From Pyrodictiaceae archaeon (GTDB lineage Archaea; Thermoproteota; Thermoprotei_A; Sulfolobales; Pyrodictiaceae), in NCBI GenBank assembly GCA_027036135.1, contig JALVSY010000007.1, positions 314,880 through 378,879 on the forward strand: a DNA stretch of 64,000 nucleotides, read 5' to 3'. A model generated the notes under the pieces. That model did no database searches. It saw only the letters and a list, made by a program, of their open reading frames with translations, and had not been told where the DNA came from. The position numbers and the translations under genes were made by a program. Below are positions 1 through 64,000 of this stretch, piece by piece. Numbering within the stretch: position 1 is the first letter of the stretch; every line of letters begins with the position of its first letter.

Positions 1-174
1 TCTTTATCTTACGGGAAAAGGCAAGTTTTTCTTAGTAGCTGGTAGGACTTAAGTATGCTATTCAGTATACTTCTTATGTGCTACCAGGGTGCGCTAGTAA
101 AAACCGTAGACTGTAGTAAGGGTAAGGGTTGCAGCAGTTATTAGCCCGGCTGTGTTAACACGTGCATCAAAAGA
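1..174. other. Upstream region of taw1, no gene seen
   Basis: No coding region is supported here. A short inverted repeat (AAGTAT at 51-56, ATACTT at 67-72) and an AT-rich CTTAAGTATG stretch near 48-57 could be part of a promoter. They lie about 120 bases upstream of taw1, further than usual for this genome. Confidence 0.3.
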
Positions 175-1335
175 GTGGGGGATAAGTGTTTGCAGCAAAT
201 AAGCCTGAGAACTGTTAGGGGCAAACGCTGGAGATTCCGAATAGATGACTTCCCTGAACCGTATAGAACTCTGTACAAGATCCTAGAGAAGCAAGGCTAC
301 ATAATAATTGGAAGGCATAGTGCCTATAAGAAGTGCCACTGGACACATGCAGCCATAGTCGAAGAACGCTTTTGCTATAAGTGTAAGTTCTATGGTATTG
401 CTAGCCACCAGTGTATACAGATGACACCAGCTGCTCTCTGGTGCTGGAATGCATGTCTGCATTGCTGGCGTTTGAGGCCAACTGATACACTTAAATTTGA
501 TGAAACAAAGCTACCATGGGTAGATGACCCCGAACTCATTGTTGAGGGGAGTATCGAGGCTCACAGAGAATCAGTTATGGGGTATCTTGGCCACCCACGC
601 CTCGATGACAGAATGCGTAAAAGAATAGAGGAAGCAATGAATCCGCGCCATGCCGCAATCAGTCTTACGGGTGAGCCCGCTCTATATCCGCGCCTAGACG
701 AACTCATCAAGGAGTACCATAGACGTGGAATAACAACGTTTCTCGTCACGCGGGGAGTAAGACCCGATGTTCTAGCCAACCTAGGAGAGGAGCCAACACA
801 GCTATATATAAGCATAGAGGCATGGGATAAGGATAGCTATAATAAGTTTAACAGACCGCTAGTACCGCGAGCATGGGAGCTTACCTGGAAAACACTAGAG
901 CTCTTACCAAGCTTTTCAAGTCCGACAGTGATAAGATTTACTCTTGTAAGGAGCTTCAATATCCACGACCAGGCACTCAAAGCCTGGGCAAAAATGGTAG
1001 AGGTATCCCAGCCAACATATATTGAGCTAAAATCCTATATGTACGTTGGCGCGTCTAGACAAAGGCTCAGAAAGGAGGATATGCTAAAACACTTAGAGGT
1101 ACTACGCATAGCCAAGAAATTCGCAGACATGACTGGATACAAGATAGTCTCCCAACAAATAGAGAGCAGAGTAGTCCTACTATCTAGACTTAATAAACCA
1201 ATCCGCGTCGGCGAAGGATGCCCCAAGGGATGGATTAAGGAGAAAGAACGACTAGAAGCTATGCTCGAGGAGCTTGAGAGACATCCCGAGCTGGAAGGCC
1301 TAGAGTACAAGATGGTTGAAGAAAGTAAGATCTAG
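175..1335 (+). CDS. taw1: 4-demethylwyosine synthase (archaeal TYW1/Taw1), radical SAM
   Basis: Radical SAM enzyme that condenses N1-methylguanosine-37 of tRNA-Phe with pyruvate to form the tricyclic 4-demethylwyosine, the first committed step of archaeal wyosine synthesis. The SAM cluster motif CxxxCxxCW is visible at C90, C94 and C97. A second cluster is supported by C54, C67 and C80, whose 13-residue spacing matches the second Fe-S site of the family. Residues 70-85 (KFYGI...QCIQMTP) are also typical. The length of 386 residues is a little above usual. The start is a GTG at 175; TTG at 190 is an alternative. It stands alone and ends convergently, touching the stop of the membrane-protein gene on the other strand. 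Confidence 0.93.
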   Translation: MGDKCLQQISLRTVRGKRWRFRIDDFPEPYRTLYKILEKQGYIIIGRHSAYKKCHWTHAAIVEERFCYKCKFYGIASHQCIQMTPAALWCWNACLHCWRLRPTDTLKFDETKLPWVDDPELIVEGSIEAHRESVMGYLGHPRLDDRMRKRIEEAMNPRHAAISLTGEPALYPRLDELIKEYHRRGITTFLVTRGVRPDVLANLGEEPTQLYISIEAWDKDSYNKFNRPLVPRAWELTWKTLELLPSFSSPTVIRFTLVRSFNIHDQALKAWAKMVEVSQPTYIELKSYMYVGASRQRLRKEDMLKHLEVLRIAKKFADMTGYKIVSQQIESRVVLLSRLNKPIRVGEGCPKGWIKEKERLEAMLEELERHPELEGLEYKMVEESKI

Positions 1336-2063
1336 GACTCTTCCTTCTTTTTTCTAAGCCCATATCTCTGTATTATCTCATATAGCCTCTTAGCCTTCAT
1401 AGTGTATAGCCTTATCCGGGTACCCTTAGGCTCTATTATCTCCACATAGCCTTTAGCCTCATTTACCTCTACTCTAGTACCCTCCGGCAAAGGAAAGCCA
1501 ATAATCCTCCCAAGTGACCCCTTAAGCAATATACCTTTATCCGTCACAACAAATCCCTTGGGAACCATTGGCACGATGAGTTTATCTCCAACACCACCAC
1601 GTCTCTGTATTAGGAAGCTTACTATTGTCATTAACTCGAAGAGCGAGAGCCATATGATAAACCCGGCAACAGTATTGCTGGGAGCACCAATACTCTTAAG
1701 TAACCCAACAAGGCTCTTGTAATAGTACCTCACGACATAGAATAATGGAAGATAGAGGATTAATACAACAAAGGACATCATTGATACCTTCATCTGCTTA
1801 GAATATAGAGCAAGAAGCTCCTCATCCTCCATCGCCAGCTGGAACGCGTTTTCCTCGCGTAGCAACTGCCTAGCTCTCTCAATATCGGCTCTCGTAACAC
1901 TTGTTTTAACGCCGCCACGTGCACTATATGCACTTAAACCCATCATTAAGCCTAGATAGATTAGGAAGAGAAGCCACACATACCTCGGAAACGCTACGAA
2001 AGCATAAGCGAGTATTACTATGTAGACCTGGCTTATAAGCATCATAGTGCGTCTCGATAACAC
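1332..2063 (-). CDS. Conserved archaeal membrane protein (DUF2208-like)
   Basis: A 243-residue integral membrane protein. Two hydrophobic helices lie at about residues 8-45 and two more at about 95-115 and 128-155, followed by a soluble basic C-terminal domain of about 80 residues rich in beta strand. The topology and N-terminus resemble the DUF2208 family of hyperthermophilic archaea, but I place it there from memory, so the family call is moderate. The start is GTG, preceded by an AGGGGG Shine-Dalgarno about nine bases upstream. Its 3' end meets the taw1 stop with no intergenic space. Function unknown. Confidence 0.6.
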   Translation of the reverse strand: MLSRRTMMLISQVYIVILAYAFVAFPRYVWLLFLIYLGLMMGLSAYSARGGVKTSVTRADIERARQLLREENAFQLAMEDEELLALYSKQMKVSMMSFVVLILYLPLFYVVRYYYKSLVGLLKSIGAPSNTVAGFIIWLSLFELMTIVSFLIQRRGGVGDKLIVPMVPKGFVVTDKGILLKGSLGRIIGFPLPEGTRVEVNEAKGYVEIIEPKGTRIRLYTMKAKRLYEIIQRYGLRKKKEES

Positions 2064-2139
2064 GCTACTAGACCCCCTAGAAACAGGGCTGTATAAGGCA
2101 CCCTATAAAATTAGACCCACCTGGAACTAGAATACCGCA

Positions 2140-2192
2140 ATGATGAAATAGAGGGGGCAGAGCAGCTATAATGCGATGAAGATCACGGCTGA
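2140..2192 (+). ncRNA. Possible C/D-box sRNA
   Basis: A perfect C box ATGATGA sits at 2140-2146. A CAGA that could act as a D' variant is at 2158-2161, a one-mismatch C' box GCGATGA is near 2173-2179, and a D box CTGA is at 2189-2192. The 53-nt total fits archaeal methylation guides. The D' box is non-canonical and the second guide is only about nine bases, so the call is weak. Confidence 0.25.
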
Positions 2193-2308
2193 GCGCTGAT
2201 AAGCCTCGGTGTGGACGAGCACTATCATTGCCCCATGTAGGGGCTGTACTAGGCCTGCGTGTAACCTCATCGGCTCCAAGTAGAGGTTAGCATAGGGTCC
2301 CGGGAATC

Positions 2309-2318
2309 CTTAAATAAA
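2309..2318 (+). promoter_or_regulatory. TATA element for tRNA-Thr
   Basis: CTTAAATAAA lies about 50 bases upstream of the mature tRNA 5' end. This places transcription start near 2340 and leaves a short 5' leader for RNase P. Confidence 0.5.
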
Positions 2319-2362
2319 CCGCTACTCGTACTTAACCGGAAACTCTATACATGGGATAACGC

Positions 2363-2470
2363 GCCGCCGTAGCTCAGCGGGCAGAGCACCGGCCTCGTAA
2401 GCACCCCGCTGCTGTCCGCGGGTTCCGAGGGAGCCGGGGGTCCCGGGTTCAAATCCCGGCGGCGGCTCCA
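2363..2470 (+). tRNA. tRNA-Thr(CGU) with a 32-nt intron, CCA encoded
   Basis: The acceptor stem GCCGCCG (2363-2369) pairs with CGGCGGC (2460-2466), followed by discriminator T and encoded CCA. The D stem is GCTC/GAGC. The anticodon stem CCGGC (2389-2393) pairs with GCCGG (2433-2437). The loop C-T-CGT-A-A gives anticodon CGT (threonine). The T arm is CCGGG-TTCAAAT-CCCGG. An intron of 32 nt occupies 2400-2431, or equivalently 2401-2432 because an A occurs at both junctions. It lies at canonical position 37/38 and needs the bulge-helix-bulge endonuclease. U73 is typical of archaeal tRNA-Thr. Confidence 0.95.
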
Positions 2471-2771
2471 CTGCGGGCCTTCTACCCCATTCCCCATCCC
2501 CTAACACTTTTCATAATTTCATAATAAAGAATTACAACACACTTCTTGAGAAAAACTTTTGCCTAGATGTCTAAGTAATGAGGGCTCCGCTACCCCGGAG
2601 AGAGACATCCCCCTCAGGGGTTCCTTTGGCATGACTTTCTTCATTGCCCCTAGTAGCTTCAAGGACTACATGGTCGCGTTTTGCTTCGTTTCAGGTAGTT
2701 TCTCGGTGTACCTGGTGCTATAGTTTTAGCGGATGCCCCTAGGAATAGTAGAGCGAGGAGGACAAAGAGTG
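2471..2771. other. Leader region upstream of the gcv operon
   Basis: About 300 bases without a gene. Two small hairpins are visible: CTCCG/CGGAG at 2585-2589/2596-2600, and CCCC/GGGG around a TCA loop at 2610-2620. A TATA-like TATAGTTTTA lies at 2720-2729, about 26 bases before a purine-rich leader carrying the gcvPA ribosome-binding site. Confidence 0.4.
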
Positions 2772-4145
2772 ATGCTACCCTGGGCACCAAGTGCTAATAA
2801 GAAAGACAGGGAGTATATGCTAAAGACTATTGGTGTTAGCGATGCCTTGGAACTCTATAGCGATGTGCCATCCAAGGCTTTGCTAAGGAAACCGCCCATG
2901 GTTGGTTTTGGAAGGATTCTATCCGAATGGGAGCTCATAAGAATGGTTAACGATATTCTTGACAAGAACAAGTACTTTACTTCACCGCCGCCCTTTCTAG
3001 GCGGGGGCATTTGTTTCCACTACGTACCCGCTGTTATAGATTCGGTGATTTCGCGTAATGAGTTCTATACCGCCTATACTCCTTACCAGCCTGAAATAAA
3101 TCAAGGCCTTCTACAAGCCTTCTTCGAGTATCAGAGTCTCATGGCTGATCTTCTCGAGATGGACGTAGTTAACGTGTCTATGTACGACTGGAGCACGGCG
3201 GCAGCCGAGGCGATGCTTGCTGCTTTGCGAGTTACGCGTAGAAAGAAAGTTCTCGTAGCCAACAATGTTCATCCCGAGCACCTAGAGGTTATTAGGACAT
3301 GGCTACTGGGTAAGAACGTTGAGATAAGAACCATAGGCTTTGATGAGGAGACAGGCACTATCAAGCTAGAAGAGCTAGAGAGAAATATAGACAATGGTAC
3401 CGCTGCAGTTTATATCGAGTCGCCCAACTACTTTGGAGTACTTGAACAAGGGCTAGAAGCTGTAGCGGATATAGCTCATAAGAATGGAGCACTCTTTGTT
3501 GTAGGAGTTGAACCACTGAGTCTCGGTCTTATACGGCCACCCGGGAGCTATGGAGCCGACATAGTTGTTGGTGATGCACAGCCTCTGGGTATTGGGTTAA
3601 ACTACGGCGGACCCTTGCTCGGCATCTATGCTACTAGGTGGGATAGGAAACTCGTAAGACAGATGCCTGGCAGGCTTATCGGCCTAACAAGGACAGTTGA
3701 TGGAGAGGAACAAGGCTTCGTAATGATACTACAGACTAGAGAGCAGCACATACGTAGAGAGAAAGCAACCTCAAACATAACGAGCAACGAGGCATTACTC
3801 GCTGTAGCTGCAGCGGCATTCCTCACACTCCTAGGCGGAAAAGGGCTAAGGGAATTAGCAAGAACTATATGGATCCGAAGCCACTATGCAGCTAAGAAGC
3901 TACGAGGTATCGGTGTAGAAGCACCGTATTTTAGCTCCGAGTTTTTCAAGGAATTTGTTGCGAGGTTCCCCAAGCCATATAGTGAGATACACAAGCACAT
4001 ACGCTCAAAGAGCATAATGGGTGGCCTCTATCTAGGCGATAAGCCACCACTCTATGATAAGCATTCAGCGCTTTTCTGCGTAACGGAGGCACACAGCAAG
4101 AAGGACATTGATCTCCTTGTTACAACCATAGGTGAGGCGCTATGA
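2772..4145 (+). CDS. gcvPA: Glycine dehydrogenase (decarboxylating) subunit 1, P-protein alpha
   Basis: Non-catalytic half of the split PLP-dependent P-protein of the glycine cleavage system. With GcvPB it decarboxylates glycine and passes the aminomethyl group to lipoyl-GcvH. Family sequence is clear along its length (FLGGGxxxHYVPAVID, YTPYQPEINQG, then the VGDAQPLGIGLNYGGP region). The frame is open upstream to an ATG at 2733, but I prefer ATG 2772. It follows a GGAGG about ten bases upstream, a TATA element at 2720-2729 predicts transcription start near 2750, and homologues begin at this point. It overlaps gcvPB by four bases (ATGA). No gcvT or gcvH is in the window. Confidence 0.93.
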   Translation: MLPWAPSANKKDREYMLKTIGVSDALELYSDVPSKALLRKPPMVGFGRILSEWELIRMVNDILDKNKYFTSPPPFLGGGICFHYVPAVIDSVISRNEFYTAYTPYQPEINQGLLQAFFEYQSLMADLLEMDVVNVSMYDWSTAAAEAMLAALRVTRRKKVLVANNVHPEHLEVIRTWLLGKNVEIRTIGFDEETGTIKLEELERNIDNGTAAVYIESPNYFGVLEQGLEAVADIAHKNGALFVVGVEPLSLGLIRPPGSYGADIVVGDAQPLGIGLNYGGPLLGIYATRWDRKLVRQMPGRLIGLTRTVDGEEQGFVMILQTREQHIRREKATSNITSNEALLAVAAAAFLTLLGGKGLRELARTIWIRSHYAAKKLRGIGVEAPYFSSEFFKEFVARFPKPYSEIHKHIRSKSIMGGLYLGDKPPLYDKHSALFCVTEAHSKKDIDLLVTTIGEAL

Positions 4146-5704
4146 CTGGGCTGAGAAAGGGATGGAGACAAGCCAAGTGGGAGGAACCACTAGTATATGA
4201 TATAGGTGATCCAGAGAGAACTGGCTACATAATACCCTTCAGGGATGAAGAAGAGGAAATGCTTAGAGAACTCGGCTCCGAGCCCGAGGAGGCGCTCAAA
4301 GGAAAAGGATTACTGCGGGAAGAAGCACCGCCGCTACCGGGTATGAGCGAGGTCGAGGTTGTGCGCCATTTTACTCGGTTAAGCCAAATGAGCTACGGAG
4401 TCGATGTTGGCCCTGTCCCGCTCGGCTCATGTACAATGAAGTATAATCCCAAGATTAGCGAGGCTATAGTAAGAGATCCTCGCATAGCTTATCTTCACCC
4501 ATACCAGGACGAGGATACCGTCCAAGGGCTACTAGAGATACTATACCTTCTTGAGAAGTGGCTCGCTGAGCTAACCGGAATGGATAGGTGCAGCCTACAA
4601 CTCCCAGCAGGTGCTGCTGGCGAGCTGACGGGCGCACTAATGATTAAGAAGTATTTTAGCGACCAAGGCGAGAACCGCGACGAGATGCTCATACCTGACT
4701 CGGCACACGGCACTAACCCAGCTAGCGCAGCCATGGCCGGATTCAAGGTAATAAGGATACCATCGACTCAGAGCGGAACAGTTGATCTCAAGGCCGTAGA
4801 AGCTGTACTAGGTCCCCGTGTCGCCGGGATGATGCTAACAAACCCCAATACCCTTGGTATATTCGAGGATAAAATACTAGAGCTGGCCGACATGCTTCAC
4901 TCTAATAACTCGCTACTATACTATGATGGGGCAAACCTCAATGGCATAATGGGGCTGGTAAGGCCAGGCGACATGGGCTTCGACATAGTTCACCTAAACC
5001 TGCATAAGACATTCTCAACACCCCATGGCGGGGGAGGCCCCGGAGCTGGCGTAGTGTGCGCCAAGGAGCCTCTCGTTGATTACCTGCCACGGCCACTAGT
5101 GGAGAAGAAGGGCGACAAATACTACTGGGATTATAGATGCGAAAAATGTATTGGTAGAATGAGGGCCTATTACGGTAATATAGTGCCTCTTGTAAAGGCG
5201 TTCCTCTACATAGCCTCACTAGGCGGAGAAGGGCTAAGAGAAACAGCTATACAGAGCGTGATAAACACGAACTATTTTATAGCCTTAATAAGAGGTGCCA
5301 AAGGCTACGAGCTGCCATATGATCCTACGAGGCCTAGGAAGCACGAGGTCGTTATATCAGCCAGGCCACTAGAGAGGGAGACGGGAGTAAGAGCACTCGA
5401 TGTAGCCAAAGCATTACTGGACGAAGGCCTGCACGCTCCCACGATATACTTCCCGTTAATTGTTGACGAAGCACTCATGATAGAATTTACTGAGTCGGAG
5501 CCCCGCTGCGAAATAGAGAGATACGCTAATGTCTTAAAGAAAATCGCTGAAAAAGCCTACAAGAACCCTGAGGAAGTCAAGAAGACGCCGCGAAACACGG
5601 CAGTAACTAGACTTGACGACGTAGCCGCTAACCATCCTAGAAGCGTTACACCAACATACAGGGTGCTACTCAGGAGGCTCAAAGGCGAGAAGCTAATCCT
5701 CTAG
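4142..5704 (+). CDS. gcvPB: Glycine dehydrogenase (decarboxylating) subunit 2, P-protein beta
   Basis: Catalytic PLP-binding half of the split P-protein. The Schiff-base lysine is K289 in NLHKTFSTPHGGGGPG, followed by the glycine-rich loop. Upstream are SCTMKYNPK (residues 96-104) and the DSAHGTNPASAA block near residue 186, both typical of the family. The length of 520 residues is normal. The start overlaps the stop of gcvPA by four bases, so the pair is translationally coupled and probably forms an alpha2-beta2 enzyme. The 3' end converges on the CxxCC protein gene. Confidence 0.95.
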   Translation: MTGLRKGWRQAKWEEPLVYDIGDPERTGYIIPFRDEEEEMLRELGSEPEEALKGKGLLREEAPPLPGMSEVEVVRHFTRLSQMSYGVDVGPVPLGSCTMKYNPKISEAIVRDPRIAYLHPYQDEDTVQGLLEILYLLEKWLAELTGMDRCSLQLPAGAAGELTGALMIKKYFSDQGENRDEMLIPDSAHGTNPASAAMAGFKVIRIPSTQSGTVDLKAVEAVLGPRVAGMMLTNPNTLGIFEDKILELADMLHSNNSLLYYDGANLNGIMGLVRPGDMGFDIVHLNLHKTFSTPHGGGGPGAGVVCAKEPLVDYLPRPLVEKKGDKYYWDYRCEKCIGRMRAYYGNIVPLVKAFLYIASLGGEGLRETAIQSVINTNYFIALIRGAKGYELPYDPTRPRKHEVVISARPLERETGVRALDVAKALLDEGLHAPTIYFPLIVDEALMIEFTESEPRCEIERYANVLKKIAEKAYKNPEEVKKTPRNTAVTRLDDVAANHPRSVTPTYRVLLRRLKGEKLIL

Positions 5705-6193
5705 AAGAACTTCTTCACCATATATCGTTTTTACAAGCTTTATTACGTACCTAGAATATTTATCAACAATATCCTTAGGAACCTGGCGTGCCCTCGGGCA
5801 CAAGGGGTCAATGATGACTCCTTCACCAGGAACATATACTAGAGGATACAACCTACACCCTAGAGGCCTATATGGATAAATCTTGCACCTACCAGTACGA
5901 GGATCTAGGAAAACACAATGCCCGTTCACGTTACGTAGCCGGGGTATCCTGTTTTCATCTACTTGGACGAAGTAGCTACGGGGATACCCTAGCTTCTCGA
6001 TACGCTCTATGTCTTCCTTTGTTAGCGGCATCTCAGTGTTATAGCAGCACTTAGCACAATACTTTCCTCCAGGTAGTCTGCAGTCAATATTGACCGAGAA
6101 GTGATCGCTAAAACCTGGTGAAGAGTACCCGCGGTCTTTCTTGCGATAATCTTTTCTCGATCTCCTCTCGTGAAGGTGCACTCTGGGCACCAC
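5693..6193 (-). CDS. YkgJ/UPF0153-type Cys-rich protein
   Basis: A small protein with the CxxCC...CxxL...CxxYPxRPxxCxxYP pattern of the YkgJ (UPF0153) family, thought to bind zinc or an iron-sulfur cluster; its role is unknown. Visible pieces are CAKCC near residue 46, CVFLDPRTGRCKIYPYRPLGCRLYP in the middle and CPRA near the end. The only usable start codons are GTGs at 6193 and just downstream, which makes the gene overlap the 3' end of the sugar kinase by 86 bases. The first ~40 residues are basic and not family-like, so a downstream non-standard start is possible. It converges with gcvPB with a 12-base overlap. Confidence 0.75.
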   Translation of the reverse strand: MVPRVHLHERRSRKDYRKKDRGYSSPGFSDHFSVNIDCRLPGGKYCAKCCYNTEMPLTKEDIERIEKLGYPRSYFVQVDENRIPRLRNVNGHCVFLDPRTGRCKIYPYRPLGCRLYPLVYVPGEGVIIDPLCPRARQVPKDIVDKYSRYVIKLVKTIYGEEVLLED

Positions 6194-7025
6194 GCTTCAT
6201 TATTTTAAGCCCAGCAGCTATGCTAGCAGCCCGTAGTGCCTCTGATATGTTCTTACCTTCTGCTATATACGAGTTAAGTACGGATATGAAAACGTCGCCT
6301 GCCCCAGTTGTGTCTACGACTCTGCCCTCGGTATAGGCCTCGACAAAGTAGTAGCCTTCTCTAGTAACGAGTACAGCGCCCTGAGCTCCCTTCTTAAGCA
6401 AAATGTAGGTAAGCCTTCCTCTAAGCTTTTGAGCAAGTTCCTCTGGCTCGGATGAACCAAATATGAGGTCTGCTTCTACACGGTTCACAGCAATTAGGTC
6501 TACTAAGTTTGTTACCTCGTTTAACAGTTTACTCCCATACTGCCGGGCTATGCGGCCCCCAGGATCATAGCTAATAAATGATGAACTAATGCTTCTGGTA
6601 GCGCGCTTTACTATCTCGGGTTCACGGCTTGCTATATGTAGAATATCTGCCTCCGTGCTTGCCTCGTCTCCTCTGAGTAATAGATTAGCGCCACGCATGG
6701 TAGCCATTGCCCGCTTACCGTTCTGCGAGACCAGGATAACTACTATGCCCGGTTGCTTATCCCTATGGATAACGACGTGGTCTGTTTTTACTCCACTCTC
6801 TTTTAGCGCCTCTAGGAGAAAGGCTCCAAGCCCCTGTAGCCCCAGGTGTCCCACCAAGTAGGCCTCGTGGCCAAGACGTGCAGCTGCTACTGCATAGTTT
6901 GCCGCCGCGCCGCCGGGCCCCATGTATAGCTCTAGTGCCGTAGCGTCTTCATCGGGTCCCGGTATGTGGTCAACAACTACGTAAATGTCGAGATTAATGT
7001 TGCCTATTGCAACATGCCTCTTCAT
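6108..7025 (-). CDS. PfkB/ribokinase-family carbohydrate kinase
   Basis: A 305-residue PfkB-family kinase that phosphorylates a sugar or nucleoside with ATP. The N-terminal signature GGAAANYAVAAARLG (about residues 33-47) and the C-terminal anion-hole and catalytic-base motif DTTGAGDVF (about residues 237-245) are intact. The substrate cannot be read from the sequence; archaeal relatives include ribokinase, nucleoside kinase and KDG kinase. ATG at 7025. It is divergent from metG, with about 100 bases between them, and overlaps the YkgJ-type gene downstream. Confidence 0.88.
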   Translation of the reverse strand: MKRHVAIGNINLDIYVVVDHIPGPDEDATALELYMGPGGAAANYAVAAARLGHEAYLVGHLGLQGLGAFLLEALKESGVKTDHVVIHRDKQPGIVVILVSQNGKRAMATMRGANLLLRGDEASTEADILHIASREPEIVKRATRSISSSFISYDPGGRIARQYGSKLLNEVTNLVDLIAVNRVEADLIFGSSEPEELAQKLRGRLTYILLKKGAQGAVLVTREGYYFVEAYTEGRVVDTTGAGDVFISVLNSYIAEGKNISEALRAASIAAGLKIMKRGAQSAPSREEIEKRLSQERPRVLFTRF

Positions 7026-7074
7026 AGCTACTCACGCATATGTGGTGCGCAGGTACGATGTAGTAAAGTGTTTA

Positions 7075-7120
7075 GAAATTTATTATTTGTCTGTGACGCG
7101 GCTATTTTAGCCCAGAGGGG
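7075..7120 (+). promoter_or_regulatory. metG promoter and ribosome-binding site
   Basis: A TATA-like TTTATTATT lies at 7079-7087 and predicts transcription start near 7110. The Shine-Dalgarno GAGGGG at 7115-7120 sits six bases before the metG ATG. Confidence 0.5.
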
Positions 7121-7126
7121 CAGGCT

Positions 7127-8851
7127 ATGGCGAAGTGGATTGTAGCGTCTGCATGGCCATATGTTAACAACGTCCCGCATCTAGGTAACCTAATAGGCTC
7201 TATATTATCCGCTGACGTTTTCGCTAGGTACCTTAGGCTAAAGGGTGAGGACGTTATCTTTGTTAGTGGTAGCGATGAGCACGGAACACCTATAGAGATA
7301 GAGGCTATTAAGAGAGGCGTACATCCTAAACAGCTAACCGATCAAGCGCATGAATATATAACAGCTCTCTTCAAGCAGTACGGTATTAGCTTTGACAACT
7401 ATACCCGCACCGAGAGCGACGTGCATAAAGAGTTCGTTAAAGAATTTATGATGAAGCTCTACAATAATGGTTATATCTTTACGCAGGACGATATTCTTCC
7501 CTATTGTCCACGTGACAAGATGTTCTTACCCGACCGCTTTGTTGTCGGAACTTGTCCCTATTGTGGCTACCCTAATGCGCATGGGGACCAATGCGACAAT
7601 TGTGGAAGACTCTTACACCCAACAGAACTAATAAACCCTAGGTGCGCTATATGCGGAGGACCCGTAGAGTTCAGGAAGAGCAAGCACTGGTTCTTCGACC
7701 TGCCAAAGCTACAAGAGAAGCTACTACAATGGCTAGAGAATAGCAATCTTCCACCAAAGGTCAAGAACTATAGCATTAATTGGGTAAAGGAGGGGTTGAA
7801 ACCCCGAAGCGTTACCCGTGACAACAAATGGGGAATACCTGCCCCCTTCCCAGGAGCAGAGGGGAAGACAATATACGTGTGGTTTGATGCCCTCCTAGGC
7901 TACATCTCTGCTACAAAGGAGTATGGGATCAGGATAAATGACCCAGAGCTCTGGAAACGTTATTGGTTCGGCAAAGAGACTAGAACTGTGTACTTCATAG
8001 GCAAGGATAACATACCGTTCCACTCCATAATATTCCCTGCAATGCTTATGGCTAGTGGCGATCCCTATGTACTGCCATGGTTTATATCAGCTACGGAGTA
8101 TCTCCTATTCAAGGGAGAACAATTCTCTAAGAGCAGGCGCTGGGGAATATGGATAGATGAGGCCTTAGAACTACTCCCTGCCGACTACTGGAGATTCGTG
8201 CTCATAAGGATCCGCCCAGAGACAAAGGATACCGACTTTACCTGGAAAGAACTCGTAAAGATAGTTAACAAGGACATGAACGACGATATCGGGAACTTCA
8301 TTCATAGAGTGCTAAGATTCACCGAGACCCGGTTCAATAGCACGGTTCCCGAGCCAGGCGAGTTCGGTGAAATAGACAAGGAGTACAGCGGGTACATAAA
8401 GAGTGCGCCGGGACGCGTCTCGGAGCAAATGGAGTCGTTCCGCCTCAAGCAGGCACTCGAGGAGGTCATAGAGCTTGCTCGTAGAGGGAACCAGTACCTA
8501 AACGCCAAGGCACCATGGGACGCTATAAAGAAGAACCCGAGCGACGCGGCTACAACAATCTATGTCTCCATAAATGCTGTAGCAACGCTCGCAGTCCTAC
8601 TAGCACCCTTCACGCCGAGCAGTGCTGAGAAGCTCTGGAAGATGCTGAACATGCCTGGCAGTGTGCACAAGAAGGGAGTATGGAGAGAGGTGGAAGGAAA
8701 GTTCCTAGTGAGTCCCGGGCACCGTATAGGGAAGCCGGAGCCACTCTTCCACAAGCTGCCAGCAGATTTTGCAGAGAAGGCACCCCAGCTATTAGAGAGC
8801 GCTCGTAAGAGGGTGATGGAGAAGCGGCCACCATTGCTGCGCTGGCAATAA
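7127..8851 (+). CDS. metG: Methionyl-tRNA synthetase
   Basis: Class I aminoacyl-tRNA synthetase charging tRNA-Met. The HIGH-type motif PHLGN is at residues 17-21 and the KMSKS-type loop appears as QFSKS near residue 335. Between them lies a double zinc knuckle of four CxxC-like pairs (about residues 127-175: CPRD, CPYC, CDNC, CAIC), as in archaeal and E. coli-type MetRS. The length of 574 residues corresponds to the catalytic and anticodon-binding domains without the C-terminal dimerisation/tRNA-binding domain, as is common in archaea, where that domain is a separate gene; none is seen here. ATG 7127 with a good Shine-Dalgarno. Confidence 0.96.
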
Positions 8852-8870
8852 CTGGTAGCGTGGCGAGACA

Positions 8871-9323
8871 ATGAGGAAGCGGCTTATCAGAATACGGGGA
8901 GGCGCATCCTATTTTAATAAATTGCTTGAAGAATATATACAAATGATTTATCGCTATAATTCCGTCATAAGGGAGACAGGTTACTACCTTAAACCAGTGC
9001 ATATAGTGACTAAGCATACAAGTGACGGTAAGAAGACATACATCTATGTGGGCAGGTACTGGTGGCGCATAAAGTACGTGGGTAAGCGAGGGAAAACCTC
9101 AAGAATAAAATGGATGTACATTGGGCGCGTAAAGCCACCCGAGCTAAGGGACTACCCAGACCCACCCCAGCACCCGTTAGTCGGACTAACCGTTGCAATT
9201 GATGGAGACGATCTCCTAGTTGACGAGAAGGCCTTGAGAAAATACCGCTGGGTATTCGAGCCACTACTAAAACAGCAGAGCGATGCCAATAAGAGCCCCA
9301 GTACAGACACAACCAATGGATAG
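8871..9323 (+). CDS. Conserved hypothetical protein
   Basis: A 150-residue soluble basic protein that I do not recognise. It starts at an ATG 20 bases after metG in the same direction and is probably co-transcribed. The N-terminal helix is amphipathic; the central part (GRYWWRIKYVGKRGKTSRIKW) is rich in aromatic and basic residues, as in nucleic-acid-binding beta structures. The C-terminal tail is Ser/Asn/Thr-rich and probably disordered. Codon use matches its neighbours, so it looks like a real resident gene. Confidence 0.7.
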   Translation: MRKRLIRIRGGASYFNKLLEEYIQMIYRYNSVIRETGYYLKPVHIVTKHTSDGKKTYIYVGRYWWRIKYVGKRGKTSRIKWMYIGRVKPPELRDYPDPPQHPLVGLTVAIDGDDLLVDEKALRKYRWVFEPLLKQQSDANKSPSTDTTNG

Positions 9324-9446
9324 GAGGCGTGAGGAACCTTCCCCTCAGCAGAGCGACAAGCGATGAAGATGAGCCATCTTGGCGGCCGCCACCGAGAACA
9401 CGCTATCTCCTCCCACCTAGTTATCTAAGAACGATACTGGTGGACA

Positions 9447-10343
9447 TTGTTGACCGAGGTAAGGGTCAGGATACTAGCAGCTGATAGCATGGGAGTACGC
9501 TCCATGGCTACCATAGTTGAGGCCGGCGGCGTGAAAATAGCTATTGATCCAGGTGTTAGTTACGCGCCTCGCCGATATGGGCTGCCTCCTCATCCGCGAG
9601 AGCTTGAGAGGCTCGAGGAGAAGAAAGAACTGATATACAGAGAGCTAATGGATACTGATATAATTGTTATAACCCATTACCACTACGATCACTATTTGTA
9701 CCATGATGATGAAGCCGAGTACTACAAGAACAAGATTCTCTTGATAAAGGATCCACGCCACAGCATAAACGTTAGCCAGAGGATAAGGGCCCATCGTCTT
9801 CTAAAGAAGATGGGTGTTGAGAACATTGCAAAAGATATACATATTCTTGATAACAATGTATACGAGATCGATAAGGGACTCGTAATAAGGGGGTCTCCTC
9901 CCGTCCCACACGGACCCGATGGCTCAAAGCTCGGCTACATAGCCATGGTCCTTATAGAGTGTTGCGGGGAACGAATAGTTCACGCCTCTGATGTTCAGGG
10001 GCCTATTTCTCGCAAAGCATTAGAGATTATAGCTGAGTGGCAGCCAACTATCCTAATCATTAGTGGCCCGCCAACATATTTCGCGGGGCTTAAGGTCGAA
10101 GAAGAACAGATTAGGCAAGGCCTGAATAATTTATCTCTACTGGCAGAAATAGTTGATGTACTTGTGGCGGATCACCACTTTGCACGGGATCTCAAGTATC
10201 TTAGTTACTTAGACCAGCTTAGGAAAATTAATACCCGGGTCTTATCAGCGGCAGAGTTCATGGGGCTCCCGGTTGAGCTTCTTGAAGCACAGCGTAAACT
10301 CTTATGGGAGAAAGACCCCTCTGATAATAATAGAGCATCTTGA
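9447..10343 (+). CDS. UPF0282 metallo-beta-lactamase-fold hydrolase
   Basis: A 298-residue archaeal MBL-fold protein of the UPF0282 type. The metal-binding HYHYDHY motif follows a strand (IIVITHYHYDHY, about residues 73-84). Further histidines (VPHGPDG, VHASDVQGP, ADHHFARD) complete the dinuclear zinc site. The start is a TTG at 9447 preceded by GGTGG. Substrate unknown; related archaeal proteins are annotated only as hydrolases. Its last 23 bases overlap the Sfm1-like gene if that starts at its CTG. Confidence 0.85.
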   Translation: MLTEVRVRILAADSMGVRSMATIVEAGGVKIAIDPGVSYAPRRYGLPPHPRELERLEEKKELIYRELMDTDIIVITHYHYDHYLYHDDEAEYYKNKILLIKDPRHSINVSQRIRAHRLLKKMGVENIAKDIHILDNNVYEIDKGLVIRGSPPVPHGPDGSKLGYIAMVLIECCGERIVHASDVQGPISRKALEIIAEWQPTILIISGPPTYFAGLKVEEEQIRQGLNNLSLLAEIVDVLVADHHFARDLKYLSYLDQLRKINTRVLSAAEFMGLPVELLEAQRKLLWEKDPSDNNRAS

Positions 10344-10941
10344 GGACCACTTTTCTCTATGGATACGGGCTGAGTATAGGCATGCTAAACAACTAGCTGG
10401 CGAGAGGCTAGTTTTCACGAATCTAGGAGAATTCCTCGCTAATGCGAGAGAGGAAAACCTCTGCCCTTGCTTCTCGGAATCGATCACCGAGTTGCAAGGA
10501 ATACTGTATAATGACCCCGGGAAAGTGATTATTCTTGACCCGCTTGCCGAGAAACTCCTTGAGCCTCAAGAGGCAGCGAATGCGGAGGCACTAGTGATTG
10601 GCGGTATACTTGGTGATAACCCGCCACGGGGTAGGACACGGCAACTCCTTACACAGAGAGCGAAGAACATGCTAGCACGTAGCCTTGGTCCGCACCAGCT
10701 GAGTATTGATGGAGCCGTCTATGTCACACTAAGAGTTGCGGAAGGCACACCTCTCGAAAAAATACCTCTTGTGCATAGACCACGCCTATACGTTGACATC
10801 GAGGGGCTCGAAGTGGAGATAGAGCTACCCTTCTCTTATCCACTAGTCAATGGCGAGCCCTTGATATCGGATGATGTTAAGGAGCTACTTGCTCGGGGGC
10901 TAGGCTACGAGGAGTACCGCGAATCGCGCGGGACTAGATAA
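10321..10941 (+). CDS. Sfm1-like SPOUT methyltransferase (PF04252 type), probable CTG start
   Basis: A 207-residue SAM-dependent methyltransferase of the SPOUT (knotted) class. The C-terminal knot region (IILDPLAEKLL, then ALVIGGILGDNPPRGRTRQL) is the family hallmark. The eukaryotic member Sfm1 methylates an arginine of ribosomal protein uS3; other members are predicted RNA methyltransferases. Homologues begin with a short hydrophobic strand followed by IEHxExxFSxW; here the matching residues LIIIEHLEDHFSLW begin at CTG 10321. The only standard start codons in the open frame are TTGs at 10273 and 10282, which would add 13-16 unrelated residues. A GGGAG at 10306-10310 precedes the CTG by ten bases. 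Confidence 0.8.
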   Translation: MIIIEHLEDHFSLWIRAEYRHAKQLAGERLVFTNLGEFLANAREENLCPCFSESITELQGILYNDPGKVIILDPLAEKLLEPQEAANAEALVIGGILGDNPPRGRTRQLLTQRAKNMLARSLGPHQLSIDGAVYVTLRVAEGTPLEKIPLVHRPRLYVDIEGLEVEIELPFSYPLVNGEPLISDDVKELLARGLGYEEYRESRGTR

Positions 10942-11224
10942 CTGAGCCTAGGAAGTAGCCGAGGAGGAGCGCTGCAGGGCTACTGAGTATACCTGCTGTA
11001 TAGTTCTCCTTGGGGCCTAGGTACTTGCTCCAGGGCCCTACATAGACTGATACAACATAGGTTACTAGGTACACGATGGGAGCTAGCCAACACATAGTGC
11101 CTCCATATAGCCCTGCTATCATGCCGAGAACTAGGCCTATGAGCGTGCGTAGTAATGCGAGTCTTGCTCTTCTAAGCCTCTTCTCCATATATGTGCTTAA
11201 TGGGTCTCGGGTGCTCAACAGCAT
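10934..11224 (-). CDS. EMC6-like small membrane protein
   Basis: A 96-residue protein with three predicted membrane segments. The pattern LRTLIGLVLGMIAGLYGGT, then a hydrophobic helix ending in WSKYLG, then YTAGILSS and a last helix, resembles EMC6/Rab5ip proteins (RTvxGxxaGixGlTG...WxKYf...fTGG...). EMC6 is a subunit of the eukaryotic ER membrane insertase with archaeal homologues. ATG 11224 overlaps the 3' end of rqcH by 53 bases; ATG 11188 would reduce this to 17. Converges on the Sfm1-like gene. The family call is by pattern only. Confidence 0.6.
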   Translation of the reverse strand: MLLSTRDPLSTYMEKRLRRARLALLRTLIGLVLGMIAGLYGGTMCWLAPIVYLVTYVVSVYVGPWSKYLGPKENYTAGILSSPAALLLGYFLGSVI

Positions 11225-13172
11225 CGCCTCTCTGGAGTCCTAGTAGCCTTGAACGGCCTGGGATCTTCTCGCGTATGTCTTCGACACTTAGAGCACTAAT
11301 TATTTCTGCATAGCTCTCCGCGGCCCTGCTATAGGCTAGTCTCTTTATTCGCTTAGCAAGAAGAGAGGGATCCTCGTCTCCCGGGACAAGTACAGCATAG
11401 ACCACTGAGCGACGACGAACTAGTTCCTCGGGGCCAACAATTACGATAGGGGCTTCGTTTTCCACGCCTATACCTATTGCAAGGCGTAGCTCTATTCCTC
11501 TGATATAGTTACGTTTACCATAAACCATGAACGCTCCCTTAGTTATATACTCGCCGGGCGGGGGAGACTTTGATACCTGGCTACCCCACACCCAGTACAC
11601 ATCTACACTCCCAATACCAGTCTTCCACGCCTTGGAGTAAGCAGCTGTAAGGAGAGCTGCCTCCCTTAGATCGGTCTCTGGGGGCTCCTCTCCCTCATTA
11701 AATAATACCACTGCTGGAGCACCACGTATATCGGCGTGCATGAATATTCGCTTACTCGTCAAGTACCTCTTAACAATCGACTCGTTCTGATCCGCGTCTC
11801 TACCACCTATGGCCAAATAACCATGGCTCGTGACTAGCCAATGATACTTCTCGTACCATTCACGGCGCCTAATCCTCGCCCTAGCCCTAGCCTTCACCTT
11901 TTCTTGTTCCTTCTCTAGGTTTCTTAGCTTCTCCTCGAGCTCTCTGAGGGCCTTTGTACCTCTCTCGATTTTCGCTCTTAGCTCTCCTATGCGCTTATAG
12001 AGATCCACTATTAATTGACTAGGATCTTTCCGAATATCGATGTCTACTAGTTCGCCGCCAATGCTTAGGACTATTTTACCCTCAGAGGGCTTTACATCAA
12101 CAACTCCCGGGCAGTTACCAATTATATAGTCCCATCCACTTTGTCTGCGTACACGATTAGCGCACTCAAGTGCCTCGTAGACGAGCTGGATATTCTCTGC
12201 TATCATCTGCGCTCTCTTCTCAAGAACTGAGACCTTCTCGAAAAGCTGGCTGAGATTTCGCTTGGCCTGCTCTATTGATGTAAGGAGCTTTGCTCGCTCA
12301 GCCGCTATCAGTGCTGCTCTCTTATTTTCCTCCTCGCCGCGAAGTGGCTCAATAAAGTACTCGTCAAGAGCTTCACTAAGGTTTCCAAACTCCCTAACAG
12401 AGAAACCATAGCCACGCTGAAGTCCAATAGGCTTAAACGGAGTCACTGTTAACGGCTCGTTGCCGAGAACCATGTAGCCGCGGGCTTCTAGGCTTTCACG
12501 ATATAGCTGCTTAAATGTATCTACGATATCACGGGTTCGGTCTATGAGTTGTTCGCAAGTAGCAGAGCCCGGCTCGATACCTATGCGTAGGAGAGCTTCC
12601 TCTACGGCTTCACCTGGATACCCAAGCTCTCTCACTATACTCCTAACAGGATCACACCCACTACTGCCAAGAATCTTTGATAATATGGCCTCTTCCAGTT
12701 CTAGAGGATGAATACTTCTACTAGGTGGTGCTACATACTTAGAGCCGCGCCTAATTTCGCGGTCACGCAGCTTCATGGTTGAACTAGTCTGTATTATAGT
12801 ATCTTCTGCATCTAGAAGCGCAAGGATTCCCCGAGGCAGTAACTCAACTACAGCGCTGAATACTTCACCACGATGACGAAACTCCATCCTAACTATTCTA
12901 TCAAAACCTAGTTGTTCCGCATGGTCAAAGATAGCGCCACGTAGATACTTACGCAGCCCCATAACGAATGGAGGCGGCATACCTTTTTCAGACACATCAT
13001 ACTTAGTGAAATGGAGTCTCTCGCCCGGCACGACTATTAGTCTCGCATCAATACCTACTGATTTGAATCGGAATAAGAAACCATTCTCATAAGCATATAT
13101 ATTGTATAAACGACTGCCCTTTATTCTAGCATTAATCTCACTTACCACGGCAACTACGTCGTAACTTGTCAT
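11172..13172 (-). CDS. rqcH: Archaeal RqcH/NEMF (NFACT) ribosome quality-control factor
   Basis: Homologue of bacterial RqcH and eukaryotic Rqc2/NEMF, which bind obstructed large ribosomal subunits with peptidyl-tRNA and support C-terminal tailing of nascent chains. Domain order is NFACT-N (about residues 1-190) with the conserved D91-R92 pair in LGFDRIVRMEF, a helix-hairpin segment, a long charged coiled coil (about 300-440) and the NFACT-R domain (about 450-560, with the ADIRGAPAVVL strand). I start it at ATG 13172 (MTSYDVVAVV, as in homologues) rather than the upstream codon at 13229, which adds 19 unrelated residues. It is followed by the overlapping EMC6-like gene. Confidence 0.9.
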   Translation of the reverse strand: MTSYDVVAVVSEINARIKGSRLYNIYAYENGFLFRFKSVGIDARLIVVPGERLHFTKYDVSEKGMPPPFVMGLRKYLRGAIFDHAEQLGFDRIVRMEFRHRGEVFSAVVELLPRGILALLDAEDTIIQTSSTMKLRDREIRRGSKYVAPPSRSIHPLELEEAILSKILGSSGCDPVRSIVRELGYPGEAVEEALLRIGIEPGSATCEQLIDRTRDIVDTFKQLYRESLEARGYMVLGNEPLTVTPFKPIGLQRGYGFSVREFGNLSEALDEYFIEPLRGEEENKRAALIAAERAKLLTSIEQAKRNLSQLFEKVSVLEKRAQMIAENIQLVYEALECANRVRRQSGWDYIIGNCPGVVDVKPSEGKIVLSIGGELVDIDIRKDPSQLIVDLYKRIGELRAKIERGTKALRELEEKLRNLEKEQEKVKARARARIRRREWYEKYHWLVTSHGYLAIGGRDADQNESIVKRYLTSKRIFMHADIRGAPAVVLFNEGEEPPETDLREAALLTAAYSKAWKTGIGSVDVYWVWGSQVSKSPPPGEYITKGAFMVYGKRNYIRGIELRLAIGIGVENEAPIVIVGPEELVRRRSVVYAVLVPGDEDPSLLAKRIKRLAYSRAAESYAEIISALSVEDIREKIPGRSRLLGLQRGDAVEHPRPIKHIYGEEA

Positions 13173-13334
13173 ACTTTTCTTAGGCTTAATCACTGCTAAA
13201 ACCCTTTTCCATACTATTGTACAAAACATTAATGCTAAGCATAATTATTTGTAACTTTAAGCAAGAAGATATTATTAATCTCTCAAGACACATAATTGAC
13301 AAAAATGCCTTCTAAATATACTGAATATACTGCT

Positions 13335-13661
13335 TTACTTCTTCGCCTTTATTAAGTAAATGGATGCTCTCCTGTTGGGCGAATAGAGTTCTATTAACCC
13401 CTCAGCCTCTAACCGCCTTAAGACTCGCTTGGCTAAGCTCAGTGTCATACTATACTTCTCTGCAAGAATATATGGGGTTAAGTATTTCTCTCTACGTATC
13501 TCTCGTACAATTCTCTTGTAGAGATCCTCTGGCACGAATGCTGTATATTCTCTCCCGGCGCGCTCTGCCAAGCACAGCACCCGAGAGTAAAAGGCGCTTC
13601 TAGCCCCTATTCTTAAAAGTAATGCGCCTATAGCACGATAGGGATAAACAATTGCTAGCAA
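13335..13661 (-). CDS. Winged-helix protein resembling ribosomal protein S25e
   Basis: The C-terminal ~75 residues (VPEDLYKRIVREI, then KYLTPYILAEKYSMTLSLAKR and LEAEGLIELYS) closely match the winged-helix core of archaeal/eukaryotic S25e. Unlike normal S25e, the N-terminal ~35 residues are hydrophobic and lack the lysine-rich tail; I found no alternative frame that encodes one. A strong TATA (ATTTAAAT, 13693-13700) predicts a nearly leaderless transcript beginning close to TTG 13661. It is either the S25e gene with an unusual tail or an S25e-derived DNA-binding protein. Confidence 0.6.
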   Translation of the reverse strand: MLAIVYPYRAIGALLLRIGARSAFYSRVLCLAERAGREYTAFVPEDLYKRIVREIRREKYLTPYILAEKYSMTLSLAKRVLRRLEAEGLIELYSPNRRASIYLIKAKK

Positions 13662-13692
13662 CTAGTTAAAAACTAATCAAAAATAATATAAT

Positions 13693-13700
13693 ATTTAAAT
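13693..13700 (-). promoter_or_regulatory. TATA element of the S25e-like gene
   Basis: ATTTAAAT on the minus strand, about 26-30 bases upstream of the predicted near-leaderless start at 13661. Confidence 0.5.
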
Positions 13701-13721
13701 AGGCGGGTAAAATATTTTTAT

Positions 13722-13946
13722 CTAGCCCTCGGCTGTTTTCTCGCCCTCCTCGGTGAGCTTATAGACTCCTTCCTCGACTTTTTCTACGAGGCCAAGTCGT
13801 CTAAGTTTCCTCATCTTTGCAGCAACCCTTCTAGCATCGAGACCGGCTTTAGCCGCTATTTCTTTGGGTCTTGCTGGTTTTCCTAGTTCCTTCATTGCTT
13901 TGAGAATAGCCATGTCTATCTCGTCAAGCTCTGATCCAAGAGCCAT
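13722..13946 (-). CDS. Small winged-helix DNA-binding protein
   Basis: A 74-residue one-domain winged-helix protein (IDMAILKAMKELGKPARPKEIAAKAG, DARRVAAKMRKLRRLGLVEK, GVYKLTEEG). The layout is that of small archaeal transcription or chromatin-associated regulators. ATG 13946 is preceded ten bases upstream by GGAGG, which favours it over the GTG at 13955. Target unknown. AT-rich DNA surrounds the gene. Confidence 0.75.
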   Translation of the reverse strand: MALGSELDEIDMAILKAMKELGKPARPKEIAAKAGLDARRVAAKMRKLRRLGLVEKVEEGVYKLTEEGEKTAEG

Positions 13947-14131
13947 GGGTCTCACCCCTCCTTACTACTGGAACTCTTAGCCCTCATTTAGTATATTATA
14001 TAACTAGAAACATAGAGGCTCCAGGTTTTAAGCATTTATTAATAAGTTACTATTATCTACTAAATATATCCTTATACGCTTAACAAAACTTTATAAAAAA
14101 ATATATCATAAATTTCTAAATTTAGAATTAT

Positions 14132-15244
14132 CTAATTATTTTTAGCACTAGTTTTCTCCTTTCGCGCAATTTTCCTTAGGTTGCGATAGTAGGCTTGCAG
14201 GGGACTACGTGTACCACAATCAGCTTTACAAATACCGAGCGTTTTCATTTTTTCACAGCTGTATACAAGGTATTTCTTTCCAGAGCCACGTAGTCCTGCT
14301 AGGTGCTCGACTTGATAACGCGTTATTTTCTCGTTAAAATCCGGCATGTTTCTAAACAAGTCTACAACACTATCGATCTCTGCACCTATGTTTAGCATAA
14401 AAGTTGCTAATGCGAATCGCTCGTGATGGCTAAGGTTCTCTCCTCTTCTAGCCCGTTCAACCAGATCCGCTATACAGGGAGGGAATGCTTCCTCTACTAT
14501 GACTCCCTTAGGTATGACTGTTTTTCCTCTATTGGTAAACCTTGGCTTACGCGATTCGGATAAGACTTTCTTTATTTTCTCTATCAGCTTATTGAGGGGC
14601 TCGTTCAGCTCTTGAGGTACCTCGCTAGACAAGCTACTTACTTGTTTCTCGATAAATATCGTTAGTGCTTCTTTAACTACTCTTAGAACTTGATTCTTTT
14701 TCAAATATATGAACCCTCTTAGAACCGGCATATTTATTGGTTTCCATGCTGGATCTCCTAGGAGTCTTTTTGCGACTTGAACGTATTCTACAAAGGTCAT
14801 AGAGAAGTCAAATACATTATAAACAATAACGCCGCGAACAATGGCAACAGGTTCGCGATATAGTGCTTTTTTATAAACAAGACTGCGTAGCCCCACATGT
14901 CTAGCTATAGCCGCAATGACCTCATCTGGTTCATCTCTCATGAAGCTATGTGCACGCTCTGCTTCGCTGAGAGCCAAGCGTGAAATAAGCCATCTATCAC
15001 TAATTAGGGACGAGGCCAGTGACGCGAGATAATACGAGAGAACCTCTTCTTCAACGCTTGGGGCCGGTTTAGGTACTCTACCCCTACTGATAACGCTTTC
15101 TATACGTTTCAATGCATTCTCAACTATACCTTGCTTTAGCTTTATGACTTGGTGAGGAAGAAGACCATACTTACGAGTAGCTATTTCCTCGGGGTCCGCG
15201 AGGAAGGGGTAAAGCCTAAGATCTATTATCGCGGCTTGTGGCAA
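14132..15244 (-). CDS. priL: DNA primase large subunit
   Basis: Regulatory subunit of the archaeal/eukaryotic primase, which with PriS starts RNA or DNA primers. Conserved features are YLKKNQ in the middle domain and the C-terminal Fe-S domain: AFPPC, then CEKMKTLGICKADC. The cysteines of these motifs would ligate the 4Fe-4S cluster. The open frame reaches back to 15406, where it would overlap the divergent nucS start by 16 bases. Family similarity begins near IIDLRLYPFL, so I prefer TTG 15244 (371 residues), though the start is uncertain. priS is not in the window. Confidence 0.85.
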   Translation of the reverse strand: MPQAAIIDLRLYPFLADPEEIATRKYGLLPHQVIKLKQGIVENALKRIESVISRGRVPKPAPSVEEEVLSYYLASLASSLISDRWLISRLALSEAERAHSFMRDEPDEVIAAIARHVGLRSLVYKKALYREPVAIVRGVIVYNVFDFSMTFVEYVQVAKRLLGDPAWKPINMPVLRGFIYLKKNQVLRVVKEALTIFIEKQVSSLSSEVPQELNEPLNKLIEKIKKVLSESRKPRFTNRGKTVIPKGVIVEEAFPPCIADLVERARRGENLSHHERFALATFMLNIGAEIDSVVDLFRNMPDFNEKITRYQVEHLAGLRGSGKKYLVYSCEKMKTLGICKADCGTRSPLQAYYRNLRKIARKEKTSAKNN

Positions 15245-15390
15245 GACCTTATCAACCGCCTTAGGCCCTATTAGGTAAACACAGCACACCCCTTGAGAAG
15301 CATTACTCGAGGTAATAGCGTAAATAGGGTTTGGGCAAATTAGGCAAGAAAGATCCTGGAGGGGCCTGGTAAGCAAATAGGGTTGTTGCG

Positions 15391-16200
15391 ATGAGTGAAG
15401 AGCCACATATACATGTACTCCATAATCCCGGCATCAATGAAGCAGCTAGACAGATAACGCAGGGAGTTGCACAGAGAGACTTCATAATTATACTGACAAG
15501 GTGTAGCGTAGAGTATGAAGGAAGGGGGGCGAGCAAGCTTGGCTCAGGTGATCGCCTTATAATAGTAAAGCCTGATGGAGCTGTACTCGTTCATAGACCT
15601 ACGGGATATTCTCCTGTAAACTGGCAACCAGAGAGTCATGTCATTAACGTAGATGTTTTGAAAGATGCCGTGGTGCTGCGAAGCGTGAGACGAAGGCCTA
15701 AGGAGATACTAGTAATTAGGCTAGAGCAAGTATACCTCCTCGTTAGAGCTAAGGGGCTTACCGATAAAGCCGAGTTTATAGAGTACATGGACGAGGCCGA
15801 GATATCTGATTACATAGCTCGGCACCCCGAGGTAGTTGAACAGGGACTTCAGATTATTTCGCGCGAGCGAAGAGTAGGCGAGGGATACGTAGACATACTA
15901 GCAAGGGATAAGGATAACAATTATGTCATTATTGAGGTGAAACGCGTCACAGCAAACGAGGATGCAGTTAAACAACTCTATAGCTACATAGAGGAACTCC
16001 GAAAAGCCAATCCCGAGGCACCTATCCGGGGCATACTCGTTGCCCCGTCCATAACAAAGGACGCACTTATTCTCCTAAACAGCCTTGGCCTAGAGTACAA
16101 GCAAATAGACCCAGCAAGGCTTCATAGGGAAGCAAAGAAAGAGAAGCACAGTAGATATTCACGTTCACTACTCGAATATCTAGAAAGAAAGAAGGGCTAA
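15391..16200 (+). CDS. nucS: Endonuclease NucS/EndoMS
   Basis: RecB-like nuclease that cuts mismatched DNA on both strands (EndoMS) in archaea and actinobacteria lacking MutS-MutL, and that also binds branched DNA. The N-terminal domain has VEYEGRGASKLGSGDRLIIVKPDG (about residues 34-57). The C-terminal nuclease motifs are GYVDILARD and IIEVKRV (D and E-x-K catalytic residues, about 168-192), followed by a QLYSY helix. The length of 269 residues is normal. It is divergent from the primase subunit, a sensible replication/repair pairing, and converges on the pilus platform gene with a 4-base overlap. Confidence 0.93.
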   Translation: MSEEPHIHVLHNPGINEAARQITQGVAQRDFIIILTRCSVEYEGRGASKLGSGDRLIIVKPDGAVLVHRPTGYSPVNWQPESHVINVDVLKDAVVLRSVRRRPKEILVIRLEQVYLLVRAKGLTDKAEFIEYMDEAEISDYIARHPEVVEQGLQIISRERRVGEGYVDILARDKDNNYVIIEVKRVTANEDAVKQLYSYIEELRKANPEAPIRGILVAPSITKDALILLNSLGLEYKQIDPARLHREAKKEKHSRYSRSLLEYLERKKG

Positions 16201-18008
16201 GGCGAGAGCGACGGCGCCGCGCTAATAAAGCTTGGGGCAGCTTTTATCGATAGTATAAGCGATACTAGTGTGAGCATCGTTAACAGGGATGCATGCAGGA
16301 ATCCCGACGCAACGCTTTGATCCTGTATCTTCCCTGCAACTATGCCACTAAGCCACGCATTCACTATCGAGCCTACAGAAGCTATTAGAAGTAGCTCGTT
16401 AATTGTCTGAGCCGATATACGTGTATGAAACGCTGCACCCCCTATACCGATACTGCTAAGTGATTGAGACAGCATTAACAGGGTCAGTACACTTGAGACT
16501 GCTACAAGTACAGCCCCAAAATAGGGCATAACTATGTAGGGACGCAACCTTCTTCTTAGCGACTCTTGTATGTCTATAAGGCTCGTAATGAATCTCGCGA
16601 TAGCATCGATAGTTGTGGCCGATCCTCCGCCAACATCTATTGCGTCAACAAGGAATCTCATACTGACTCTGAGGATCCAATTAGTGTAGCCACGCAGCGC
16701 TCTGCGAGCTGCTCGCTCAATGTGTAGGCCAACCGATACCGCACCAGCTATCTTCTTAATTATATCGGTTAGCCGGCCATAGTTACGTCGTGATAAAACA
16801 ATTAGGCTTTTCTCAGGGCTAAGACCAGTCCTTCTGATCTCCGAGAGATCACGGAAGAACGATGCCAATGCTCTTACAATTGCTCGTTCCCTCCTAACGC
16901 GCTGAAGGAAAACTAAGCCCGGTATGACTGATACTATGAAAAGGCCTAGCCCGACAATGGTTGATAACTCTATTACAGTGCTCCGGGTTATTTTCCCACT
17001 CGTAAGTGCCGATAACGCGCCAGTAAGGCTGAGAAGCACTCCTATAATTATGAGACCCGCTGTGGCCGATATTAATAAGTATGCATAGGGTTCACGTATA
17101 CGTTCTTGACCTGGTATGAGGCTATCAAGCATAGATATTATTGCAGCTGTTAGCGCCGGTAAAACGATAAAGGTGTATAACAGTATGCCATTAATGCCGG
17201 CAAAGCCTCCACTACCTATTATACCGCTAATTACGAAGAATATGTAAAAGGAGAGCGTGCCAAGTATTGCTACAGCTGCGTATGCCTCGACCACTAGTCC
17301 TACTCTTTCAGCCCTACTACGTAGATCCTCCATTCTTGCCTGGAAAAGTTCCTGCGTTCTTATCTCAAGAAAGTGCCGAATATCGCCACCGGTCCTAATT
17401 GTTGTAAGGTACCCGAGCATGAAGTCACGATACATTCGTGAAGGATGTGAAGCAGCGTTTCTCTCTAGCGCTGATAATATGTCCTTACCAAATATCTTGA
17501 CGTCGCGAAGAATGCGAAGAGCTTCCTCACGTAGTGCTTTGAATACACGAAGTTCTGCAAGCCTCTCTATGACCTTCTCCGGAGCCACGCCCGCATAAGC
17601 CATAGCAGTCATATAGGCAGCGAAGAAGGGAAACTCGTTATCAACGGCGTTGGCGCGTGAAGATGCCTTAGCACTTGGATAAGATATACCAATACCAAAT
17701 ACGATAAGAGGGGCAAATACTGTGACAAGAATTGCGAGAACCTTAATGATTATCGGAGAGGGCACGATGAACACAATAATAGAGATTATGCCGAAAATTA
17801 AGCCTATGAGCAGCATAATGAAGAGAAGACGCGAAACATATAGAACTGGGTAAATATTCATTCCAGCTCTTTCGATGCTCTCGTCAAGCCGGAATTTCTT
17901 TACTAGTTGCTCGGCTCTTCTCCTAAATAATAGTATTGCAAGACTGTCTATAATCAATGATGGCGATAGGCTACGTGTGTTAGATTTCTTGTTGCTCAGT
18001 AACGCCAA
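16197..18008 (-). CDS. Type IV pilus/archaellum-type membrane platform protein (GspF/TadC/ArlJ-like)
   Basis: A 603-residue polytopic protein with two T2SSF/GspF-type cytoplasmic helical domains (about residues 125-235 and 385-480) separated by membrane helices, and more helices at the C-terminus. This is the architecture of archaeal pilus platforms. It would anchor the hexameric ATPase encoded just upstream (34-base gap, same strand). The N-terminal basic stretch (RRRAEQLVKKFR) precedes the first hydrophobic pair. I see no pilin or prepilin peptidase nearby, so which filament it builds is unknown. Confidence 0.85.
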   Translation of the reverse strand: MALLSNKKSNTRSLSPSLIIDSLAILLFRRRAEQLVKKFRLDESIERAGMNIYPVLYVSRLLFIMLLIGLIFGIISIIVFIVPSPIIIKVLAILVTVFAPLIVFGIGISYPSAKASSRANAVDNEFPFFAAYMTAMAYAGVAPEKVIERLAELRVFKALREEALRILRDVKIFGKDILSALERNAASHPSRMYRDFMLGYLTTIRTGGDIRHFLEIRTQELFQARMEDLRSRAERVGLVVEAYAAVAILGTLSFYIFFVISGIIGSGGFAGINGILLYTFIVLPALTAAIISMLDSLIPGQERIREPYAYLLISATAGLIIIGVLLSLTGALSALTSGKITRSTVIELSTIVGLGLFIVSVIPGLVFLQRVRRERAIVRALASFFRDLSEIRRTGLSPEKSLIVLSRRNYGRLTDIIKKIAGAVSVGLHIERAARRALRGYTNWILRVSMRFLVDAIDVGGGSATTIDAIARFITSLIDIQESLRRRLRPYIVMPYFGAVLVAVSSVLTLLMLSQSLSSIGIGGAAFHTRISAQTINELLLIASVGSIVNAWLSGIVAGKIQDQSVASGFLHASLLTMLTLVSLILSIKAAPSFISAAPSLSP

Positions 18009-18042
18009 CAGAGTTCACCGCTACTGATCTAGGGATGAACCG

Positions 18043-19677
18043 TTATGCTGGCCTCAGCTTGAGCTCTGATACAACTTTTTGGTAAATCCTTTCAGAATCC
18101 AAATAGTACTCCCGGATTATTTGTGCTACTTCCTTATAGCTTCTTAGGCGCTTAAGCTTCATCCACTCCATGATAATTGTTCTTCTGTCAAGCTCCTCTA
18201 TTATTTTATCCATGTCCCAGCCTCTTAGCTCTGTAATAAGTTCAAGTAGCTTACTAGCCTTCAGGTTTATTTCATGCTCATCTGTTCTAGGGTTCCACTT
18301 ATGAATTTCTATATAGTTATCATAGTCAGCTATTTCCCATGTATTGGTTATTCTACGAGTCACAGTACTTCTACCCGTACGACTATCCACTATCTCTACA
18401 CGTCTTATTAATGCCGCGAAATTCATGAGCGGAATATAACCCTTTGGTATATTCATCGGCGGGCTTGTAAGCCTCTTCACTGCGGCATCGATGTTTTCAG
18501 CGTGCAGAGTCGTCATACCACCATGTCCCGTAGCCATTGCTTGGAACAATACATATGCTTCCTCGCCACGAACCTCGCCAACCACTATTATGTCCGGCCT
18601 ATAGCGCAGACTTATCTTAACGAGATCGAATAACGTGATCTCTCCAATACGTTCACCGCTAAGCCCGTAACTCATTCTGGGCGTAAGCTGTACCCAGTTC
18701 TCCAAGGGAAGACGAAGCTCCGGGGTATCCTCTATGGTCACTACCTTAACTGATGGCTTAAGCATTGTTAGTAGCGCATTAAGTGTAGTCGTTTTACCAG
18801 AACCAGTTACGCCCATAACCATACCAGGACGTTTATGCTCCATAAGAAGCCAGTAATAGGCTGCCAGTCGTGGACTAAGGGTACCGAAATCGAGTAAGTC
18901 AACTATTGTTAAAGGCTCCTCACGGAACTTTCTAATGGTAAAGCTTGAGCCGCTAGTAGATACCTCGCGCCGATAAGTAGCAGCGAGGCGATGACCACCA
19001 GGCAGTATTGCATCTACAACTGGGAATGCTACCGAGATATGCTTTCCCGCCATATGAGCGAGCTTAACAACTAGATTGTCGAGCTCGTCTTCATCCTGGA
19101 ACACTAGAGATGTAGGTATATACTCGTACCGAGTATGCCAAACATATACAGGCTTACGAACTCCACTACACGATATATCCTCGACGAACGGATCCCTCAT
19201 TAACGGGTCTATAGGCCCGAAGCCAACCGAGTCTCTAAGCACATAGTACAGTATCTTGCCCCAGGAGATACCAGGTGTCCGTCCCATTCTTATCTGAAAG
19301 GTCTTGACTATTCGCTTAGCTTGTGCGGTAAAATATGGTATAACCTCTTTATCGGAAGGAGGAGGCTCAAGTTCCCAATAAAGTATGTCCATTATCTGCT
19401 TATAGGTTTGTTTCTCGCGAGGTGTCAGTGGAATCTCATCTATATAGTAAAGGATTTCGCCTGTAACCTTGTGTTGTAGTATACGAGCATAGGCCCAAGG
19501 CTCGTAGAGAGGATACGACTCCACCTCCTTAAAGTCCCTATAGCTCTTAAAGACTATTGCTTTACGCTCTTCGATTGGGGGTATCTCGCTCTCTATACTC
19601 TCCTTTGTTTTTCTCGCCCGTTTCCTGCGCATACTTATACCTTTTATCCTTATTGATGGAAGCTTAATCACGAACAA
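18043..19677 (-). CDS. Type II/IV secretion-type ATPase (pilus assembly, GspE/ArlI-like)
   Basis: A 544-residue hexameric motor ATPase. Visible motifs are Walker A GVTGSGKTTT, the Asp box DTPELRLP, Walker B IIVVGEVRGEEAY and the His box ATGHGGMTTLHAEN. The N-terminal ~60 residues are highly basic; the following N-domain resembles the crenarchaeal pilus ATPases (Aap/Ups type) rather than archaellar ArlI. It forms a two-gene operon with the platform protein. It is divergent from the large surface protein, with about 180 bases of shared promoter DNA. Confidence 0.9.
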   Translation of the reverse strand: MFVIKLPSIRIKGISMRRKRARKTKESIESEIPPIEERKAIVFKSYRDFKEVESYPLYEPWAYARILQHKVTGEILYYIDEIPLTPREKQTYKQIMDILYWELEPPPSDKEVIPYFTAQAKRIVKTFQIRMGRTPGISWGKILYYVLRDSVGFGPIDPLMRDPFVEDISCSGVRKPVYVWHTRYEYIPTSLVFQDEDELDNLVVKLAHMAGKHISVAFPVVDAILPGGHRLAATYRREVSTSGSSFTIRKFREEPLTIVDLLDFGTLSPRLAAYYWLLMEHKRPGMVMGVTGSGKTTTLNALLTMLKPSVKVVTIEDTPELRLPLENWVQLTPRMSYGLSGERIGEITLFDLVKISLRYRPDIIVVGEVRGEEAYVLFQAMATGHGGMTTLHAENIDAAVKRLTSPPMNIPKGYIPLMNFAALIRRVEIVDSRTGRSTVTRRITNTWEIADYDNYIEIHKWNPRTDEHEINLKASKLLELITELRGWDMDKIIEELDRRTIIMEWMKLKRLRSYKEVAQIIREYYLDSERIYQKVVSELKLRPA

Positions 19678-19813
19678 ACCCCTTACAGATTTCTTCTCAC
19701 TATCCCATAGGCTGGAACACTAAGCATCAACACGATAAATAATGAGCGTTGCTTATTTTCGTCCTTTAGGGTTTCCTCATTCCCCCGATGCTAAGTACTG
19801 CATCTCCAATAAT

Positions 19814-19853
19814 CTTTAAAACTTTTCAGTAACAGAGCCCATAATTCAAGGAG
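19814..19853 (+). promoter_or_regulatory. Promoter of the 1118-residue surface protein
   Basis: The TATA element CTTTAAAA at 19814-19821 predicts transcription start near 19844. AAGGAG at 19848-19853 abuts the first ATG. Confidence 0.5.
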
Positions 19854-19854
19854 A

Positions 19855-22800
19855 ATGAGTTCTGCTGAGGGCCAGGGAATGAAAGCACGCTATACAATTA
19901 GCCTCGTTTCGGCTCTCGCTTTAGCGATATTAGTCATCTCCACTTATTCCCTCGCCGCAAACGCTAGTGTAAGTGAGCTTGACAAACCATTCGGACTCAC
20001 AGTTAATATTGGCAACGTTTACATGTTTAAGAAACTGGCGAATAATATCTATCTTCTAGGCATAGACAAAAACGGGAAAAACTACGTAGCCTTAGTAGAA
20101 ATAAATGCTACAATTCCTCCTAGTGTGCACATTCTTGCAAACATCTCTGTGCCTTCTAAGCCGTGCTGCATAGCCGTAGATGATGAATCCAACCCTCTAT
20201 TGATAGGCATAGTTTACGGAGAAACCATACTAATATATGACTTTGCCTCGGGTAAGCAAATCCAGTTCGCTTTACGCGGAAAGCCTCTAAGAATATATCC
20301 TGTAGGGGAAAAATCATTTATCGTTCTAACGGATAAGGCTCTTATTGCAGTAAAATACAATGAAAACGGCTGGTTCGAAGAAAGGATCCTAGTAGGAAAT
20401 CTTCTTGAAAATAAGAGGGAGGGGCGACACATATTTGATATCTTACCGATATATCGGAATGGACTTAATTATAGCTATATAAATGTCGCAGAGGAAGCAG
20501 CAGCGTATGATGTTAGAGCACAAGCCCTATTACTATGGAATAATGGTACATTGATCAAGAATGGACAACTTATAGGCCTAATAAGGGAAAAGTCAATAAC
20601 AACGCCTTTTTCACAAATAGTTAATGGCACAGCTACTTTACTACTTTTGCCTGGCTCGTATAACTTATCACTATTTCTCAAACAAGGTAGTGTTTGCATA
20701 AAGGGCCCAACAATTCAGGTAAAGGCTGGAGCAAACACACTTCTACGCCTAGGCACAATAATGTTCTCAAATACCAGTATAACGGCTTGTCCCGAGCCTC
20801 TGGAGGCCCGATACCTCGTTCTTATAGGGCCCGGATTCCCGCCAAAAGAGATAGTACTACCAGACTCGAGTTCACAGAAACTAGGAGACATAAAATTACT
20901 AGCTGCATATATACTAAACAAACATCTATATATATGGATTACTGGGGCAAACTCCAAGATATTTACTCGTGACAAATTCGTAGCCGTACTGGTATATGAC
21001 ACAGACACGCTAAAGCCATTAACTAATTTATGGCGATTCTATGACGGAGTAGAAGCTACACAACTCATATTTAGTAAAGACTACAAAGTGGTTGCATTCT
21101 CCTCACAAAACAAGATATACATAGCAATCATGAAGAATAATACATACTACTTAGCTTGGAGCCTTCCTCTCCAAGACACTGTAAACTCCATATCAATTAC
21201 AAAGTATGATAACGGGTACTTAATGCTATCAATAAGCAAAAGCAGCAAAATCCAACTAGCATTTATAAAAGAATCACACCCTCCAACTATACTGACTCTC
21301 TCCAGCTACAATACCCCGTGGATATCCCTTAGAGGAGCGCAGATAGGATACATCTCCACGAAGCCCATGCTCTATGTAGTTATTTCATCACCAAAAGGCT
21401 TAACAATAATCACTAACATGGACAAGACCATACAGAGATCAATATATATTAAGAATATTTACAATTATATGGTCGGATACGTGGGTATCATCGTATACAA
21501 CCCAGATGGCGAAATAATAAAAGACTACACGGTTGAGGCGAACCTAACTTATCATAATGTTACACTGCTTAGTATGAAGACTACAACCTCTAACGGAGAA
21601 GCAAGGATACCTTGTATAAGTTATGGCTCAGTAAATGCGCTTATAATACCTCTAAATAGGGAACTGTATAGAACAAAACTAATTCATATAAACTGTAGCA
21701 ACACAGAAATAAAATACGATGACATAAATATTACATTGCCGTATGTTCACCATAAACTAATACTCTCGATTGTTGACAAGTACTCCAATACACCCCCTCT
21801 ACATAACCTTGAAATCGTACTCATAGACATTAAGAGGAATATCACTAGAAGAGTAATATATCCAGCGAAAGCAGATTCAATTGTAATAAAGGACCTAGTG
21901 CCAGGGAAATACTTGATAAGGATAATTGATCCAAAGGGTACTCTTTACGAGCCAAAGCAAGTTAATATAAGTATCATGAAAGATATGTTCGTAAAAATAT
22001 CTATAAGTAGGAAACCCGTTATAGTAACAATAAGATTAATACCGAGGCTTAGTAAGGCTGCAAAGAACATGCAGATTCCCGACAAGCTTAACATAACCGT
22101 CCACGTCAATAGGAAAACCCTCTTCAACTACATGGTAATGGCTCCCTCAAAGGCACCTATCGATATTAGCTTTACAACACTATATCGGGGAGCTGCAACG
22201 ATAGAAATAAGAGACATTCCGGCGCCAGGATACGGCAAAATCTTTAAAGATATAAGAAAAACGATATACATCGGAACAGAGTCGACGTCATTCTTATATA
22301 ATATAATCTTGCAACAACTTGAGCACCCAGTAACAATACATATAGTAACACCGTCAAATAAGCCTCTTAGACACATATTAGAGGTATATCCGGCGAATTC
22401 AACAACACCACTTAGAACAGTTAATTCGACTACAACTGCATATGAGCTATTCCTACCGATAGGGCATTATTGCTTCCACGTAATTCCACTAGCTGAGTAC
22501 CTAGGCTTCAAATTATACAAGCCAGTAACCTACTGTAGCAAGATAACGGGAGCAGAGAACCAAGTTATTAGCATAAAGGTAAAGAGACTACGAAAGCTCG
22601 CAAACATAACTATTATAGACCCCTTATCCAGGGGAGGAGTCATACTCGATAATATAACTATAACCCTTGACGGAAGAACTGTAGCCTCGTTACCTAAGGG
22701 CAAACCAAAGACACTAACACTGCCATTGCTACTTAATGGTTCAACTATTAGTATAGATTCAGAGCACGATGTATACAAGCCGTTAAAGAAGAACGTTAAG

Positions 22801-23211
22801 CCTCAGCGCAAACCACTAATATTGAAGATAATAAGGACACCGTTCAAGTATGAACTAACTATACTTAGTACACATGGGAAGACACTAGCAGGAGCAGTAG
22901 TTACCATAAATGGTATGGATAATATCTTGCACTTAAAATATACAGCAAACGAGAAAGGCATGATCAGCATAACATTGCCCTACGGAACATATCATATATG
23001 CGTATCTAGACCAGGGTACATAACTAAGTGCTATACACTAGGTATCCATGCATCCGCAAGCGACGTCATAACACTTAAACCGACACTAGCTACTATTATC
23101 CGAGGCTACATAATACCGATTACGATAGTAGTAATAGGTGTGCTCCTAGTGCTAGTGACAAGAGCGTATTTCAAGCGAGTCCTAGAGCGCTTGTCGGAGG
23201 AGGAGTTCTAG
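19855..23211 (+). CDS. Large membrane-anchored surface protein, function unknown
   Basis: A 1118-residue exported protein. A signal-like hydrophobic segment (ISLVSALALAILVI) lies at about residues 13-33 and a single C-terminal membrane helix (IIPITIVVIGVLLVLVT) at about 1080-1100 with a short basic and acidic tail inside. Between them is an N-terminal region with repeated beta strands that could form a propeller, followed by several beta-sandwich-like segments resembling carboxypeptidase-regulatory/Ig-like modules (for example KYLIRIIDPKG, GTYHICVSRPGY). There are many N-x-S/T sequons, consistent with glycosylation by the AglB encoded later in the window. ATG 19879 may be the true start, since it begins just before the signal segment. 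More AT-rich than flanking housekeeping genes. Divergent from the pilus motor, so it may belong to the same surface structure; this is inference. Confidence 0.75.
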   Translation: MSSAEGQGMKARYTISLVSALALAILVISTYSLAANASVSELDKPFGLTVNIGNVYMFKKLANNIYLLGIDKNGKNYVALVEINATIPPSVHILANISVPSKPCCIAVDDESNPLLIGIVYGETILIYDFASGKQIQFALRGKPLRIYPVGEKSFIVLTDKALIAVKYNENGWFEERILVGNLLENKREGRHIFDILPIYRNGLNYSYINVAEEAAAYDVRAQALLLWNNGTLIKNGQLIGLIREKSITTPFSQIVNGTATLLLLPGSYNLSLFLKQGSVCIKGPTIQVKAGANTLLRLGTIMFSNTSITACPEPLEARYLVLIGPGFPPKEIVLPDSSSQKLGDIKLLAAYILNKHLYIWITGANSKIFTRDKFVAVLVYDTDTLKPLTNLWRFYDGVEATQLIFSKDYKVVAFSSQNKIYIAIMKNNTYYLAWSLPLQDTVNSISITKYDNGYLMLSISKSSKIQLAFIKESHPPTILTLSSYNTPWISLRGAQIGYISTKPMLYVVISSPKGLTIITNMDKTIQRSIYIKNIYNYMVGYVGIIVYNPDGEIIKDYTVEANLTYHNVTLLSMKTTTSNGEARIPCISYGSVNALIIPLNRELYRTKLIHINCSNTEIKYDDINITLPYVHHKLILSIVDKYSNTPPLHNLEIVLIDIKRNITRRVIYPAKADSIVIKDLVPGKYLIRIIDPKGTLYEPKQVNISIMKDMFVKISISRKPVIVTIRLIPRLSKAAKNMQIPDKLNITVHVNRKTLFNYMVMAPSKAPIDISFTTLYRGAATIEIRDIPAPGYGKIFKDIRKTIYIGTESTSFLYNIILQQLEHPVTIHIVTPSNKPLRHILEVYPANSTTPLRTVNSTTTAYELFLPIGHYCFHVIPLAEYLGFKLYKPVTYCSKITGAENQVISIKVKRLRKLANITIIDPLSRGGVILDNITITLDGRTVASLPKGKPKTLTLPLLLNGSTISIDSEHDVYKPLKKNVKPQRKPLILKIIRTPFKYELTILSTHGKTLAGAVVTINGMDNILHLKYTANEKGMISITLPYGTYHICVSRPGYITKCYTLGIHASASDVITLKPTLATIIRGYIIPITIVVIGVLLVLVTRAYFKRVLERLSEEEF

Positions 23212-23305
23212 CTTCCAATCAAATCTTATATTTCTTAGTCTTCAAGCTACTATTAAATACGACCGAGAAGACCCTCTCTCCAGGAGGCTAAGAGGGGCTT
23301 AGGAC

Positions 23306-23737
23306 TTGGGCACCGGGATACGAGAGTTCTCTTCGGCGCAGGAACTACTCCGATTTATTGATGCACAGCTAACGGATCTTAGGAAGACACTAGGTGATCT
23401 TCTTAGAGTCATCGAAGAGCTTAGGGCAAAAAGTGAACTAGATAAAAGGATCCGTGAGCTACTACTAAGGCTAAGCAAGCAAGGAGCCGGAGAAAGTAGC
23501 GCAGAAAATAGGCTAGAGATTGTAAAGCTGGGAGACGCGATTGAACTCGTTATTAATCCGTCACCATCAGTTGAGCTCCGCTACTTGGAGGACCTGGCCG
23601 AAACAATAAACAAGAAGATAGCGAAGCTCCAAGCCGCTAGGAAAGGTGTTGAACAGCTTGCCGAGATAGGTCTCGAGGCTAAACTTGACGTTATACTCGT
23701 AGACGATGTTCCAATAACCATATTTATAAAATTCTAG
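23306..23737 (+). CDS. Hypothetical coiled-coil protein
   Basis: A 143-residue soluble protein, not recognised. Residues ~10-65 form a charged heptad-like coiled coil, then come two short beta stretches (LEIVKLGDAIELVI; LDVILVDDVPITIFI) around a second helix (about 95-125). The start is TTG 23306. The gene lies 94 bases after the large surface protein in the same direction and ends three bases before a perfect 56-bp palindrome. Confidence 0.65.
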   Translation: MGTGIREFSSAQELLRFIDAQLTDLRKTLGDLLRVIEELRAKSELDKRIRELLLRLSKQGAGESSAENRLEIVKLGDAIELVINPSPSVELRYLEDLAETINKKIAKLQAARKGVEQLAEIGLEAKLDVILVDDVPITIFIKF

Positions 23738-23739
23738 TC

Positions 23740-23795
23740 ATTTTTATTGAATTATATCTATACCATGCATGGTATAGATATAATTCAATAAAAAT
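23740..23795. repeat. Perfect 56-bp palindrome (two 28-nt arms, no spacer)
   Basis: The left arm 23740-23767 is the exact reverse complement of the right arm 23768-23795, meeting at CCATG|CATGG with no loop. The arms are AT-rich. It begins three bases after the stop codon of the coiled-coil gene and ends 70 bases before the flippase gene. As DNA it can extrude a cruciform; as RNA it would form a 28-bp hairpin. Possible roles are transcript 3'-end processing, a protein-binding site, or the scar of a mobile element. Confidence 0.97.
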
Positions 23796-23865
23796 ATGAT
23801 ATTACTGCTGGTCACATCATCGATTAACCTATCGAGTCCAGCAACGGTGAGGAGAACTGCAATTA

Positions 23866-24789
23866 ATGAAATACATTATCGAAGGAATCGCAACAATAAG
23901 GTCTGCCAACTTATACTATTTCCTCATAGCGCTTGCAGTTTACTTATTATCTGTATTATTATATGCACTAAGACTAAAAATTATTTTAAAAAATATTTAT
24001 ATAAAAATATCTATTTTAGATGCGATAACTGCACAGTTTCTAACAATAACTGTTAATAATCTAACACCCAGCGCTAAAACAGGAGGAGAACTAGCCAGGG
24101 CTGCCTACGTCTATGCAAAAACTAAGGCATCATTGGCTAATATAATCACTGCTATTGTGTTTGAGCGCTTAAGCGAGGCATTTCCAATTACCGCATTAGC
24201 TCTTATTGCTTTCTACGCTACTTTAATATCTCATAGAGTTAGTATATATGTTATTGCCGCCGTTATGCTCCCAGTGCTAGGAATAATTCTTGGAATTAAA
24301 TACTGGGACAAGTTCATGGAATATTTGCTAAGAAAGAGTGAGGAAAGAGGATTAACACTAATTAACGAGGAAGAAGAACTAACTTCTCTTAAAGAGATGA
24401 TGAGGAATTATAAGCTTCTTTTACTGGCTATTGGACTTAGCTCCTGCGTATGGGCTCTTGATGTGTTACGGCTATATATAATAGGATTATCTGTTGGCTG
24501 GCATGCACCGCTATTTAAATTTATGCTCTTAAGTGTATTTTACCTAATAATAGGATTATTTGCCATAACACCGGGTGGCTTAGGTATAGTTGGCGGTGGT
24601 TTAACTGCCGCACTTGTTGCACTCGGAGCACCAGCTAATAAGGCAATAGCAATAACAATTATAGAGAGACTTATATCTTATGGCATTGCTACGCTAATCG
24701 GGGGTGTCGTTGCCACACTTACTGGAGGATGGCAGGCATGGAAACTCTTAAGATTGCGCTGGCGTCGGACTGGTTCTACCCCAAAATAG
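23866..24789 (+). CDS. Flippase-like/UPF0104 (LPG synthase TM-like) membrane protein
   Basis: A 307-residue protein with about eight membrane helices and the NNLTPSAKTGGELARAAYVY motif (about residues 62-80) typical of the UPF0104/AglD C-terminal/LPG-synthase transmembrane family. A second typical stretch is TPGGLGIVGGGLTAALVALG near residue 240. Members are proposed to move lipid-linked substrates or phospholipids. GGTGAGGAG ends about 12 bases before ATG 23866. The following glycosyltransferase gene overlaps its 3' end, so lipid-linked glycan handling is likely. The first half of the gene is noticeably AT-rich. Confidence 0.82.
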   Translation: MKYIIEGIATIRSANLYYFLIALAVYLLSVLLYALRLKIILKNIYIKISILDAITAQFLTITVNNLTPSAKTGGELARAAYVYAKTKASLANIITAIVFERLSEAFPITALALIAFYATLISHRVSIYVIAAVMLPVLGIILGIKYWDKFMEYLLRKSEERGLTLINEEEELTSLKEMMRNYKLLLLAIGLSSCVWALDVLRLYIIGLSVGWHAPLFKFMLLSVFYLIIGLFAITPGGLGIVGGGLTAALVALGAPANKAIAITIIERLISYGIATLIGGVVATLTGGWQAWKLLRLRWRRTGSTPK

Positions 24790-25976
24790 GTGGCATTGAG
24801 ACTCATATACAAGAGCTAGCTTATAACCTTTTAAAGCTTGGTCACGAGCCCCACGTAATAACTCATGATTATCGTAAATTCCCCTCTAGATTTGAAGATA
24901 ATTTCCCTTTTCCTGTACATAGGCTTAAAGGCGAAATATACAATGCTAAGGAACATGTTAGTCTAGGTGTTTTGCTAATTCATCAAGCAAACAAGCTATA
25001 TAAGAAAGAGAAATTTGATTTGACACATATACATAGCATTTACTCGCCTCTCGGCATCCTTGTAGCTAATGTCTCAAGAGGAGTACGCGGTGTCCCAGCA
25101 ATAGCAACTAATCACTCATTCTTTGAATGGGATCTAAGGCGTGAACTCTGGCTACCCGTGCTAAGATACGCACTAAAAAGAATTGATGCCATAATAGCTG
25201 TCAGTAGAGCTGTTGCACAGGACGTGAAGAAGGTAATTAAGCATAAAGATAAACCTATCTATATAATCCCTAATGCTATTGACATTGGTTTTTGGAGGCC
25301 CCCTGACCACGAGGAGCGAGTAAAGGCTCGGCGAATGATAGGGGCTGAGCCTTTCGACTTTGTTGTTTTTGCACCAGGTCGTTTCACTGAGCGAAAACGT
25401 ATACACGAGGTTCCGCGTATAGTTGCTAATGCATCACGTCTCCTCGGTCCCGGGAAAAGGCGCTTATACCTCGTAATAACAGGCGACGGCCCATTAGCTG
25501 ATAAGGTTAGGGACGAGGTCCGGCGTTATTCGGATCTAATAAGAGTCCATCTTAACGGGTTTGTTGATAGAAGAATGATGCGCAACTACTACTGGGCGGC
25601 CGACCTCACTATAGTCCCTTCAAGGCTCGAGGCATTCTCGATAACCGCTCTCGAGTCTATGGCGTGTGGAACCCCTGTAATAGGGTATAGGGGTGGTGGT
25701 ATAGAGGATCTTATCCTTGACTCCATAACCGGGTTCCTAGTGGGAGACGATAGAGAGGCTGCTGAGAAGATAGCACTACTAGCAATGAATGATGGCCTTC
25801 ATGCTAGTATGAGGGATAAAGCGCCGTATCATGTAGCGAAGAATTTTTCGTGGGATAAGGTGATTTACTGGATACTCGACGTGTACAAGACTGTAATGGA
25901 CTCAGCTAATCCCGAGGAGAGACTATTCCTCCTATACAAGGCGTGGCTAGGGCTGACGAGGCCATGGAGAAGATAG
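24738..25976 (+). CDS. Glycosyltransferase family 4 (GT-B fold)
   Basis: A retaining GT4-type sugar transferase of about 412 residues. The N-terminal Rossmann half begins SDWFYPKIGGIETHI with the donor/acceptor glycine loop. The C-terminal half has APGRFTERKRIHE, then the E-x7-E motif EAFSITALE followed by the nucleotide-sugar-binding CGTPVIGYRGGG. It resembles the PigA/PIM-mannosyltransferase group. ATG 24738 is preceded nine bases upstream by GGAGG and is preferred over ATG 24729. It overlaps the flippase gene by 52 bases and the deacetylase gene by 13, forming one operon. Confidence 0.9.
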   Translation: METLKIALASDWFYPKIGGIETHIQELAYNLLKLGHEPHVITHDYRKFPSRFEDNFPFPVHRLKGEIYNAKEHVSLGVLLIHQANKLYKKEKFDLTHIHSIYSPLGILVANVSRGVRGVPAIATNHSFFEWDLRRELWLPVLRYALKRIDAIIAVSRAVAQDVKKVIKHKDKPIYIIPNAIDIGFWRPPDHEERVKARRMIGAEPFDFVVFAPGRFTERKRIHEVPRIVANASRLLGPGKRRLYLVITGDGPLADKVRDEVRRYSDLIRVHLNGFVDRRMMRNYYWAADLTIVPSRLEAFSITALESMACGTPVIGYRGGGIEDLILDSITGFLVGDDREAAEKIALLAMNDGLHASMRDKAPYHVAKNFSWDKVIYWILDVYKTVMDSANPEERLFLLYKAWLGLTRPWRR

Positions 25977-26698
25977 TCATTCTGAGCTTTGATGTTGAGC
26001 GTGATTGTCCTCCTTATCTCGATACCAGCGAGGGAATAAAACACGGGCTACCACATATATTAGACCTTTTAGAAGAGGAGAAGGTAAGAGCAACCTTCTT
26101 CACGACCGGTTACATAGCCGAGAGGTATCCAGTGCTTGTTAGGAGAATCGTTGATCTTGGACACGAGCTCGGAGCCCATGGATATAGACATGAGCGTTTC
26201 GACAAGATAGGCTTAGATGAGGCAGAGAGGGTGCTTAGTAAGGCTACTCAGGTTCTCAAAGGGTTCTATGATGTAGTGTCGTTCCGTGCACCTAATCTCC
26301 AGCTACCAGAGCCCTATGTTAAGCTTCTCCAAAAACTCGGCTACTATGCTGACTCCTCAACAGCTATCTATAAGCCGCCTTTCCGCAGAGGTATAGAGGT
26401 ATTCGAGGAGGGCATTGTCCGGATCCCAGCCTCTATCACTTCCTCGGTGCTTCGCTTACCGTGGGGGCTTCAGCGCATAGTGCACAAGCGTCTTCCTTGG
26501 CCTATTGTTTACTTCTCTCACCCCTGGGAATACATAGATATGCGTGAGAAGCCTGTGCGCTTTGATTGCCGCTTCGGAACCGGGGTACCAGCACTCAATA
26601 ATCTCAAGAAACTTATACGCTTCCATAGGGAGAGAGGGGCCGTCTTCATGACCGTAAGGGAGTTTGCTGAAAGAATCCTAGCAAAGAGGCTTGTATAG
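25964..26698 (+). CDS. Polysaccharide deacetylase (NodB homology, CE4)
   Basis: A 244-residue NodB-fold hydrolase. The metal-binding Asp region appears as SFDVERD near the N-terminus, HxxxH as GAHGYRHERF, and RAPN as the third motif. The C-terminal half has SHPWEY. CE4 members remove N-acetyl groups from amino sugars; the closest forms (PuuE-like) can act on other amides. ATG 25964 lies inside the end of the glycosyltransferase gene, so the two are translationally coupled. Converges with the M28-type peptidase gene. Confidence 0.88.
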   Translation: MEKIVILSFDVERDCPPYLDTSEGIKHGLPHILDLLEEEKVRATFFTTGYIAERYPVLVRRIVDLGHELGAHGYRHERFDKIGLDEAERVLSKATQVLKGFYDVVSFRAPNLQLPEPYVKLLQKLGYYADSSTAIYKPPFRRGIEVFEEGIVRIPASITSSVLRLPWGLQRIVHKRLPWPIVYFSHPWEYIDMREKPVRFDCRFGTGVPALNNLKKLIRFHRERGAVFMTVREFAERILAKRLV

Positions 26699-26702
26699 GA
26701 GC

Positions 26703-28325
26703 TTAGGCGGGTTTTACCCGGCCTTCGAGGAAGGCTCTTGCTGCCTCCTTCTCATTCTCTCCTAGCTGTAGCTCGTTTGCCTCGAGGAACTTGCTGGCTA
26801 GCTCTGTGCTCTTTGTCGCTGCCCCTATGGCGGCGTAGACTAGGAATGATTCGTAGAGATTTCTTTTCTCGCTTAGCCTTGTAGCTAGGTCTTTGTAGCC
26901 GCTGAGGTATAGGTAGCCTAGTGTCGGCATTCTCCTTCTTACCTCAATATTTGTGCTCCATGGAGGGCTTGGCGGCTCCTCGCCCTTGATCAAGGCGTTT
27001 ACTCGGGCACTGGTATACTCTATGCCCTGTTTGAGGAGTTCACGCTGTTCTTCTACTTTCTCAGTCCTATATGGGTAGGAGACGTCTCGTAGACTGTCTA
27101 TAAGTGTGCTGGGCTGCTTATCCACGATGTAAAGCAGTGACGACGCTATTGCTGCTGCTATGGCTCGTATTCTCTGAACCGATATATGGTCCGGCGTGTC
27201 TAGGCTCGTGTGGTAATACTTATCGGGCCACTCATTGAGCATCGAGGCCGGGACACCAAGGGATAATAGTACGTCATGATCGCTTCCTGGCTCATAGCGT
27301 GCCGGGGAGGCGTAGTTGTCCCTATCCTTCTCGGATAGCACACTGTCTAGTACCGGGTCTATTATGTTTAGCATTGGTGGCGGGCTACGCACTATTCTTA
27401 GGGCTCCCCCTGTCTCCCTGAGGCTTGCTGCAACCATGTCCACGCTTAGCCCAGCTATAGTAGTACTTGTGTCTAGCAAGCCATGAATATGTGCTGCAGC
27501 CGTCCCAGTCCACTCGGGAACAAAGAGCGCCTCTATGCGTAGCCCCGCGTTCTCCACCTTGTTCGTGAACGTGCTAAGAGCTGCCAGTGCCTCGAAGAGT
27601 ACTGCTACTCCGCTTGCATTGTCGTGGCTACCTGGCCTGGGGTGACAGATATGTGCCACGAGAACAATGCTCGCTGAGCCACTGCCTATCCTGGCCCGTA
27701 GTATGGGCGTGTTCGATAAGGCATCATAGGATGAATCGACACTTACTCTTATCTTCTTACCTATCAGGCTTAGCGCGGTGGAGCCTGGCACGCTGATAGC
27801 TAGTGTTGTTGGGGTGCTGCGGAAGTGTGGTGGGTAGAGGCCCCAGTACCTTATGCCTGGGCCTAGGTGGAAGGCAACTATCGCTTCTGCTCCCTGCTCC
27901 TCTAGCATATAGTACTTTGCCTGGTTAAACGAGTCAGTAGCGAGAACCGGGGGTTCCTTGAAGCGGAGCACCCCCTCAGTGCTACCCGGCGGGGAGCCAG
28001 CTATCGCTACAAGCGGGGTCTCAGCTGTGCTAATTACTTCTCTCCAGCGACTATTCTCCCACACTTCTAGTGATGCGTTATTGAGCGTCCAGCCACGGGG
28101 CTCCCAGAAGCCCCAGTACTCGTGAAGACCAAGAGGGCCCCGAAGATTCTCGTAGCGATACTCTATGCCGAGCTCGTCGAGAACGTGAGCAACGTGCTCC
28201 ACCGCTACCACTATTTCCTCGCTGCCCCGTACCCGGTGGAGCCTCGATAAAGACGCTAATAGCTCAAAGCCTCTCAGCGGATCAATTCTTTTCAGTGCAG
28301 CACCGAATAAGTCCTCGAGACCCAT
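26703..28325 (-). CDS. M28-family aminopeptidase-like metalloprotease
   Basis: A 540-residue protein with a zinc-peptidase core. The first ligand is in VAHICHPRPGSHDNASGVA (H and D), the Glu pair in PEWTGT, and later ligands in SVDMVAAS and GSDHDVLLS, with an extra HTSLDTPDH. The inserted segment (about residues 95-200) looks like a PA-type lid domain. There is no signal peptide, so it is probably cytosolic. A GGGGTGAG precedes ATG 28325 by about nine bases. The deacetylase gene upstream is only eight bases away, suggesting an operon. Substrate unknown; the neighbours suggest peptides or amide-linked glycans. Confidence 0.82.
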   Translation of the reverse strand: MGLEDLFGAALKRIDPLRGFELLASLSRLHRVRGSEEIVVAVEHVAHVLDELGIEYRYENLRGPLGLHEYWGFWEPRGWTLNNASLEVWENSRWREVISTAETPLVAIAGSPPGSTEGVLRFKEPPVLATDSFNQAKYYMLEEQGAEAIVAFHLGPGIRYWGLYPPHFRSTPTTLAISVPGSTALSLIGKKIRVSVDSSYDALSNTPILRARIGSGSASIVLVAHICHPRPGSHDNASGVAVLFEALAALSTFTNKVENAGLRIEALFVPEWTGTAAAHIHGLLDTSTTIAGLSVDMVAASLRETGGALRIVRSPPPMLNIIDPVLDSVLSEKDRDNYASPARYEPGSDHDVLLSLGVPASMLNEWPDKYYHTSLDTPDHISVQRIRAIAAAIASSLLYIVDKQPSTLIDSLRDVSYPYRTEKVEEQRELLKQGIEYTSARVNALIKGEEPPSPPWSTNIEVRRRMPTLGYLYLSGYKDLATRLSEKRNLYESFLVYAAIGAATKSTELASKFLEANELQLGENEKEAARAFLEGRVKPA

Positions 28326-28332
28326 TAAATAC

Positions 28333-29091
28333 TCACCCCTTACCTCTAAGTACTGCCTCAGCTAGCTCTGTTCCACGTGGCAGCCAGAAACCATGGTCAA
28401 GCGCATACCGAAGTATTGATTCTAGTATCTTTATTCTCGAGCCTCGTCCTATACACTGCGGATGCATAGTGAGCGCTACATAGCCACGCGTCTCTAGAAC
28501 GTAGGCTAGCTCATCCATCCACATGTCTAGGAGTTCTCGTGGTGTAAGGGAGCGATAGTACTCAAGATAAGGCCAGTCATCGAGCCTCCAATCAACCGGT
28601 AGCTCAGCTATCCTTCTGCCACGGTGCTCTATAATGTATGGCTCCTCGTCATCCATAAGGCTACTATCATACATTATACCATAACTCGCTATGAAGCCGA
28701 GGGTATTCGTGCTCCATCTCCAATAGGGGGCACGGAACCCTAGAGGCTTCTTCCCCGTCTTCTCTTCTATCTCTTTGACCATTTTGTGGAATACCTGGTT
28801 CTCGGCCTCCCAGCTGAGCTCGTCAAGCCTCTCATGCATATACCCATGCCCTGCAACCTCGTGACCAGCACTGATTATCCTCTCTATTAGCTCCGGGTAG
28901 TTCTCAGCAACCCATCCAGGCACAAAGAAGGTCGTCCTAACACTGTACCGAGAAAGCACATCGAGTACTTTGCCGAGGCCACGCCTCGCTGCGAATCTAC
29001 CACGGCTCCTCGCAACGGGGTCTGCCTTTCTATAGGCCTCCGCCGAGTCTACGTCGAGGTCAAAACTAAGGAACAGGATAGGCCTCCTCAC
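28333..29091 (-). CDS. Polysaccharide deacetylase (NodB homology), second copy
   Basis: A 253-residue CE4/NodB protein, paralogous to the deacetylase at 25964. It has SFDLDVD for the catalytic and metal aspartates, GHEVAGHGYMHERLD for the His pair, GFRAPYWRWS and a C-terminal LTMHPQ. I place the start at GTG 29091, just before RRPILFLSFDLD; the open frame continues to 29181 but those residues do not look like the family. It lies eight bases upstream of the M28-type gene on the same strand. Confidence 0.86.
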   Translation of the reverse strand: MRRPILFLSFDLDVDSAEAYRKADPVARSRGRFAARRGLGKVLDVLSRYSVRTTFFVPGWVAENYPELIERIISAGHEVAGHGYMHERLDELSWEAENQVFHKMVKEIEEKTGKKPLGFRAPYWRWSTNTLGFIASYGIMYDSSLMDDEEPYIIEHRGRRIAELPVDWRLDDWPYLEYYRSLTPRELLDMWMDELAYVLETRGYVALTMHPQCIGRGSRIKILESILRYALDHGFWLPRGTELAEAVLRGKG

Positions 29092-29232
29092 TACTTGCAA
29101 CCCAGAACCCCCGAGACACCCAGGGAGAAAGGGATGACAATTGGCTTCTTCCCGTCTCTGAGCACATGTAGTAACAAGCACAATTCTAATAAAGGCTGAT
29201 TAGGTTAATTGTCTTGAAAGGCGTGACCCTTC

Positions 29233-30657
29233 TTGGCTAGGGACATCGTTGATGAGCTTATCCGTGTACTCGGCAGGGACAAGGTGTACGATGACCCTGC
29301 GATAGTCTCGCTCTACTCGAGGGAGGCAAGCGGGCTTGAGGCAAGCGAGCTCCCCCGTGCTGTAGTGTTCGCTGAGAGTGCCTCCGATGTCTCAGCGCTT
29401 CTTAGGCTAGCGTATCGCTACGAGTTCAAAGTCTTTCCCCAGGGCTCCTCCACTAGTCTCTCGGGCTCCGCTGTCCCCCTTGGTGACGGGGTTATTCTTA
29501 GCCTTGAGCGGATGCGCTCGCTTAGGGAGGTAAGCCTGCTAGACTCCACTGCTGTCGCTGAGCCTGGTCTCAGGATAGATGAGCTTAACCTAGCCCTTGC
29601 CAAGCACGGCTACATGTTCCCCGTGGACCCAGCCAGCTCCTCGGTAGCAACCATAGGCGGGGCAATAAACACCGGAGCCGGGGGTATGCAAGGAGCCAAG
29701 TACGGGACGATGAGAGACTGGGTACTCATGCTCCAAATAGTACTACCCGACGAGAAAGGCACAGTTATGAGGATAGGGTGCCGAACCGTTAAGTGTAGGC
29801 AGGGATATGACCTAGTAAGGCTCATAGTTGGTAGCGAGGGCACCCTCGCAGTAGTAACGGAGGCCACTCTACGAATAACACCGTTGCCCGAGGCCTCACC
29901 CACAATACTAGCGTTCTTCAAGGACCTAGGCGACCTCGTGGAAGCAGTGAAGGAGATCAAGAAGAACGCGTGGCAACCACTCATCATGGAGTTCCTCGAC
30001 GCCGAGACAGTCAAGATAGCAAGGGAATTCGTACAAACCAGTATAGAAGCCAGGGGCCACATGCTACTCGTAACAATGGATACAACCAGGGAATCAAAGA
30101 ACAGAGTAACGAAACAACTAGTAGACTTGATGGAGAGGAACAACGCAGAAAGAATCTATACTGCTGAAAGCCTAGAAGAGGCGGAGAAGAAACAACTACT
30201 AGCCCTTCGCAGAAGCCTCTTCCCAGCACAGGTATGGTACGTCAAGAAACAACTAGGCATGGACAAAAAGGTACACGTACTCATAGAGGACATAGCAGTA
30301 CCTCCAAGCAAGCTACCCGAGGCAGTCAAAGAGCTACGCAGGATAGAGAACCACTACGGCTTCAAAACACTACTAGGAGGCCACATAGGCGACGGAAACC
30401 TGCACCCCGCCATAGGCTACAACCCAGACGACCCCAAGCAAACAAGGAAGGTAGAGGAATGGGTACAGGACGTAATGAAGACAGCAATAAAACTAGGAGG
30501 AACAATAAGCGCCGAACACGGCATAGGCACGCTCAAGAAACAAGGACTAAGAATGGAGCTAGAAGCACTAGGCGCACTAAAAGCCCTAGAAATAATGAAG
30601 ACAATAAAACAAGCATTTGACCCCAAAAACATACTCAACCCAGGCAAGGTGATATAA
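29233..30657 (+). CDS. FAD-linked oxidase, glycolate oxidase GlcD/D-lactate dehydrogenase type
   Basis: A 474-residue flavoprotein of the VAO/PCMH superfamily oxidising 2-hydroxy acids (glycolate or D-lactate). The FAD-binding loop is QGSSTSLSGSAVPLGDG (about residues 73-89), then TIGGAINTGAGG; the C-terminal domain has LLGGHIGDGNLHP and SAEHGIGTLK. The start is TTG 29233. It is followed five bases later by an Fe-S protein that would accept its electrons. Third-position codon use changes along the gene: mixed near the 5' end, but almost entirely A or C in the last third. Confidence 0.9.
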   Translation: MARDIVDELIRVLGRDKVYDDPAIVSLYSREASGLEASELPRAVVFAESASDVSALLRLAYRYEFKVFPQGSSTSLSGSAVPLGDGVILSLERMRSLREVSLLDSTAVAEPGLRIDELNLALAKHGYMFPVDPASSSVATIGGAINTGAGGMQGAKYGTMRDWVLMLQIVLPDEKGTVMRIGCRTVKCRQGYDLVRLIVGSEGTLAVVTEATLRITPLPEASPTILAFFKDLGDLVEAVKEIKKNAWQPLIMEFLDAETVKIAREFVQTSIEARGHMLLVTMDTTRESKNRVTKQLVDLMERNNAERIYTAESLEEAEKKQLLALRRSLFPAQVWYVKKQLGMDKKVHVLIEDIAVPPSKLPEAVKELRRIENHYGFKTLLGGHIGDGNLHPAIGYNPDDPKQTRKVEEWVQDVMKTAIKLGGTISAEHGIGTLKKQGLRMELEALGALKALEIMKTIKQAFDPKNILNPGKVI

Positions 30658-30662
30658 CAGCA

Positions 30663-30989
30663 ATGATAACAAGCCACGAGGAAGCACTACGAGAAGCAGA
30701 GAAATGCATGTACTGCGGCTTCTGCGAAGCAGTCTGCCCAACAATAACACATGGACCACACCGGGGCTACGGGCCACGAGGAAGAATACAACTAATAAAA
30801 ACAATACTAACCCAGGAAAACACAAGCAAAGCTGTCATAGACTCAATCTACACATGCACACTCTGCGCAGCATGCATAGAAAAATGCCCAGCAAAAGTAA
30901 ACATAATAGACCTCATAATATACGCAAGAAGTACAATAATATATGAAAATGGCAATAAACTTATCGAAATCATGCACAAGGATGTATAG
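30663..30989 (+). CDS. Short dicluster 4Fe-4S protein (GlcF/HdrD N-terminal part)
   Basis: A 108-residue protein with two 4Fe-4S binding motifs, CMYCGFCEAVCP (about residues 15-26) and CTLCAACIEKCP (about 65-76). These match the N-terminal ferredoxin part of the GlcF/HdrD Fe-S subunits. Those normally continue for another ~280 residues with two cysteine-rich CCG domains, which are absent here; downstream DNA is 97% AT for 60 bases and shows no remnant. It is either a dedicated ferredoxin-like subunit or a gene truncated at the edge of the accessory island. Only about 8 of 108 codons end in T. Confidence 0.82.
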   Translation: MITSHEEALREAEKCMYCGFCEAVCPTITHGPHRGYGPRGRIQLIKTILTQENTSKAVIDSIYTCTLCAACIEKCPAKVNIIDLIIYARSTIIYENGNKLIEIMHKDV

Positions 30990-31219
30990 CACTAAACCTT
31001 ATTATATTAAGATAATATAATATTATATTTTATTAATTATAATTTCTTTCTTAAAAATATTTATAAAATAATTAATAAAATATAAACCAAAATAAGTATA
31101 TAATGTAACTATTTGAATGCTAAATGCTTTCCTGCAACTGTGTCTTAAAGAATTAACCAAGCAAAGCTTAAAAATGTTTATACTAAATATGAAAATGTAA
31201 AGATGGTGATAGAACAACC
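30990..31219. other. Very AT-rich intergenic segment
   Basis: No gene supported. 31021-31080 holds only two C and no G. A 16-bp palindrome lies at 31014-31029. A TATA-like TTAAAAATGTTTA near 31168-31180 may drive the 89-residue gene. The segment could act as an easily melted region. Confidence 0.5.
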
Positions 31220-31489
31220 ATGCCATACATAGGTGACTATACAGATCTAAGAAGTCTCATACCTTTTATAGCTGATGAAGTCAGAACATCTTGTTACGCC
31301 ACCATACAGATTTTATATGAAAGTCCAGACTTTATAAGAATTTGCACAGCTCGCAATTGTATAAGGTTATATTGGGAGTGGGGAAGATACGTTTACCTCG
31401 TAGACGAATATAGTGGAAGTAAGACTGATGTAACAAGTTATCCATTATATTATGGAATAAGACATATAGCTGCTCTATTGTGCCGATAA
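31220..31489 (+). CDS. Hypothetical protein, accessory island
   Basis: An 89-residue ORF, not recognised. The translation is plausible for a folded protein (SLIPFIADEVRTSCYATIQIL, then IRLYWEWGRYVYLVDEY, a hydrophobic strand pair) and is preceded by a TATA-like element and by GGTGAT 12 bases before ATG 31220. AT content and codon use differ from the housekeeping neighbours, consistent with acquired DNA. Confidence 0.45.
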   Translation: MPYIGDYTDLRSLIPFIADEVRTSCYATIQILYESPDFIRICTARNCIRLYWEWGRYVYLVDEYSGSKTDVTSYPLYYGIRHIAALLCR

Positions 31490-31696
31490 TTCACTGCCTA
31501 TTCTATATTAGGCACTATAGTTCAACTCTTTATGTTTAGAAGACAAGCTTAATATTAAACTAACTAAACCAATATATTATGATATAGACTTGTTAGTTCT
31601 CGGTTAAAGTTAAAGAGCCAAAACCGGAATATATGAAACAAGAAAACAGAAAGAACTTTAAAACTTATGAGGAATTGCTTTTAAATTACTTCATGA
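31490..31696. other. AT-rich spacer before the left attachment repeat
   Basis: About 200 bases with no gene. A small hairpin TGCCTA/TAGGCA at 31494-31513 just after the stop of the preceding ORF may mark its transcript end. Confidence 0.3.
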
Positions 31697-31743
31697 TGGC
31701 GGCCCGCGGGGATTTGAACCCCGGACCTCCGGCTCCGAAGGCC
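31697..31743 (-). repeat. Left attachment repeat (partial tRNA-Arg copy)
   Basis: A 47-base copy of tRNA-Arg positions from the anticodon loop to CCA. It is identical to 34010-34057 except for one G missing from the acceptor-stem G run. The missing base would spoil a tRNA 3' end, so this is the drifted copy. Similarity stops abruptly after GAAGGCC. Confidence 0.93.
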
Positions 31744-31870
31744 CCGAGACTTAAAAGCAAACGTTTCAATGTGAAACATAACTGCTGAAACGAGTATACA
31801 CTACTGACTATCAGTTTGTATTGCATTGTTAGCTCACTGAAATTTTGCCAGAATACTATACTGGGAGCGG

Positions 31871-32376
31871 GTGGTCTTTGCTTTGACTAGTGTCATGGAA
31901 GTTCCTACTAGCCTTGCTACACTAGCCTCAGTAGTTGTGCTCATTTATCAGATTCATCTTTTGAAGAAGGAAGTGAGAGTTAACACCTACTTTCGACTCA
32001 TAAAGGAGGCGGTCTAGGATTAACCGGGTTTTTATAGAGCATCCTTCCACGTCTAAGCTCCTAGCGGGTGCAGGCTACGTAGAGGATGATGGCGACAAAT
32101 CTATTCGAGCACGATGATCAGCAATAACAATCCTAGACTTCTTTGAAAATCTCTACTATGCGTACCGTAATGGGGTTATACCGGAGAGCCTTTGGGAAAG
32201 CTGGAAAATGCATATTAGCAATATGGTCTGCCAAGTGGAGTTGTTAAGAAGGCGGTGGTGTAAAGCTAGAAGAGCATACTGGAGTGAGTTCAATGAGTTC
32301 CTCGAAAATATATGCGTTAATCTAAAAGAAAATGTTTTTTTTTTTTTTTTTGGAAGTAATAAAAGAGCGTGCTAGA
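31871..32376 (+). pseudogene. Decayed membrane-protein gene (DUF4760-like)
   Basis: Fragments of one protein can be read in two frames. The first part (GTG 31871 or ATG 31895) encodes a membrane helix and IYQIHLLKKEVRVNTYFRL, and stops at TAG 32015. The frame that opens at 32013 continues RINRVFIEHPSTSKLL, hits TGA 32115, then reads ILDFFENLYYAYRNGVIP and LWESWKMHI up to a T17 run. FIEHP...LDFFE...W..WK is the order of motifs in small membrane proteins of the DUF4760 type in mobile DNA. One frameshift and one internal stop make it a pseudogene. Confidence 0.7.
32335..32351 (+). repeat. Homopolymer T17 tract
   Basis: Seventeen consecutive T residues inside the 3' end of the decayed gene. It is either neutral slippage in dead DNA or a former phase-variable or terminator-like tract. 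Sequencing error in its length is possible. Confidence 0.9.
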
Positions 32377-33188
32377 AGTACTAAAATCTTAATCAGCTGT
32401 GCTATTTTGCTACTACTTTGAATCCTACTTGTCTGCTTTTGTGGTATGTTGCTAATGCGTACCAGGGGCTAGGGCTGGGTGTGGGATGGGGGAGGCTGCG
32501 AGGAGATTGACGATGGCTACCAGTATCGATGGTAGCGCTGAGAGTCACAAAGCTGGGTGGAGCAGCTTCACAAGCTTGAAGACGGGCCTCACGGAGTCTA
32601 GGCGTAGTAGGTCTAGGGTTCACCAGACCCACCTCCTCCGCCCAGCAGGCCCTTAGGATGAATGAGGACTGCCCGTAGATGCCCCGGAACCAGCCCAAAC
32701 CCTCCCAGAACGCTGCTCCACCAGCAGGCCCTTCCGGGGCATTGCTCTCAGTGTATTATCTTACGGTTCCCTTACTGACCCTCCTGCCTGCGAGTAGCTC
32801 GTAGAGTATCTTCACCGTTGAGAATGCTGCCCCCGTGGGGTAGAGTAGCCGACCGGCGCGCTGTGGCCTCTCTACGAGGCTTACTGGGGAAGCGGTGCCA
32901 GCGCGCCCTTGGAGGAGGCTATTGAGCGGGGCTGTAGACAGGTACAGGAGTGAGGTAGGGAGTAGGGGTAGTGAGCGTAGAGCACGCTACTATGCATAGC
33001 TACTCCTACGCGGGGCTGCGAAGGCTGCGCTTACAGCATCTCTACAAGGATAGCCTCGCCCTCCGATGCTATAGCTGAATTGCACGAGGTTAGGAGAAAG
33101 ATATTTGTGGAGCCCTTCTACACGATCTTTATATGATGAAGACTATGGGAGTCCTATGGAAGTCCTTAGCAGAGGGGTAATAGAGTCT
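32377..33188. other. GC-rich mosaic without an intact gene
   Basis: About 800 bases in which no frame gives a convincing protein. It contains an 11-bp perfect inverted repeat (32679-32689 and 32732-32742) and a repeated CCAGCAGGCCCTT (near 32642 and 32721). Such features could be the end of a decayed insertion sequence, but no transposase motif is readable. Confidence 0.5.
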
Positions 33189-33635
33189 TTATGGTATTAC
33201 CTTTAACCATGGTATTCGTTTAAAGTCTTTATCTAGTGTAGCAATAGTTGATACGCCATAGTATCTACACGTAACTACTATCTGTGCATCAGTGGGTAAA
33301 AGCCGGTATTTAGTGATAACATCTCTGAGCTCTTCTACTGATTGATAGTCTTTAATTATCCTTAAATTTAACTCTTCTAAAAGTTTGTGAATTTCTTCTA
33401 AAGGCTCTTCAAACGCTTCCATCCCTCTCTCTATAAAGAATCTCTTGAATTCATGATAGCTAGCAATGCCGTATTTGCGTCTAACATACGCTCTAAACGT
33501 AACGTGAAGCAACTCATTATACACGATCACAGATGTAACCGGTTCCACTAGTAGCTCAACAGCTTTCCTAGCTATTGGTGTAAGCTCTGTCTCGTAGAGA
33601 ATATTGTAGAAGATGTTTGTATCCACAAAGATCAA
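33189..33635 (-). CDS. vapC: VapC toxin, PIN-domain ribonuclease
   Basis: A 148-residue PIN-domain toxin that cleaves RNA when freed from VapB. The acidic active-site set is visible: D5 in MIFVDTN, E41 in YNELL, D116 in LPTDAQIV, and D135/D137 in TLDKDF. The length and C-terminal strand (IATLDKDFKRIPWLKVI) are typical. It overlaps the antitoxin gene by four bases on the same strand. It is the only intact operon inside the integrated element, and may have stabilised it. Confidence 0.92.
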   Translation of the reverse strand: MIFVDTNIFYNILYETELTPIARKAVELLVEPVTSVIVYNELLHVTFRAYVRRKYGIASYHEFKRFFIERGMEAFEEPLEEIHKLLEELNLRIIKDYQSVEELRDVITKYRLLPTDAQIVVTCRYYGVSTIATLDKDFKRIPWLKVIP

Positions 33636-33835
33636 GAGCTGTATATCTCTTCTTCGTAAGCCTCTAACTCTTCAGCCGAAGCTTTACCCAGTATGCCTAT
33701 AAACCTATCTATGTTGGGCTTCCTCCTTATAATAACGATAACCTCTTCACCATCCCTCAGATCCACGTTTTCCAATAGCTTTAACACACCCCTCTCATAC
33801 CTAGCCCTAACAGTAAGGGACATCTTCACTCCCAA
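33632..33835 (-). CDS. vapB: VapB antitoxin (AF2212/DUF104 type)
   Basis: A 67-residue antitoxin. The N-terminal beta domain MSLTVRARYERGVLKLLENVDLRDGEEV is characteristic of the AF2212/PG0164-like (DUF104) family that pairs with PIN toxins. The C-terminal tail (ASAEELEAYEEEIY) is acidic and would wrap the toxin. The start may be ATG 33823 (MSLTV) rather than 33835. It is translationally coupled to vapC, and usually represses its own promoter. Confidence 0.88.
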   Translation of the reverse strand: MGVKMSLTVRARYERGVLKLLENVDLRDGEEVIVIIRRKPNIDRFIGILGKASAEELEAYEEEIYSS

Positions 33836-34009
33836 GATAATCTATCTCAACGTGCCTATTATCAATTATCCTGGAAAGACCGCGCCGAAAAGACGCTTGG
33901 CTCGGGAGAAGTTGAAGACAGGGAATGAGAAAATCTAGCAGAAACGAATTATAGAAATAGTAATGAGGTCATGCTTAGCGATAGTTAGAGTTTATTCACT
34001 AATAGTATG

Positions 34010-34057
34010 TGGCGGGCCCGCGGGGATTTGAACCCCGGACCTCCGGCTCCGAAGGCC
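34010..34057 (-). repeat. Right attachment repeat within tRNA-Arg
   Basis: The 48 bases of the intact tRNA-Arg 3' half that recur, with one deletion, at 31697-31743. They define the probable integration core, running from the anticodon arm to CCA. Confidence 0.93.
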
Positions 34058-34087
34058 GGCGCCCTATCCTGGCTAGGCTACGGGCCC
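34010..34087 (-). tRNA. tRNA-Arg(UCG), CCA encoded
   Basis: Read on the minus strand: acceptor GGGCCCG pairs with CGGGCCC, then G73 and CCA. The D stem is GCCT/GGGC with one G-U pair. The anticodon stem CCGGC/GCCGG encloses CT-TCG-GA, giving anticodon TCG. The T arm is CGGGG-TTCAAAT-CCCCG. No intron. The 3' half is the element's attachment site and is duplicated at 31697-31743. It starts 31 bases after the argS stop codon on the same strand. A TATA-like ATGTAAAACA overlapping the argS stop could also give it its own promoter. Confidence 0.96.
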
Positions 34088-34118
34088 GCCCTCTTCTACG
34101 CGTCCCCTGTGTGGTGTT

Positions 34119-36110
34119 TTACATTCTTTCTAGGGGTTTTATGCCTAGTATTCTTAGCGCGTTTGCTGTTACGGTTTTTACTGCTTGTACTAGTGCTAGT
34201 TTGTAGTTTCTCTTGCCGGGGTCAAGCTCGTTTATGGCGCTGTCTCCGCTTGTGTACCACTTGTTGAACGTGTCTGCTAGCTTGTTTAGGTAGTTTACTA
34301 TGAGTTCTGGTTTGAGCTCGTCTGCTGCCTTGGCAAATATGTATGGGTAGTTGAGTAGTTGTAGGACTAGTTTCCTTCTCAATGGGTTCTCGTTTGCTGC
34401 CGTGTAGTCTATGTTGTCTATGTTTATTTGTAGTCCTCTTTCCCGTGCCTTGGCTAGTATGTTTGCTGCGCGTGCGTGGGTGTAGAGTATGTAGGGGGCG
34501 CTGTTTTGCTCGAAGTTTAGTGCTTCTTCTATATCGAATGTCATTGGCTTGGGGGCCGAGACCGATACTAGGGTGTACCTGATTGCGGCTATTCCTACGG
34601 CTTCTGCTATCTTTTTCTTCTCCTCGGGTGGTAGGTGGGGTGATCTCTTCTCTACTTCTTGACGTGCTCTTGTTATTGCTTGTTCTATTAGCTCGTCGAG
34701 TGCGACGTACTCTCCTCTTCTTCCGCTCATTTTCCTGCCTGGTAGGTTTACCATTTCGTATGCGTAGTGGTGCATGTTTAGTCCTTCCTTTCTATAGCCT
34801 AGGGCTATGAGTGCTAGTCTTACTTGTAGTTGTGGTAGGCGTTGCTCTGCCGCTATCACGTTGTAGACTTTGTCTGCGTTGAAGTCGCTGAACTTCTTTA
34901 TGCTGTAGGCTATGTCCCTTGTGGTGTAGAGTGTTGTTCCGTCGCTTCTCTGTAGTATGAGGGGTGGTACCTCGTAGCCCTCTGGTACTCCTAGGGCTTG
35001 GCGTATGACTGGGTCTTTTAGGAGTGGTTGTAGGTTTAGTGCTAGGGCGCCCTTATAGGTTATCGCGTAGGGCGTTGTCTTTGCCCTCTCTATTATTTTT
35101 CTTACGAGGCTGCTCCATACTAGGTCGCTTTCCCAGTCCCATTGGTCGAAGCCTATGCCTAGTCTCTGTAGTGTTTGTTTGAAGCCTTTTAGGCACTTCT
35201 CTACGATTGTTCTTGTTAGCTTTACTATTTCCTCGTCTTCTCCGAACTCGTAGCTCCGCATTATCTCCTGTATTTCCTTCTCCGGGTCGCGTCCACGGAT
35301 AGCCTCTGCTAGCTTGTCGAAGAGCTCTGGGGCTTTCTCGCGTAGCCGCGAGGCCGCTGCTACTAGCTCGTCGAGCTCCCTTAGCTTCTCGTGGTACTTG
35401 TCCAGGTTGTCTCCCCGTTTCAGCTCCCCCAGCTCTTTTTTTAGCTCCTCTATGTCTGCTAGTGTGTGCGTGAGGGCATAGAGTAGTCCTAGCCAGTGGT
35501 CGGGCTTAGTTCCCTCCGGTATCCTGGGTTCTCCGAGGAGTTTTGCCCCGTAGACTAGTACTGCTACTTGTCTACCCATGTCATCGACATAGAACCTTGT
35601 CTGGACCCTGTGGCCTCTCTCCCTCAGCAGGCGTGCAAGGGTGTCGCCTAGGGCAGCGTTCCTCGCGTGGCCTATGTGGAGGGGGTGGACGGGATTGGCG
35701 CTGGTGTGCTCAACTACTATTCTTAGCGGTGTATCCGTCTTCACGTGGCCATAGTTTTCCCCGTCTCTAATCACGGCAGTGAAGATTGCCCGGGAGGCCT
35801 CAGCAGCGTCTATGACTATGTTCAGGTAACCTCCTACGCGCTTAACGCCAGCTATGTGAGGATACCTCTTCAGCTTCTCGGTGGTCTTCTCAACAAGTAC
35901 TTGTAGGTCTAGGCCGTGCTTCTTCGCAAACCTCGCTATGGGTAATCCGTAGTCTCCTAGCTCGGGGCGCGGCGACTCAGCTACAATGTACTCGATGAGC
36001 TTCTCGTCCTCGCTTACCCCGAGCTCTCTTAGAGCCTCGTGGAGACTAGCACCTAGGACGCGGTACGGTGTTAGGTTGTATACTTGCCAGCTGTGCTCTG
36101 GCTCGGGCAT
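34119..36110 (-). CDS. argS: Arginyl-tRNA synthetase
   Basis: A 663-residue class I synthetase charging tRNA-Arg. An N-terminal Add1-like domain (residues ~20-115) is followed by HIGHARNAALGD, a long insertion with a coiled-coil region (about 210-290), the KMSGRRGEYV loop as the KMSKS equivalent, and the C-terminal helical anticodon-binding domain (NSAPYILYTHARA, ending in RILGIKPLERM). The tRNA-Arg(UCG) gene follows on the same strand. Codon third positions are ordinary near the 5' end but almost all A or C in the last ~500 bases next to the island. Confidence 0.96.
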   Translation of the reverse strand: MPEPEHSWQVYNLTPYRVLGASLHEALRELGVSEDEKLIEYIVAESPRPELGDYGLPIARFAKKHGLDLQVLVEKTTEKLKRYPHIAGVKRVGGYLNIVIDAAEASRAIFTAVIRDGENYGHVKTDTPLRIVVEHTSANPVHPLHIGHARNAALGDTLARLLRERGHRVQTRFYVDDMGRQVAVLVYGAKLLGEPRIPEGTKPDHWLGLLYALTHTLADIEELKKELGELKRGDNLDKYHEKLRELDELVAAASRLREKAPELFDKLAEAIRGRDPEKEIQEIMRSYEFGEDEEIVKLTRTIVEKCLKGFKQTLQRLGIGFDQWDWESDLVWSSLVRKIIERAKTTPYAITYKGALALNLQPLLKDPVIRQALGVPEGYEVPPLILQRSDGTTLYTTRDIAYSIKKFSDFNADKVYNVIAAEQRLPQLQVRLALIALGYRKEGLNMHHYAYEMVNLPGRKMSGRRGEYVALDELIEQAITRARQEVEKRSPHLPPEEKKKIAEAVGIAAIRYTLVSVSAPKPMTFDIEEALNFEQNSAPYILYTHARAANILAKARERGLQINIDNIDYTAANENPLRRKLVLQLLNYPYIFAKAADELKPELIVNYLNKLADTFNKWYTSGDSAINELDPGKRNYKLALVQAVKTVTANALRILGIKPLERM

Positions 36111-36167
36111 CCCAGGAGCCCCGGGAGGCAGAAGAACAGCCTCTTCTAATTACTATATGTGGGCTGC

Positions 36168-36491
36168 TTAGGCCTTCTCGGACTCCCTGAGAGCCTCTAT
36201 TATCTTTGCCATGACTTCCTCGGCGCTGACTCCGTGTATTCTTAGTCTCTTAGTCCTAGAGCGTGCACCATGTACTATCTCTATGCGTGAGGAGGGTATC
36301 CTTAGTAGCCTTGAGAAGAATCTTACTAGGCTCGCGTTTGCGCGGCCCTCTATAGGCGGCTCATCCGTGTAAAATACTAGCTCGCCTAGCTCCATGCGTA
36401 ACCCAGTGAAGCTTGACTCTGGCTTAACGTAGAGGACTATATCCACGTAATCTGGGCCCTCCTGTATCTGTTTCCTTAGGGCATCCTCCAT
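36168..36491 (-). CDS. DUF167/UPF0235 (YggU-like) protein
   Basis: A 107-residue protein of the DUF167 fold. The typical order is YVKPESSFTG, then YTDEPPIEGRANASLVRFFSRLL and RIEIVHGARSRTKRLRI. The biochemical role is unknown across the family. ATG 36491. It lies 57 bases upstream of argS on the same strand and may be co-transcribed. Confidence 0.9.
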   Translation of the reverse strand: MEDALRKQIQEGPDYVDIVLYVKPESSFTGLRMELGELVFYTDEPPIEGRANASLVRFFSRLLRIPSSRIEIVHGARSRTKRLRIHGVSAEEVMAKIIEALRESEKA

Positions 36492-36609
36492 GCTTTCTCA
36501 CCCATTGTTCCTCTCGTGCCTTATTCTCGTGGAAGAGTATTAGTTCTTCCTGGGCAAAAAGAGTATTCTAGGACGGAGCCTCTGTGCTTATAGGAGGGGT
36601 GCATAGGGT

Positions 36610-37422
36610 CTGCAAACAAGGTTCTACGAAGTAATCAGCACTAGTACCCCGATTAGTAAAGCTATTCGCTTATTCGTGTCACGTGGGATAAGCCACGCAG
36701 CTGTAGTGGGAGAGGATGGGCTACTTGTTGGCGTTCTCTCTGTGAAGGATATTGGGAGATACGTGGCAGAAGCATTCGAGGACGCGGGAACCCTGGAGCA
36801 AGCGGATATGCTAGCGGTGCTGAACACACCGGTATCAAGGATAGTCTCAAAGCCACCAATAGTTATGCACGAGGATAGTCTCTGTAGGGCAGTGGAGATA
36901 ATGATTACTAGGAATATCGGCTTTGTTCCCCGAGTAGATAGTAGTGGTAGGATCCTCTACGCTTACACAGAGCTTGACACGGGGTTTGAGCTCCTAGACC
37001 TGGATAAGCCTGCCAGGGACTACGCCTCCACTAGCGTTGTCACCGGCGAGGCCGAGGAACCCGTCATAGAGGCTCTGGGATTCATGCTAGAACAAGGTTT
37101 TAGGAGAATACCGTTCCGCCTAGGCTCCGAGTACTATATCGCGACAATGTCGTCACTTCTCAGAGCTATAGTGAAGAGACCGAGAGCGGAGACCCTGCTA
37201 GAGCCCGTTAGGACATATGCTATGCCGGCAGCGATGCTGGGCTACAATGATGCCTCGATAGGAGATGTGGCTGAGATAATCCTAGCCGTAACGGAGAGAG
37301 CTGTACTACTTCTAGACAATGGCGAACTAAGAGCAATAATTACTGAAAGAGACCTAGTGAGAGCGTACGCTGATAACAAGGGATGCAACACGCTAGAAAA
37401 TACCGAAGAAGCCTCAGCCTAG
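36610..37422 (+). CDS. CBS-domain protein, probable CTG start
   Basis: A 271-residue protein made of tandem CBS domains, which usually bind adenosyl ligands and regulate partners. Repeats are visible as TPISKAIRLFVSRGISHAAV with VGVLSVKDI, then IVMHEDSLCRAVEIMITRNIGFVPRV, then a weaker third (EEPVIEALGFMLEQGFRRIPFR) and a fourth ending in LRAIITERDLVRAYA. The first standard start, GTG 36676, cuts the first CBS domain in half. The frame stays open back to a stop at 36604, and the only candidate start there is CTG 36610, ten bases after GGAGGGG at 36593-36599. Partner unknown. Confidence 0.82.
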   Translation: MQTRFYEVISTSTPISKAIRLFVSRGISHAAVVGEDGLLVGVLSVKDIGRYVAEAFEDAGTLEQADMLAVLNTPVSRIVSKPPIVMHEDSLCRAVEIMITRNIGFVPRVDSSGRILYAYTELDTGFELLDLDKPARDYASTSVVTGEAEEPVIEALGFMLEQGFRRIPFRLGSEYYIATMSSLLRAIVKRPRAETLLEPVRTYAMPAAMLGYNDASIGDVAEIILAVTERAVLLLDNGELRAIITERDLVRAYADNKGCNTLENTEEASA

Positions 37423-37485
37423 AGCCATACCTAAAAGTTTAGATAATATACGCCACGTAGCAATTTCTCTCGCGGGGGATATGCT

Positions 37486-37722
37486 GTGGAGCAACTTGCT
37501 GAGAGAAGGCCGAGAAAGCTCTTCATAAGAGATGTTGAAAAGATGCGAATCGAGTACGATAAGCAGAGCGACACGCTTTACATACACTTTGCTGAGCCCG
37601 AGGAGGAGGCTGAAGAAGCTATCCTAGTAGGGGATAACATAGTAGTTAGGATTCGGGGCGACGAGGTACTAGGGATAACCGTGATGGAGTTTATGCGCCA
37701 CGTAGAGCAGCAATATCGCTGA
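37486..37722 (+). CDS. DUF2283 family protein
   Basis: A 78-residue protein whose last ~55 residues (MRIEYDKQSDTLYIHFAEPE, then VVRIRGDEVLGITVMEF) match the small DUF2283 beta domain. The function is unknown in general. The start is GTG 37486, preceded by GGGGGAT. It is 63 bases downstream of the CBS-protein gene, with an AT-rich TATA-like stretch between them, so it may have its own promoter. Confidence 0.85.
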   Translation: MEQLAERRPRKLFIRDVEKMRIEYDKQSDTLYIHFAEPEEEAEEAILVGDNIVVRIRGDEVLGITVMEFMRHVEQQYR

Positions 37723-37878
37723 AATAATAGAGCTAGCCAATAATGCTTGCAGCCGATGAAGAACCGTGTTTCATGGAGCCCTCTTAGAGGCTGTGACGAG
37801 GCCGCGGCCGTCTCTGAGGCAGGCTAATAACTAGGCACAGTTTCTCCGGTAACGATTTGAGAAGATATGAACTTGCTG
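37723..37878. other. Intergenic region, weak C/D-box-like signals
   Basis: A region between convergent genes. CCGATGA (37753-37759), GTGACGA (37793-37799) and CTGA (37814-37817) could be degenerate C, C' and D boxes, but no D' box is seen. I do not call an RNA here. Confidence 0.2.
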
Positions 37879-38307
37879 CTAGTCCTCTGTACCGCTTTCT
37901 AATAGGCTACTACGGTCAGCGTAGTGCACTTTGTAAATCCTAGGTTTTAGGTGCTCAACTATGTAGTTGAAGGCACGCCAAGGATCCCCACGTGGACCAC
38001 AAGTATATACATCAACGGTTGCATAGCCATAGTCTGGCCACGTATGTATCGATACATGGCTCTCGAGTACAAGTGCTATGACCGAGACACCGCCATGGTA
38101 GCCCTGGAACTTCCATGTCTTCATATCTACTATATGCATGTCCCCTGCTCTTGCTGCCTCTACGACTAGTTTACGTAGGAAGTCCTCGTCTTCTAGTAGT
38201 TCTCTGCGTACGCCGTATAGGTTACCGTAGACATGCCTACCAATTATGAAGTCCTGGTTCTCGGTACGCGATGTATCCTTATTGATGACTAGCTCTGTCA
38301 TAGCCAC
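37879..38307 (-). CDS. Pyruvoyl-dependent AdoMet or arginine decarboxylase proenzyme
   Basis: A 142-residue self-cleaving proenzyme of the SpeD family for polyamine synthesis. Cleavage would occur at E82-S83 in LESHVSIHTWPD, turning S83 into the pyruvoyl group; H88 and C103 are the conserved processing and catalytic residues. Crenarchaea have two close paralogues, one decarboxylating S-adenosylmethionine and one arginine. The N-terminal GRHVYGNLYG resembles, as I recall it, the arginine decarboxylase branch, so the substrate is left open. A TATA lies at 38396-38404 and GGAGG precedes ATG 38307 by about ten bases. Confidence 0.88.
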   Translation of the reverse strand: MAMTELVINKDTSRTENQDFIIGRHVYGNLYGVRRELLEDEDFLRKLVVEAARAGDMHIVDMKTWKFQGYHGGVSVIALVLESHVSIHTWPDYGYATVDVYTCGPRGDPWRAFNYIVEHLKPRIYKVHYADRSSLLESGTED

Positions 38308-38395
38308 TATACCTCCATAACGGTCTTCACAAGGGTCTCAGCATTCACTGGAAATTGTTCATCCCCCAGCCGGTTACGAGGGGCCCTTAAGCCGG

Positions 38396-38404
38396 TTTTT
38401 ATAC
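38396..38404 (-). promoter_or_regulatory. TATA element of the pyruvoyl decarboxylase gene
   Basis: On the minus strand GGTATAAAAACC is a strong BRE/TATA match. It implies transcription start near 38373 and a leader of about 65 bases containing a GGAGG Shine-Dalgarno. Confidence 0.6.
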
Positions 38405-38445
38405 CTTTAGCTAAAAGAATTATTGCTAATACTTCAACTAAACTA

Positions 38446-38691
38446 CTAGCTACACTTGTATCCCTCTACTATCAGGTTAAGTCTCTCTGCTAGAATACAT
38501 ACCTGGTTTGTAGGCACAACAGCTATGGAGCCGTCCTCGCCTTCTAGTATTGCGAGCCCTTCGAGAAGCTTTACCCTAACACGTAGGGGCTGCTTAGGCC
38601 TTGCTAGGAGGAGGAGTTCTGGTAACTTGTTTCTCGTCTTGGAGGTCTTGCTAGGCACTTGTCTCCCTAGGTATGGGGTTACAATATACAT
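38446..38691 (-). CDS. Hypothetical small protein
   Basis: An 81-residue ORF of unknown function. It has a basic N-terminal half and a beta-rich second half (VRVKLLEGLAILEGEDGSIAVVPTNQVCIL). It starts at ATG 38691, 23 bases after the winged-helix gene on the same strand, which favours it over a same-size ORF on the plus strand. Confidence 0.5.
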   Translation of the reverse strand: MYIVTPYLGRQVPSKTSKTRNKLPELLLLARPKQPLRVRVKLLEGLAILEGEDGSIAVVPTNQVCILAERLNLIVEGYKCS

Positions 38692-38714
38692 GTATGACTA
38701 GAAAAGTTATAGGG

Positions 38715-39101
38715 TTAGTTCGTTTGTGGCCTCGCTACTACACCACGCGGCCTCTTCTTAGCCATTCTAGCGCCCCATTCGAGGCTTAGGGCTTCTCTTA
38801 GTATTCTTCGTCTCTTGCGTTCCTCGAGTTCCTCGAGGACGCCTGGCATGTCGGGGGTAGCGTATCTTCCTCCTCTTAGCTCTACTATTCTCCCGCTTTG
38901 CCTTAACCTGATGAGCGCTTTTCTTAGTCTGTCCTCGCCTGCTGTTCCGCTAAAGGCTTCTCTTAGTTCCTTCCATGTTACTGGCCGGCCTTTGCTTCTA
39001 ATGAACTTGTAGACTAGTTCCATAAGCTCCTCGTCTGTCGGTGCCTTCATTACGACTAGTTCTTCGTCTTCGTATAGTACTTTTAGGTCTAGACCGCTCA
39101 T
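38715..39101 (-). CDS. Hypothetical winged-helix-like protein
   Basis: A 128-residue protein, not recognised as a named family. Residues ~25-75 read as a winged helix (LMELVYKFIRSKGRPVTWKE, RLRKALIRLRQSGRIVEL, GGRYATPD). The C-terminal third is a very basic helix (LEERKRRRILREAL). ATG 39101 follows a GGGTGA Shine-Dalgarno by about six bases and is preferred over GTG 39110. It is the first gene of a probable two-gene unit. A DNA- or RNA-binding role is inferred from composition. Confidence 0.65.
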   Translation of the reverse strand: MSGLDLKVLYEDEELVVMKAPTDEELMELVYKFIRSKGRPVTWKELREAFSGTAGEDRLRKALIRLRQSGRIVELRGGRYATPDMPGVLEELEERKRRRILREALSLEWGARMAKKRPRGVVARPQTN

Positions 39102-39266
39102 CTGTCTCACCCTATTTTAAGTTTACTTTGCTGTTCTTGATAAGTATTACCGTTGAGGAGAAGTTATTGGCTTAGATTTCTAAGACTCTTTTCCTAATAG
39201 TGTTTAAACGTGTGTAAAAATTAAGCTTAGTAATGTCCATTATAAGAACACTATTTAAGCAACCTC

Positions 39267-39959
39267 CTAGCGCTCACGATCCACACCGGCTTGTTCAAAT
39301 CCAAAGCTTCTGACTATGCTAAGTACACGCGCATCAACCCTTGATAACAAGGCAAGAACAAGCGCCGTAAGCCCTGAAATATACATATGTATAGCTACAT
39401 ATATTGGTGCAAGACTGGGCTCCTCTATATAGGATTCAACGAACCCAACAGTACTCGCGATGCCTGTTACCAAGTTAGCTACAATATCGTTATCGCTTGC
39501 CGTCCTATCTAGCACACCGTACACGAATGACCGAAGACTCTCAACAAATTCACAGAGTGCCGAAGCCATCTCAAGTCCAAGACTGGTTAACTCGCACCGC
39601 TTATCATTATTGACTCTAGTACATCTTATGAAGTCAAAGTATGCAAGAATATCTATGGCTTTTTGGAGGCTCTTACACTTTATTCCCCTACCCTCGACTA
39701 GTGCCTCTATATCGCTAAGTGTGCTTGCCCCATGGACTAGGTGGCGCAGGATAAGGATCATGCAGCGATACGTTGGCGATAGAGCCATTAGGACGCGCTT
39801 ATCAGCTTTAATAAGTATATCCTCAACATAGCCCTCGATAGAGCCCTTCGTATCCATTTCGCCTTTTAGCCCCCGGCATATATAGGGTCTCAAAGTCTCC
39901 ATTATATTGTTCTCTTTGTAGCAATTCTCTGAGAGAAACATGGTTTCTGGAAGCAACAT
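39267..39959 (-). CDS. Hypothetical protein with winged-helix region
   Basis: A 230-residue protein, not recognised. Residues ~58-125 look like a MarR-type winged helix (LSPTYRCMILILRHLVHGA, LQKAIDILAYFDFIRCTRV, CELTSLGLEMASAL). The C-terminal ~80 residues are helical and hydrophobic (APIYVAIHMYISGLTALVLALLSR), possibly a dimerisation or membrane helix. Several starts are possible (39959, or the internal ATG at 39902, METLRPYIC). Confidence 0.6.
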   Translation of the reverse strand: MLLPETMFLSENCYKENNIMETLRPYICRGLKGEMDTKGSIEGYVEDILIKADKRVLMALSPTYRCMILILRHLVHGASTLSDIEALVEGRGIKCKSLQKAIDILAYFDFIRCTRVNNDKRCELTSLGLEMASALCEFVESLRSFVYGVLDRTASDNDIVANLVTGIASTVGFVESYIEEPSLAPIYVAIHMYISGLTALVLALLSRVDARVLSIVRSFGFEQAGVDRER

Positions 39960-39978
39960 GCTTATACTACTATGACTA

Positions 39979-40269
39979 TTATGTTGGCTTAATGCTGCCG
40001 CGGAAGAACCAGTAAGGGAGAAGCATTAAGATTATTGCTAGTACCATGAGTACTATCGCTGCTATTACTGCTATCTTTACTGCTCTTTCGCTCGTACCAA
40101 ATATTATTGGTATAGGCCCTATCACTATCACTCCTCCAGCCTCGCTACCACCTCCCGATCTCAGCGCGGCGTAGAGGAATCCAACGAATATGAGCAATAT
40201 GCCTATGAAGAGTAGTATAAAACCAATAACTGCTAGTTTAGGTAGCGGTAAGGCCGCTGCCCCTTCCAA
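39979..40269 (-). CDS. DUF131 (TIGR00304-type) archaeal membrane protein
   Basis: A small protein with two membrane helices (LAVIGFILLFIGILLIFVGF and IAVIAAIVLMVLAIILML) separated by the conserved GGVIVIGPIPIIFGTSER loop, the hallmark of the archaeal DUF131 family. Function unknown. The frame is open up to ATG 40377, but this overlaps the divergent methyltransferase. TTG 40269, eight bases after an AGGGG, is a better start and leaves a short N-terminal tail. Start uncertain. Confidence 0.75.
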   Translation of the reverse strand: MEGAAALPLPKLAVIGFILLFIGILLIFVGFLYAALRSGGGSEAGGVIVIGPIPIIFGTSERAVKIAVIAAIVLMVLAIILMLLPYWFFRGSIKPT

Positions 40270-40375
40270 CGGTGTAGCCCCTGGTCTTTTGCTTACTAGA
40301 TAGGATTCCGAGATAGGTTTTTGGTACCCTCTACTAATGTACGGTAATATTGAAGAAGTAGTTGGGCGTAGAGAC

Positions 40376-40948
40376 ATGTATTGGAACTATCAGCCTTCTG
40401 TGCCCTGGGTACCGACACGCGAGGAGGTAATTAAGGCGCTATTATCCTTACTCAGTATCCCCCGCGACTATACGGTCTATGATATTGGCTGCGGCGATGG
40501 CAGAGTAGCTATTGCTCTTGCAGAGGAGTTTCCAGGTATTCATGTAAAGTGCGTTGAGGCTCGAAAAGATCTCGTTGATAAGGCTAGAAAGGCCATAGAG
40601 GAGAAGGGCTTAGCGAGCCGCATAGAGGTTATTGAGGGCGATTTCTTTAAGATAAGCCTAAGCGATGCAGACCTAATTTACATGTATCTGTTGACAAGCG
40701 TTAATCAAAAGCTTAGGCCAAAGCTTGAAGAAGAACTCAGACAGGGAACAATAATAGTTTCATTAGATTTCCCTATACCAGGGTGGAATCCAGTAGCTGT
40801 GGTGGAGTTGCCGCGTTCGTGGCAACGCGCTTTCTACATTTATGCCAAAGGATTATCTGATGGCTCGGCGTCGTTAGAGTTGCGGGGAAAGATACTCGAA
40901 AATGTACTACATGTTGTTAGGATTAAGAAGCACGAGCTACGACTCTAA
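40376..40948 (+). CDS. Class I SAM methyltransferase, aKMT-like protein lysine methyltransferase
   Basis: A 190-residue methyltransferase. SVPWVPTREEVIKALL precedes the SAM motif VYDIGCGDGRVAIAL (motif I), CVEARKDLVDKA (acidic loop) and EGDFF. The C-terminal part has LTSVNQKLRPKLEEEL followed by SLDFPIPGW. This combination resembles crenarchaeal aKMT, a broad protein-lysine methyltransferase that modifies chromatin and other proteins, although here the tail is longer. ATG 40376 begins just before the conserved segment; ATG 40337 would overlap the divergent gene more. Substrate inferred, not shown. Confidence 0.78.
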   Translation: MYWNYQPSVPWVPTREEVIKALLSLLSIPRDYTVYDIGCGDGRVAIALAEEFPGIHVKCVEARKDLVDKARKAIEEKGLASRIEVIEGDFFKISLSDADLIYMYLLTSVNQKLRPKLEEELRQGTIIVSLDFPIPGWNPVAVVELPRSWQRAFYIYAKGLSDGSASLELRGKILENVLHVVRIKKHELRL

Positions 40949-40983
40949 AAGAATAAGGGTAAGCCATGACTCGTTGCGTATCT

Positions 40984-42444
40984 TTAGGCCTCTCTTCTCC
41001 ACACAGTCTTCCCGCCTGGGTAATCGTATAGTTTTATGCCCAGCTTGGCTAGCTCGGAGCGAATCCAGTCAGCTAGTTGGTATTCCTTCCTTGTTCTTAG
41101 CTCGGAGCGTATACGTACAACAAGGTCTATGAGCTTATTTAGCTCGGTCTCCTCAGCCGTTACAGCCTTTTCCTCTACCACGTCGAACACTGCATTGAAC
41201 TCCTTTAGGAGCCTCCGAGCCAGTATGCCAGCGGTATAGTATTCTCGCGGTACAATATCCCTATTTACTACACGCGTTAGCTGTAGTATTGCTGCGAGAG
41301 CCTCTGATGTATTAAAGTCATTACTCATAGATTGGTGAAACTCCGCGTAAAGGTCTAGCACCCTTTGTGCAACGGCGAGCTCGTCTTCGCTTAGCCTGCC
41401 AGGAGGCGTCACCTCTTTGAGCATCCTCGTCAAGTCCTCGTAGGCCGCGCTTATCCTCTTAAGATTGCTCCTTGCTTGTAGCAGTGCCTCCTCGTTATAG
41501 TCTAGTTGGGCTCGGTAATGCGCGCTTAGGAGCCACATTCGTAGCGTTATTGCCCCCCACTTCTTCTCTGCTTCCTTGAAGACTACTATGTTTCCGAGGC
41601 TCTTGCTCATTTTCTCCCCGCTGATCATTAGGTAACCTGTATGGAGCCAGTACTTCACCCAAGGCTTTTTGCCGAAGAATGCCTCGCTTTGTGCCCTCTC
41701 GTTCTCGTGGTGAGGGAATACGAGGTCCTGGCCGCCACCATGTATGTCGAACTGGGAGCCAAGGTACTTTGAGGACATTACGCTGCACTCTATATGCCAA
41801 CCAGGCCGGCCTCTCCCCCATGGTGCTTCCCAGTACGGTTCCCCTGGCTTCCAGGCCTTCCATAACGCGAAGTCGTAGGGGTGCTTCTTTTCCCTTAGGA
41901 CGTCTTCCTCCTGTCTCCATTCCTCTGGGCTGAAGCGTCCGCTTAGCTGTCCATAGTCCTCGTATTTGTCCACATCAAAGTAGACGCTTCCGCTTGGCGC
42001 TACGTAGGCGTATCCCTTGTCTATGAGGCCTTGTATGAACTCTATTATGTCGTCTATATGCTCGGTTACCCTAGGATGTATGTCTATGTGTATCTTTAGC
42101 TTACTAAGCATATCCATATAGTCTCGTGAGTAATGGTCAACTATCTCTCTCCAGCCGCGGCCAGTCTCCTTGGCCTTGTTGATTATCTTGTCATCTATGT
42201 CTGTGATGTTCTGTACATGGATAACATCGTATCCCCGAAGCACTAGATAGCGCTTAATCGCGTCAAAAGCTACATAGGTACGAGCATGGCCAAGATGAGA
42301 ATAATCATAGACCGTTGGGCCGCACGTGTACATTCTCACTATTCCTGGTTCTAGCGGCTCGAAGTCTTCGAGCTTGTTACCGAAGGTGTTTCTAACCCTT
42401 ATACGTGGTAGTTTTGGCCAGTTAAGTACTGGGGCCTTGAACAC
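40984..42444 (-). CDS. cysS: Cysteinyl-tRNA synthetase
   Basis: A 486-residue class I synthetase for cysteine. The zinc site includes [17 protein letters not shown] and [11 protein letters not shown]; the HIGH motif is [12 protein letters not shown] and the KMSKS loop is [12 protein letters not shown]. The C-terminal DALR-type domain ends in a short [20 protein letters not shown] 42444 is divergent from the radical SAM gene with a 63-base gap. Its presence indicates direct charging of tRNA-Cys. Confidence 0.96.
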
Positions 42445-42507
42445 AATAACCCATCAACCCTCCCTAATCACTTAGCCCGGGAACTAGACCCCGTATAGGC
42501 GATAGAG

Positions 42508-43671
42508 TTGAAAGCAGCAACGCTGGGTCTTGCTAGGAGAGTAGAAGAGCTACTTAAGCTTAAAAGAACTATGCTCTCTCGCCTAGAGTCAAGATTATCA
42601 CGGAGGGAAGTAGAGGCAGCAAAGAAAGATCATCATGCAAGGAGAAAGCCTAGACCTTGTGGAATGACCATACATACCGGAATAGGGTGTAACCTCGGCT
42701 GTCTCTACTGCTATGTCCCCGACATGGGGTTTCCCTTAAAGCCTTCTCCCTACCCATTGAGCGGCGAGCAGCTAGTGTATGCGCTCCTCTCTAACCCCTA
42801 CTTTGTCCCCGGGCCTCAGGGCACATTGCTAGCTTTTGGCTCAGTTACAGAGCCTTTTCTCGAGGAAACCAAAGAGAGAGCCATAGAGTACCTAAAATAC
42901 ACCCATGAGCACCTTGGGAATCCTCAACAGCTTTCAACAAAAGCCACGCTAAGTGACGACGAAATAGATTTGTTCGTGAAGAGCGTTGACCCTAACATAA
43001 ACATACTTGTTACGATAGTTACTCTCCGATACGCCAAGCTACTAGAGCCCAATGCACCTTTGCCCGATGAGAGAATGGCGTTTGCAGAGAAACTAGCCAG
43101 GCGTGGCATCAGCGTTACGCTGTTCATGAGACCCATTATACCTGGTATCACGGATAAGGAGGCAGAACATATTCTGATAAAGTCGCAGGAGCACGGTATA
43201 AGGAGTGTTGTTCTCGGGTCACTAAGAGTTACGCCAGGGATATTGAGAAGGCTCGAGGCTTCTAGGATAGTAGACGTAAACGAGATTAGAAGGAGACTTC
43301 CTCGTGCACCGCGTTCCAGTGGGGATCAGGTAACTATTATTGAGAATGATTTGAAAGAAAGAATAGCTAGGATAGCTCGTCGCCTTGGTCTTCAAGTGTT
43401 GCCTAGTAGTTGCTCCGCTAATGTCTGGTCACATAAGCTGTGGTGCTATGCTTGCAAATGGGGACCATGCGGTGATCCCTCAAACGCTATTGGGGTCTCG
43501 AGAGACGATATAGTAGCTGCTGCGGAGATACTGGGTTGTAATAAACCGCGTGTAAGTATCAAGAAATGGCTTGCGGAGCTGAGATGCAAGAGGATTACCC
43601 GTAGACCCGATGTTATAGCTGTGTGGCTTGAGACGCTTATTCGTAGGAGTGTTAGAGTACTAACATATTAG
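42508..43671 (+). CDS. Radical SAM protein
   Basis: A 387-residue radical SAM enzyme. The cluster motif is C61-x3-C65-x2-C68 in GIGCNLGCLYCYVPDMG. The barrel continues with LLAFGSVTEPFLEE and VTLFMRPIIPGITDKEA. A C-terminal cysteine group (SCSANVWSHKLWCYACKWGPCGDPS) may hold a second cluster. The layout recalls the spore-photolyase-like archaeal group, but the substrate is unknown. TTG 42508 start. It is followed after ~50 bases by the Tan1-like gene. Confidence 0.8.
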   Translation: MKAATLGLARRVEELLKLKRTMLSRLESRLSRREVEAAKKDHHARRKPRPCGMTIHTGIGCNLGCLYCYVPDMGFPLKPSPYPLSGEQLVYALLSNPYFVPGPQGTLLAFGSVTEPFLEETKERAIEYLKYTHEHLGNPQQLSTKATLSDDEIDLFVKSVDPNINILVTIVTLRYAKLLEPNAPLPDERMAFAEKLARRGISVTLFMRPIIPGITDKEAEHILIKSQEHGIRSVVLGSLRVTPGILRRLEASRIVDVNEIRRRLPRAPRSSGDQVTIIENDLKERIARIARRLGLQVLPSSCSANVWSHKLWCYACKWGPCGDPSNAIGVSRDDIVAAAEILGCNKPRVSIKKWLAELRCKRITRRPDVIAVWLETLIRRSVRVLTY

Positions 43672-43722
43672 GGGCGCAAGGCAGGCACCTCTGGCCGGGT
43701 AAGTACTTGGTGGGCTAGTGCC

Positions 43723-44277
43723 TTGGAGCTTAGGCGCTTGTTTAACCTAATAATTGCGCACGAGCCAGGATACTATGCGTCAAGAGAGGCTCTTCGGACT
43801 ATACGGAGCATACTAGGCGGTGTGAGGCTCTTCGCTGCACCTCAGTCGCTTCTATTACTCAGCGTTGATAATCCGTATGAAGCAGTTGCCAAACTAGCCG
43901 CTAATTTGCCTAGTGACAGTGTGATCCTCAGAGCAGTACCCTTAGATGCGGTTACTACACCTTATCTTCGAGACGTTGACAAGGTCGTCAAGAAGCTATT
44001 AGCGGATAAGTACGGTGCTGAACCAGGTAAGACATTTGCTATACGGCTCGAGGGCCACCTAATCGACGAGGCTACCGGGAAGCGTCTCCACAAGGACAAG
44101 GCCATTAAAGTCCTGGCAAGCGGCATTGATAGACCAGTAAACCTTGATAATCCAGATATACTTGTGCTAGTCAAGGTTGTTAGAGCTTCAAGGGGGCTTT
44201 ATTACTCCAGTATAATGGTTGCTCCTCCTTGCTCCATATATTCTAAGGCTAAGAATCAGAAGGTCTGCATCTCTTAG
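43723..44277 (+). CDS. THUMP-domain protein, Tan1-like tRNA acetylation partner
   Basis: A 184-residue protein in which the THUMP fold can be read: an N-terminal alpha/beta part (IIAHEPGYYASREALRTI) and a THUMP core (KTFAIRLEGHLIDEATGK, IKVLASGIDRPVNLDNPD, LVLVKVV). Archaeal homologues resemble yeast Tan1, which presents tRNA to the N4-acetylcytidine synthase. TTG 43723 start preceded by GGTGG. It lies 35 bases upstream of herA. Confidence 0.75.
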   Translation: MELRRLFNLIIAHEPGYYASREALRTIRSILGGVRLFAAPQSLLLLSVDNPYEAVAKLAANLPSDSVILRAVPLDAVTTPYLRDVDKVVKKLLADKYGAEPGKTFAIRLEGHLIDEATGKRLHKDKAIKVLASGIDRPVNLDNPDILVLVKVVRASRGLYYSSIMVAPPCSIYSKAKNQKVCIS

Positions 44278-44312
44278 GAATAGATAGGGCCCAGTATCTT
44301 TTACAGCGACGC

Positions 44313-45887
44313 GTGTTCTCCCTTAATCACTTATTTCTCGGGAGAACTGCTGCCTTGGGTAAAGACCTTAATCTGGACCAAGGTAAGCTGCACCAAGTAG
44401 GCGTTGTAGTTGATAATGCTACTCCTATCAATACTAGGTTTGTGTCAAAGAATCCTCCAGCTATATCTGACTACGTACTAATTGAGCACAATGAGGGCTT
44501 CGTGCTGGGCTTCGTTGAGGCGGTTGGTACTCGGAGCTTGACGTTATCAGCTATGCAGAATGTCTATGACCCAGTTGTCTTAGAGAAGTTGTTTAGCTCG
44601 TCAAGCATAGATGACGTCTACTTCGAGTGCAGCGCGAGGCTCATAGGGACCATAGATCAGCTACGTATACCGAGGCTCCCTCCCCTCCCAGGCTCGAGGG
44701 TTTACCATGCACCCAGCGAGCTTCTCGCAGACATCTTCGGGGGAGAAGAGCCCCGATATGTTAGGATAGGTGTTCTCGCGGCTAGGCCAGAAGTCCCTGT
44801 CTATCTTGATGTAAACATGCTAGCTACGCGGCACGCTGCAATACTCGCTGTGACCGGTGCTGGGAAGAGCAACACTGTTGCTGTACTAGCTGACCGCTTG
44901 TCAAGGATAAACGCTACAATGATTATCTTTGACTTCCACGGAGAATACGTTGGCTCCGGTATTGCGCCCGGCAAGTTAAACATTATTAGCGCTAAGATAA
45001 GTCCGTGGACACTTAGCATTCAGGAGCTAATGACCCTTCTTGGCGTTGAGCGAAGATTTTACAACCAGGAGAGGGTGCTGAGGAAAGCTCTTGACGAGCT
45101 TAGCAACCGTGAAGAGCACGGGGCAAAGTTCTTTGACGAGCTAAGAGAGATCTTGGAGAAAATTAGTAATAGGAGCCGTATTAGGAGAGAGGAGGCGGTA
45201 GCGGCTATAGCTTTACAGAATAAGATAGATAATCTCCTTGACCGCTACTCGGAGATAATAGATGATGGCGCTCCAGACCTTGTATCGTTAATAAAGCCAG
45301 GTTATATCAACGTTGTTGATCTAAGCAGGGTTGATAGAGACGCTGCCGACGTAGTTGTTAGCCATATGCTTCGCGTAGTGCTAGCTGAGCGCAAGAAGCA
45401 TAGAATTAGCGGCTCCAGTAGAATTCCATTCCCCGTACTCATCGTTGTTGAGGAGGCTCACATACTGGCTCCTCGCGACGAGGATACCCTCACGAAGTAC
45501 TGGTTAGCCAGAATCGCTAGAGAGGGGAGGAAGTTCGGTGTCGGTTTAATAATTGTTAGCCAGAGGCCAAAGAACATTGATGCAGATATACTGAGCCAGG
45601 CTAATACAATGATCATTCTACGAATAGTTGAGCCAAGCGACCAGCGATACATACAGGCCGCAAGCGAGAGGCTTAGCGATGACTTGTTAGCGCATCTACC
45701 TTCTCTTAATATTGGAGAGGCTATAGTAGTTGGCCCCGCGATAAGGATCCCGGCCCTGGTAAAGATAGATCGTTTCGAGGGCGGGTTCGGGGGCTCAGAT
45801 ATAGACGTTGTATCGGAGTGGCTTAGCCTCAGTAAGCAGGAACAAGAGGGCATCGATATTAATGATCTTTGGTCCTCAATGTTATGA
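44313..45887 (+). CDS. herA: HerA DNA-translocating ATPase
   Basis: A 524-residue hexameric FtsK/HerA-type ATPase that works with Mre11-Rad50 and NurA in DNA end resection. The N-terminal HAS-barrel precedes Walker A GAGKS (residues 182-186); Walker B lies in VLIVVEEAHILAP, and the sensor region includes IIVSQRPKNID. It is followed by mre11 and rad50 as in other archaea. The start codon at 44313 is GTG. nurA, its normal partner, is not in the cluster. Confidence 0.95.
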   Translation: MFSLNHLFLGRTAALGKDLNLDQGKLHQVGVVVDNATPINTRFVSKNPPAISDYVLIEHNEGFVLGFVEAVGTRSLTLSAMQNVYDPVVLEKLFSSSSIDDVYFECSARLIGTIDQLRIPRLPPLPGSRVYHAPSELLADIFGGEEPRYVRIGVLAARPEVPVYLDVNMLATRHAAILAVTGAGKSNTVAVLADRLSRINATMIIFDFHGEYVGSGIAPGKLNIISAKISPWTLSIQELMTLLGVERRFYNQERVLRKALDELSNREEHGAKFFDELREILEKISNRSRIRREEAVAAIALQNKIDNLLDRYSEIIDDGAPDLVSLIKPGYINVVDLSRVDRDAADVVVSHMLRVVLAERKKHRISGSSRIPFPVLIVVEEAHILAPRDEDTLTKYWLARIAREGRKFGVGLIIVSQRPKNIDADILSQANTMIILRIVEPSDQRYIQAASERLSDDLLAHLPSLNIGEAIVVGPAIRIPALVKIDRFEGGFGGSDIDVVSEWLSLSKQEQEGIDINDLWSSML

Positions 45888-45937
45888 AGTACTACTGTAT
45901 ACCTAGGTTAGCTGGGTAGGGAGGGAAGCGAGGGCTC

Positions 45938-47116
45938 TTGGACTCCCTAGTAGTGCTCCATACATCTGATACTCATCTAGGATATCGCCAGTACGGCTTA
46001 TCCGAGCGCGAAATGGATATTTATGAGGTATTCGGCGAAATTATTGAAGCGGCTATAAGAGAGCATGTAGACGCTGTTATACATAGTGGTGACTTCTTTG
46101 ACTCAGTTAATCCCCCACCACAAGCCTATTACCATGCAATACCTTATCTTAGACAGCTCCGCGAAAAAGAGATACCCTTGATAGTTATCCCGGGGGACCA
46201 TGACATACCTAAGAGACGCGTCCTGCCCCCCTTGATGGTTCTTGAGCGCCTAGGCCTGTTGCAAGTAATAGGCCTAAGAGAGCCCGAGAAGCGGGATATT
46301 AGGCTGCGTAGGGGGGGACTACGCGTAGCGGGCTTTCGTAACACTAAGGGGCCTGGTGCTAGGCAGCAGCTTCTAAAGGCCTTGACGAGGCTTAGCCAGG
46401 ACAGCGAATATCCGTCGATCTTGGTTCTTCACCAGTCTCTTCGAGGGGTATCACCAGAGTATGAACTAGAGCTGGGCGAGCTGCCCAAGGGCTACTCGTA
46501 CTATGCCATGGGGCATATCCACCTCTACAAGAAGTACATGGTAGGTGAAAGCGCTGTAGTATACCCGGGATCCCCGGAGGCCCTTAGACGCGACGAGGCC
46601 GAGGCACAGCCAACCCGCTACATAGTTCTCGCCGAGATAGCTCCCGGTAAGACACTATCAAGCAGCAAGGTTAAGCTCACATCTCCTAGGCCTCAGCTTG
46701 TCTATAGGCACACGTATAGCAGCGACAAGGAGTTTAAATCATTCATAGCACGTGTTAGAGAAGAGGTGGTAAGGGCCGAGGCGAGGACCAAGAAGAAACC
46801 AATACTACATATAATTCTCGACAATGTTCCCAGGATGAAGAAGACATCGATATACGATGCGATTGATAGGCTTTTACGCACACATGTTTTAGCTCTCCGC
46901 ATCCAAGCAGTCACAAGAGACACTTCATTGCCAAGAACGGTTCAAGAGAGCACAGCTAACATAAACCATTACGAGATACTCAAAGAACTCTTAGGAGATG
47001 AGGGCCTAGCCAAGTTAGCACTAGAACTTATAGACACGCTAAGCCTTGATTCCAAGCAAGCCGCCATAATCCAGGCAGAGAAACTGCTTGCGAAGTACTT
47101 CGGCATAGAGGTGTAA
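45938..47116 (+). CDS. mre11: Mre11 double-strand break repair nuclease
   Basis: A 392-residue metallophosphoesterase nuclease. The metal-binding motifs are in order: HTSDTHLGYRQ (D10, H12), HSGDFFDS, PGDHDIPKRR, VLHQSLRG and YYAMGHIHLYK. The C-terminal part (after residue ~280) is the capping and Rad50-binding region. TTG 45938 start with GGGAGGG upstream, 50 bases after herA. rad50 follows after seven bases. Confidence 0.95.
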   Translation: MDSLVVLHTSDTHLGYRQYGLSEREMDIYEVFGEIIEAAIREHVDAVIHSGDFFDSVNPPPQAYYHAIPYLRQLREKEIPLIVIPGDHDIPKRRVLPPLMVLERLGLLQVIGLREPEKRDIRLRRGGLRVAGFRNTKGPGARQQLLKALTRLSQDSEYPSILVLHQSLRGVSPEYELELGELPKGYSYYAMGHIHLYKKYMVGESAVVYPGSPEALRRDEAEAQPTRYIVLAEIAPGKTLSSSKVKLTSPRPQLVYRHTYSSDKEFKSFIARVREEVVRAEARTKKKPILHIILDNVPRMKKTSIYDAIDRLLRTHVLALRIQAVTRDTSLPRTVQESTANINHYEILKELLGDEGLAKLALELIDTLSLDSKQAAIIQAEKLLAKYFGIEV

Positions 47117-47123
47117 GACAGCA

Positions 47124-49853
47124 ATGATAATCGAGAGAGTAGAGCTAGAGAATGTTCTAAGCCATAGAAGGAGCGCTATAAGCTTAGGCCGAGGAATCAT
47201 TGCAATCGTGGGCCCTAACGGGGCAGGGAAAACCAGCATAATAGACGCTATCACATACGCACTTTTCGGTACACATAGCCGAGACCCTCGCAGCAAGAAG
47301 GATAGCATAATAAGACTTGGCGCACACTTCGCGAGGATAACCCTCGACTTCACACATAATGGCCGACAGTACCGGGTACAAAAACTCGTATCTAGGCAGG
47401 GAAGAACAGAGACACGCCTCTTCGAGATAAGCAATGGTAAGCCAAAACCAGTGGCAACCACGTCATCGACCGTTTTAGCTGAGTTAAGGAGAATACTTGG
47501 AATAGATCCCTCTGTAGCAGAAAGACTCGTCATCACTAGGCAGGGACAAATAGAGGAGATAATCACTAATAAGGATAAACGCCTTGACATCATAAACAGC
47601 ATTCTGAGGCTTAAGGCAATCGAGAAGGCATATGATAGGTTACCATACATTATACGCTCGCTGCAAAAAACCGTGAAGTATAAGAAGGAGGCTCTTCAAC
47701 GAGAAGAGGAGAGACTTAAACAAATCAAGAAAGACCTTGGAGAGCTAGAAAAGCTTCACAAAGAAGTCGCTGAAGCAAAGAAGCTACTAGAAATACGGGA
47801 AAAGAAGTACAGGGAGCTTAGAGAACAAGTAGATAGACTCAATGAAGAACTTAAGGATGTTGAGAAGAAACTTGCAAGACTCGCCGCTCTCAGAGACGAG
47901 TATGAGAGAACAAGGAAAGAGTTAGAGGAGCTAGAGGAGAAGATAAAGACCCTCGAGAGAGCCAGAGACGAGCTAAAAACTTATGAGAAAAAAGCCTCCT
48001 TAATAGAGGCTAAGAAGAAGCTACTATCACTCCTACGTAGAATAGAGCCCCTTAGAAACGAAGTCAACATCCTTAGCAGAGAGGTTGAGAACCTTCGCAG
48101 AACAGTCGCTGAGAAGGACTCATTAAAGCCATATGTAAGGGAATATGAGCGCCTAGAAGAATTCGTGAAAAACAACTCTGACGTTGAAAGACGATACCAT
48201 CTACTTAATGAAGAGATAAACGAGCTAGAAAGAAAGATAAAGGAAGTAGAGAAAAAGATCGAGCACGAGATAAGGATTGTTAGAGAAAAAGCTAAGAGCA
48301 TACTACCATTTAGTCCTCCTGAAAGCATCAATGAGTTGCTGGAATCCGCTCATAGCTTGCTAGATACTCTTAGAAAGCAGGAAGAGAAGCTCTCGGCAGA
48401 GAAGGAGCGCCTAGCATCAGATGTAGCTGTCTCGGAGAATAGAATAAGAGAGCTAGAAGATAAGCTGGAGAAGCTCAGCACTGCTAGAGGAGTTTGCCCC
48501 CTATGTAATAGACCGCTAAGTGATGAGGAGCGTGTACAGCTAATAATTAAGCTTAGGAGGGAGAAAGAGCAGGCTGATAGAAGGCGAAGAGAAGCCTTTG
48601 GCAAGCTTGTGCAGGTTTCAAAGCAGTTAGAGAAGTTACGCGAAGCAGTAGCGGAGGCCGAGAAGCTTGTACGTGAGGTTGAGGTAGCTGCTAAGACTGT
48701 TCAGAAACTTATGAATGAGTTGGAGGAACACAGGAAAGGGCTGAGAGAGAAAAAGTCCCAGCTTCTAGAGATATACGCTTCTTATAAAGAGTACCAAGAG
48801 GCCAGGGAGCGTTTGGAGAAGCTACAAGAGTATGTTCTTCGCTATAAGTCCCTACTCTATAAGGAATCTGAACTCCATCAATTAGAAAAGGAATTTAACA
48901 TGAAGCAAGAGCAATTGGAAAAAGAGCTAAGAGAGCTGGGAGAGGTCCTTACGGAGCTGCAGCTAAGCGAGCTTCCCGATATAGATGAGCTTGCAAACGA
49001 AATCAATGAGTTTACAGAGAACTTTGCAAAACTAAAGGAGAGAGTAAGGACGCTCGAGATTCTAGAACATCGCCGTGACTATCTAGTCTCGAGGCTTGGT
49101 GATTTCGAGAAGGAACTCAGGGAGCTAAGAGGATTGGAGGAGACTCGTGTGAAGCTGCTAGAATCACTATCGGCTAAGAAGAGGGAATTAGAGGAAATAG
49201 AAGAAGAGCTTACAGGTCTTAGGAGAAGGCTTGCCGAGATAGAGACTAGGATAAAGGTGCTTGAAGAGCGAAGAAAAGAGGCTGCTAGCCTTGAAAAGAG
49301 GATTCAAGAAATGCGACGTATATTGGAGAATTACGAGAAAGCACAAAGAGCACTGGAAAAGATAAAGCGCGCTCTTAGTCCACAAGGGTTGCCTAGGATT
49401 ATACGTGAGGCTGCTAAGCAGCGCTTAGAGCAGAGCCTTACCGAGATGCTTAACGAGTTCAATATAGACTTTGACTACGTGAAGCTAGACGAGGATTACA
49501 ATGTTTACCTAGTTACAAGGAATGGGGAGAAAAGCGTCCAGATGCTTAGCGGTGGAGAGAGAATAGCTCTCGCAATAGCCTATAGGCTTGCCCTTGCAAG
49601 GATTATTGGGGAAAGAGTAGAGTCTATGGTCATGGATGAGCCCACAGTGCACCTTGACGAGGAGAGGAGACGAGAGCTTATCTCTATTATTAAGCAAGGC
49701 TTAGAGGCTACTGGGCTGGCTCAACTAGTAGTTGTAACGCATGAAAGAGAGCTAGAAGAGGCCGCTGATAAAGTAATAGAGGTTAGAAGAGAACGCGATG
49801 AGAGCAGAGTTGTAGAACGCCTACCCTTTGCCTCACAGCTCGTAGAGGCTTAA
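47124..49853 (+). CDS. rad50: Rad50 SMC-like repair ATPase
   Basis: A 909-residue protein. The N-terminal ATPase lobe has Walker A GPNGAGKTSI (about residues 30-39) and the Q-loop ITRQGQIEEI. A long antiparallel coiled coil is interrupted by the zinc hook C458-P-L-C461. The C-terminal lobe has the signature LSGGERIALAIAYRLALA and Walker B MVMDEPTVHLDEERR. It forms the MR complex with Mre11. ATG 47124. The 3' end overlaps by 21 bases the gene on the opposite strand. Confidence 0.96.
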   Translation: MIIERVELENVLSHRRSAISLGRGIIAIVGPNGAGKTSIIDAITYALFGTHSRDPRSKKDSIIRLGAHFARITLDFTHNGRQYRVQKLVSRQGRTETRLFEISNGKPKPVATTSSTVLAELRRILGIDPSVAERLVITRQGQIEEIITNKDKRLDIINSILRLKAIEKAYDRLPYIIRSLQKTVKYKKEALQREEERLKQIKKDLGELEKLHKEVAEAKKLLEIREKKYRELREQVDRLNEELKDVEKKLARLAALRDEYERTRKELEELEEKIKTLERARDELKTYEKKASLIEAKKKLLSLLRRIEPLRNEVNILSREVENLRRTVAEKDSLKPYVREYERLEEFVKNNSDVERRYHLLNEEINELERKIKEVEKKIEHEIRIVREKAKSILPFSPPESINELLESAHSLLDTLRKQEEKLSAEKERLASDVAVSENRIRELEDKLEKLSTARGVCPLCNRPLSDEERVQLIIKLRREKEQADRRRREAFGKLVQVSKQLEKLREAVAEAEKLVREVEVAAKTVQKLMNELEEHRKGLREKKSQLLEIYASYKEYQEARERLEKLQEYVLRYKSLLYKESELHQLEKEFNMKQEQLEKELRELGEVLTELQLSELPDIDELANEINEFTENFAKLKERVRTLEILEHRRDYLVSRLGDFEKELRELRGLEETRVKLLESLSAKKRELEEIEEELTGLRRRLAEIETRIKVLEERRKEAASLEKRIQEMRRILENYEKAQRALEKIKRALSPQGLPRIIREAAKQRLEQSLTEMLNEFNIDFDYVKLDEDYNVYLVTRNGEKSVQMLSGGERIALAIAYRLALARIIGERVESMVMDEPTVHLDEERRRELISIIKQGLEATGLAQLVVVTHERELEEAADKVIEVRRERDESRVVERLPFASQLVEA

Positions 49854-50798
49854 GGGTTCCCAGCACTCGCGACAAAATATGCTTGCTTCCTCCCATCCCC
49901 GGATATCTAGGCTATCCGTGAGCACCGTTTCAAGAACGATTTTTGAATTATTCTGTGTTTTTCTAAGCCTTAGAGGAAGCCCAGCTATAGGGACCTTCCT
50001 TACTAGCAAGTTTTCACGCTTTATAATTGGGTCTACACGACCCGCTTCAGACAAGTGCTTAGCTATCTCTACTACCTGGCTACGGCTTAGCGGGAGCAAT
50101 GAGTAAAGCCTTATGAGGCCTGCTTGTAGCTGTAGCTTAGCTAGTGACCCTGCTTTCTCTCTTAAATAACTAGCATAGTTTATTATAAATGCTGAGTTTC
50201 CGTGCTCATAGCTTAGTTTTTCCTCGCTAAGCCCTAGCTGCTTGCTGCATAACCTTATACCCCTGCTGTGACTATCCCTTGGCAGAATAGGGTATATCGT
50301 TTCGAAGCCCAGAATATCGTCCACAATAACTTCTACTGCATCCACTTGCTCACTTATTGATGATTCTACTAACTGGATTACCCCATAGCCTTCGAGAATT
50401 GTTCTCTTGGTTGATGTTATCACCGTGGCTCCGCGATACTCTAGACCGTAGAGGTCATAATGAGGACTCGTGTCAAGCACCATTATTATATTAGCACGGG
50501 TATAGGGCGGGTACGCGTGTACAAGATTTGCCCTAACCGGCGTCTCTGGTATGATTTCTTCCAGGCGCGGGTACAACATCTCTATCCGCATGTATGGGTC
50601 CTTATTATTAACGATCAAACACTTCTCTGCAGGCTCTGGGCTGGCATGTTCCAGGCTCTTGATTAAACCAGTATTGGCGCAAGTATATAGTTTCTCGCAG
50701 CTTGATTCTATTTCGATCCTTACATTTGTTTCTTGTTTAATGTATACAGCTATATCGCACATACCCACGTTGCTTGCCCTCAATAGTTCTTGATACAT
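49833..50798 (-). CDS. Hypothetical protein at the usual nurA position
   Basis: A 321-residue protein, not recognised. It has several long beta/alpha stretches (ANIIMVLDTSPHYDLYGLEY, VDAVEVIVDDILGFETIYPIL) and helices (YASYLREKAGSLAKLQLQAGLI), and ends with CRECW, a possible half zinc site. In many archaea nurA follows herA-mre11-rad50, but I do not see the NurA catalytic motifs (DGS near the N-terminus), and this gene is on the opposite strand. It is divergent from glnA, which shares the ~100-base upstream region. Confidence 0.65.
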   Translation of the reverse strand: MYQELLRASNVGMCDIAVYIKQETNVRIEIESSCEKLYTCANTGLIKSLEHASPEPAEKCLIVNNKDPYMRIEMLYPRLEEIIPETPVRANLVHAYPPYTRANIIMVLDTSPHYDLYGLEYRGATVITSTKRTILEGYGVIQLVESSISEQVDAVEVIVDDILGFETIYPILPRDSHSRGIRLCSKQLGLSEEKLSYEHGNSAFIINYASYLREKAGSLAKLQLQAGLIRLYSLLPLSRSQVVEIAKHLSEAGRVDPIIKRENLLVRKVPIAGLPLRLRKTQNNSKIVLETVLTDSLDIRGWEEASIFCRECWEPLSLYEL

Positions 50799-50856
50799 GT
50801 GTACAGAAAATAAAGACTAATACATAGTTACTCTTGTTATACTTTTCGTTATTCAT

Positions 50857-50875
50857 AACAGAAAAGCTTTTCATA
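50857..50875 (+). promoter_or_regulatory. glnA promoter region with short palindrome
   Basis: GAAAAGCTTTTC, a 12-bp palindrome, overlaps an AT-rich TATA-like stretch upstream of glnA. It predicts transcription start near 50895 and a very short leader. It could also be an operator. Confidence 0.35.
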
Positions 50876-50907
50876 TTGTTCGACAATCCTTGGGCCGGGG
50901 GCTAAGA

Positions 50908-52302
50908 ATGAACGATAAGGGCCTAGAATTATTGAAAAATATTCGATGGCTTGAGCTTCATTTTACCGACTTAGCGGGCTATTTAAGAAGCGTTACTGTT
51001 GCGGCGCACGAGGTTGACAAGAAAGCCCTAGAGAAGGGCATGAATGTTCTTGACGGTAGTAGTGTTGAGGGCTTTACCTCAATTGATGAAAGCGATCTCC
51101 GTCTACGACCAATTATGGATACCCTGGCTATACTCCCTTGGAGAGAGCATGCTGGCAGAGTAATGTCAGAGGTATTCAGAGGCGACTCGAGATATCCTAG
51201 GGATCCTAGATACATAGCTGATAGGGCTTTAGGGCACCTTGATTCCCAGGGCTTAAAGGCGTATTTTGGCCCAGAAGTAGAGTTTATGCTTCTAAGCAAT
51301 GTTAGCTTTGATGTAGAGAACCCTGTTAACGGGCTTTGCTACCGGGTAGGCTCGATAGAGTACCCGGCTAAGGGAGAGAATAAGGGCTTTCAGAGAATCA
51401 AGAAGGCCTATCACACCCCAGAGCCGTTCAACGCAGTCTACGATATTATTAGAGAGATAGCTGAGACCCTTGAGGATAGTTTTGGGTTCCGTGTAGAAGC
51501 ATTTCACCACGAAGTAGCTGCACACGGACAAGCAGAGATTGATTTCCGGTTCGGAGACTTAAGAGAGACTGCTGATAGAGTCATGACTCTGAAGTATGTC
51601 GCACGCAACATAGCCGCTAAACACGGGCTATGGGCAGTCTTTATGCCAAAGCCATTCGCCGGAGACAACGGTAACGGTATGCACACTCATGTCAGCCTAT
51701 GGGATAAGTCTACAAACAAGAACCTATTCTACGACCCAAGCGACGAGTATGCAGAGATAAGCCAGACTGCTCGCTACTTCATAGGAGGACTCATCGAGCA
51801 CGGCAGGGCTGTAGCAGCACTAGTAGCACCAACCGTTAACAGCTATAGGAGACTGGTACCCGGCTATGAGGCCCCCGTATATCTGGTGTGGAGCAAGGCC
51901 AATAGAAGCGCTGCAATAAGAATCCCGAGCTATGGCATCGAGGGAGAGAAAGGAAAGCGTATAGAGTTTAGGCCACCAGACCCCAGCGCTAACCCGTATC
52001 TGGCCTTCGCCGCAATTCTAGCAGCTGGGCTTGACGGCATAAAGAAAAAGATAGAGCCAGGAGACCCGGTTGATAAGAACGTTTATGCAATGTCCGAGGA
52101 AGAGAGGAAGCGACTCGGCATCAAAGAGCTGCCAGGAAGCCTAGAGGAGGCACTAGACGAGCTTGAATCAGACAATGAGTTCCTGAAACCAATATTCACT
52201 AAGGAAGTCATAGAGGGCTTCATTGAGCTCAAGAGAAAAGAAGTACAAGAGTTAAGAGCGTATCCATCAGCAATGGAGGTCTACACATACTTCGCGCTTT
52301 AA
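50908..52302 (+). CDS. glnA: Glutamine synthetase, type I
   Basis: A 464-residue ATP-dependent glutamine synthetase assimilating ammonium. The active-site blocks are GPEVEFML, HHEVAAHGQAEIDF, NGNGMHTHVSLWD, NSYRRLVPGYEAP and RIEFRPPDPSANPYLA. I use ATG 50908, eight bases after a GGGGGC; the frame is open to TTG 50890. It is monocistronic. The next gene is ~190 bases downstream. Confidence 0.95.
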   Translation: MNDKGLELLKNIRWLELHFTDLAGYLRSVTVAAHEVDKKALEKGMNVLDGSSVEGFTSIDESDLRLRPIMDTLAILPWREHAGRVMSEVFRGDSRYPRDPRYIADRALGHLDSQGLKAYFGPEVEFMLLSNVSFDVENPVNGLCYRVGSIEYPAKGENKGFQRIKKAYHTPEPFNAVYDIIREIAETLEDSFGFRVEAFHHEVAAHGQAEIDFRFGDLRETADRVMTLKYVARNIAAKHGLWAVFMPKPFAGDNGNGMHTHVSLWDKSTNKNLFYDPSDEYAEISQTARYFIGGLIEHGRAVAALVAPTVNSYRRLVPGYEAPVYLVWSKANRSAAIRIPSYGIEGEKGKRIEFRPPDPSANPYLAFAAILAAGLDGIKKKIEPGDPVDKNVYAMSEEERKRLGIKELPGSLEEALDELESDNEFLKPIFTKEVIEGFIELKRKEVQELRAYPSAMEVYTYFAL

Positions 52303-52494
52303 GGGAGACCAGCTCTCTTTTCATGCGGCTCTACTAGAGGCTTCTCCTATTACCTATCAATGTTAATCAATATAGTTTTCACATCCACATCCTTTAGGAA
52401 TAAGCGTAATAAGGATAGGGCATATTGACTATAATCCTTATGGCAAGGCTTATGAGGAGGGCCCTGGGCGCAACCGATAAGTGAGGAAAAGGGG

Positions 52495-53256
52495 ATGCCG
52501 AGCCGAGGCCCCTACATGGACCAGTGGCTCAGAACCCTGGATACCGAGAACTCAAAAAGAATAGCCTCCAAGATAGCTTGTTTAGGCATAGCTTTCCACG
52601 CACTATCATACTATGAGGAGGACTGCGGCCATAACGCAGAGGTAAAAATAGACTTGGAGGAGGACTCCATCACCATACTAGATTTCCAAGAATGCTGCAA
52701 CGATAGCATAGAGGCGTTTAGGAGAAGTTTTGGAAAAATAATTGGCGCTCCTTATTATGATTGCCAAATAGGGTGTAGCTCTGACATAGCGTCGACGGGT
52801 GAGAAATATAGCTCGATTACTCAGCACATTACCAGACTCTTCCTATCCGCTTATAGAAGCGTATTAACCCAGTTAGCAATCACTGGTTACGAGTACTTCC
52901 TCATAGTTGGGTGGAACGGGGAAATAGCCTATGGGAGGGGAGGCGAAACCAGGATACACTTACCTCTCATACCTGGTGTCGCTATGGCTCATACCCATCC
53001 AAGCCCCTTCTGCTACCCATCAGGACATGACCTTAGGTCTTCAGCAGATTTCTTTTCAAGCGGAGGCCTTGTTGAGGTAATCGTCTCATCTAATTGTGCA
53101 GCTGTGATCAGATTAACTAGACCGCTTAGCGAGGATGATTATTGGAAACTAATAGAGCTTAGTGAGAAAGCGAAAAAGTCCAGAGACTATGAGAACTATC
53201 TTAGTGTTCTTAACGAGGTACCTAAGCTCTCCTCAATCGCATTCGAGGTATTTTAG
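52495..53256 (+). CDS. JAMM/MPN+ metalloprotease-like protein
   Basis: A 253-residue protein whose C-terminal half carries an exact JAMM motif H-x-H-x7-S-x2-D: H166 and H168, then S176 and D179, in AHTHPSPFCYPSGHD. E143 in NGEIAYG or E151 is the probable catalytic glutamate. JAMM enzymes are zinc isopeptidases that remove ubiquitin-like modifiers or trim peptides. The N-terminal ~110 residues form an unrecognised, cysteine-rich domain (C29, C44, C67, C68, C90, C94). No ubiquitin-like or E1 gene is adjacent. ATG 52495 follows GAGGAAAAGGGG. Confidence 0.78.
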   Translation: MPSRGPYMDQWLRTLDTENSKRIASKIACLGIAFHALSYYEEDCGHNAEVKIDLEEDSITILDFQECCNDSIEAFRRSFGKIIGAPYYDCQIGCSSDIASTGEKYSSITQHITRLFLSAYRSVLTQLAITGYEYFLIVGWNGEIAYGRGGETRIHLPLIPGVAMAHTHPSPFCYPSGHDLRSSADFFSSGGLVEVIVSSNCAAVIRLTRPLSEDDYWKLIELSEKAKKSRDYENYLSVLNEVPKLSSIAFEVF

Positions 53257-53282
53257 GGACCTCATATTTCTCTAAATAATGG

Positions 53283-53355
53283 ATGTGCTGACGTGGACCG
53301 GAACTGAGGATACAAACTACTTAGTTATGATGAGGCTTCGGGCGCTGCTGAGACC
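53283..53355 (+). ncRNA. Candidate C/D-box guide sRNA
   Basis: Between two convergent genes all four boxes can be placed: C GTGCTGA (53285-53291, one mismatch), a 12-nt guide, D' CTGA (53304-53307), C' ATGATGA (53327-53333, perfect), a 14-nt guide and D CTGA (53348-53351). Guide lengths fit archaeal 2'-O-methylation guides. The D'-C' spacer of 19 nt is longer than usual. Targets would be 5'-TTCCGGTCCACG and 5'-CAGCGCCCGAAGCC. Confidence 0.45.
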
Positions 53356-53383
53356 CCTCAATAATTCTTGTCTCGATAAAGTC

Positions 53384-54664
53384 CTAGGATAGGCTATTTA
53401 GGTACCTCATCACCCAGGGTAGTAGCTCCCATCCATGATCTAGTCTTGCCTTAGCCCTCTCATTGCAGACTACTTCGCTGAACTTGCCCAAGCTCTCCTT
53501 TATTGCCACGCTGCTTAGCATCCAGGGCACGGGGTCGCCGCTATGGCTCTTGAGGCTCCAAGGTGTCGCGTGATCCGATGTTACTAGTATTGCGATTTCC
53601 TCAAGCTCTATTCTCTTGAGAAGCGGCTGAACAAAGTACTCATCAATTAGTTCTATGGCTCTCTTTTTCCTCTCGAAATCACCGTCATGGCCTGGTTCAT
53701 CGGGTCCTTTTAAGTGGACATAAACAAAGTCGTTCTCCTTCAGCGCCTCCACGGTTCTTTCTAGGCGATCAGGCAAGTCTTTCTCGAGATTACCCGTGGG
53801 AGGGTTTACAGCATATATCTTCATTCCCGCTGCTCTAGCTATTCCAATCTCTACTGGCATCTCTGCTATAGCTGCCGCGGAGGCTACTCCAAGGACGCTC
53901 GTTATTGGAGGCATTCTCGGCATTTTATCTCCGGCATCGCGTAAGAGTATAGCATTTGCTTTTAGAAGGCCTCTCTTTTCTCTCTCCTTATTTATTTCGT
54001 GTTCTTCGAGTATCTGGATAGCTTTATCGATAAACTCGTCTACGAGCAAGCAGGTATTCCTCGCCTCCTGTGTATCGACTAGTGGTTCGCAACGTGGAAG
54101 CCTCATGTCAGGATTACGTATTGCTACTGATACCTTGCCTTTTCTTATATAAGCGGGGTCGATGTTCTGGACCTCGGCACTTAGCTTCCTAGTCTTACTC
54201 CCTATAATGACTACTGCTCGGTGCCCTATGGTTGCCCTTACTACTGCATAGCCGTCTAGACCGAGTCTCATACCATCGAGGCTCTTAGCTAGTTCATGGG
54301 CCTCTTGGCTTGTCAAGCTCCGACCGACTCGTCTATCTATTATGCGCCTAGTAACCGGGTCTATTGTGGCGAAGTTTGCCCTAAAGGCTACCTCGTGGCC
54401 CTCCTTAATGCTAAGACCTATGCCTAGTGCCTCTAGAGGACCACGCCCAGTGTAGTACTTTTCAGGATTATATCCAAGCAGGGATATGGTTGCAAGATCG
54501 CTCTCAGGAGCCACGCCCGGCTCTACTGGGTAATGGAACCCGCATACGGCGTGTTCGGCGAGAAGGTCTAGCCCCGGAGTATTAGCCTCACTTAGCGGCG
54601 TCTTACCATTAACTGGTTTATCGGCTGCTCCATCTAGTATGAGGAATAAGAGTTTTTGCCTCAA
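53384..54664 (-). CDS. apgM: Phosphoglycerate mutase, cofactor-independent archaeal type
   Basis: A 426-residue alkaline-phosphatase-superfamily enzyme interconverting 3- and 2-phosphoglycerate in glycolysis and gluconeogenesis. The N-terminal metal site is LILDGAADKP. The catalytic serine region is APESDLATISLLGYNPEKYYTGRG. Later metal ligands are HLKGPDEPGHDGD and VTSDHATPWSLKSHSGDPVP. Length and order match archaeal ApgM. It overlaps the upstream HD gene by four bases (ATGA), so the two are translationally coupled. Confidence 0.95.
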   Translation of the reverse strand: MRQKLLFLILDGAADKPVNGKTPLSEANTPGLDLLAEHAVCGFHYPVEPGVAPESDLATISLLGYNPEKYYTGRGPLEALGIGLSIKEGHEVAFRANFATIDPVTRRIIDRRVGRSLTSQEAHELAKSLDGMRLGLDGYAVVRATIGHRAVVIIGSKTRKLSAEVQNIDPAYIRKGKVSVAIRNPDMRLPRCEPLVDTQEARNTCLLVDEFIDKAIQILEEHEINKEREKRGLLKANAILLRDAGDKMPRMPPITSVLGVASAAAIAEMPVEIGIARAAGMKIYAVNPPTGNLEKDLPDRLERTVEALKENDFVYVHLKGPDEPGHDGDFERKKRAIELIDEYFVQPLLKRIELEEIAILVTSDHATPWSLKSHSGDPVPWMLSSVAIKESLGKFSEVVCNERAKARLDHGWELLPWVMRYLNSLS

Positions 54665-55383
54665 GAGCTACTCCCTTCTCCTTGCTCCTCTCTGCTCCTA
54701 TTTCCTTGTTTCTCTAAGAGGCTAAGGGCTTTCTCAAAAGCCATTGATACAGCATCCTCGTATACTAGAACCTCCCGTGATAACTCTCTTACATAATCTA
54801 GGAGGACCCTAAGTTTCTTCTCAGCTATTTTCCTCAACTCCTCGAAACACATGAGTCTAGGCAACTTAACAAGCTTATCCCATACATGAGCTAGTGTATC
54901 GGTAACCAAGCGGCCCCGCATTGACGAAGTCTCTATGAGGCGATAGACTCCGATAGCCCCAAGCGCGTCTAGTTTATCTGCATCGCTTAGGATGCATGCC
55001 TCTAGAGTGGATGGCTTCTTGCCCAGGCTAAAGCTATGCTCTAAAATCATATCCCTTATCTTAGTCGACTTGGCACCCCTAATGCCTATTTCCGATAGAA
55101 TGCCTTGAGCAAGTTCTGCACTGATTATAGCATGGTGCACGCCTAAGTAATCCTCAAGTCCTCTTCCTATATCATGTAGCAATGTAGCTAGTACTAATGA
55201 CTCCTCATCAATATCTGTTCTCCCTAGTCTCTCTAATAATGAATACACATTACATAAGACCCTTACTGTATGAGGAAGGCCATGCGACTCATCAATGCCT
55301 TGCAGCATTATTACATATAACAATATTTTCTCGCACCACCAATACTTATTACAGACGTATCGAAGCACCTCACTGCAGTTCAT
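54661..55383 (-). CDS. HD-domain phosphohydrolase
   Basis: A 240-residue HD-superfamily protein. The metal-binding order is HGLPHTVRV (first H), LATLLHDIGRG (HD), HHAIISAELA and the final Asp in LSDADKLDALGAIG. Such proteins hydrolyse nucleotides or phosphodiesters; the YedJ-like arrangement fits. I use ATG 55383, five bases after GGGGAG, instead of the open frame to 55440. Coupled to apgM by a 4-base overlap. Confidence 0.88.
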   Translation of the reverse strand: MNCSEVLRYVCNKYWWCEKILLYVIMLQGIDESHGLPHTVRVLCNVYSLLERLGRTDIDEESLVLATLLHDIGRGLEDYLGVHHAIISAELAQGILSEIGIRGAKSTKIRDMILEHSFSLGKKPSTLEACILSDADKLDALGAIGVYRLIETSSMRGRLVTDTLAHVWDKLVKLPRLMCFEELRKIAEKKLRVLLDYVRELSREVLVYEDAVSMAFEKALSLLEKQGNRSREEQGEGSSS

Positions 55384-55483
55384 GCTATCTCCCCGGTGAA
55401 GAGTTCCGGCGGAACTGATACATCGAGGCCCTACGACCAAGGTGATGATCTCTTCGCTGTCCTGAGGGATTACTTGCTCTCTA

Positions 55484-56125
55484 TTAGACTATTACGCCTA
55501 TAAACGCGAAGAAAATTACGGCTGCTAAGCCTATTAGCGCTAATCTTAGTCCGCTGATTAGCTTATTCTCGCCACTTATATGGCCGAGATAGACTCCGAG
55601 CATAAATAACTCTGCAAGGATTATTGATGTAGAGATGTATACAAGGCTTCTAATAGATATATTTAATCCAACACTCTCTTTAATTATGAATGGGAGAATT
55701 GCTACTAGAGGTAACACTACTGCACCAAATCCGCTCCACATAGCGACATAGAGTGGCACTAGCCGTGCCGCCTTCTCATATATGCTTCCTCTTAGCGAAT
55801 GGAGCATAGCTTTTTCTGTTTCGTGTAACTCGCGTAAACGCTCCGCACGCTCAGACATATAGGTGGCGATAAACCCGCTAAATAATCCCATAGCAAAAGC
55901 TGCTCCAGCAACACCACCGATATAGTTTGTCGGATTAGATGCCCCGCTAATATAGCTGCCAAGTATAACACCTAGACTAGAGAGTAAGCCGTCAAAACTA
56001 TTCGTTACAAACATGCGCCTAGCAATGCTTTTTGCCTCAAGTATCCTAACATAAGTACCTATATTCCGCATATTCTTTAGGAAATCAACAATCTTTCCAA
56101 TAAAGGTTCTCAACTCTTCGTGCAT
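55484..56125 (-). CDS. VIT1/CCC1-like membrane transporter
   Basis: A 213-residue protein with about five membrane helices. SFDGLLSSLGVILGSYISG in the first helix and the cytosolic acidic stretch (YMSERAERLRELHETEKAML) with metal-binding-type residues resemble the VIT1/CCC1 family of Fe(II)/Mn(II) transporters. Substrate is inferred from family only. It stands upstream of the HD-apgM pair on the same strand with a 100-base gap. Confidence 0.8.
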   Translation of the reverse strand: MHEELRTFIGKIVDFLKNMRNIGTYVRILEAKSIARRMFVTNSFDGLLSSLGVILGSYISGASNPTNYIGGVAGAAFAMGLFSGFIATYMSERAERLRELHETEKAMLHSLRGSIYEKAARLVPLYVAMWSGFGAVVLPLVAILPFIIKESVGLNISIRSLVYISTSIILAELFMLGVYLGHISGENKLISGLRLALIGLAAVIFFAFIGVIV

Positions 56126-56216
56126 CCTCCAGGCAATCCCTTAGGAGAAGCCACGGAGGGCCCCTAGGAGGTTTTGAAGTTAGAGCACGGCAAGGGGTAT
56201 CGGTTAAAAATAGTGT

Positions 56217-56456
56217 TTAGGTTTCCTCCTTAACTGGTACTGCTACCTTAACATACTCCTCTTTCTCGATTATTATCTTGCCAGCGCCGTCACGCTTTAC
56301 TACTATTGTTAGGTCGTTTTCTCTATAGCCGCAGCGCGGGCATCTATAATAATAACGAATCCTCTTTGCACCATTCTCGCCGAATTCTATTTCCACTCTG
56401 TACTCCATCTTTGTACCACAGCGAGGACAGACTACTTCGCCGTTTACCCTCGGCAT
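56217..56456 (-). CDS. Small zinc-ribbon protein
   Basis: A 79-residue protein with one treble-clef-like zinc ribbon: CPRCG (residues 10-14) and CPRCG (about 39-43), separated by a beta strand pair. The rest is charged beta structure. The function is unknown; similar crenarchaeal ribbons are annotated as nucleic-acid-binding. ATG 56456. Confidence 0.8.
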   Translation of the reverse strand: MPRVNGEVVCPRCGTKMEYRVEIEFGENGAKRIRYYYRCPRCGYRENDLTIVVKRDGAGKIIIEKEEYVKVAVPVKEET

Positions 56457-56615
56457 CTTAAGGTCACCTACTTATCGAGGCCCAGGGCTGTGTCGCTGCT
56501 GACCCCGCTTGACTACCTCTAGTACCATGTTTAGATTCGTAGAAGCTACTGCTTAATATGGTAATGCTCTTATCCCGGTTCCAGTGTTAATGAAACTTGT
56601 AGCGTAAGAGCTGGG

Positions 56616-56659
56616 TATTATAGATATAGGTGCGTGTGGATAGGTATGTAATCCGGTGG
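56616..56659 (+). promoter_or_regulatory. moaA promoter and Shine-Dalgarno
   Basis: The TATA element TATTATAGA at 56616-56624 predicts transcription start near 56645. GGTGG at 56655-56659 lies seven bases before CTG 56667. The predicted transcript starts downstream of the upstream out-of-frame GTG codons. Confidence 0.5.
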
Positions 56660-56666
56660 CAATACG

Positions 56667-57752
56667 CTGCTCTTCGACCGCTATGGTCGCCCATTAACGA
56701 ATTTAAGGATAATGGTGACTGGGCGCTGTAACTTCTCTTGTATATTTTGTCATATGGAGGGCTATAAAGAATCTAGAGTAATGAAGGAGGAGCTAAGTCT
56801 TGAAGAAATAAGATTAATAAAAGAAGCTGCACGGCGCCTCGATATATCCGCGTTTAAGATTACTGGTGGCGAACCAACACTGAGAGATGATTTAGTAGAC
56901 ATTGTACGTATTCTTAAAGAGGATAACTCATATGTATCAATTACTACTAATGCATCACTGATTCATAATCATTTACCTGGACTAGTTGATGCGGGAATAA
57001 ACCATGTGAATGTAAGCCTTCACGCCCTCAACGAAGCGTCATTCCAGAGGATAACAGGATCCAAGATGCTTAGGAGAGTTCTTAGTAACTTAAGGCTGCT
57101 TAGAGACTATAACGTGCCGGTGAAGATTAATTTTGTTATACTGCGAGGACTGAATGAAGAAGATATTCCAAAAATAATCGACCTCGCGGCCGAGCTCAAT
57201 GCTATGGTGCAGTTTATAGAGCTTCACCCTGTTGGAAAAGCTGTGAAGACGTTCAAGGAGCACTACTTGCCTCGCTGGCGCGTATTAGAGCTTCTTGAGG
57301 ATCGTATAGTCTCTATAGATTATCGCCTTGGATTGCATAATAGGCCTATCATCGTGCTCGACAACGGCGTAAAGGTTGAACTCGTAGGGCCAGTAGGCAA
57401 CTTCTTATTCTGCGCGGGCTGTACACGTATTAGGGTAACCTATGACTTTAAGCTATTACCTTGCCTTAACTGGGAGGGCCCCCCTATAGAGATTAGACCC
57501 CGGCTTAATAAGGCAGCAAGCTTCAACGAGAAAGTATCAGTGATTATCGAGGCCATCAAAGAGGCTAATAAGCTACGTAGACCTTTTGTCATGTATCCTC
57601 TTGGCGCAAAGATACCTGTCCCTAGAGGGAAATGGAGGACTATGAGACTTGGCCTACCTAAAAGTGATGGCAGGCTAGTCTATACAAGTAAGGATGCTAA
57701 GAAGCATTTAAAACTCTATCTCAGCGAGTGGGGGAAGTATGCTTTGTTCTAG
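56667..57752 (+). CDS. moaA: GTP 3',8-cyclase MoaA, probable CTG start
   Basis: Radical SAM enzyme of the first step of molybdopterin (here probably tungstopterin) synthesis. The N-terminal cluster is CNFSCIFC. The second cluster is CAGCTRIRVTYDFKLLPC, the C-x2-C-x13-C pattern. The standard start at ATG 56712 lacks the conserved lead-in; the 15 codons upstream encode LLFDRYGRPLTNLRI, exactly the family N-terminus, and can begin only at CTG 56667. The C-terminus ends in WGKYALF and lacks the Gly-Gly tail usual in MoaA. Promoter and SD-like sequence fit the CTG. Confidence 0.9.
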   Translation: MLFDRYGRPLTNLRIMVTGRCNFSCIFCHMEGYKESRVMKEELSLEEIRLIKEAARRLDISAFKITGGEPTLRDDLVDIVRILKEDNSYVSITTNASLIHNHLPGLVDAGINHVNVSLHALNEASFQRITGSKMLRRVLSNLRLLRDYNVPVKINFVILRGLNEEDIPKIIDLAAELNAMVQFIELHPVGKAVKTFKEHYLPRWRVLELLEDRIVSIDYRLGLHNRPIIVLDNGVKVELVGPVGNFLFCAGCTRIRVTYDFKLLPCLNWEGPPIEIRPRLNKAASFNEKVSVIIEAIKEANKLRRPFVMYPLGAKIPVPRGKWRTMRLGLPKSDGRLVYTSKDAKKHLKLYLSEWGKYALF

Positions 57753-57758
57753 AAACAA

Positions 57759-58688
57759 TTATAGCAGTTGTAAGACCTTCTCAAGTATGATTAGGAGGAA
57801 GAATGTTCCTAGGTGCATATTAACGTACTTGAACGCCTTAGACGAGAACTCCTTATCACCTCTCTTATCAATGTATTTGACTGCTAGATAGAATATATGG
57901 CTAGCAGCTAGTAGGCCGTAGGCTGCTGTAATCACTGATATCGTGCCACTAAGCCATAGGCTCAGCGAGACATAACCCATTACAAGGGCGCCTAGCCCTA
58001 TACCAGTACCTATGCTCGCTGGATCAGCTACTACGGGAAGCATGGGCACGTTTGCCCGCCTATAATCATCCTTGTAATATGATGCCAGGAACCATATGTG
58101 GCTTGGCACCCACGCTGCAACTAGCAACGAGAAGAGGAGCCCTGGTGTAGATATTGCCCCACACCCTGCTGCCCATCCTCCTAGTGCTGGCGCTCCACCA
58201 GCTACTGCGCCAGCTATGATGCTTAGTGGCGTTCTACGCTTCAGCAGCAACGTGTAGGCGCCTATGTCGAACACGAAACCTATTATTATTGCTAATGCGA
58301 AGTAAATGTTTATATAAACTATAGACACTATAACCGAAAATGCAAACACTGCCAGCGAGGCATAGAATACTACTGATGGGCTTACGAGCCCGCTGGGTAG
58401 CGCTCTCCCACTAGTCCTCGGCATTAATGCATCGATATCCCTATCAAAGTACATATTAAGAGCCGTAGTTGAGCCTACAGCTAGGTATCCGAGAAGCCAT
58501 AGCAATAAATGATACTGTACTGGTCTATGTAGGCCTCCTGCTGCAATAAATGCAGTATACATTGATAAGAGGAGAAGCATTGTTTGCTTGAACTTGGTTA
58601 AATCGCTGACGACATGTACTATCTCGCTTAGCTCGCCTAAGGCGCCGTACCTAGTGCTCTTCCTATACTGGTCCTCCTTCTCGCTCAC
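57759..58688 (-). CDS. ctaB: Protoheme IX farnesyltransferase (heme O synthase)
   Basis: A 309-residue UbiA-family prenyltransferase that adds a farnesyl-type chain to heme B to make heme O for terminal oxidases. About nine membrane helices. The first Asp-rich motif is NMYFDRDIDALMPRTSGRALPSG; the second is in the ASYYKDDYRRANVPMLPVV loop. Its presence suggests a heme-copper respiratory chain in this organism. ATG 58688, divergent from the 113-residue gene with shared promoter DNA. It converges with moaA. Confidence 0.93.
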   Translation of the reverse strand: MSEKEDQYRKSTRYGALGELSEIVHVVSDLTKFKQTMLLLLSMYTAFIAAGGLHRPVQYHLLLWLLGYLAVGSTTALNMYFDRDIDALMPRTSGRALPSGLVSPSVVFYASLAVFAFSVIVSIVYINIYFALAIIIGFVFDIGAYTLLLKRRTPLSIIAGAVAGGAPALGGWAAGCGAISTPGLLFSLLVAAWVPSHIWFLASYYKDDYRRANVPMLPVVADPASIGTGIGLGALVMGYVSLSLWLSGTISVITAAYGLLAASHIFYLAVKYIDKRGDKEFSSKAFKYVNMHLGTFFLLIILEKVLQLL

Positions 58689-58721
58689 GAGAGAACCCCG
58701 CTAACTGAAACTTTTAGGAGA

Positions 58722-58756
58722 AACTCTTATTTAAGCGAAACTAAGGAGTTTTTAAC
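58722..58756. promoter_or_regulatory. Bidirectional promoter between ctaB and the 113-residue gene
   Basis: CTTATTTAAGC near 58727-58737 gives a TATA-like element on the minus strand for ctaB. TTTTTAA at about 58750-58756 is suited to the plus-strand gene, with predicted start near 58778. Confidence 0.4.
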
Positions 58757-58790
58757 ACCCGTTGTTTAACACTCATGTGGAGCCAGCACT

Positions 58791-59132
58791 ATGCCTTGCG
58801 AGAAAAGTCTCCATGCCACAATTAGGATATCGGCTCATAGCCTAGAGGATCTATATGCTTGTATACGACTATTAGCCGAGAAACTGTGCTCAGAAATGGA
58901 GTGCCTATACCCTGACACACTTTCTTGGATAATTGCTGGCGACGAGAATTGCTTAGTAAAGGTAATGACTCCTCAACCATTACATCCAGTATCGGGCTCT
59001 AACCTATTACCAGCCATAGTTGCCTCATCTATTGAAATAACTTGTAGCACACCAAGGGAGCTTATAAGTAAAGGCAAGGCTATATTTAATACCATCAAGG
59101 GCTGTAGGGGGGTAGGAACAACACTCTCATAG
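58791..59132 (+). CDS. Hypothetical protein
   Basis: A 113-residue cysteine-containing protein that I cannot place. It alternates amphipathic helices and strands (LEDLYACIRLLAEKLCSEM, LSWIIAGDENCLVKVM, LPAIVASSIEITC). The size and strand-helix order vaguely recall the KEOPS subunit Pcc1, but conserved residues are not clear enough for a call. It has its own predicted promoter; argF follows in the same direction. Confidence 0.55.
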   Translation: MPCEKSLHATIRISAHSLEDLYACIRLLAEKLCSEMECLYPDTLSWIIAGDENCLVKVMTPQPLHPVSGSNLLPAIVASSIEITCSTPRELISKGKAIFNTIKGCRGVGTTLS

Positions 59133-59281
59133 CAGAGCCGCGGCGATGATGTAGATAAGCGGTCACGGATAATACTGTGAAGACACTCCCATGGACTGAG
59201 CCAGGAGAGTTACTTGTACTCTATGACACATTTCTTAATAATGAACGTCGCTTCTCTAACATATACACGAGGGAGGTAATC

Positions 59282-60226
59282 ATGCCTGGGCCGCTTAAGG
59301 GTAGAGACCTCTTATCTATAAGAGACTTGTCGCGCGAAGAGCTAGAGCTAGTCCTCGATACCGCAAGGATAATGAAGACGAGATTCTATTCCGGAGAACG
59401 CGTCATCCCCGTCCTTAAGGGCAAGTCGGTAGCACTCATCTTCGAGAAACCCAGTACAAGGACTAGGGTCAGTATGGAGCTGGCAGTTGTCCAGCTAGGA
59501 GGATATCCTCTTTACCTTAGAAGGGATGAGCTTCAGCTTGCACGAGGCGAACCAATAAAGGATACTGCTCGTGTACTATCCCGCTACGTCGACGCTATAG
59601 CGGCAAGAGTGTATAAGCACGAGAGCCTTGAGGAGCTGGCTGCATATGCCTCAGTGCCGGTAATAAACATGCTAAGTGACCTCGAGCACCCATTACAAGC
59701 CATAGCGGATGTATTGACTATTCGTGAGAAAAAGGGAGGCATAAAAGGTGTAAAAGTGGTATATGTGGGTGATGCGAGAAACAATGTTGCTCATAGCCTT
59801 ATGCTAGCTGTCGCTAAGCTAGGAGGCCACATGGTACTGGCCTCGCCACGCCAGCTACGTCCACGCGAGGACCTATTACAAGCAGCCCTTGAAGCCACCA
59901 AGGAGAGCGGAGGAACAGTGGAGGTCACCGAGGATCCGCGCGAGGCTGTAAAGGGTGCTGATGTGGTTTATACTGATGTGTGGGTAAGCATGGGCGAGGA
60001 GGCACAGGCAGAAGAGAAGAGGAGGCTCCTACAAGGCTACCAAGTGAATGCCGAGCTAATGTCACTAGCAGCTAATAATGCCATATTCATGCACTGTTTA
60101 CCAGCCCATAGAGGAGAGGAGGTCACCGATGACGTGATAGAAGGGCCTTGGAGCGTAGTCTGGGACCAGGCCGAGAACAGGCTGCATGCACAAAAAGCTG
60201 TACTAGCACTAATACTGGGCGATTAG
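59282..60226 (+). CDS. argF: Ornithine carbamoyltransferase
   Basis: A 314-residue enzyme making citrulline from ornithine and carbamoyl phosphate. The carbamoyl phosphate site is [13 protein letters not shown], followed by the ornithine-side motifs [12 protein letters not shown] and, near the end, [13 protein letters not shown] start it at ATG 59282, four bases after GGAGGT. The frame is open to GTG 59177 but that adds 35 unrelated residues. Converges with the following gene, overlapping it by four bases. Confidence 0.95.
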
Positions 60227-60576
60227 CCCCGTATCCTTTTTACCTCGATAGAGTTTTCCTTGGCATAGTTCTTGGCTTCGTCATCTAGTCTTGGCCCGTT
60301 GCCGTAGAGCACAAGGACTGGCTTTGCTGATAGGCTCTCAGCTTTCTTCTTCAAAGACTCTAGGTCTGCTTTACCCAGGACTTTCTTACCATTAACAACA
60401 TCTATGGCGAACTTCTCCTTGCCCTTTATAGCAACAAATGAGACTGTGCCATGCTTTGTCGCGACATGCATCCTTACATGGAACCCTGCCTCAACATAGT
60501 GTCCAGCAATCTTTCCCTCCACCCCATATTTCTGCTCAAGCTTCCTCTGCTGGAACACTATCTCGGCTAGCGTCAC
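60223..60576 (-). CDS. Hypothetical protein, possible restriction-endonuclease-like fold
   Basis: A 117-residue protein, not recognised by name. The order helix ([15 protein letters not shown]), strand, [19 protein letters not shown], helix ([12 protein letters not shown]), PVLVLYG is suggestive of a small RecB/Holliday-nuclease-like alpha-beta fold. The usual catalytic D...E-x-K is not clear, though, so it may be inactive or unrelated. GTG 60576 follows GGGGTGA by about nine bases. Confidence 0.6.
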
Positions 60577-60668
60577 GGCTACGTTTCACCCCGTGACATT
60601 CCCGGGCAGAGAGGCTAGCCCTTTTATTCTTCAAGCTTTCGGTAGCCTGAGAAGGGGATAAGGAGGCC

Positions 60669-60911
60669 TTGGATCCGGTTTTCGCCCTAGGTATCACAGG
60701 GATGCTCTTCATCGTTGCTGGCTGGGCTATATCGATAACATCTCTTCCTCCGCTTAGGCTAAGCACATTGTATTTCGTTGGAAGCTTGTTACTAACCATA
60801 TATGCTATTCTCCAACGCGATCCCGTATTCACAGCTCTTAATGCAGCAGCAACCTTGCTTGCGCTTATAAATATTACTAGAACACTTAAACTTCGCAGAC
60901 AAACCGGGTAG
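60669..60911 (+). CDS. Small membrane protein
   Basis: An 80-residue protein with three predicted membrane helices (FALGITGMLFIVAGWAI, STLYFVGSLLLTIYAIL, FTALNAAATLLALINI). TTG 60669 follows AAGGAGG closely. It lies 20 bases upstream of aglB on the same strand, so it may be co-transcribed and act with it. Function unknown. Confidence 0.75.
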   Translation: MDPVFALGITGMLFIVAGWAISITSLPPLRLSTLYFVGSLLLTIYAILQRDPVFTALNAAATLLALINITRTLKLRRQTG

Positions 60912-60931
60912 GCAAGGGAGCACCTACCAGG

Positions 60932-63199
60932 GTGACAGGTACCTTGGCTAGAAAGGGACGCGGAAAAGAGACCAATGTTATGTCGAAATTAATGGGGTTT
61001 GCACAGAGACATGGATTATGGGTCTCTATAGTCTTACTCATCGTTGCTTTATGGGCGGGATTCAGCATAAGGTATATCCCTTACAAGAACTACAACAAGA
61101 TAGTATCAAATGCCAAGGCTATGGGGCTAGGAGATGTCTCGGTAACCGCTAGGTTCGGCGCCATGGATCCATTAATAGAGTACTGGCTAGCTAAGTATCT
61201 CCACGACCACGGTCTCGGCTCGTGGAATACACTGCATCCACCTAACCCTGCAGTTATGAAGTTCTGGTACCCATGGGGCAGAGACTTTACTCATAGCGCG
61301 AAGCCCTTCATACCATTTATCGGCGCAAAGCCTCCACATGGACTAAGTGTTGCACAATGGGTTTCCCTGCTACCACCAATATTTGGCACACTAATGGTAC
61401 TAATGGTGTTCCTATACATGTACTCTACCTATGGTCGTACCGCGGCAGTAACTGCTGCCCTCTTAGCAGCTGTATTGCCATCATCCATTATAAGAACCTA
61501 TGCAGGCTTTGTAGAGAAGGTCGGCATAGCTATGCCCTTCCTAGTACTCACAGTGTGGCTATTCGTTGAGGCTATGAGGAGAAATAATTATGTGCTGGCA
61601 GCCGTAGCGGGGATTATTGGCGGCTTCATAGATTTCATATGGGGCGGCTACCTTCTAGGAGGACTAATCCTAGCAGCTGCTACCGCTTTAGCACCCTTAG
61701 CGACAAGCTCGGCGAAAGAGACTCGGACAAAATTCCTACTAGGGCTAGTAGCAACAATAGCCTATGGTATAACCCTATTAGCTGAAAACAACTATACACC
61801 AACACCAAAGAGATACATAGAGCTACCAATAGCCATAGTAATATTCTTCTTCGCTATATATGAGAGCCTCGAGAAAATCGTAACTAGGAGGCACGGATAT
61901 GCTACCGAGAAACGAGTTGTACTTAGCTATGTAGCCATCCTGGTAATCCTTGGTATCTCAGTATTCTTTGTAGCGCCTTACATTGGCATAGGCGGCAAAT
62001 ATTATTATGCTCTTCTCGGCCCACTCAGAGGAATAATTCATGCAAAGCTAGGAGTAATCGTATTCACTGTAGCCGAGAACAATCCTCCAAGCCCCAGGCT
62101 GTTACTTCATAGAATGAATGTAATACTATTTACAGCGCCCATAGCTGGGCTATATTTGTTGTACATTGCTATAAGGCGTAAAGAGCCCTGGCACCTTCCA
62201 CTAGTAGTATCGTCTCTTGGTTTCTACCATGCACTCTTAGGAATGGCTTATTTCGAGCAAGTTGCATCGGTATTCGGCATACTTGTATCAGCTGCAATGC
62301 TAGGGGTAATCATCAAAGATCTTGTATGGGAGGAAAAAACCGCTAAAAGAGGTAGAAGAAAGTATTCAGAGACCCACGAAATCCTCGCATTCTCAGCAAT
62401 CCTATTAGCAATAATACTCGTTGCAGGTATGGCTGCAGGAGCTCATGTTTCAATCAACATGGTAAAGAACATGGCACCGATACAGCTCGACATGCCTAAT
62501 ATGAATGCCCAGCAGTATGGATGGCTATACTTGCTCCATCTATTCCGGGATAGGACGCCAAACAATACCGTAGTAGTTGCTTGGTGGGACTACGGCTACT
62601 TGATAACAGTAGGCTCCGATAGAGCAACTGTAGCCGACGGCGCAACAATAAATAGTACACAGATAAAGCTACTCGCAAAATTCTTCACAACCACTAACGA
62701 GGACGAAGCATCAAATATACTGAGAGAATTACACTTGAAACCGAACAGAACACTGATATTGATACACGAGGCCGTACTCTACAATCCGGCCACCGGCGCC
62801 ATAATATATACCCCAAGCATAGGAGACATAGCTAAGTCAACAGCAATGCTACTAATAGCAGGTGTAATGAAGCGTGGAGAGGGACTAACACAGCAAGTCA
62901 TTAACCATTTCCTAAACTCAACAATATACCGTATGTTCGTCACCGCGCCATACTATATGAACAAGATCGGCATAGTATTCATCCCGTTCAAGGGCCCCAC
63001 TAGAGGCTTCAACGTTACCTCGGTATATGTTGCTGGAGTAAACAAGGTTGGCAAACCATACCACTTCAAGCATTTCAAACCATACCTAGTACTCATATCG
63101 CCCTTTGTTGATAGAAACGGTCACGTCCTAGTACAGAGGATAGGTAATGATACCTATCAGCTAGGCATAATATACGTCGTCTATAAGTGGACCGGCTAG
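60932..63199 (+). CDS. aglB: Oligosaccharyltransferase STT3/AglB
   Basis: A 755-residue membrane enzyme that transfers a lipid-linked oligosaccharide onto Asn in N-x-S/T of exported proteins. About 13 membrane helices precede the extracytoplasmic C-terminal domain with the WWDYG motif at residues 551-555. Near the N-terminus is the external-loop Asp motif GAMDPLIEYW. It is short compared with euryarchaeal AglB (about 900) but typical for Crenarchaea. GTG 60932 start; a later ATG (60977) is possible. It would act on the large sequon-rich surface protein at 19.9-23.2 kb, though the two are far apart. Confidence 0.93.
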   Translation: MTGTLARKGRGKETNVMSKLMGFAQRHGLWVSIVLLIVALWAGFSIRYIPYKNYNKIVSNAKAMGLGDVSVTARFGAMDPLIEYWLAKYLHDHGLGSWNTLHPPNPAVMKFWYPWGRDFTHSAKPFIPFIGAKPPHGLSVAQWVSLLPPIFGTLMVLMVFLYMYSTYGRTAAVTAALLAAVLPSSIIRTYAGFVEKVGIAMPFLVLTVWLFVEAMRRNNYVLAAVAGIIGGFIDFIWGGYLLGGLILAAATALAPLATSSAKETRTKFLLGLVATIAYGITLLAENNYTPTPKRYIELPIAIVIFFFAIYESLEKIVTRRHGYATEKRVVLSYVAILVILGISVFFVAPYIGIGGKYYYALLGPLRGIIHAKLGVIVFTVAENNPPSPRLLLHRMNVILFTAPIAGLYLLYIAIRRKEPWHLPLVVSSLGFYHALLGMAYFEQVASVFGILVSAAMLGVIIKDLVWEEKTAKRGRRKYSETHEILAFSAILLAIILVAGMAAGAHVSINMVKNMAPIQLDMPNMNAQQYGWLYLLHLFRDRTPNNTVVVAWWDYGYLITVGSDRATVADGATINSTQIKLLAKFFTTTNEDEASNILRELHLKPNRTLILIHEAVLYNPATGAIIYTPSIGDIAKSTAMLLIAGVMKRGEGLTQQVINHFLNSTIYRMFVTAPYYMNKIGIVFIPFKGPTRGFNVTSVYVAGVNKVGKPYHFKHFKPYLVLISPFVDRNGHVLVQRIGNDTYQLGIIYVVYKWTG

Positions 63200-63356
63200 C
63201 ATAGATACAATATCGAGAAGAGACAACGGTTAGATATAAGTTCGCCTTAATGCCTCATTAACCCCCTGGTTTTTATAGGTGCAAGCAAGATAGCCTATGA
63301 ATCTACACCGGGTCTCCTAGATACAGTGTACCGTGGACTATGGGTGCTACACTGCC

Positions 63357-63839
63357 ATGTTTTTCCGCAGCAAGAGGAGGACCGCGAGTCCCAGGGTACA
63401 GCTACTCGAGCTGGCAGTAGCTACTAGGTACGCAGTTTCAAGGCTTAGTCTCCTCGCTTCACGGCTCCGTTCGACATACGAAAGGACTAAGGATGAGTCC
63501 CTTAAAGCAATGCTGCAAAAGGTGCTCTATATGCAGGCCGTATTAGAGATAGCATCTGTCCGGCTTGAAACGCTCGCCGATATAGGACTTCTATCTTCAG
63601 AGGATCTCTCTATTCTTAAGCGCGTCGTCTCCGACTTAAAGGGTGCACAAGGCCTTGTAATGCCCGCTGTTTCTAGCATGCTTGCTGACCTCGACAATAT
63701 GATCTCGCACATGGCTTCTAGTGCTGGCATAGAATTGACTCCCCTAAACCCCGTGGTGGAGGAGCACGCAAAGAAGATAATGGAGGAGGCAAAACTCGTA
63801 GCTAATGAGCGCTTGAAGGAATATTTCCCGAGCACGTAG
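63357..63839 (+). CDS. CdvB-like ESCRT-III family protein
   Basis: A 160-residue helical protein resembling the Snf7/ESCRT-III core of crenarchaeal CdvB paralogues, which form the constricting ring in cell division. After a basic N-terminus (FFRSKRRTASPRVQLLEL), helices alpha1-alpha2 continue through KAMLQKVLYMQAVLEIASVR, followed by LETLADIGLL and a long third helix (LKRVVSDLKGAQGLV...MLADLDNMI). It lacks the C-terminal winged helix found in CdvB proper, like CdvB1-3. ATG 63357 is preferred over GTG 63333. cdvA and cdvC are not in the window. Confidence 0.78.
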   Translation: MFFRSKRRTASPRVQLLELAVATRYAVSRLSLLASRLRSTYERTKDESLKAMLQKVLYMQAVLEIASVRLETLADIGLLSSEDLSILKRVVSDLKGAQGLVMPAVSSMLADLDNMISHMASSAGIELTPLNPVVEEHAKKIMEEAKLVANERLKEYFPST

Positions 63840-63913
63840 ACTAGTAGGGAGAGAGCAGGCTATTAGCAACCTAATTTGTATCTTCTAAAAGAGGAAAAGA
63901 GTAGAGTCTTAGT

Positions 63914-64000
63914 ATGTTTCTCGAGACTATTTGCATAAAGAAGACTTGGCCAGAGGCCTTTGAGATGAGCCTTGAGGAAACCATTAGGGAGAAAATAATA
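63914..64000 (+). CDS. Start of a gene cut by the window edge
   Basis: ATG 63914 opens a frame with no stop in the remaining 29 codons (FLETICIKKTWPEAFEMSLEE). AAGAGGAAAAGAG upstream could supply a ribosome-binding site. Too short to identify. Confidence 0.4.
   Translation, partial: MFLETICIKKTWPEAFEMSLEETIREKII

What the first reader, a model, noticed from the sequence alone, without database searches (positions are those of the whole stretch)
23740..23795. Perfect 56-bp palindrome with no spacer
Seen: two 28-nt arms are exact reverse complements meeting at the centre, three bases after a stop codon and in the middle of a same-strand gene series. Perfect palindromes of this length are unstable and rare unless selected or very recent. 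Inference: it may be a cruciform-forming regulatory or protein-binding site, an RNA hairpin insulating the surface-protein genes from the glycan operon, or a mobile-element footprint.
Basis: partly seen in the sequence, partly recalled or inferred. Interest (0 to 1): 0.7.

Follow-up and report, generated by a model that had tools for sequence, protein, structure and literature searches.

The report
Recent perfect palindrome at import junction
A real, perfect 56-letter DNA palindrome sits in one archaeal species exactly where a roughly 900-letter stretch of DNA from a more distant relative begins, so it is best read as a recent copying scar of DNA exchange rather than as a control element.

Summary
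The window is from a Pyrodictiaceae archaeon. The arm occurs nowhere else in its genome, in 19 family genomes, or (19-mer core) in viral contigs. Three congeners keep the same two genes around this gap without the palindrome, in gaps of similar length (115-143 vs 122 bases), so it is not a simple 56-bp insertion. Against the closest congener, G003, the locus is colinear for 12.4 kb at about 90% identity, except two blocks. The larger starts at 23740, the palindrome's first base, and ends near 24615 (65% identity). Inside it G003 groups with G002 rather than with our genome, and GC drops to 36% (44% in G003). Our genome therefore most likely imported this block. Best reading: a young palindrome made by fold-back (template-switch) copying at the left junction of an imported tract, probably without a selected role. 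The terminator, operator and mobile-element readings each fail a test (U-run on the wrong side of the stem, no second site, no conservation, no target-site duplication). The fold-back step itself is inferred; one arm could not be shown to be ancestral.

The parts
23740..23767 (+). left arm (28 nt) of the palindrome; holds T5 at 23741-23745
23768..23795 (+). right arm (28 nt), exact reverse complement of the left, no spacer
23759..23776 (.). central core TATACCATGCATGGTATA; single site in 19 family genomes at up to 2 mismatches; ATGCAT at the centre could have primed a fold-back (inference)
23306..23737 (+). upstream gene, 143 aa, no Pfam match; 93% nt identity to G003, i.e. the normal background
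23740..24615 (.). block A: tract divergent from nearest congener G003 (65% id against 90-93% around it), probably imported into this lineage; its left edge coincides with the palindrome's left edge
23796..23856 (+). rest of the gap / leader; GGTGAGGAG ribosome-binding-like motif just before a CTG shared with G002 and G003
23857..24789 (+). downstream gene, LPG_synthase_TM (PF03706); likely CTG start at 23857 (first ATG at 23866)
24998..25286 (.). block B: second divergent patch (74% id) inside the glycosyltransferase gene

Best explanation
The palindrome is a young mutational product with no demonstrated function. The lineage of this archaeon replaced about 0.9 kb (23740 to about 24615) by the homologous stretch of a more distant congener. 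At the left end of that tract, in the gap where host and donor share no usable homology, one strand probably folded back at the self-complementary centre (ATGCAT), copied about 28 nt of itself, and the copied end was joined to the host sequence two bases after the stop codon. That gives one perfect inverted copy with no spacer, starting at the junction. Shown: palindrome, uniqueness, absence in congeners, tract borders, topology switch. Inferred: import into this lineage rather than into G003, and the fold-back step. It may incidentally affect termination of the upstream mRNA (U5) or the promoter of the glycan operon, but nothing indicates selection for that.
For: Perfect and unique. Absent in three congeners with the same flanking genes, whose gaps are of similar length. 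A two-state segmentation of the G000-G003 alignment places the border at 23739/23740. Four-point bootstrap: G000+G003 300/300 in each undisturbed flank tested but 23/300 in block A. Protein tree of block A: G003+G002 together (96/95), G000 outside; AU test rejects G000+G003 (p 0.028). Four-fold-site distance to G003 is 0.195 upstream and 0.935 in the block gene. GC of the block gene is 36% in G000 and 44% in G003, while the upstream gene is 46% in both. G003-G002 distance in the block (0.298) is as in the flanks (0.20-0.34), so G000 is the more likely recipient. No mismatch in 56 bp bounds the age to under about 0.053 substitutions per site at 95% if neutral. The three other outlier palindromes (16-17-bp stems) have unrelated sequences and lie in DNA with no counterpart found in the genus, one of them inside a 901-codon frame, which points to a mutational process. 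Fold-back and template-switch copying that makes perfect stems in one step is documented elsewhere (PMC8794818; PMC10622511, abstract).
Against: Neither arm aligns to a relative's gap better than shuffles, so one arm could not be shown to be the ancestral template. The palindrome may have come ready-made in the donor DNA. The gap is the only long intergenic stretch of this locus, so palindrome and junction could coincide by chance. The DNA tree of first and second codon positions gives the same topology but does not reject G000+G003 (p 0.22).
Confidence: 0.5

Rival explanations
1. The palindrome already existed in the donor lineage's intergenic region and came along with the tract; the junction lies just left of it by chance.
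For: The divergent tract includes the whole gap and leader; G001 has an imperfect inverted repeat of its own in the same gap (14-bp arms, 0/200 shuffles as good).
Against: No genome searched carries it; perfection requires recent origin or maintenance in the donor too; exact coincidence of edges is then accidental.
Confidence: 0.17
2. A selected RNA hairpin that ends or protects the upstream mRNA, or insulates the downstream glycan operon.
For: RNA stem of 26 bp, -30 kcal/mol at 37 C, z -11.9; starts 3 bases after the stop codon; T5 on the transcript, and U-tracts are the archaeal termination signal (PMC8716108).
Against: T5 lies before the stem and A5 after it, not the hairpin-then-U order; archaeal terminators do not strictly need a hairpin (PMC8716108); predicted stability -1.1 at 90 C and 0 at 95 C, whereas the window's tRNAs keep -7 to -9 at 90 C; no such stem in G002 or G003.
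Confidence: 0.11
3. An operator for a homodimeric regulator of the downstream operon.
For: Two-fold symmetric site upstream of the leader of a glycan gene set.
Against: The 18-bp core occurs once in the genome and in none of 18 relatives at up to 2 mismatches; it is absent from orthologous gaps; no regulator gene is among the five neighbours scanned; 56 bp far exceeds a usual dimer site (general knowledge).
Confidence: 0.08
4. Footprint or remnant of a mobile element.
For: Palindromic, AT-rich (18% GC) in a gap otherwise 45% GC; lies at the edge of probably imported DNA.
Against: No second copy in genome, family or viral contigs; no flanking target duplication; gap hardly longer than in G001 and G002.
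Confidence: 0.05
5. Assembly or amplification artefact.
For: Draft assembly in 40 contigs; reads not available.
Against: Both flanks run on into the correct orthologous genes with no inverted copy of them, unlike a fold-back misassembly.
Confidence: 0.05

Closest known systems
Replication template-switch mutations that create perfect stems (PMC8794818)
   Same: One event makes an adjacent perfect reverse-complement copy, which explains a stem with no mismatch and no conservation in relatives.
   Different: Described there on RNA-gene phylogenies with reconstructed ancestors; here the ancestor could not be reconstructed and the site is at a probable recombination junction in an archaeon.
Fold-back priming at double-strand breaks / inverted duplications in yeast (PMC10622511, PMC7467729; abstracts only)
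   Same: A free DNA end folds back as a hairpin and copies itself, giving an inverted repeat at a junction.
   Different: Those are chromosome rearrangements in yeast mutants; here 28 nt, and only the product is seen.
Mosaic allelic replacement between related prokaryotes
   Same: Sharp borders of divergence in an otherwise colinear locus and topology switch in block A.
   Different: One border carries a perfect palindrome.

Membership tests
template-switch / fold-back palindrome | adjacent exact reverse-complement copy | tested here: met
template-switch / fold-back palindrome | absent in close relatives, recent | tested here: met
template-switch / fold-back palindrome | one arm matches the ancestral sequence, the other is new | tested here: inconclusive
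   neither arm beats shuffles against three orthologous gaps
allelic replacement tract | sharp borders of divergence in colinear DNA | tested here: met
allelic replacement tract | topology inside differs from the flanks | tested here: met
   bootstrap; AU p 0.028 on protein; 0.22 on codon positions 1+2
bacterial-type intrinsic terminator | G+C-rich stem followed by U-run | tested here: not met
   18% GC stem, T5 before and A5 after it
archaeal U-tract terminator | U4 or longer tract downstream of the stop codon | tested here: inconclusive
   T5 at 23741-23745 present; no RNA 3'-end data
regulon operator | further sites in the genome or conserved orthologous site | tested here: not met
mobile element / MITE | repeated copies | tested here: not met
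mobile element / MITE | target-site duplication | tested here: not met
   flanks AATTCTAGTC / ATGATATTAC

The most novel reading that the evidence does not exclude
In this archaeal lineage, DNA import or break repair often ends by fold-back self-copying, leaving perfect loopless palindromes as scars that mark junctions of foreign DNA genome-wide.
Probability: 0.15. Interest if true: 0.6.

Novelty: new member of a known kind. Interest (0 to 1): 0.36.

Why it matters
It turns an apparent regulatory element into a probable scar of recombination. If the link between perfect palindromes and borders of imported DNA holds in more genomes, such palindromes would be readable marks of how hyperthermophilic archaea join foreign DNA ends. 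Otherwise it is an ordinary, recent, probably neutral mutation.

Tried and rejected
Learning a promoter (TATA) motif from upstream regions failed: no positional AT signal, probably because mechanically called gene starts are unreliable. Looking for a quasi-palindromic precursor in relatives: none in G002 or G003; G001 has an unrelated imperfect repeat. The first alignment of the gaps used two loci in the wrong orientation and was replaced; the repeat searches in those loci were repeated on the right side. DNA hairpin energies above 60 C from the DNA parameter set were not sensible and are ignored. The first run of the topology script stopped on a saturated distance and was finished. Paper searches on archaea with perfect palindromes or template switching found nothing.

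Full report
What is there. Window 23740-23795 is exactly its own reverse complement, 28 + 28 nt with no spacer and no mismatch, and the next outward bases do not pair. It begins three bases after the stop codon of a 143-aa gene (23306-23737) and lies in the gap before a same-strand set: a LPG_synthase_TM membrane protein, a family-4 glycosyltransferase and a polysaccharide deacetylase. At the arm's own composition about 5e-7 such palindromes are expected in a 2.2-Mb genome.

Organism and background. The window's genome (G000) has 2.2 Mb in 40 contigs. In 1.264 Mb of it, perfect stems with loops of 0-4 nt fall off as chance predicts to 11 bp; then four outliers stand apart: 16, 17, 17 and 28 bp. 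Samples of three relatives (0.8, 0.4 and 0.4 Mb) reach 14, 13 and 13 bp. The three other outliers have unrelated sequences. One is inside a 901-codon frame, one overlaps the 5' part of a long frame, and one lies some 220 nt after a tRNA-like stretch. None of these stretches has a counterpart in the relatives searched beyond the tRNA, although several of those genomes are incomplete drafts.

Uniqueness. The arm has no further copy in the genome, none in 19 other family genomes (one search lists 20 with our own), the 19-mer core none in viral contigs, and the 18-bp centre no second site at up to two mismatches in the family.

Relatives. Three congeners (G001, G002, G003) keep the same two flanking genes. 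Their gaps (115, 116 and 143 bases from stop to start, against 122) hold no such palindrome. So 56 bp were not simply inserted: sequence was replaced. Neither arm resembles a relative's gap better than shuffles, while the 64 bases after the palindrome do resemble G003 and G002. The start of the downstream gene appears to be a CTG after GGTGAGGAG in G000, G002 and G003.

The unexpected part. Against G003 the locus is colinear over 12.4 kb at about 90% identity, but a block from 23740 to about 24615 falls to 65% and a second, 24998-25286, to 74%. The left border found by a two-state segmentation is the first base of the palindrome. Four-fold degenerate sites differ by 0.195 in the gene before and 0.935 in the gene after the border, so this is not selection on the protein. 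In the flanks G000 and G003 are sisters in 300 of 300 bootstraps; in the block in 23 of 300. With outgroups, the protein tree of the block joins G003 and G002 (96/95) and leaves G000 outside; the G000+G003 clade is rejected at p 0.028 with protein, not with codon positions 1+2 (p 0.22). The block gene is 36% GC in G000 and 44% in G003, while the upstream gene is alike, and the G003-G002 distance in the block is what the flanks show. The simplest reading is that the G000 lineage received the block from an unsampled congener that branched off earlier; import into G003 is less likely but not excluded.

How the palindrome arose (inference). A homologous exchange needs matching sequence at both ends. 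The right border lies at the start of a stretch conserved in all species (85-92% identity, 24650-24799, where two genes overlap). At the left border G000 has no detectable homology with the relatives' gaps. An end that cannot pair there may fold back on itself at the self-complementary centre and copy about 28 nt before it is joined to the host strand. This predicts a perfect, loopless palindrome whose outer edge is the junction, which is what is seen. Fold-back and template-switch copying are documented in other organisms (PMC8794818; PMC10622511, abstract). The coincidence of the edges is suggestive only: roughly 3% if four borders of about 100 bp each are set against 12.4 kb (my estimate), and less striking because this gap is the only long one in the locus.

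Age. No mismatch in 56 bp means fewer than about 0.053 substitutions per site since formation at 95%, if neutral. That is younger than the G000-G003 split as measured at four-fold sites (0.195 between the two, about 0.1 per lineage).

Function. The RNA stem is strong at 37 C (-30 kcal/mol) but is predicted to vanish by 95 C, when the window's tRNAs still hold -5 to -7 kcal/mol. Cultured members of this family grow best near or above that range (general knowledge; the growth temperature of this species is not known, and cellular salts and solutes could shift the value). The order T5-stem-A5 is not that of a hairpin terminator; archaeal terminators are U-tracts that do not strictly need a hairpin (PMC8716108), so the T5 could serve as a weak terminator whatever the palindrome does. 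No conservation and no second site speak against an operator.

Verdict. The locus adds one good example to a known kind of mutation and links it, tentatively, to the edge of an imported tract.

Noticed in passing
23740-24615 and 24998-25286: Mosaic blocks strongly divergent from the nearest congener in otherwise about 90% identical colinear DNA; block A probably imported into this lineage.
   Followed up: yes
23857-23859: The LPG_synthase_TM gene appears to start at a CTG codon after GGTGAGGAG; CTG is the only NTG codon near the 5' end in G003, and a CTG stands at the same place in G002.
   Followed up: partly
31023-31085: Perfect 18-bp inverted repeat with a 27-nt spacer, very AT-rich, in a non-coding stretch after ORF 30663-30989.
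   Followed up: no
L049 13606-13640, L076 4399-4432, L088 7664-7696: Three more outlier perfect palindromes (16-17-bp stems, loop 0-1) of unrelated sequence in genus-unique DNA of the same genome; the one in L076 lies inside a 901-codon frame.
   Followed up: partly
L013 (G001), orthologous gap: Imperfect inverted repeat CTTTACTGGCAAGG..CCTAGCCAGTATAG, better than all of 200 shuffles, in the same gap of another species.
   Followed up: partly
2363-2467: tRNA found by Rfam but missed by ARAGORN (105 bases), perhaps with an intron.
   Followed up: no

Follow-up and report, generated by a model that had tools for sequence, protein, structure and literature searches.

Among described systems, the nearest in behaviour to the locus analysed here are cis-mobilizable elements (CIMEs), including the ssrA islands of Dehalococcoides. 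According to PMC3146451, which cites Pavlovic et al. 2004, the ssrA islands are without integration modules and CIMEs undergo tandem accretion; like the cassettes described below, these elements end in attachment sites, have no integrase and form tandem stacks at a single RNA gene, with integrase-bearing relatives next to them. The cassettes described here differ in being archaeal, in using many tRNA-Arg isoacceptor genes, in having a unit of ~1 kb whose whole cargo is usually a single toxin-antitoxin operon, and in lying near tyrosine-type rather than serine recombinases. Integrons, both the archaeal ones (PMC9668308) and the toxin-antitoxin cassettes of superintegrons, likewise show small cassettes, tandem arrays and toxin-antitoxin or defence cargo. 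Here, however, the sites seen are tRNA-Arg 3' halves where integrons have attC, the nearby integrases match PF16795, every cassette retains arm sites that are double-stranded, and a tRNA gene anchors the array; tRNA goes unmentioned in the archaeal integron paper (PMC9668308). SSV-type and pNOB8-type integration has in common with our cases the tyrosine recombinase family and the tRNA 3' half as target, and the review of archaeal tyrosine recombinases records tandem integration and integrase loss (PMC8371274); a term search of that review found no cassette of the present tRNA-Arg type. In contrast to the SSV/pNOB8 type, no split integrase was found here: those observed are intact and lie directly downstream of a complete tRNA, and the cassettes are without any. 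The variable regions of Sulfolobus islandicus resemble our locus in their mobile-looking vapBC operons and in the tRNA-gene insertions of crenarchaea, but vapBC there is flanked by degenerate IS copies rather than by tRNA-Arg 3' halves (PMC3718332). A literature search that was short on subscription papers, and may have missed an earlier description, found no paper on tRNA-Arg-bounded vapBC cassettes, and the family of ~1-kb tRNA-Arg toxin-antitoxin cassettes is apparently undescribed.

The window, by which we mean the whole 64,000-nucleotide stretch of Pyrodictiaceae DNA that was analysed, carries an intact tRNA-Arg(TCG) next to argS, a linkage also present in sister genera (Table 1). The initial annotation had reported a duplicated tRNA-Arg 3' half with a sharp inner end, and both claims were borne out by ARAGORN, Rfam and blastn. 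The 3' half at 34010-34057 and its copy lie in the same orientation and match at 47/48 positions (97.9% over 48 columns, E 1e-17), a similarity well above what chance would give; the base missing from the copy belongs to the acceptor strand, similarity stops at the anticodon loop and the copy has no 5' half. The complete gene is the putative insertion target or regenerated attachment site. The arms beside the copy match those at other tRNA-Arg scars in register and spacing, and the RF profile matches window 31828-31699 with E 6e-15 and 54 bits, compared with ~32 bits for the tRNA part alone. Neither a second cassette nor a left-flank motif was found left of 31697, where the profile match covers the tRNA part only. 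The DNA at 30990-31697, left of the scar, is AT-rich (GC down to 0.23) and possibly older foreign DNA; an 89-aa ORF within it (31220-31489) has no database match.

Table 1. Features of the tRNA-Arg(TCG) site and of the segment inserted in it, in window coordinates.
Feature	Position	Strand	Evidence or remarks
argS, host flank gene 5' of tRNA-Arg	34119-36110	minus	Pfam tRNA-synt_1d / DALR_1
Intact tRNA-Arg(TCG), CCA encoded	34010-34087	minus	ARAGORN; Rfam RF00005, 66.7 bits
Inserted segment, mostly non-coding/decayed	31744-34009		2266 bp
vapB, AF2212-like antitoxin	33632-33835	minus	PF01954 E 3e-20
vapC, PIN-domain toxin	33189-33635	minus	PF01850 E 2e-16
Broken gene, weakly DUF4760-like	31841-32322	plus	Frame change near 32010, stop 32115-32117
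Inverted arm pair GTTTCA (31791-31786)...TGAAAC (31768-31763)	31763-31791	minus	Start-to-start spacing 23
TATA-like box TTTTAAG, between arms and scar	31750-31756	minus	
tRNA-Arg 3'-half copy (attachment-site scar), one base deleted	31697-31743	minus	blastn vs 34010-34057

Analysis of the inserted segment confirmed that a vapBC pair lies between the two tRNA-Arg copies. The vapC frame is open and keeps the conserved acidic positions of our VapC alignment A1; among the loci compared, its closest relative is a fragment beside tRNA-Pro(TGG) in G003 (82% identity). At that locus (L108 12640-13064, the end of G003:C62), the tRNA-Pro is followed by this vapC, cut by the contig end, which hints that cassettes also use tRNA-Pro. 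The broken plus-strand gene matches DUF4760 at E 0.002, below the gathering score, and neither it nor the 89-aa ORF had convincing homologues in the loci retrieved for the family. Between 32400 and 33100 the insert is GC-rich (up to 0.61), apparently non-coding and unlike both flanks. No integrase similarity was found at either end of the insert, and the N and C fragments of an SSV-type split integrase were not found at the two attachment sites. The SSV/pNOB8 label given at first was not upheld, as no split integrase was found and related integrases lie intact, directly downstream of a complete tRNA; nor was the proposed 31-codon integrase stub upheld, since its frame is interrupted by a stop that falls shortly before or within the tRNA and matches no integrase family. 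The view that the segment is an integrated, partly decayed remnant is supported, the scar being one that site-specific insertion has left in the 3' half of a tRNA gene. We consider it probable that the segment 31744-34009, in the 3' half of tRNA-Arg(TCG), is a cassette that lacks an integrase and has decayed, and that the family to which it belongs is moved in trans by arm-matched integrases. A viral origin was also considered and rejected: the integrase and VapC alignments have no relatives in 2.9 million viral contigs.

Alignment of vapBC segments lying at tRNA-Arg fragments revealed that they have non-coding ends in common. Read in the direction of the tRNA, a unit consists of a tRNA-Arg 3' half, ~130 bp, vapC and vapB pointing back to the tRNA, and ~160 bp at whose end the inverted repeat GTTTCC...GGAAAC and a TATA box lead into the next tRNA-Arg 3' half. 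L166 of G003 holds an intact tRNA-Arg(TCG) followed by one 0.95-kb unit and a scar, L115 on another contig of the same genome holds a row of such units, and at L168 of G002 the cassette ends lie on either side of a 6.5-kb stretch that includes a GmrSD-type gene. A scan of the GTDB genome contigs with alignment A1, made of five VapC from such units without any tRNA sequence, yielded 79 loci in 55 assemblies, with a taxonomic spread over Desulfurococcales and Acidilobales; because the query proteins were drawn from tRNA-Arg units, the fractions that follow apply to this group of VapC proteins rather than to VapC in general. Nearly all tRNA-like matches in these loci were to tRNA-Arg (124/128), with a copy ≤3 kb away in 58 of the 79 loci and in canonical place and orientation on at least one side in 52 (37 assemblies). 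The vapBC of these 52 loci lies in a unit, usually of 0.8-1.0 kb, that has at one end a tRNA-Arg or 3'-half copy, at a distance of 50-164 bp from the stop of vapC, and at the other end a further 3'-half copy. In the Archaeoglobi, none of the six loci of the survey had a tRNA-Arg copy ≤3 kb away. One orientation of tRNA-Arg relative to the nearby vapC prevailed by 87 to 4. The 65 units measured between consecutive copies ranged from 748 to 2533 bp; 45 were ≤1016 bp, most of them 820-990 bp, and tandem arrays of several units were seen at L202, L219 and L217. Units without this VapC carried alternative cargo (MNT-HEPN, other PIN proteins, a DUF3368 PIN, PaREP1, Csx1-CARF), and at L185 and L214 a methyltransferase lies beside vapBC. 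The vapBC of the window had been read as the leftover of a virus or plasmid, which is not supported: in dozens of ~0.95-kb integrase-less units it is the normal cargo. An increase of scar decay with distance from the tRNA was seen in 3 of 6 arrays, so that array polarity is not supported.

The window has the direct-orientation scar, the arms, the TATA box and the toxin-antitoxin cargo by which the family was defined. Its insert is long for the family yet within the range of the 65 units, and 1.4 kb of it falls outside assigned parts. A vapC stop facing the tRNA 3' end at a distance of ~50-165 bp and a conserved left flank, which are typical of the family and not universal, are missing; the vapBC is reversed relative to 87 of the 91 neighbouring tRNA-Arg copies of the family, an order also found at L223 and L244. 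The window copy is most likely an older or rearranged member of the family.

To compare the same site among related genomes, we examined argS-linked tRNA-Arg genes. The content of 31.7-34 kb is absent from 16 related genomes except for tRNA and vapBC homology. In G004 of the same genus and in G011 and G016 of sister genera the argS-linked tRNA-Arg(TCG) is scar-free and is followed by ordinary genes; neither an excised circle nor a strictly empty allele of the very site in the window was seen. In G001, the strain closest to the window genome, the assembly is interrupted in the argS-tRNA-Arg region. An intact integrase-bearing element lies in the argS-linked tRNA-Arg(TCG) of G013, a broken C-terminal integrase piece follows that of G005, and in G019, of another family, an intact integrase-bearing element comes after a tRNA-Arg(CCG) that adjoins argS. 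This occupation of the same gene in sister taxa, together with an insert that exceeds the typical cassette size and contains a broken gene, is what would be expected if an ordinary virus or plasmid with its own integrase had lost that integrase and most of its genes and kept the addictive vapBC. We regard such an origin as unlikely: it leaves unexplained why dozens of loci agree in the 0.95-kb unit, in its conserved ends and in the spacing of vapBC, because independent decays would not converge on one such unit. Around argS (window ~23-40 kb; L076, L077), a comparison of G000 with G004 shows the block from tRNA-Arg to window ~40 kb to be inverted with respect to the glcD block of G004.

Analysis of the sequences just outside the tRNA-Arg copies revealed arms of the types GTTTCC, GTTTCA and GTCCCA at a fixed spacing. 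An exact GTTTC/GAAAC or GTCCC/GGGAC pair within the 100 bp outside the scar was found at 35/88 scars, compared with a mean of 0.2 and a maximum of 1 in dinucleotide shuffles put through the same arm-pair test. A motif-free count of 6-bp inverted repeats at a spacing of 21-25 gave 39 vs 2.2 in mononucleotide shuffles, and a TATA-like box stood at the expected place in 40 of the 88 scars (6.3 expected). VapC enzymes act on structured RNA, and a TATA box in front of the copies makes their transcription possible; both points could be taken to mean that the left copy arose independently as a tRNA pseudogene, or that it encodes a tRNA-like RNA with a regulatory role in the vapBC operon. That reading is extremely improbable, given that the copies are without a 5' half and many of them without a T-loop, and the TATA box would fit a promoter entering the integrase gene in integrase-bearing elements.

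Four loci (L184, L186, L217 and L233) have one tRNA-Arg(TCG) and its 5' flank in common at 83-95% identity; between L184 and L233 the identity is 95% over 2.85 kb and ends exactly at the tRNA 3' end. Downstream of this common tRNA lie vapBC of type A (L184, L186), vapBC of type B (L233) or MNT-HEPN (L217), and at L188, which has another 5' flank, vapBC of types B and A follow each other in tandem. Whole units are swapped at the attachment site, as predicted by site-specific recombination. The similarity of tRNA-Arg genes to one another, and the capacity of unequal crossing-over to expand tandem copies, would also allow units to have spread between tRNA-Arg genes through homologous recombination or by segmental duplication, with no site-specific recombinase involved. 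We hold this to be very improbable, as breaks invariably fall at the anticodon loop and have inverted arms beyond them at fixed spacing, the arm words equal those of adjacent integrase genes, and the exchange of cassettes takes place precisely at the CCA end, past which the DNA is unrelated. At L184 an element end of the GTCCC type, which includes the first codons of an integrase, comes after the scar; the vapBC cassette there has the tRNA on one side and this element end, with its 5' integrase remnant, on the other. Such an arrangement was not seen in the window.

The integrases found at tRNA genes form a PF16795-like family of ~430-480 aa with, by inspection, an N-terminal helix-turn-helix, present in 35/197 genomes of the order. 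In most loci examined the integrase follows a complete tRNA of the same strand, its start lying ≤~140 bp downstream, and in many an inverted arm pair lies between the two genes. At tRNA-Arg these arms read GTTTCAG or GTTTCAC (L262, L265, L267), GTCCC (L266, L278, L280), GTTTCCA (L286) or GTTCAC (L279). The words GTTTCA, which is that of the window, GTCCC and GTTTCC are common to integrase-bearing elements and integrase-less units, and the left-flank profile of the cassettes also detects (E 4e-19) the stretch that follows the tRNA at L286, an integrase-bearing locus. The window genome has members of the integrase family at tRNA-Asp and tRNA-Ser; no tRNA-Arg-specific integrase was found in it.

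The unit structure, scars, arms, TATA boxes, tandem arrays, exchange at the tRNA 3' end and arm words matching integrase-bearing elements are all directly visible in the DNA; as judged from sequence, the cassettes are best read as cis-mobilizable (CIME-like), and the insert in the window has attachment sites at both ends and no integrase of its own. An excised circle would carry one tRNA-Arg 3' half flanked by the inverted arms and TATA box, and an autonomous element that has the same arm sites would provide a tyrosine recombinase in trans. Recombination with a chromosomal tRNA-Arg would regenerate the tRNA and leave a displaced 3' half, repeated insertion would stack the cassettes, and the toxin-antitoxin pair, in its presumed addiction role, may select against cassette loss. 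The reversed vapBC and extra DNA of the window may come from a later rearrangement or from an older, larger cargo. A broader proposal, which we put forward tentatively and with somewhat less than even confidence, is that tRNA-Arg genes of Desulfurococcales and Acidilobales serve as standing capture sites, an archaeal analogue of integrons, at which ~1-kb toxin-antitoxin and defence cassettes, each with a tRNA-Arg 3' half and arm sites, are collected and exchanged by the tyrosine recombinases of separate elements that come and go. Such cassettes offer a plausible route for the spread and pile-up of toxin-antitoxin and defence genes in hyperthermophilic, vapBC-rich archaea. They are missed by annotation tools that require an integrase; such a route is testable, since cassette ends, target genes and candidate arm-matched integrases are all named.

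To see the pattern elsewhere in the window genome (2.2 Mb, 40 contigs), we used the stretches around tRNA-like and integrase sites and classified all 62 T-arm sites. Five tRNA-Arg-like 3' fragments without a 5' half were found, four through T-arm sites and one through blastn, and all five adjoin AF2212-type vapBC; the genome holds 15 AF2212-type vapB. Fragments resembling tRNA-Asp, tRNA-Asn and tRNA-Leu adjoin integrases instead. A tRNA-Thr(CGT) with a 32-nt intron after position 38 lies at window 2363-2463 and is missed by ARAGORN without the intron option. A toxin-antitoxin cluster at L165 (G000:C7:606000-615000) comprises two vapBC units with oppositely oriented cassette ends and a UPF0175/DUF3368-like pair. 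At L110 (G000:C2, a 12.7-kb contig), a tRNA-Ser(GGA) is followed by an integrase of the same family as that of L109 and a large helicase-like gene, and the region is probably another integrated element. L109 itself (G000:C30:228000-245000) is an ~8.2-kb integrated element at tRNA-Asp with an intact integrase, GTTGCA arms at both ends and, by inspection, nuclease-, ATPase- and primase-like genes.
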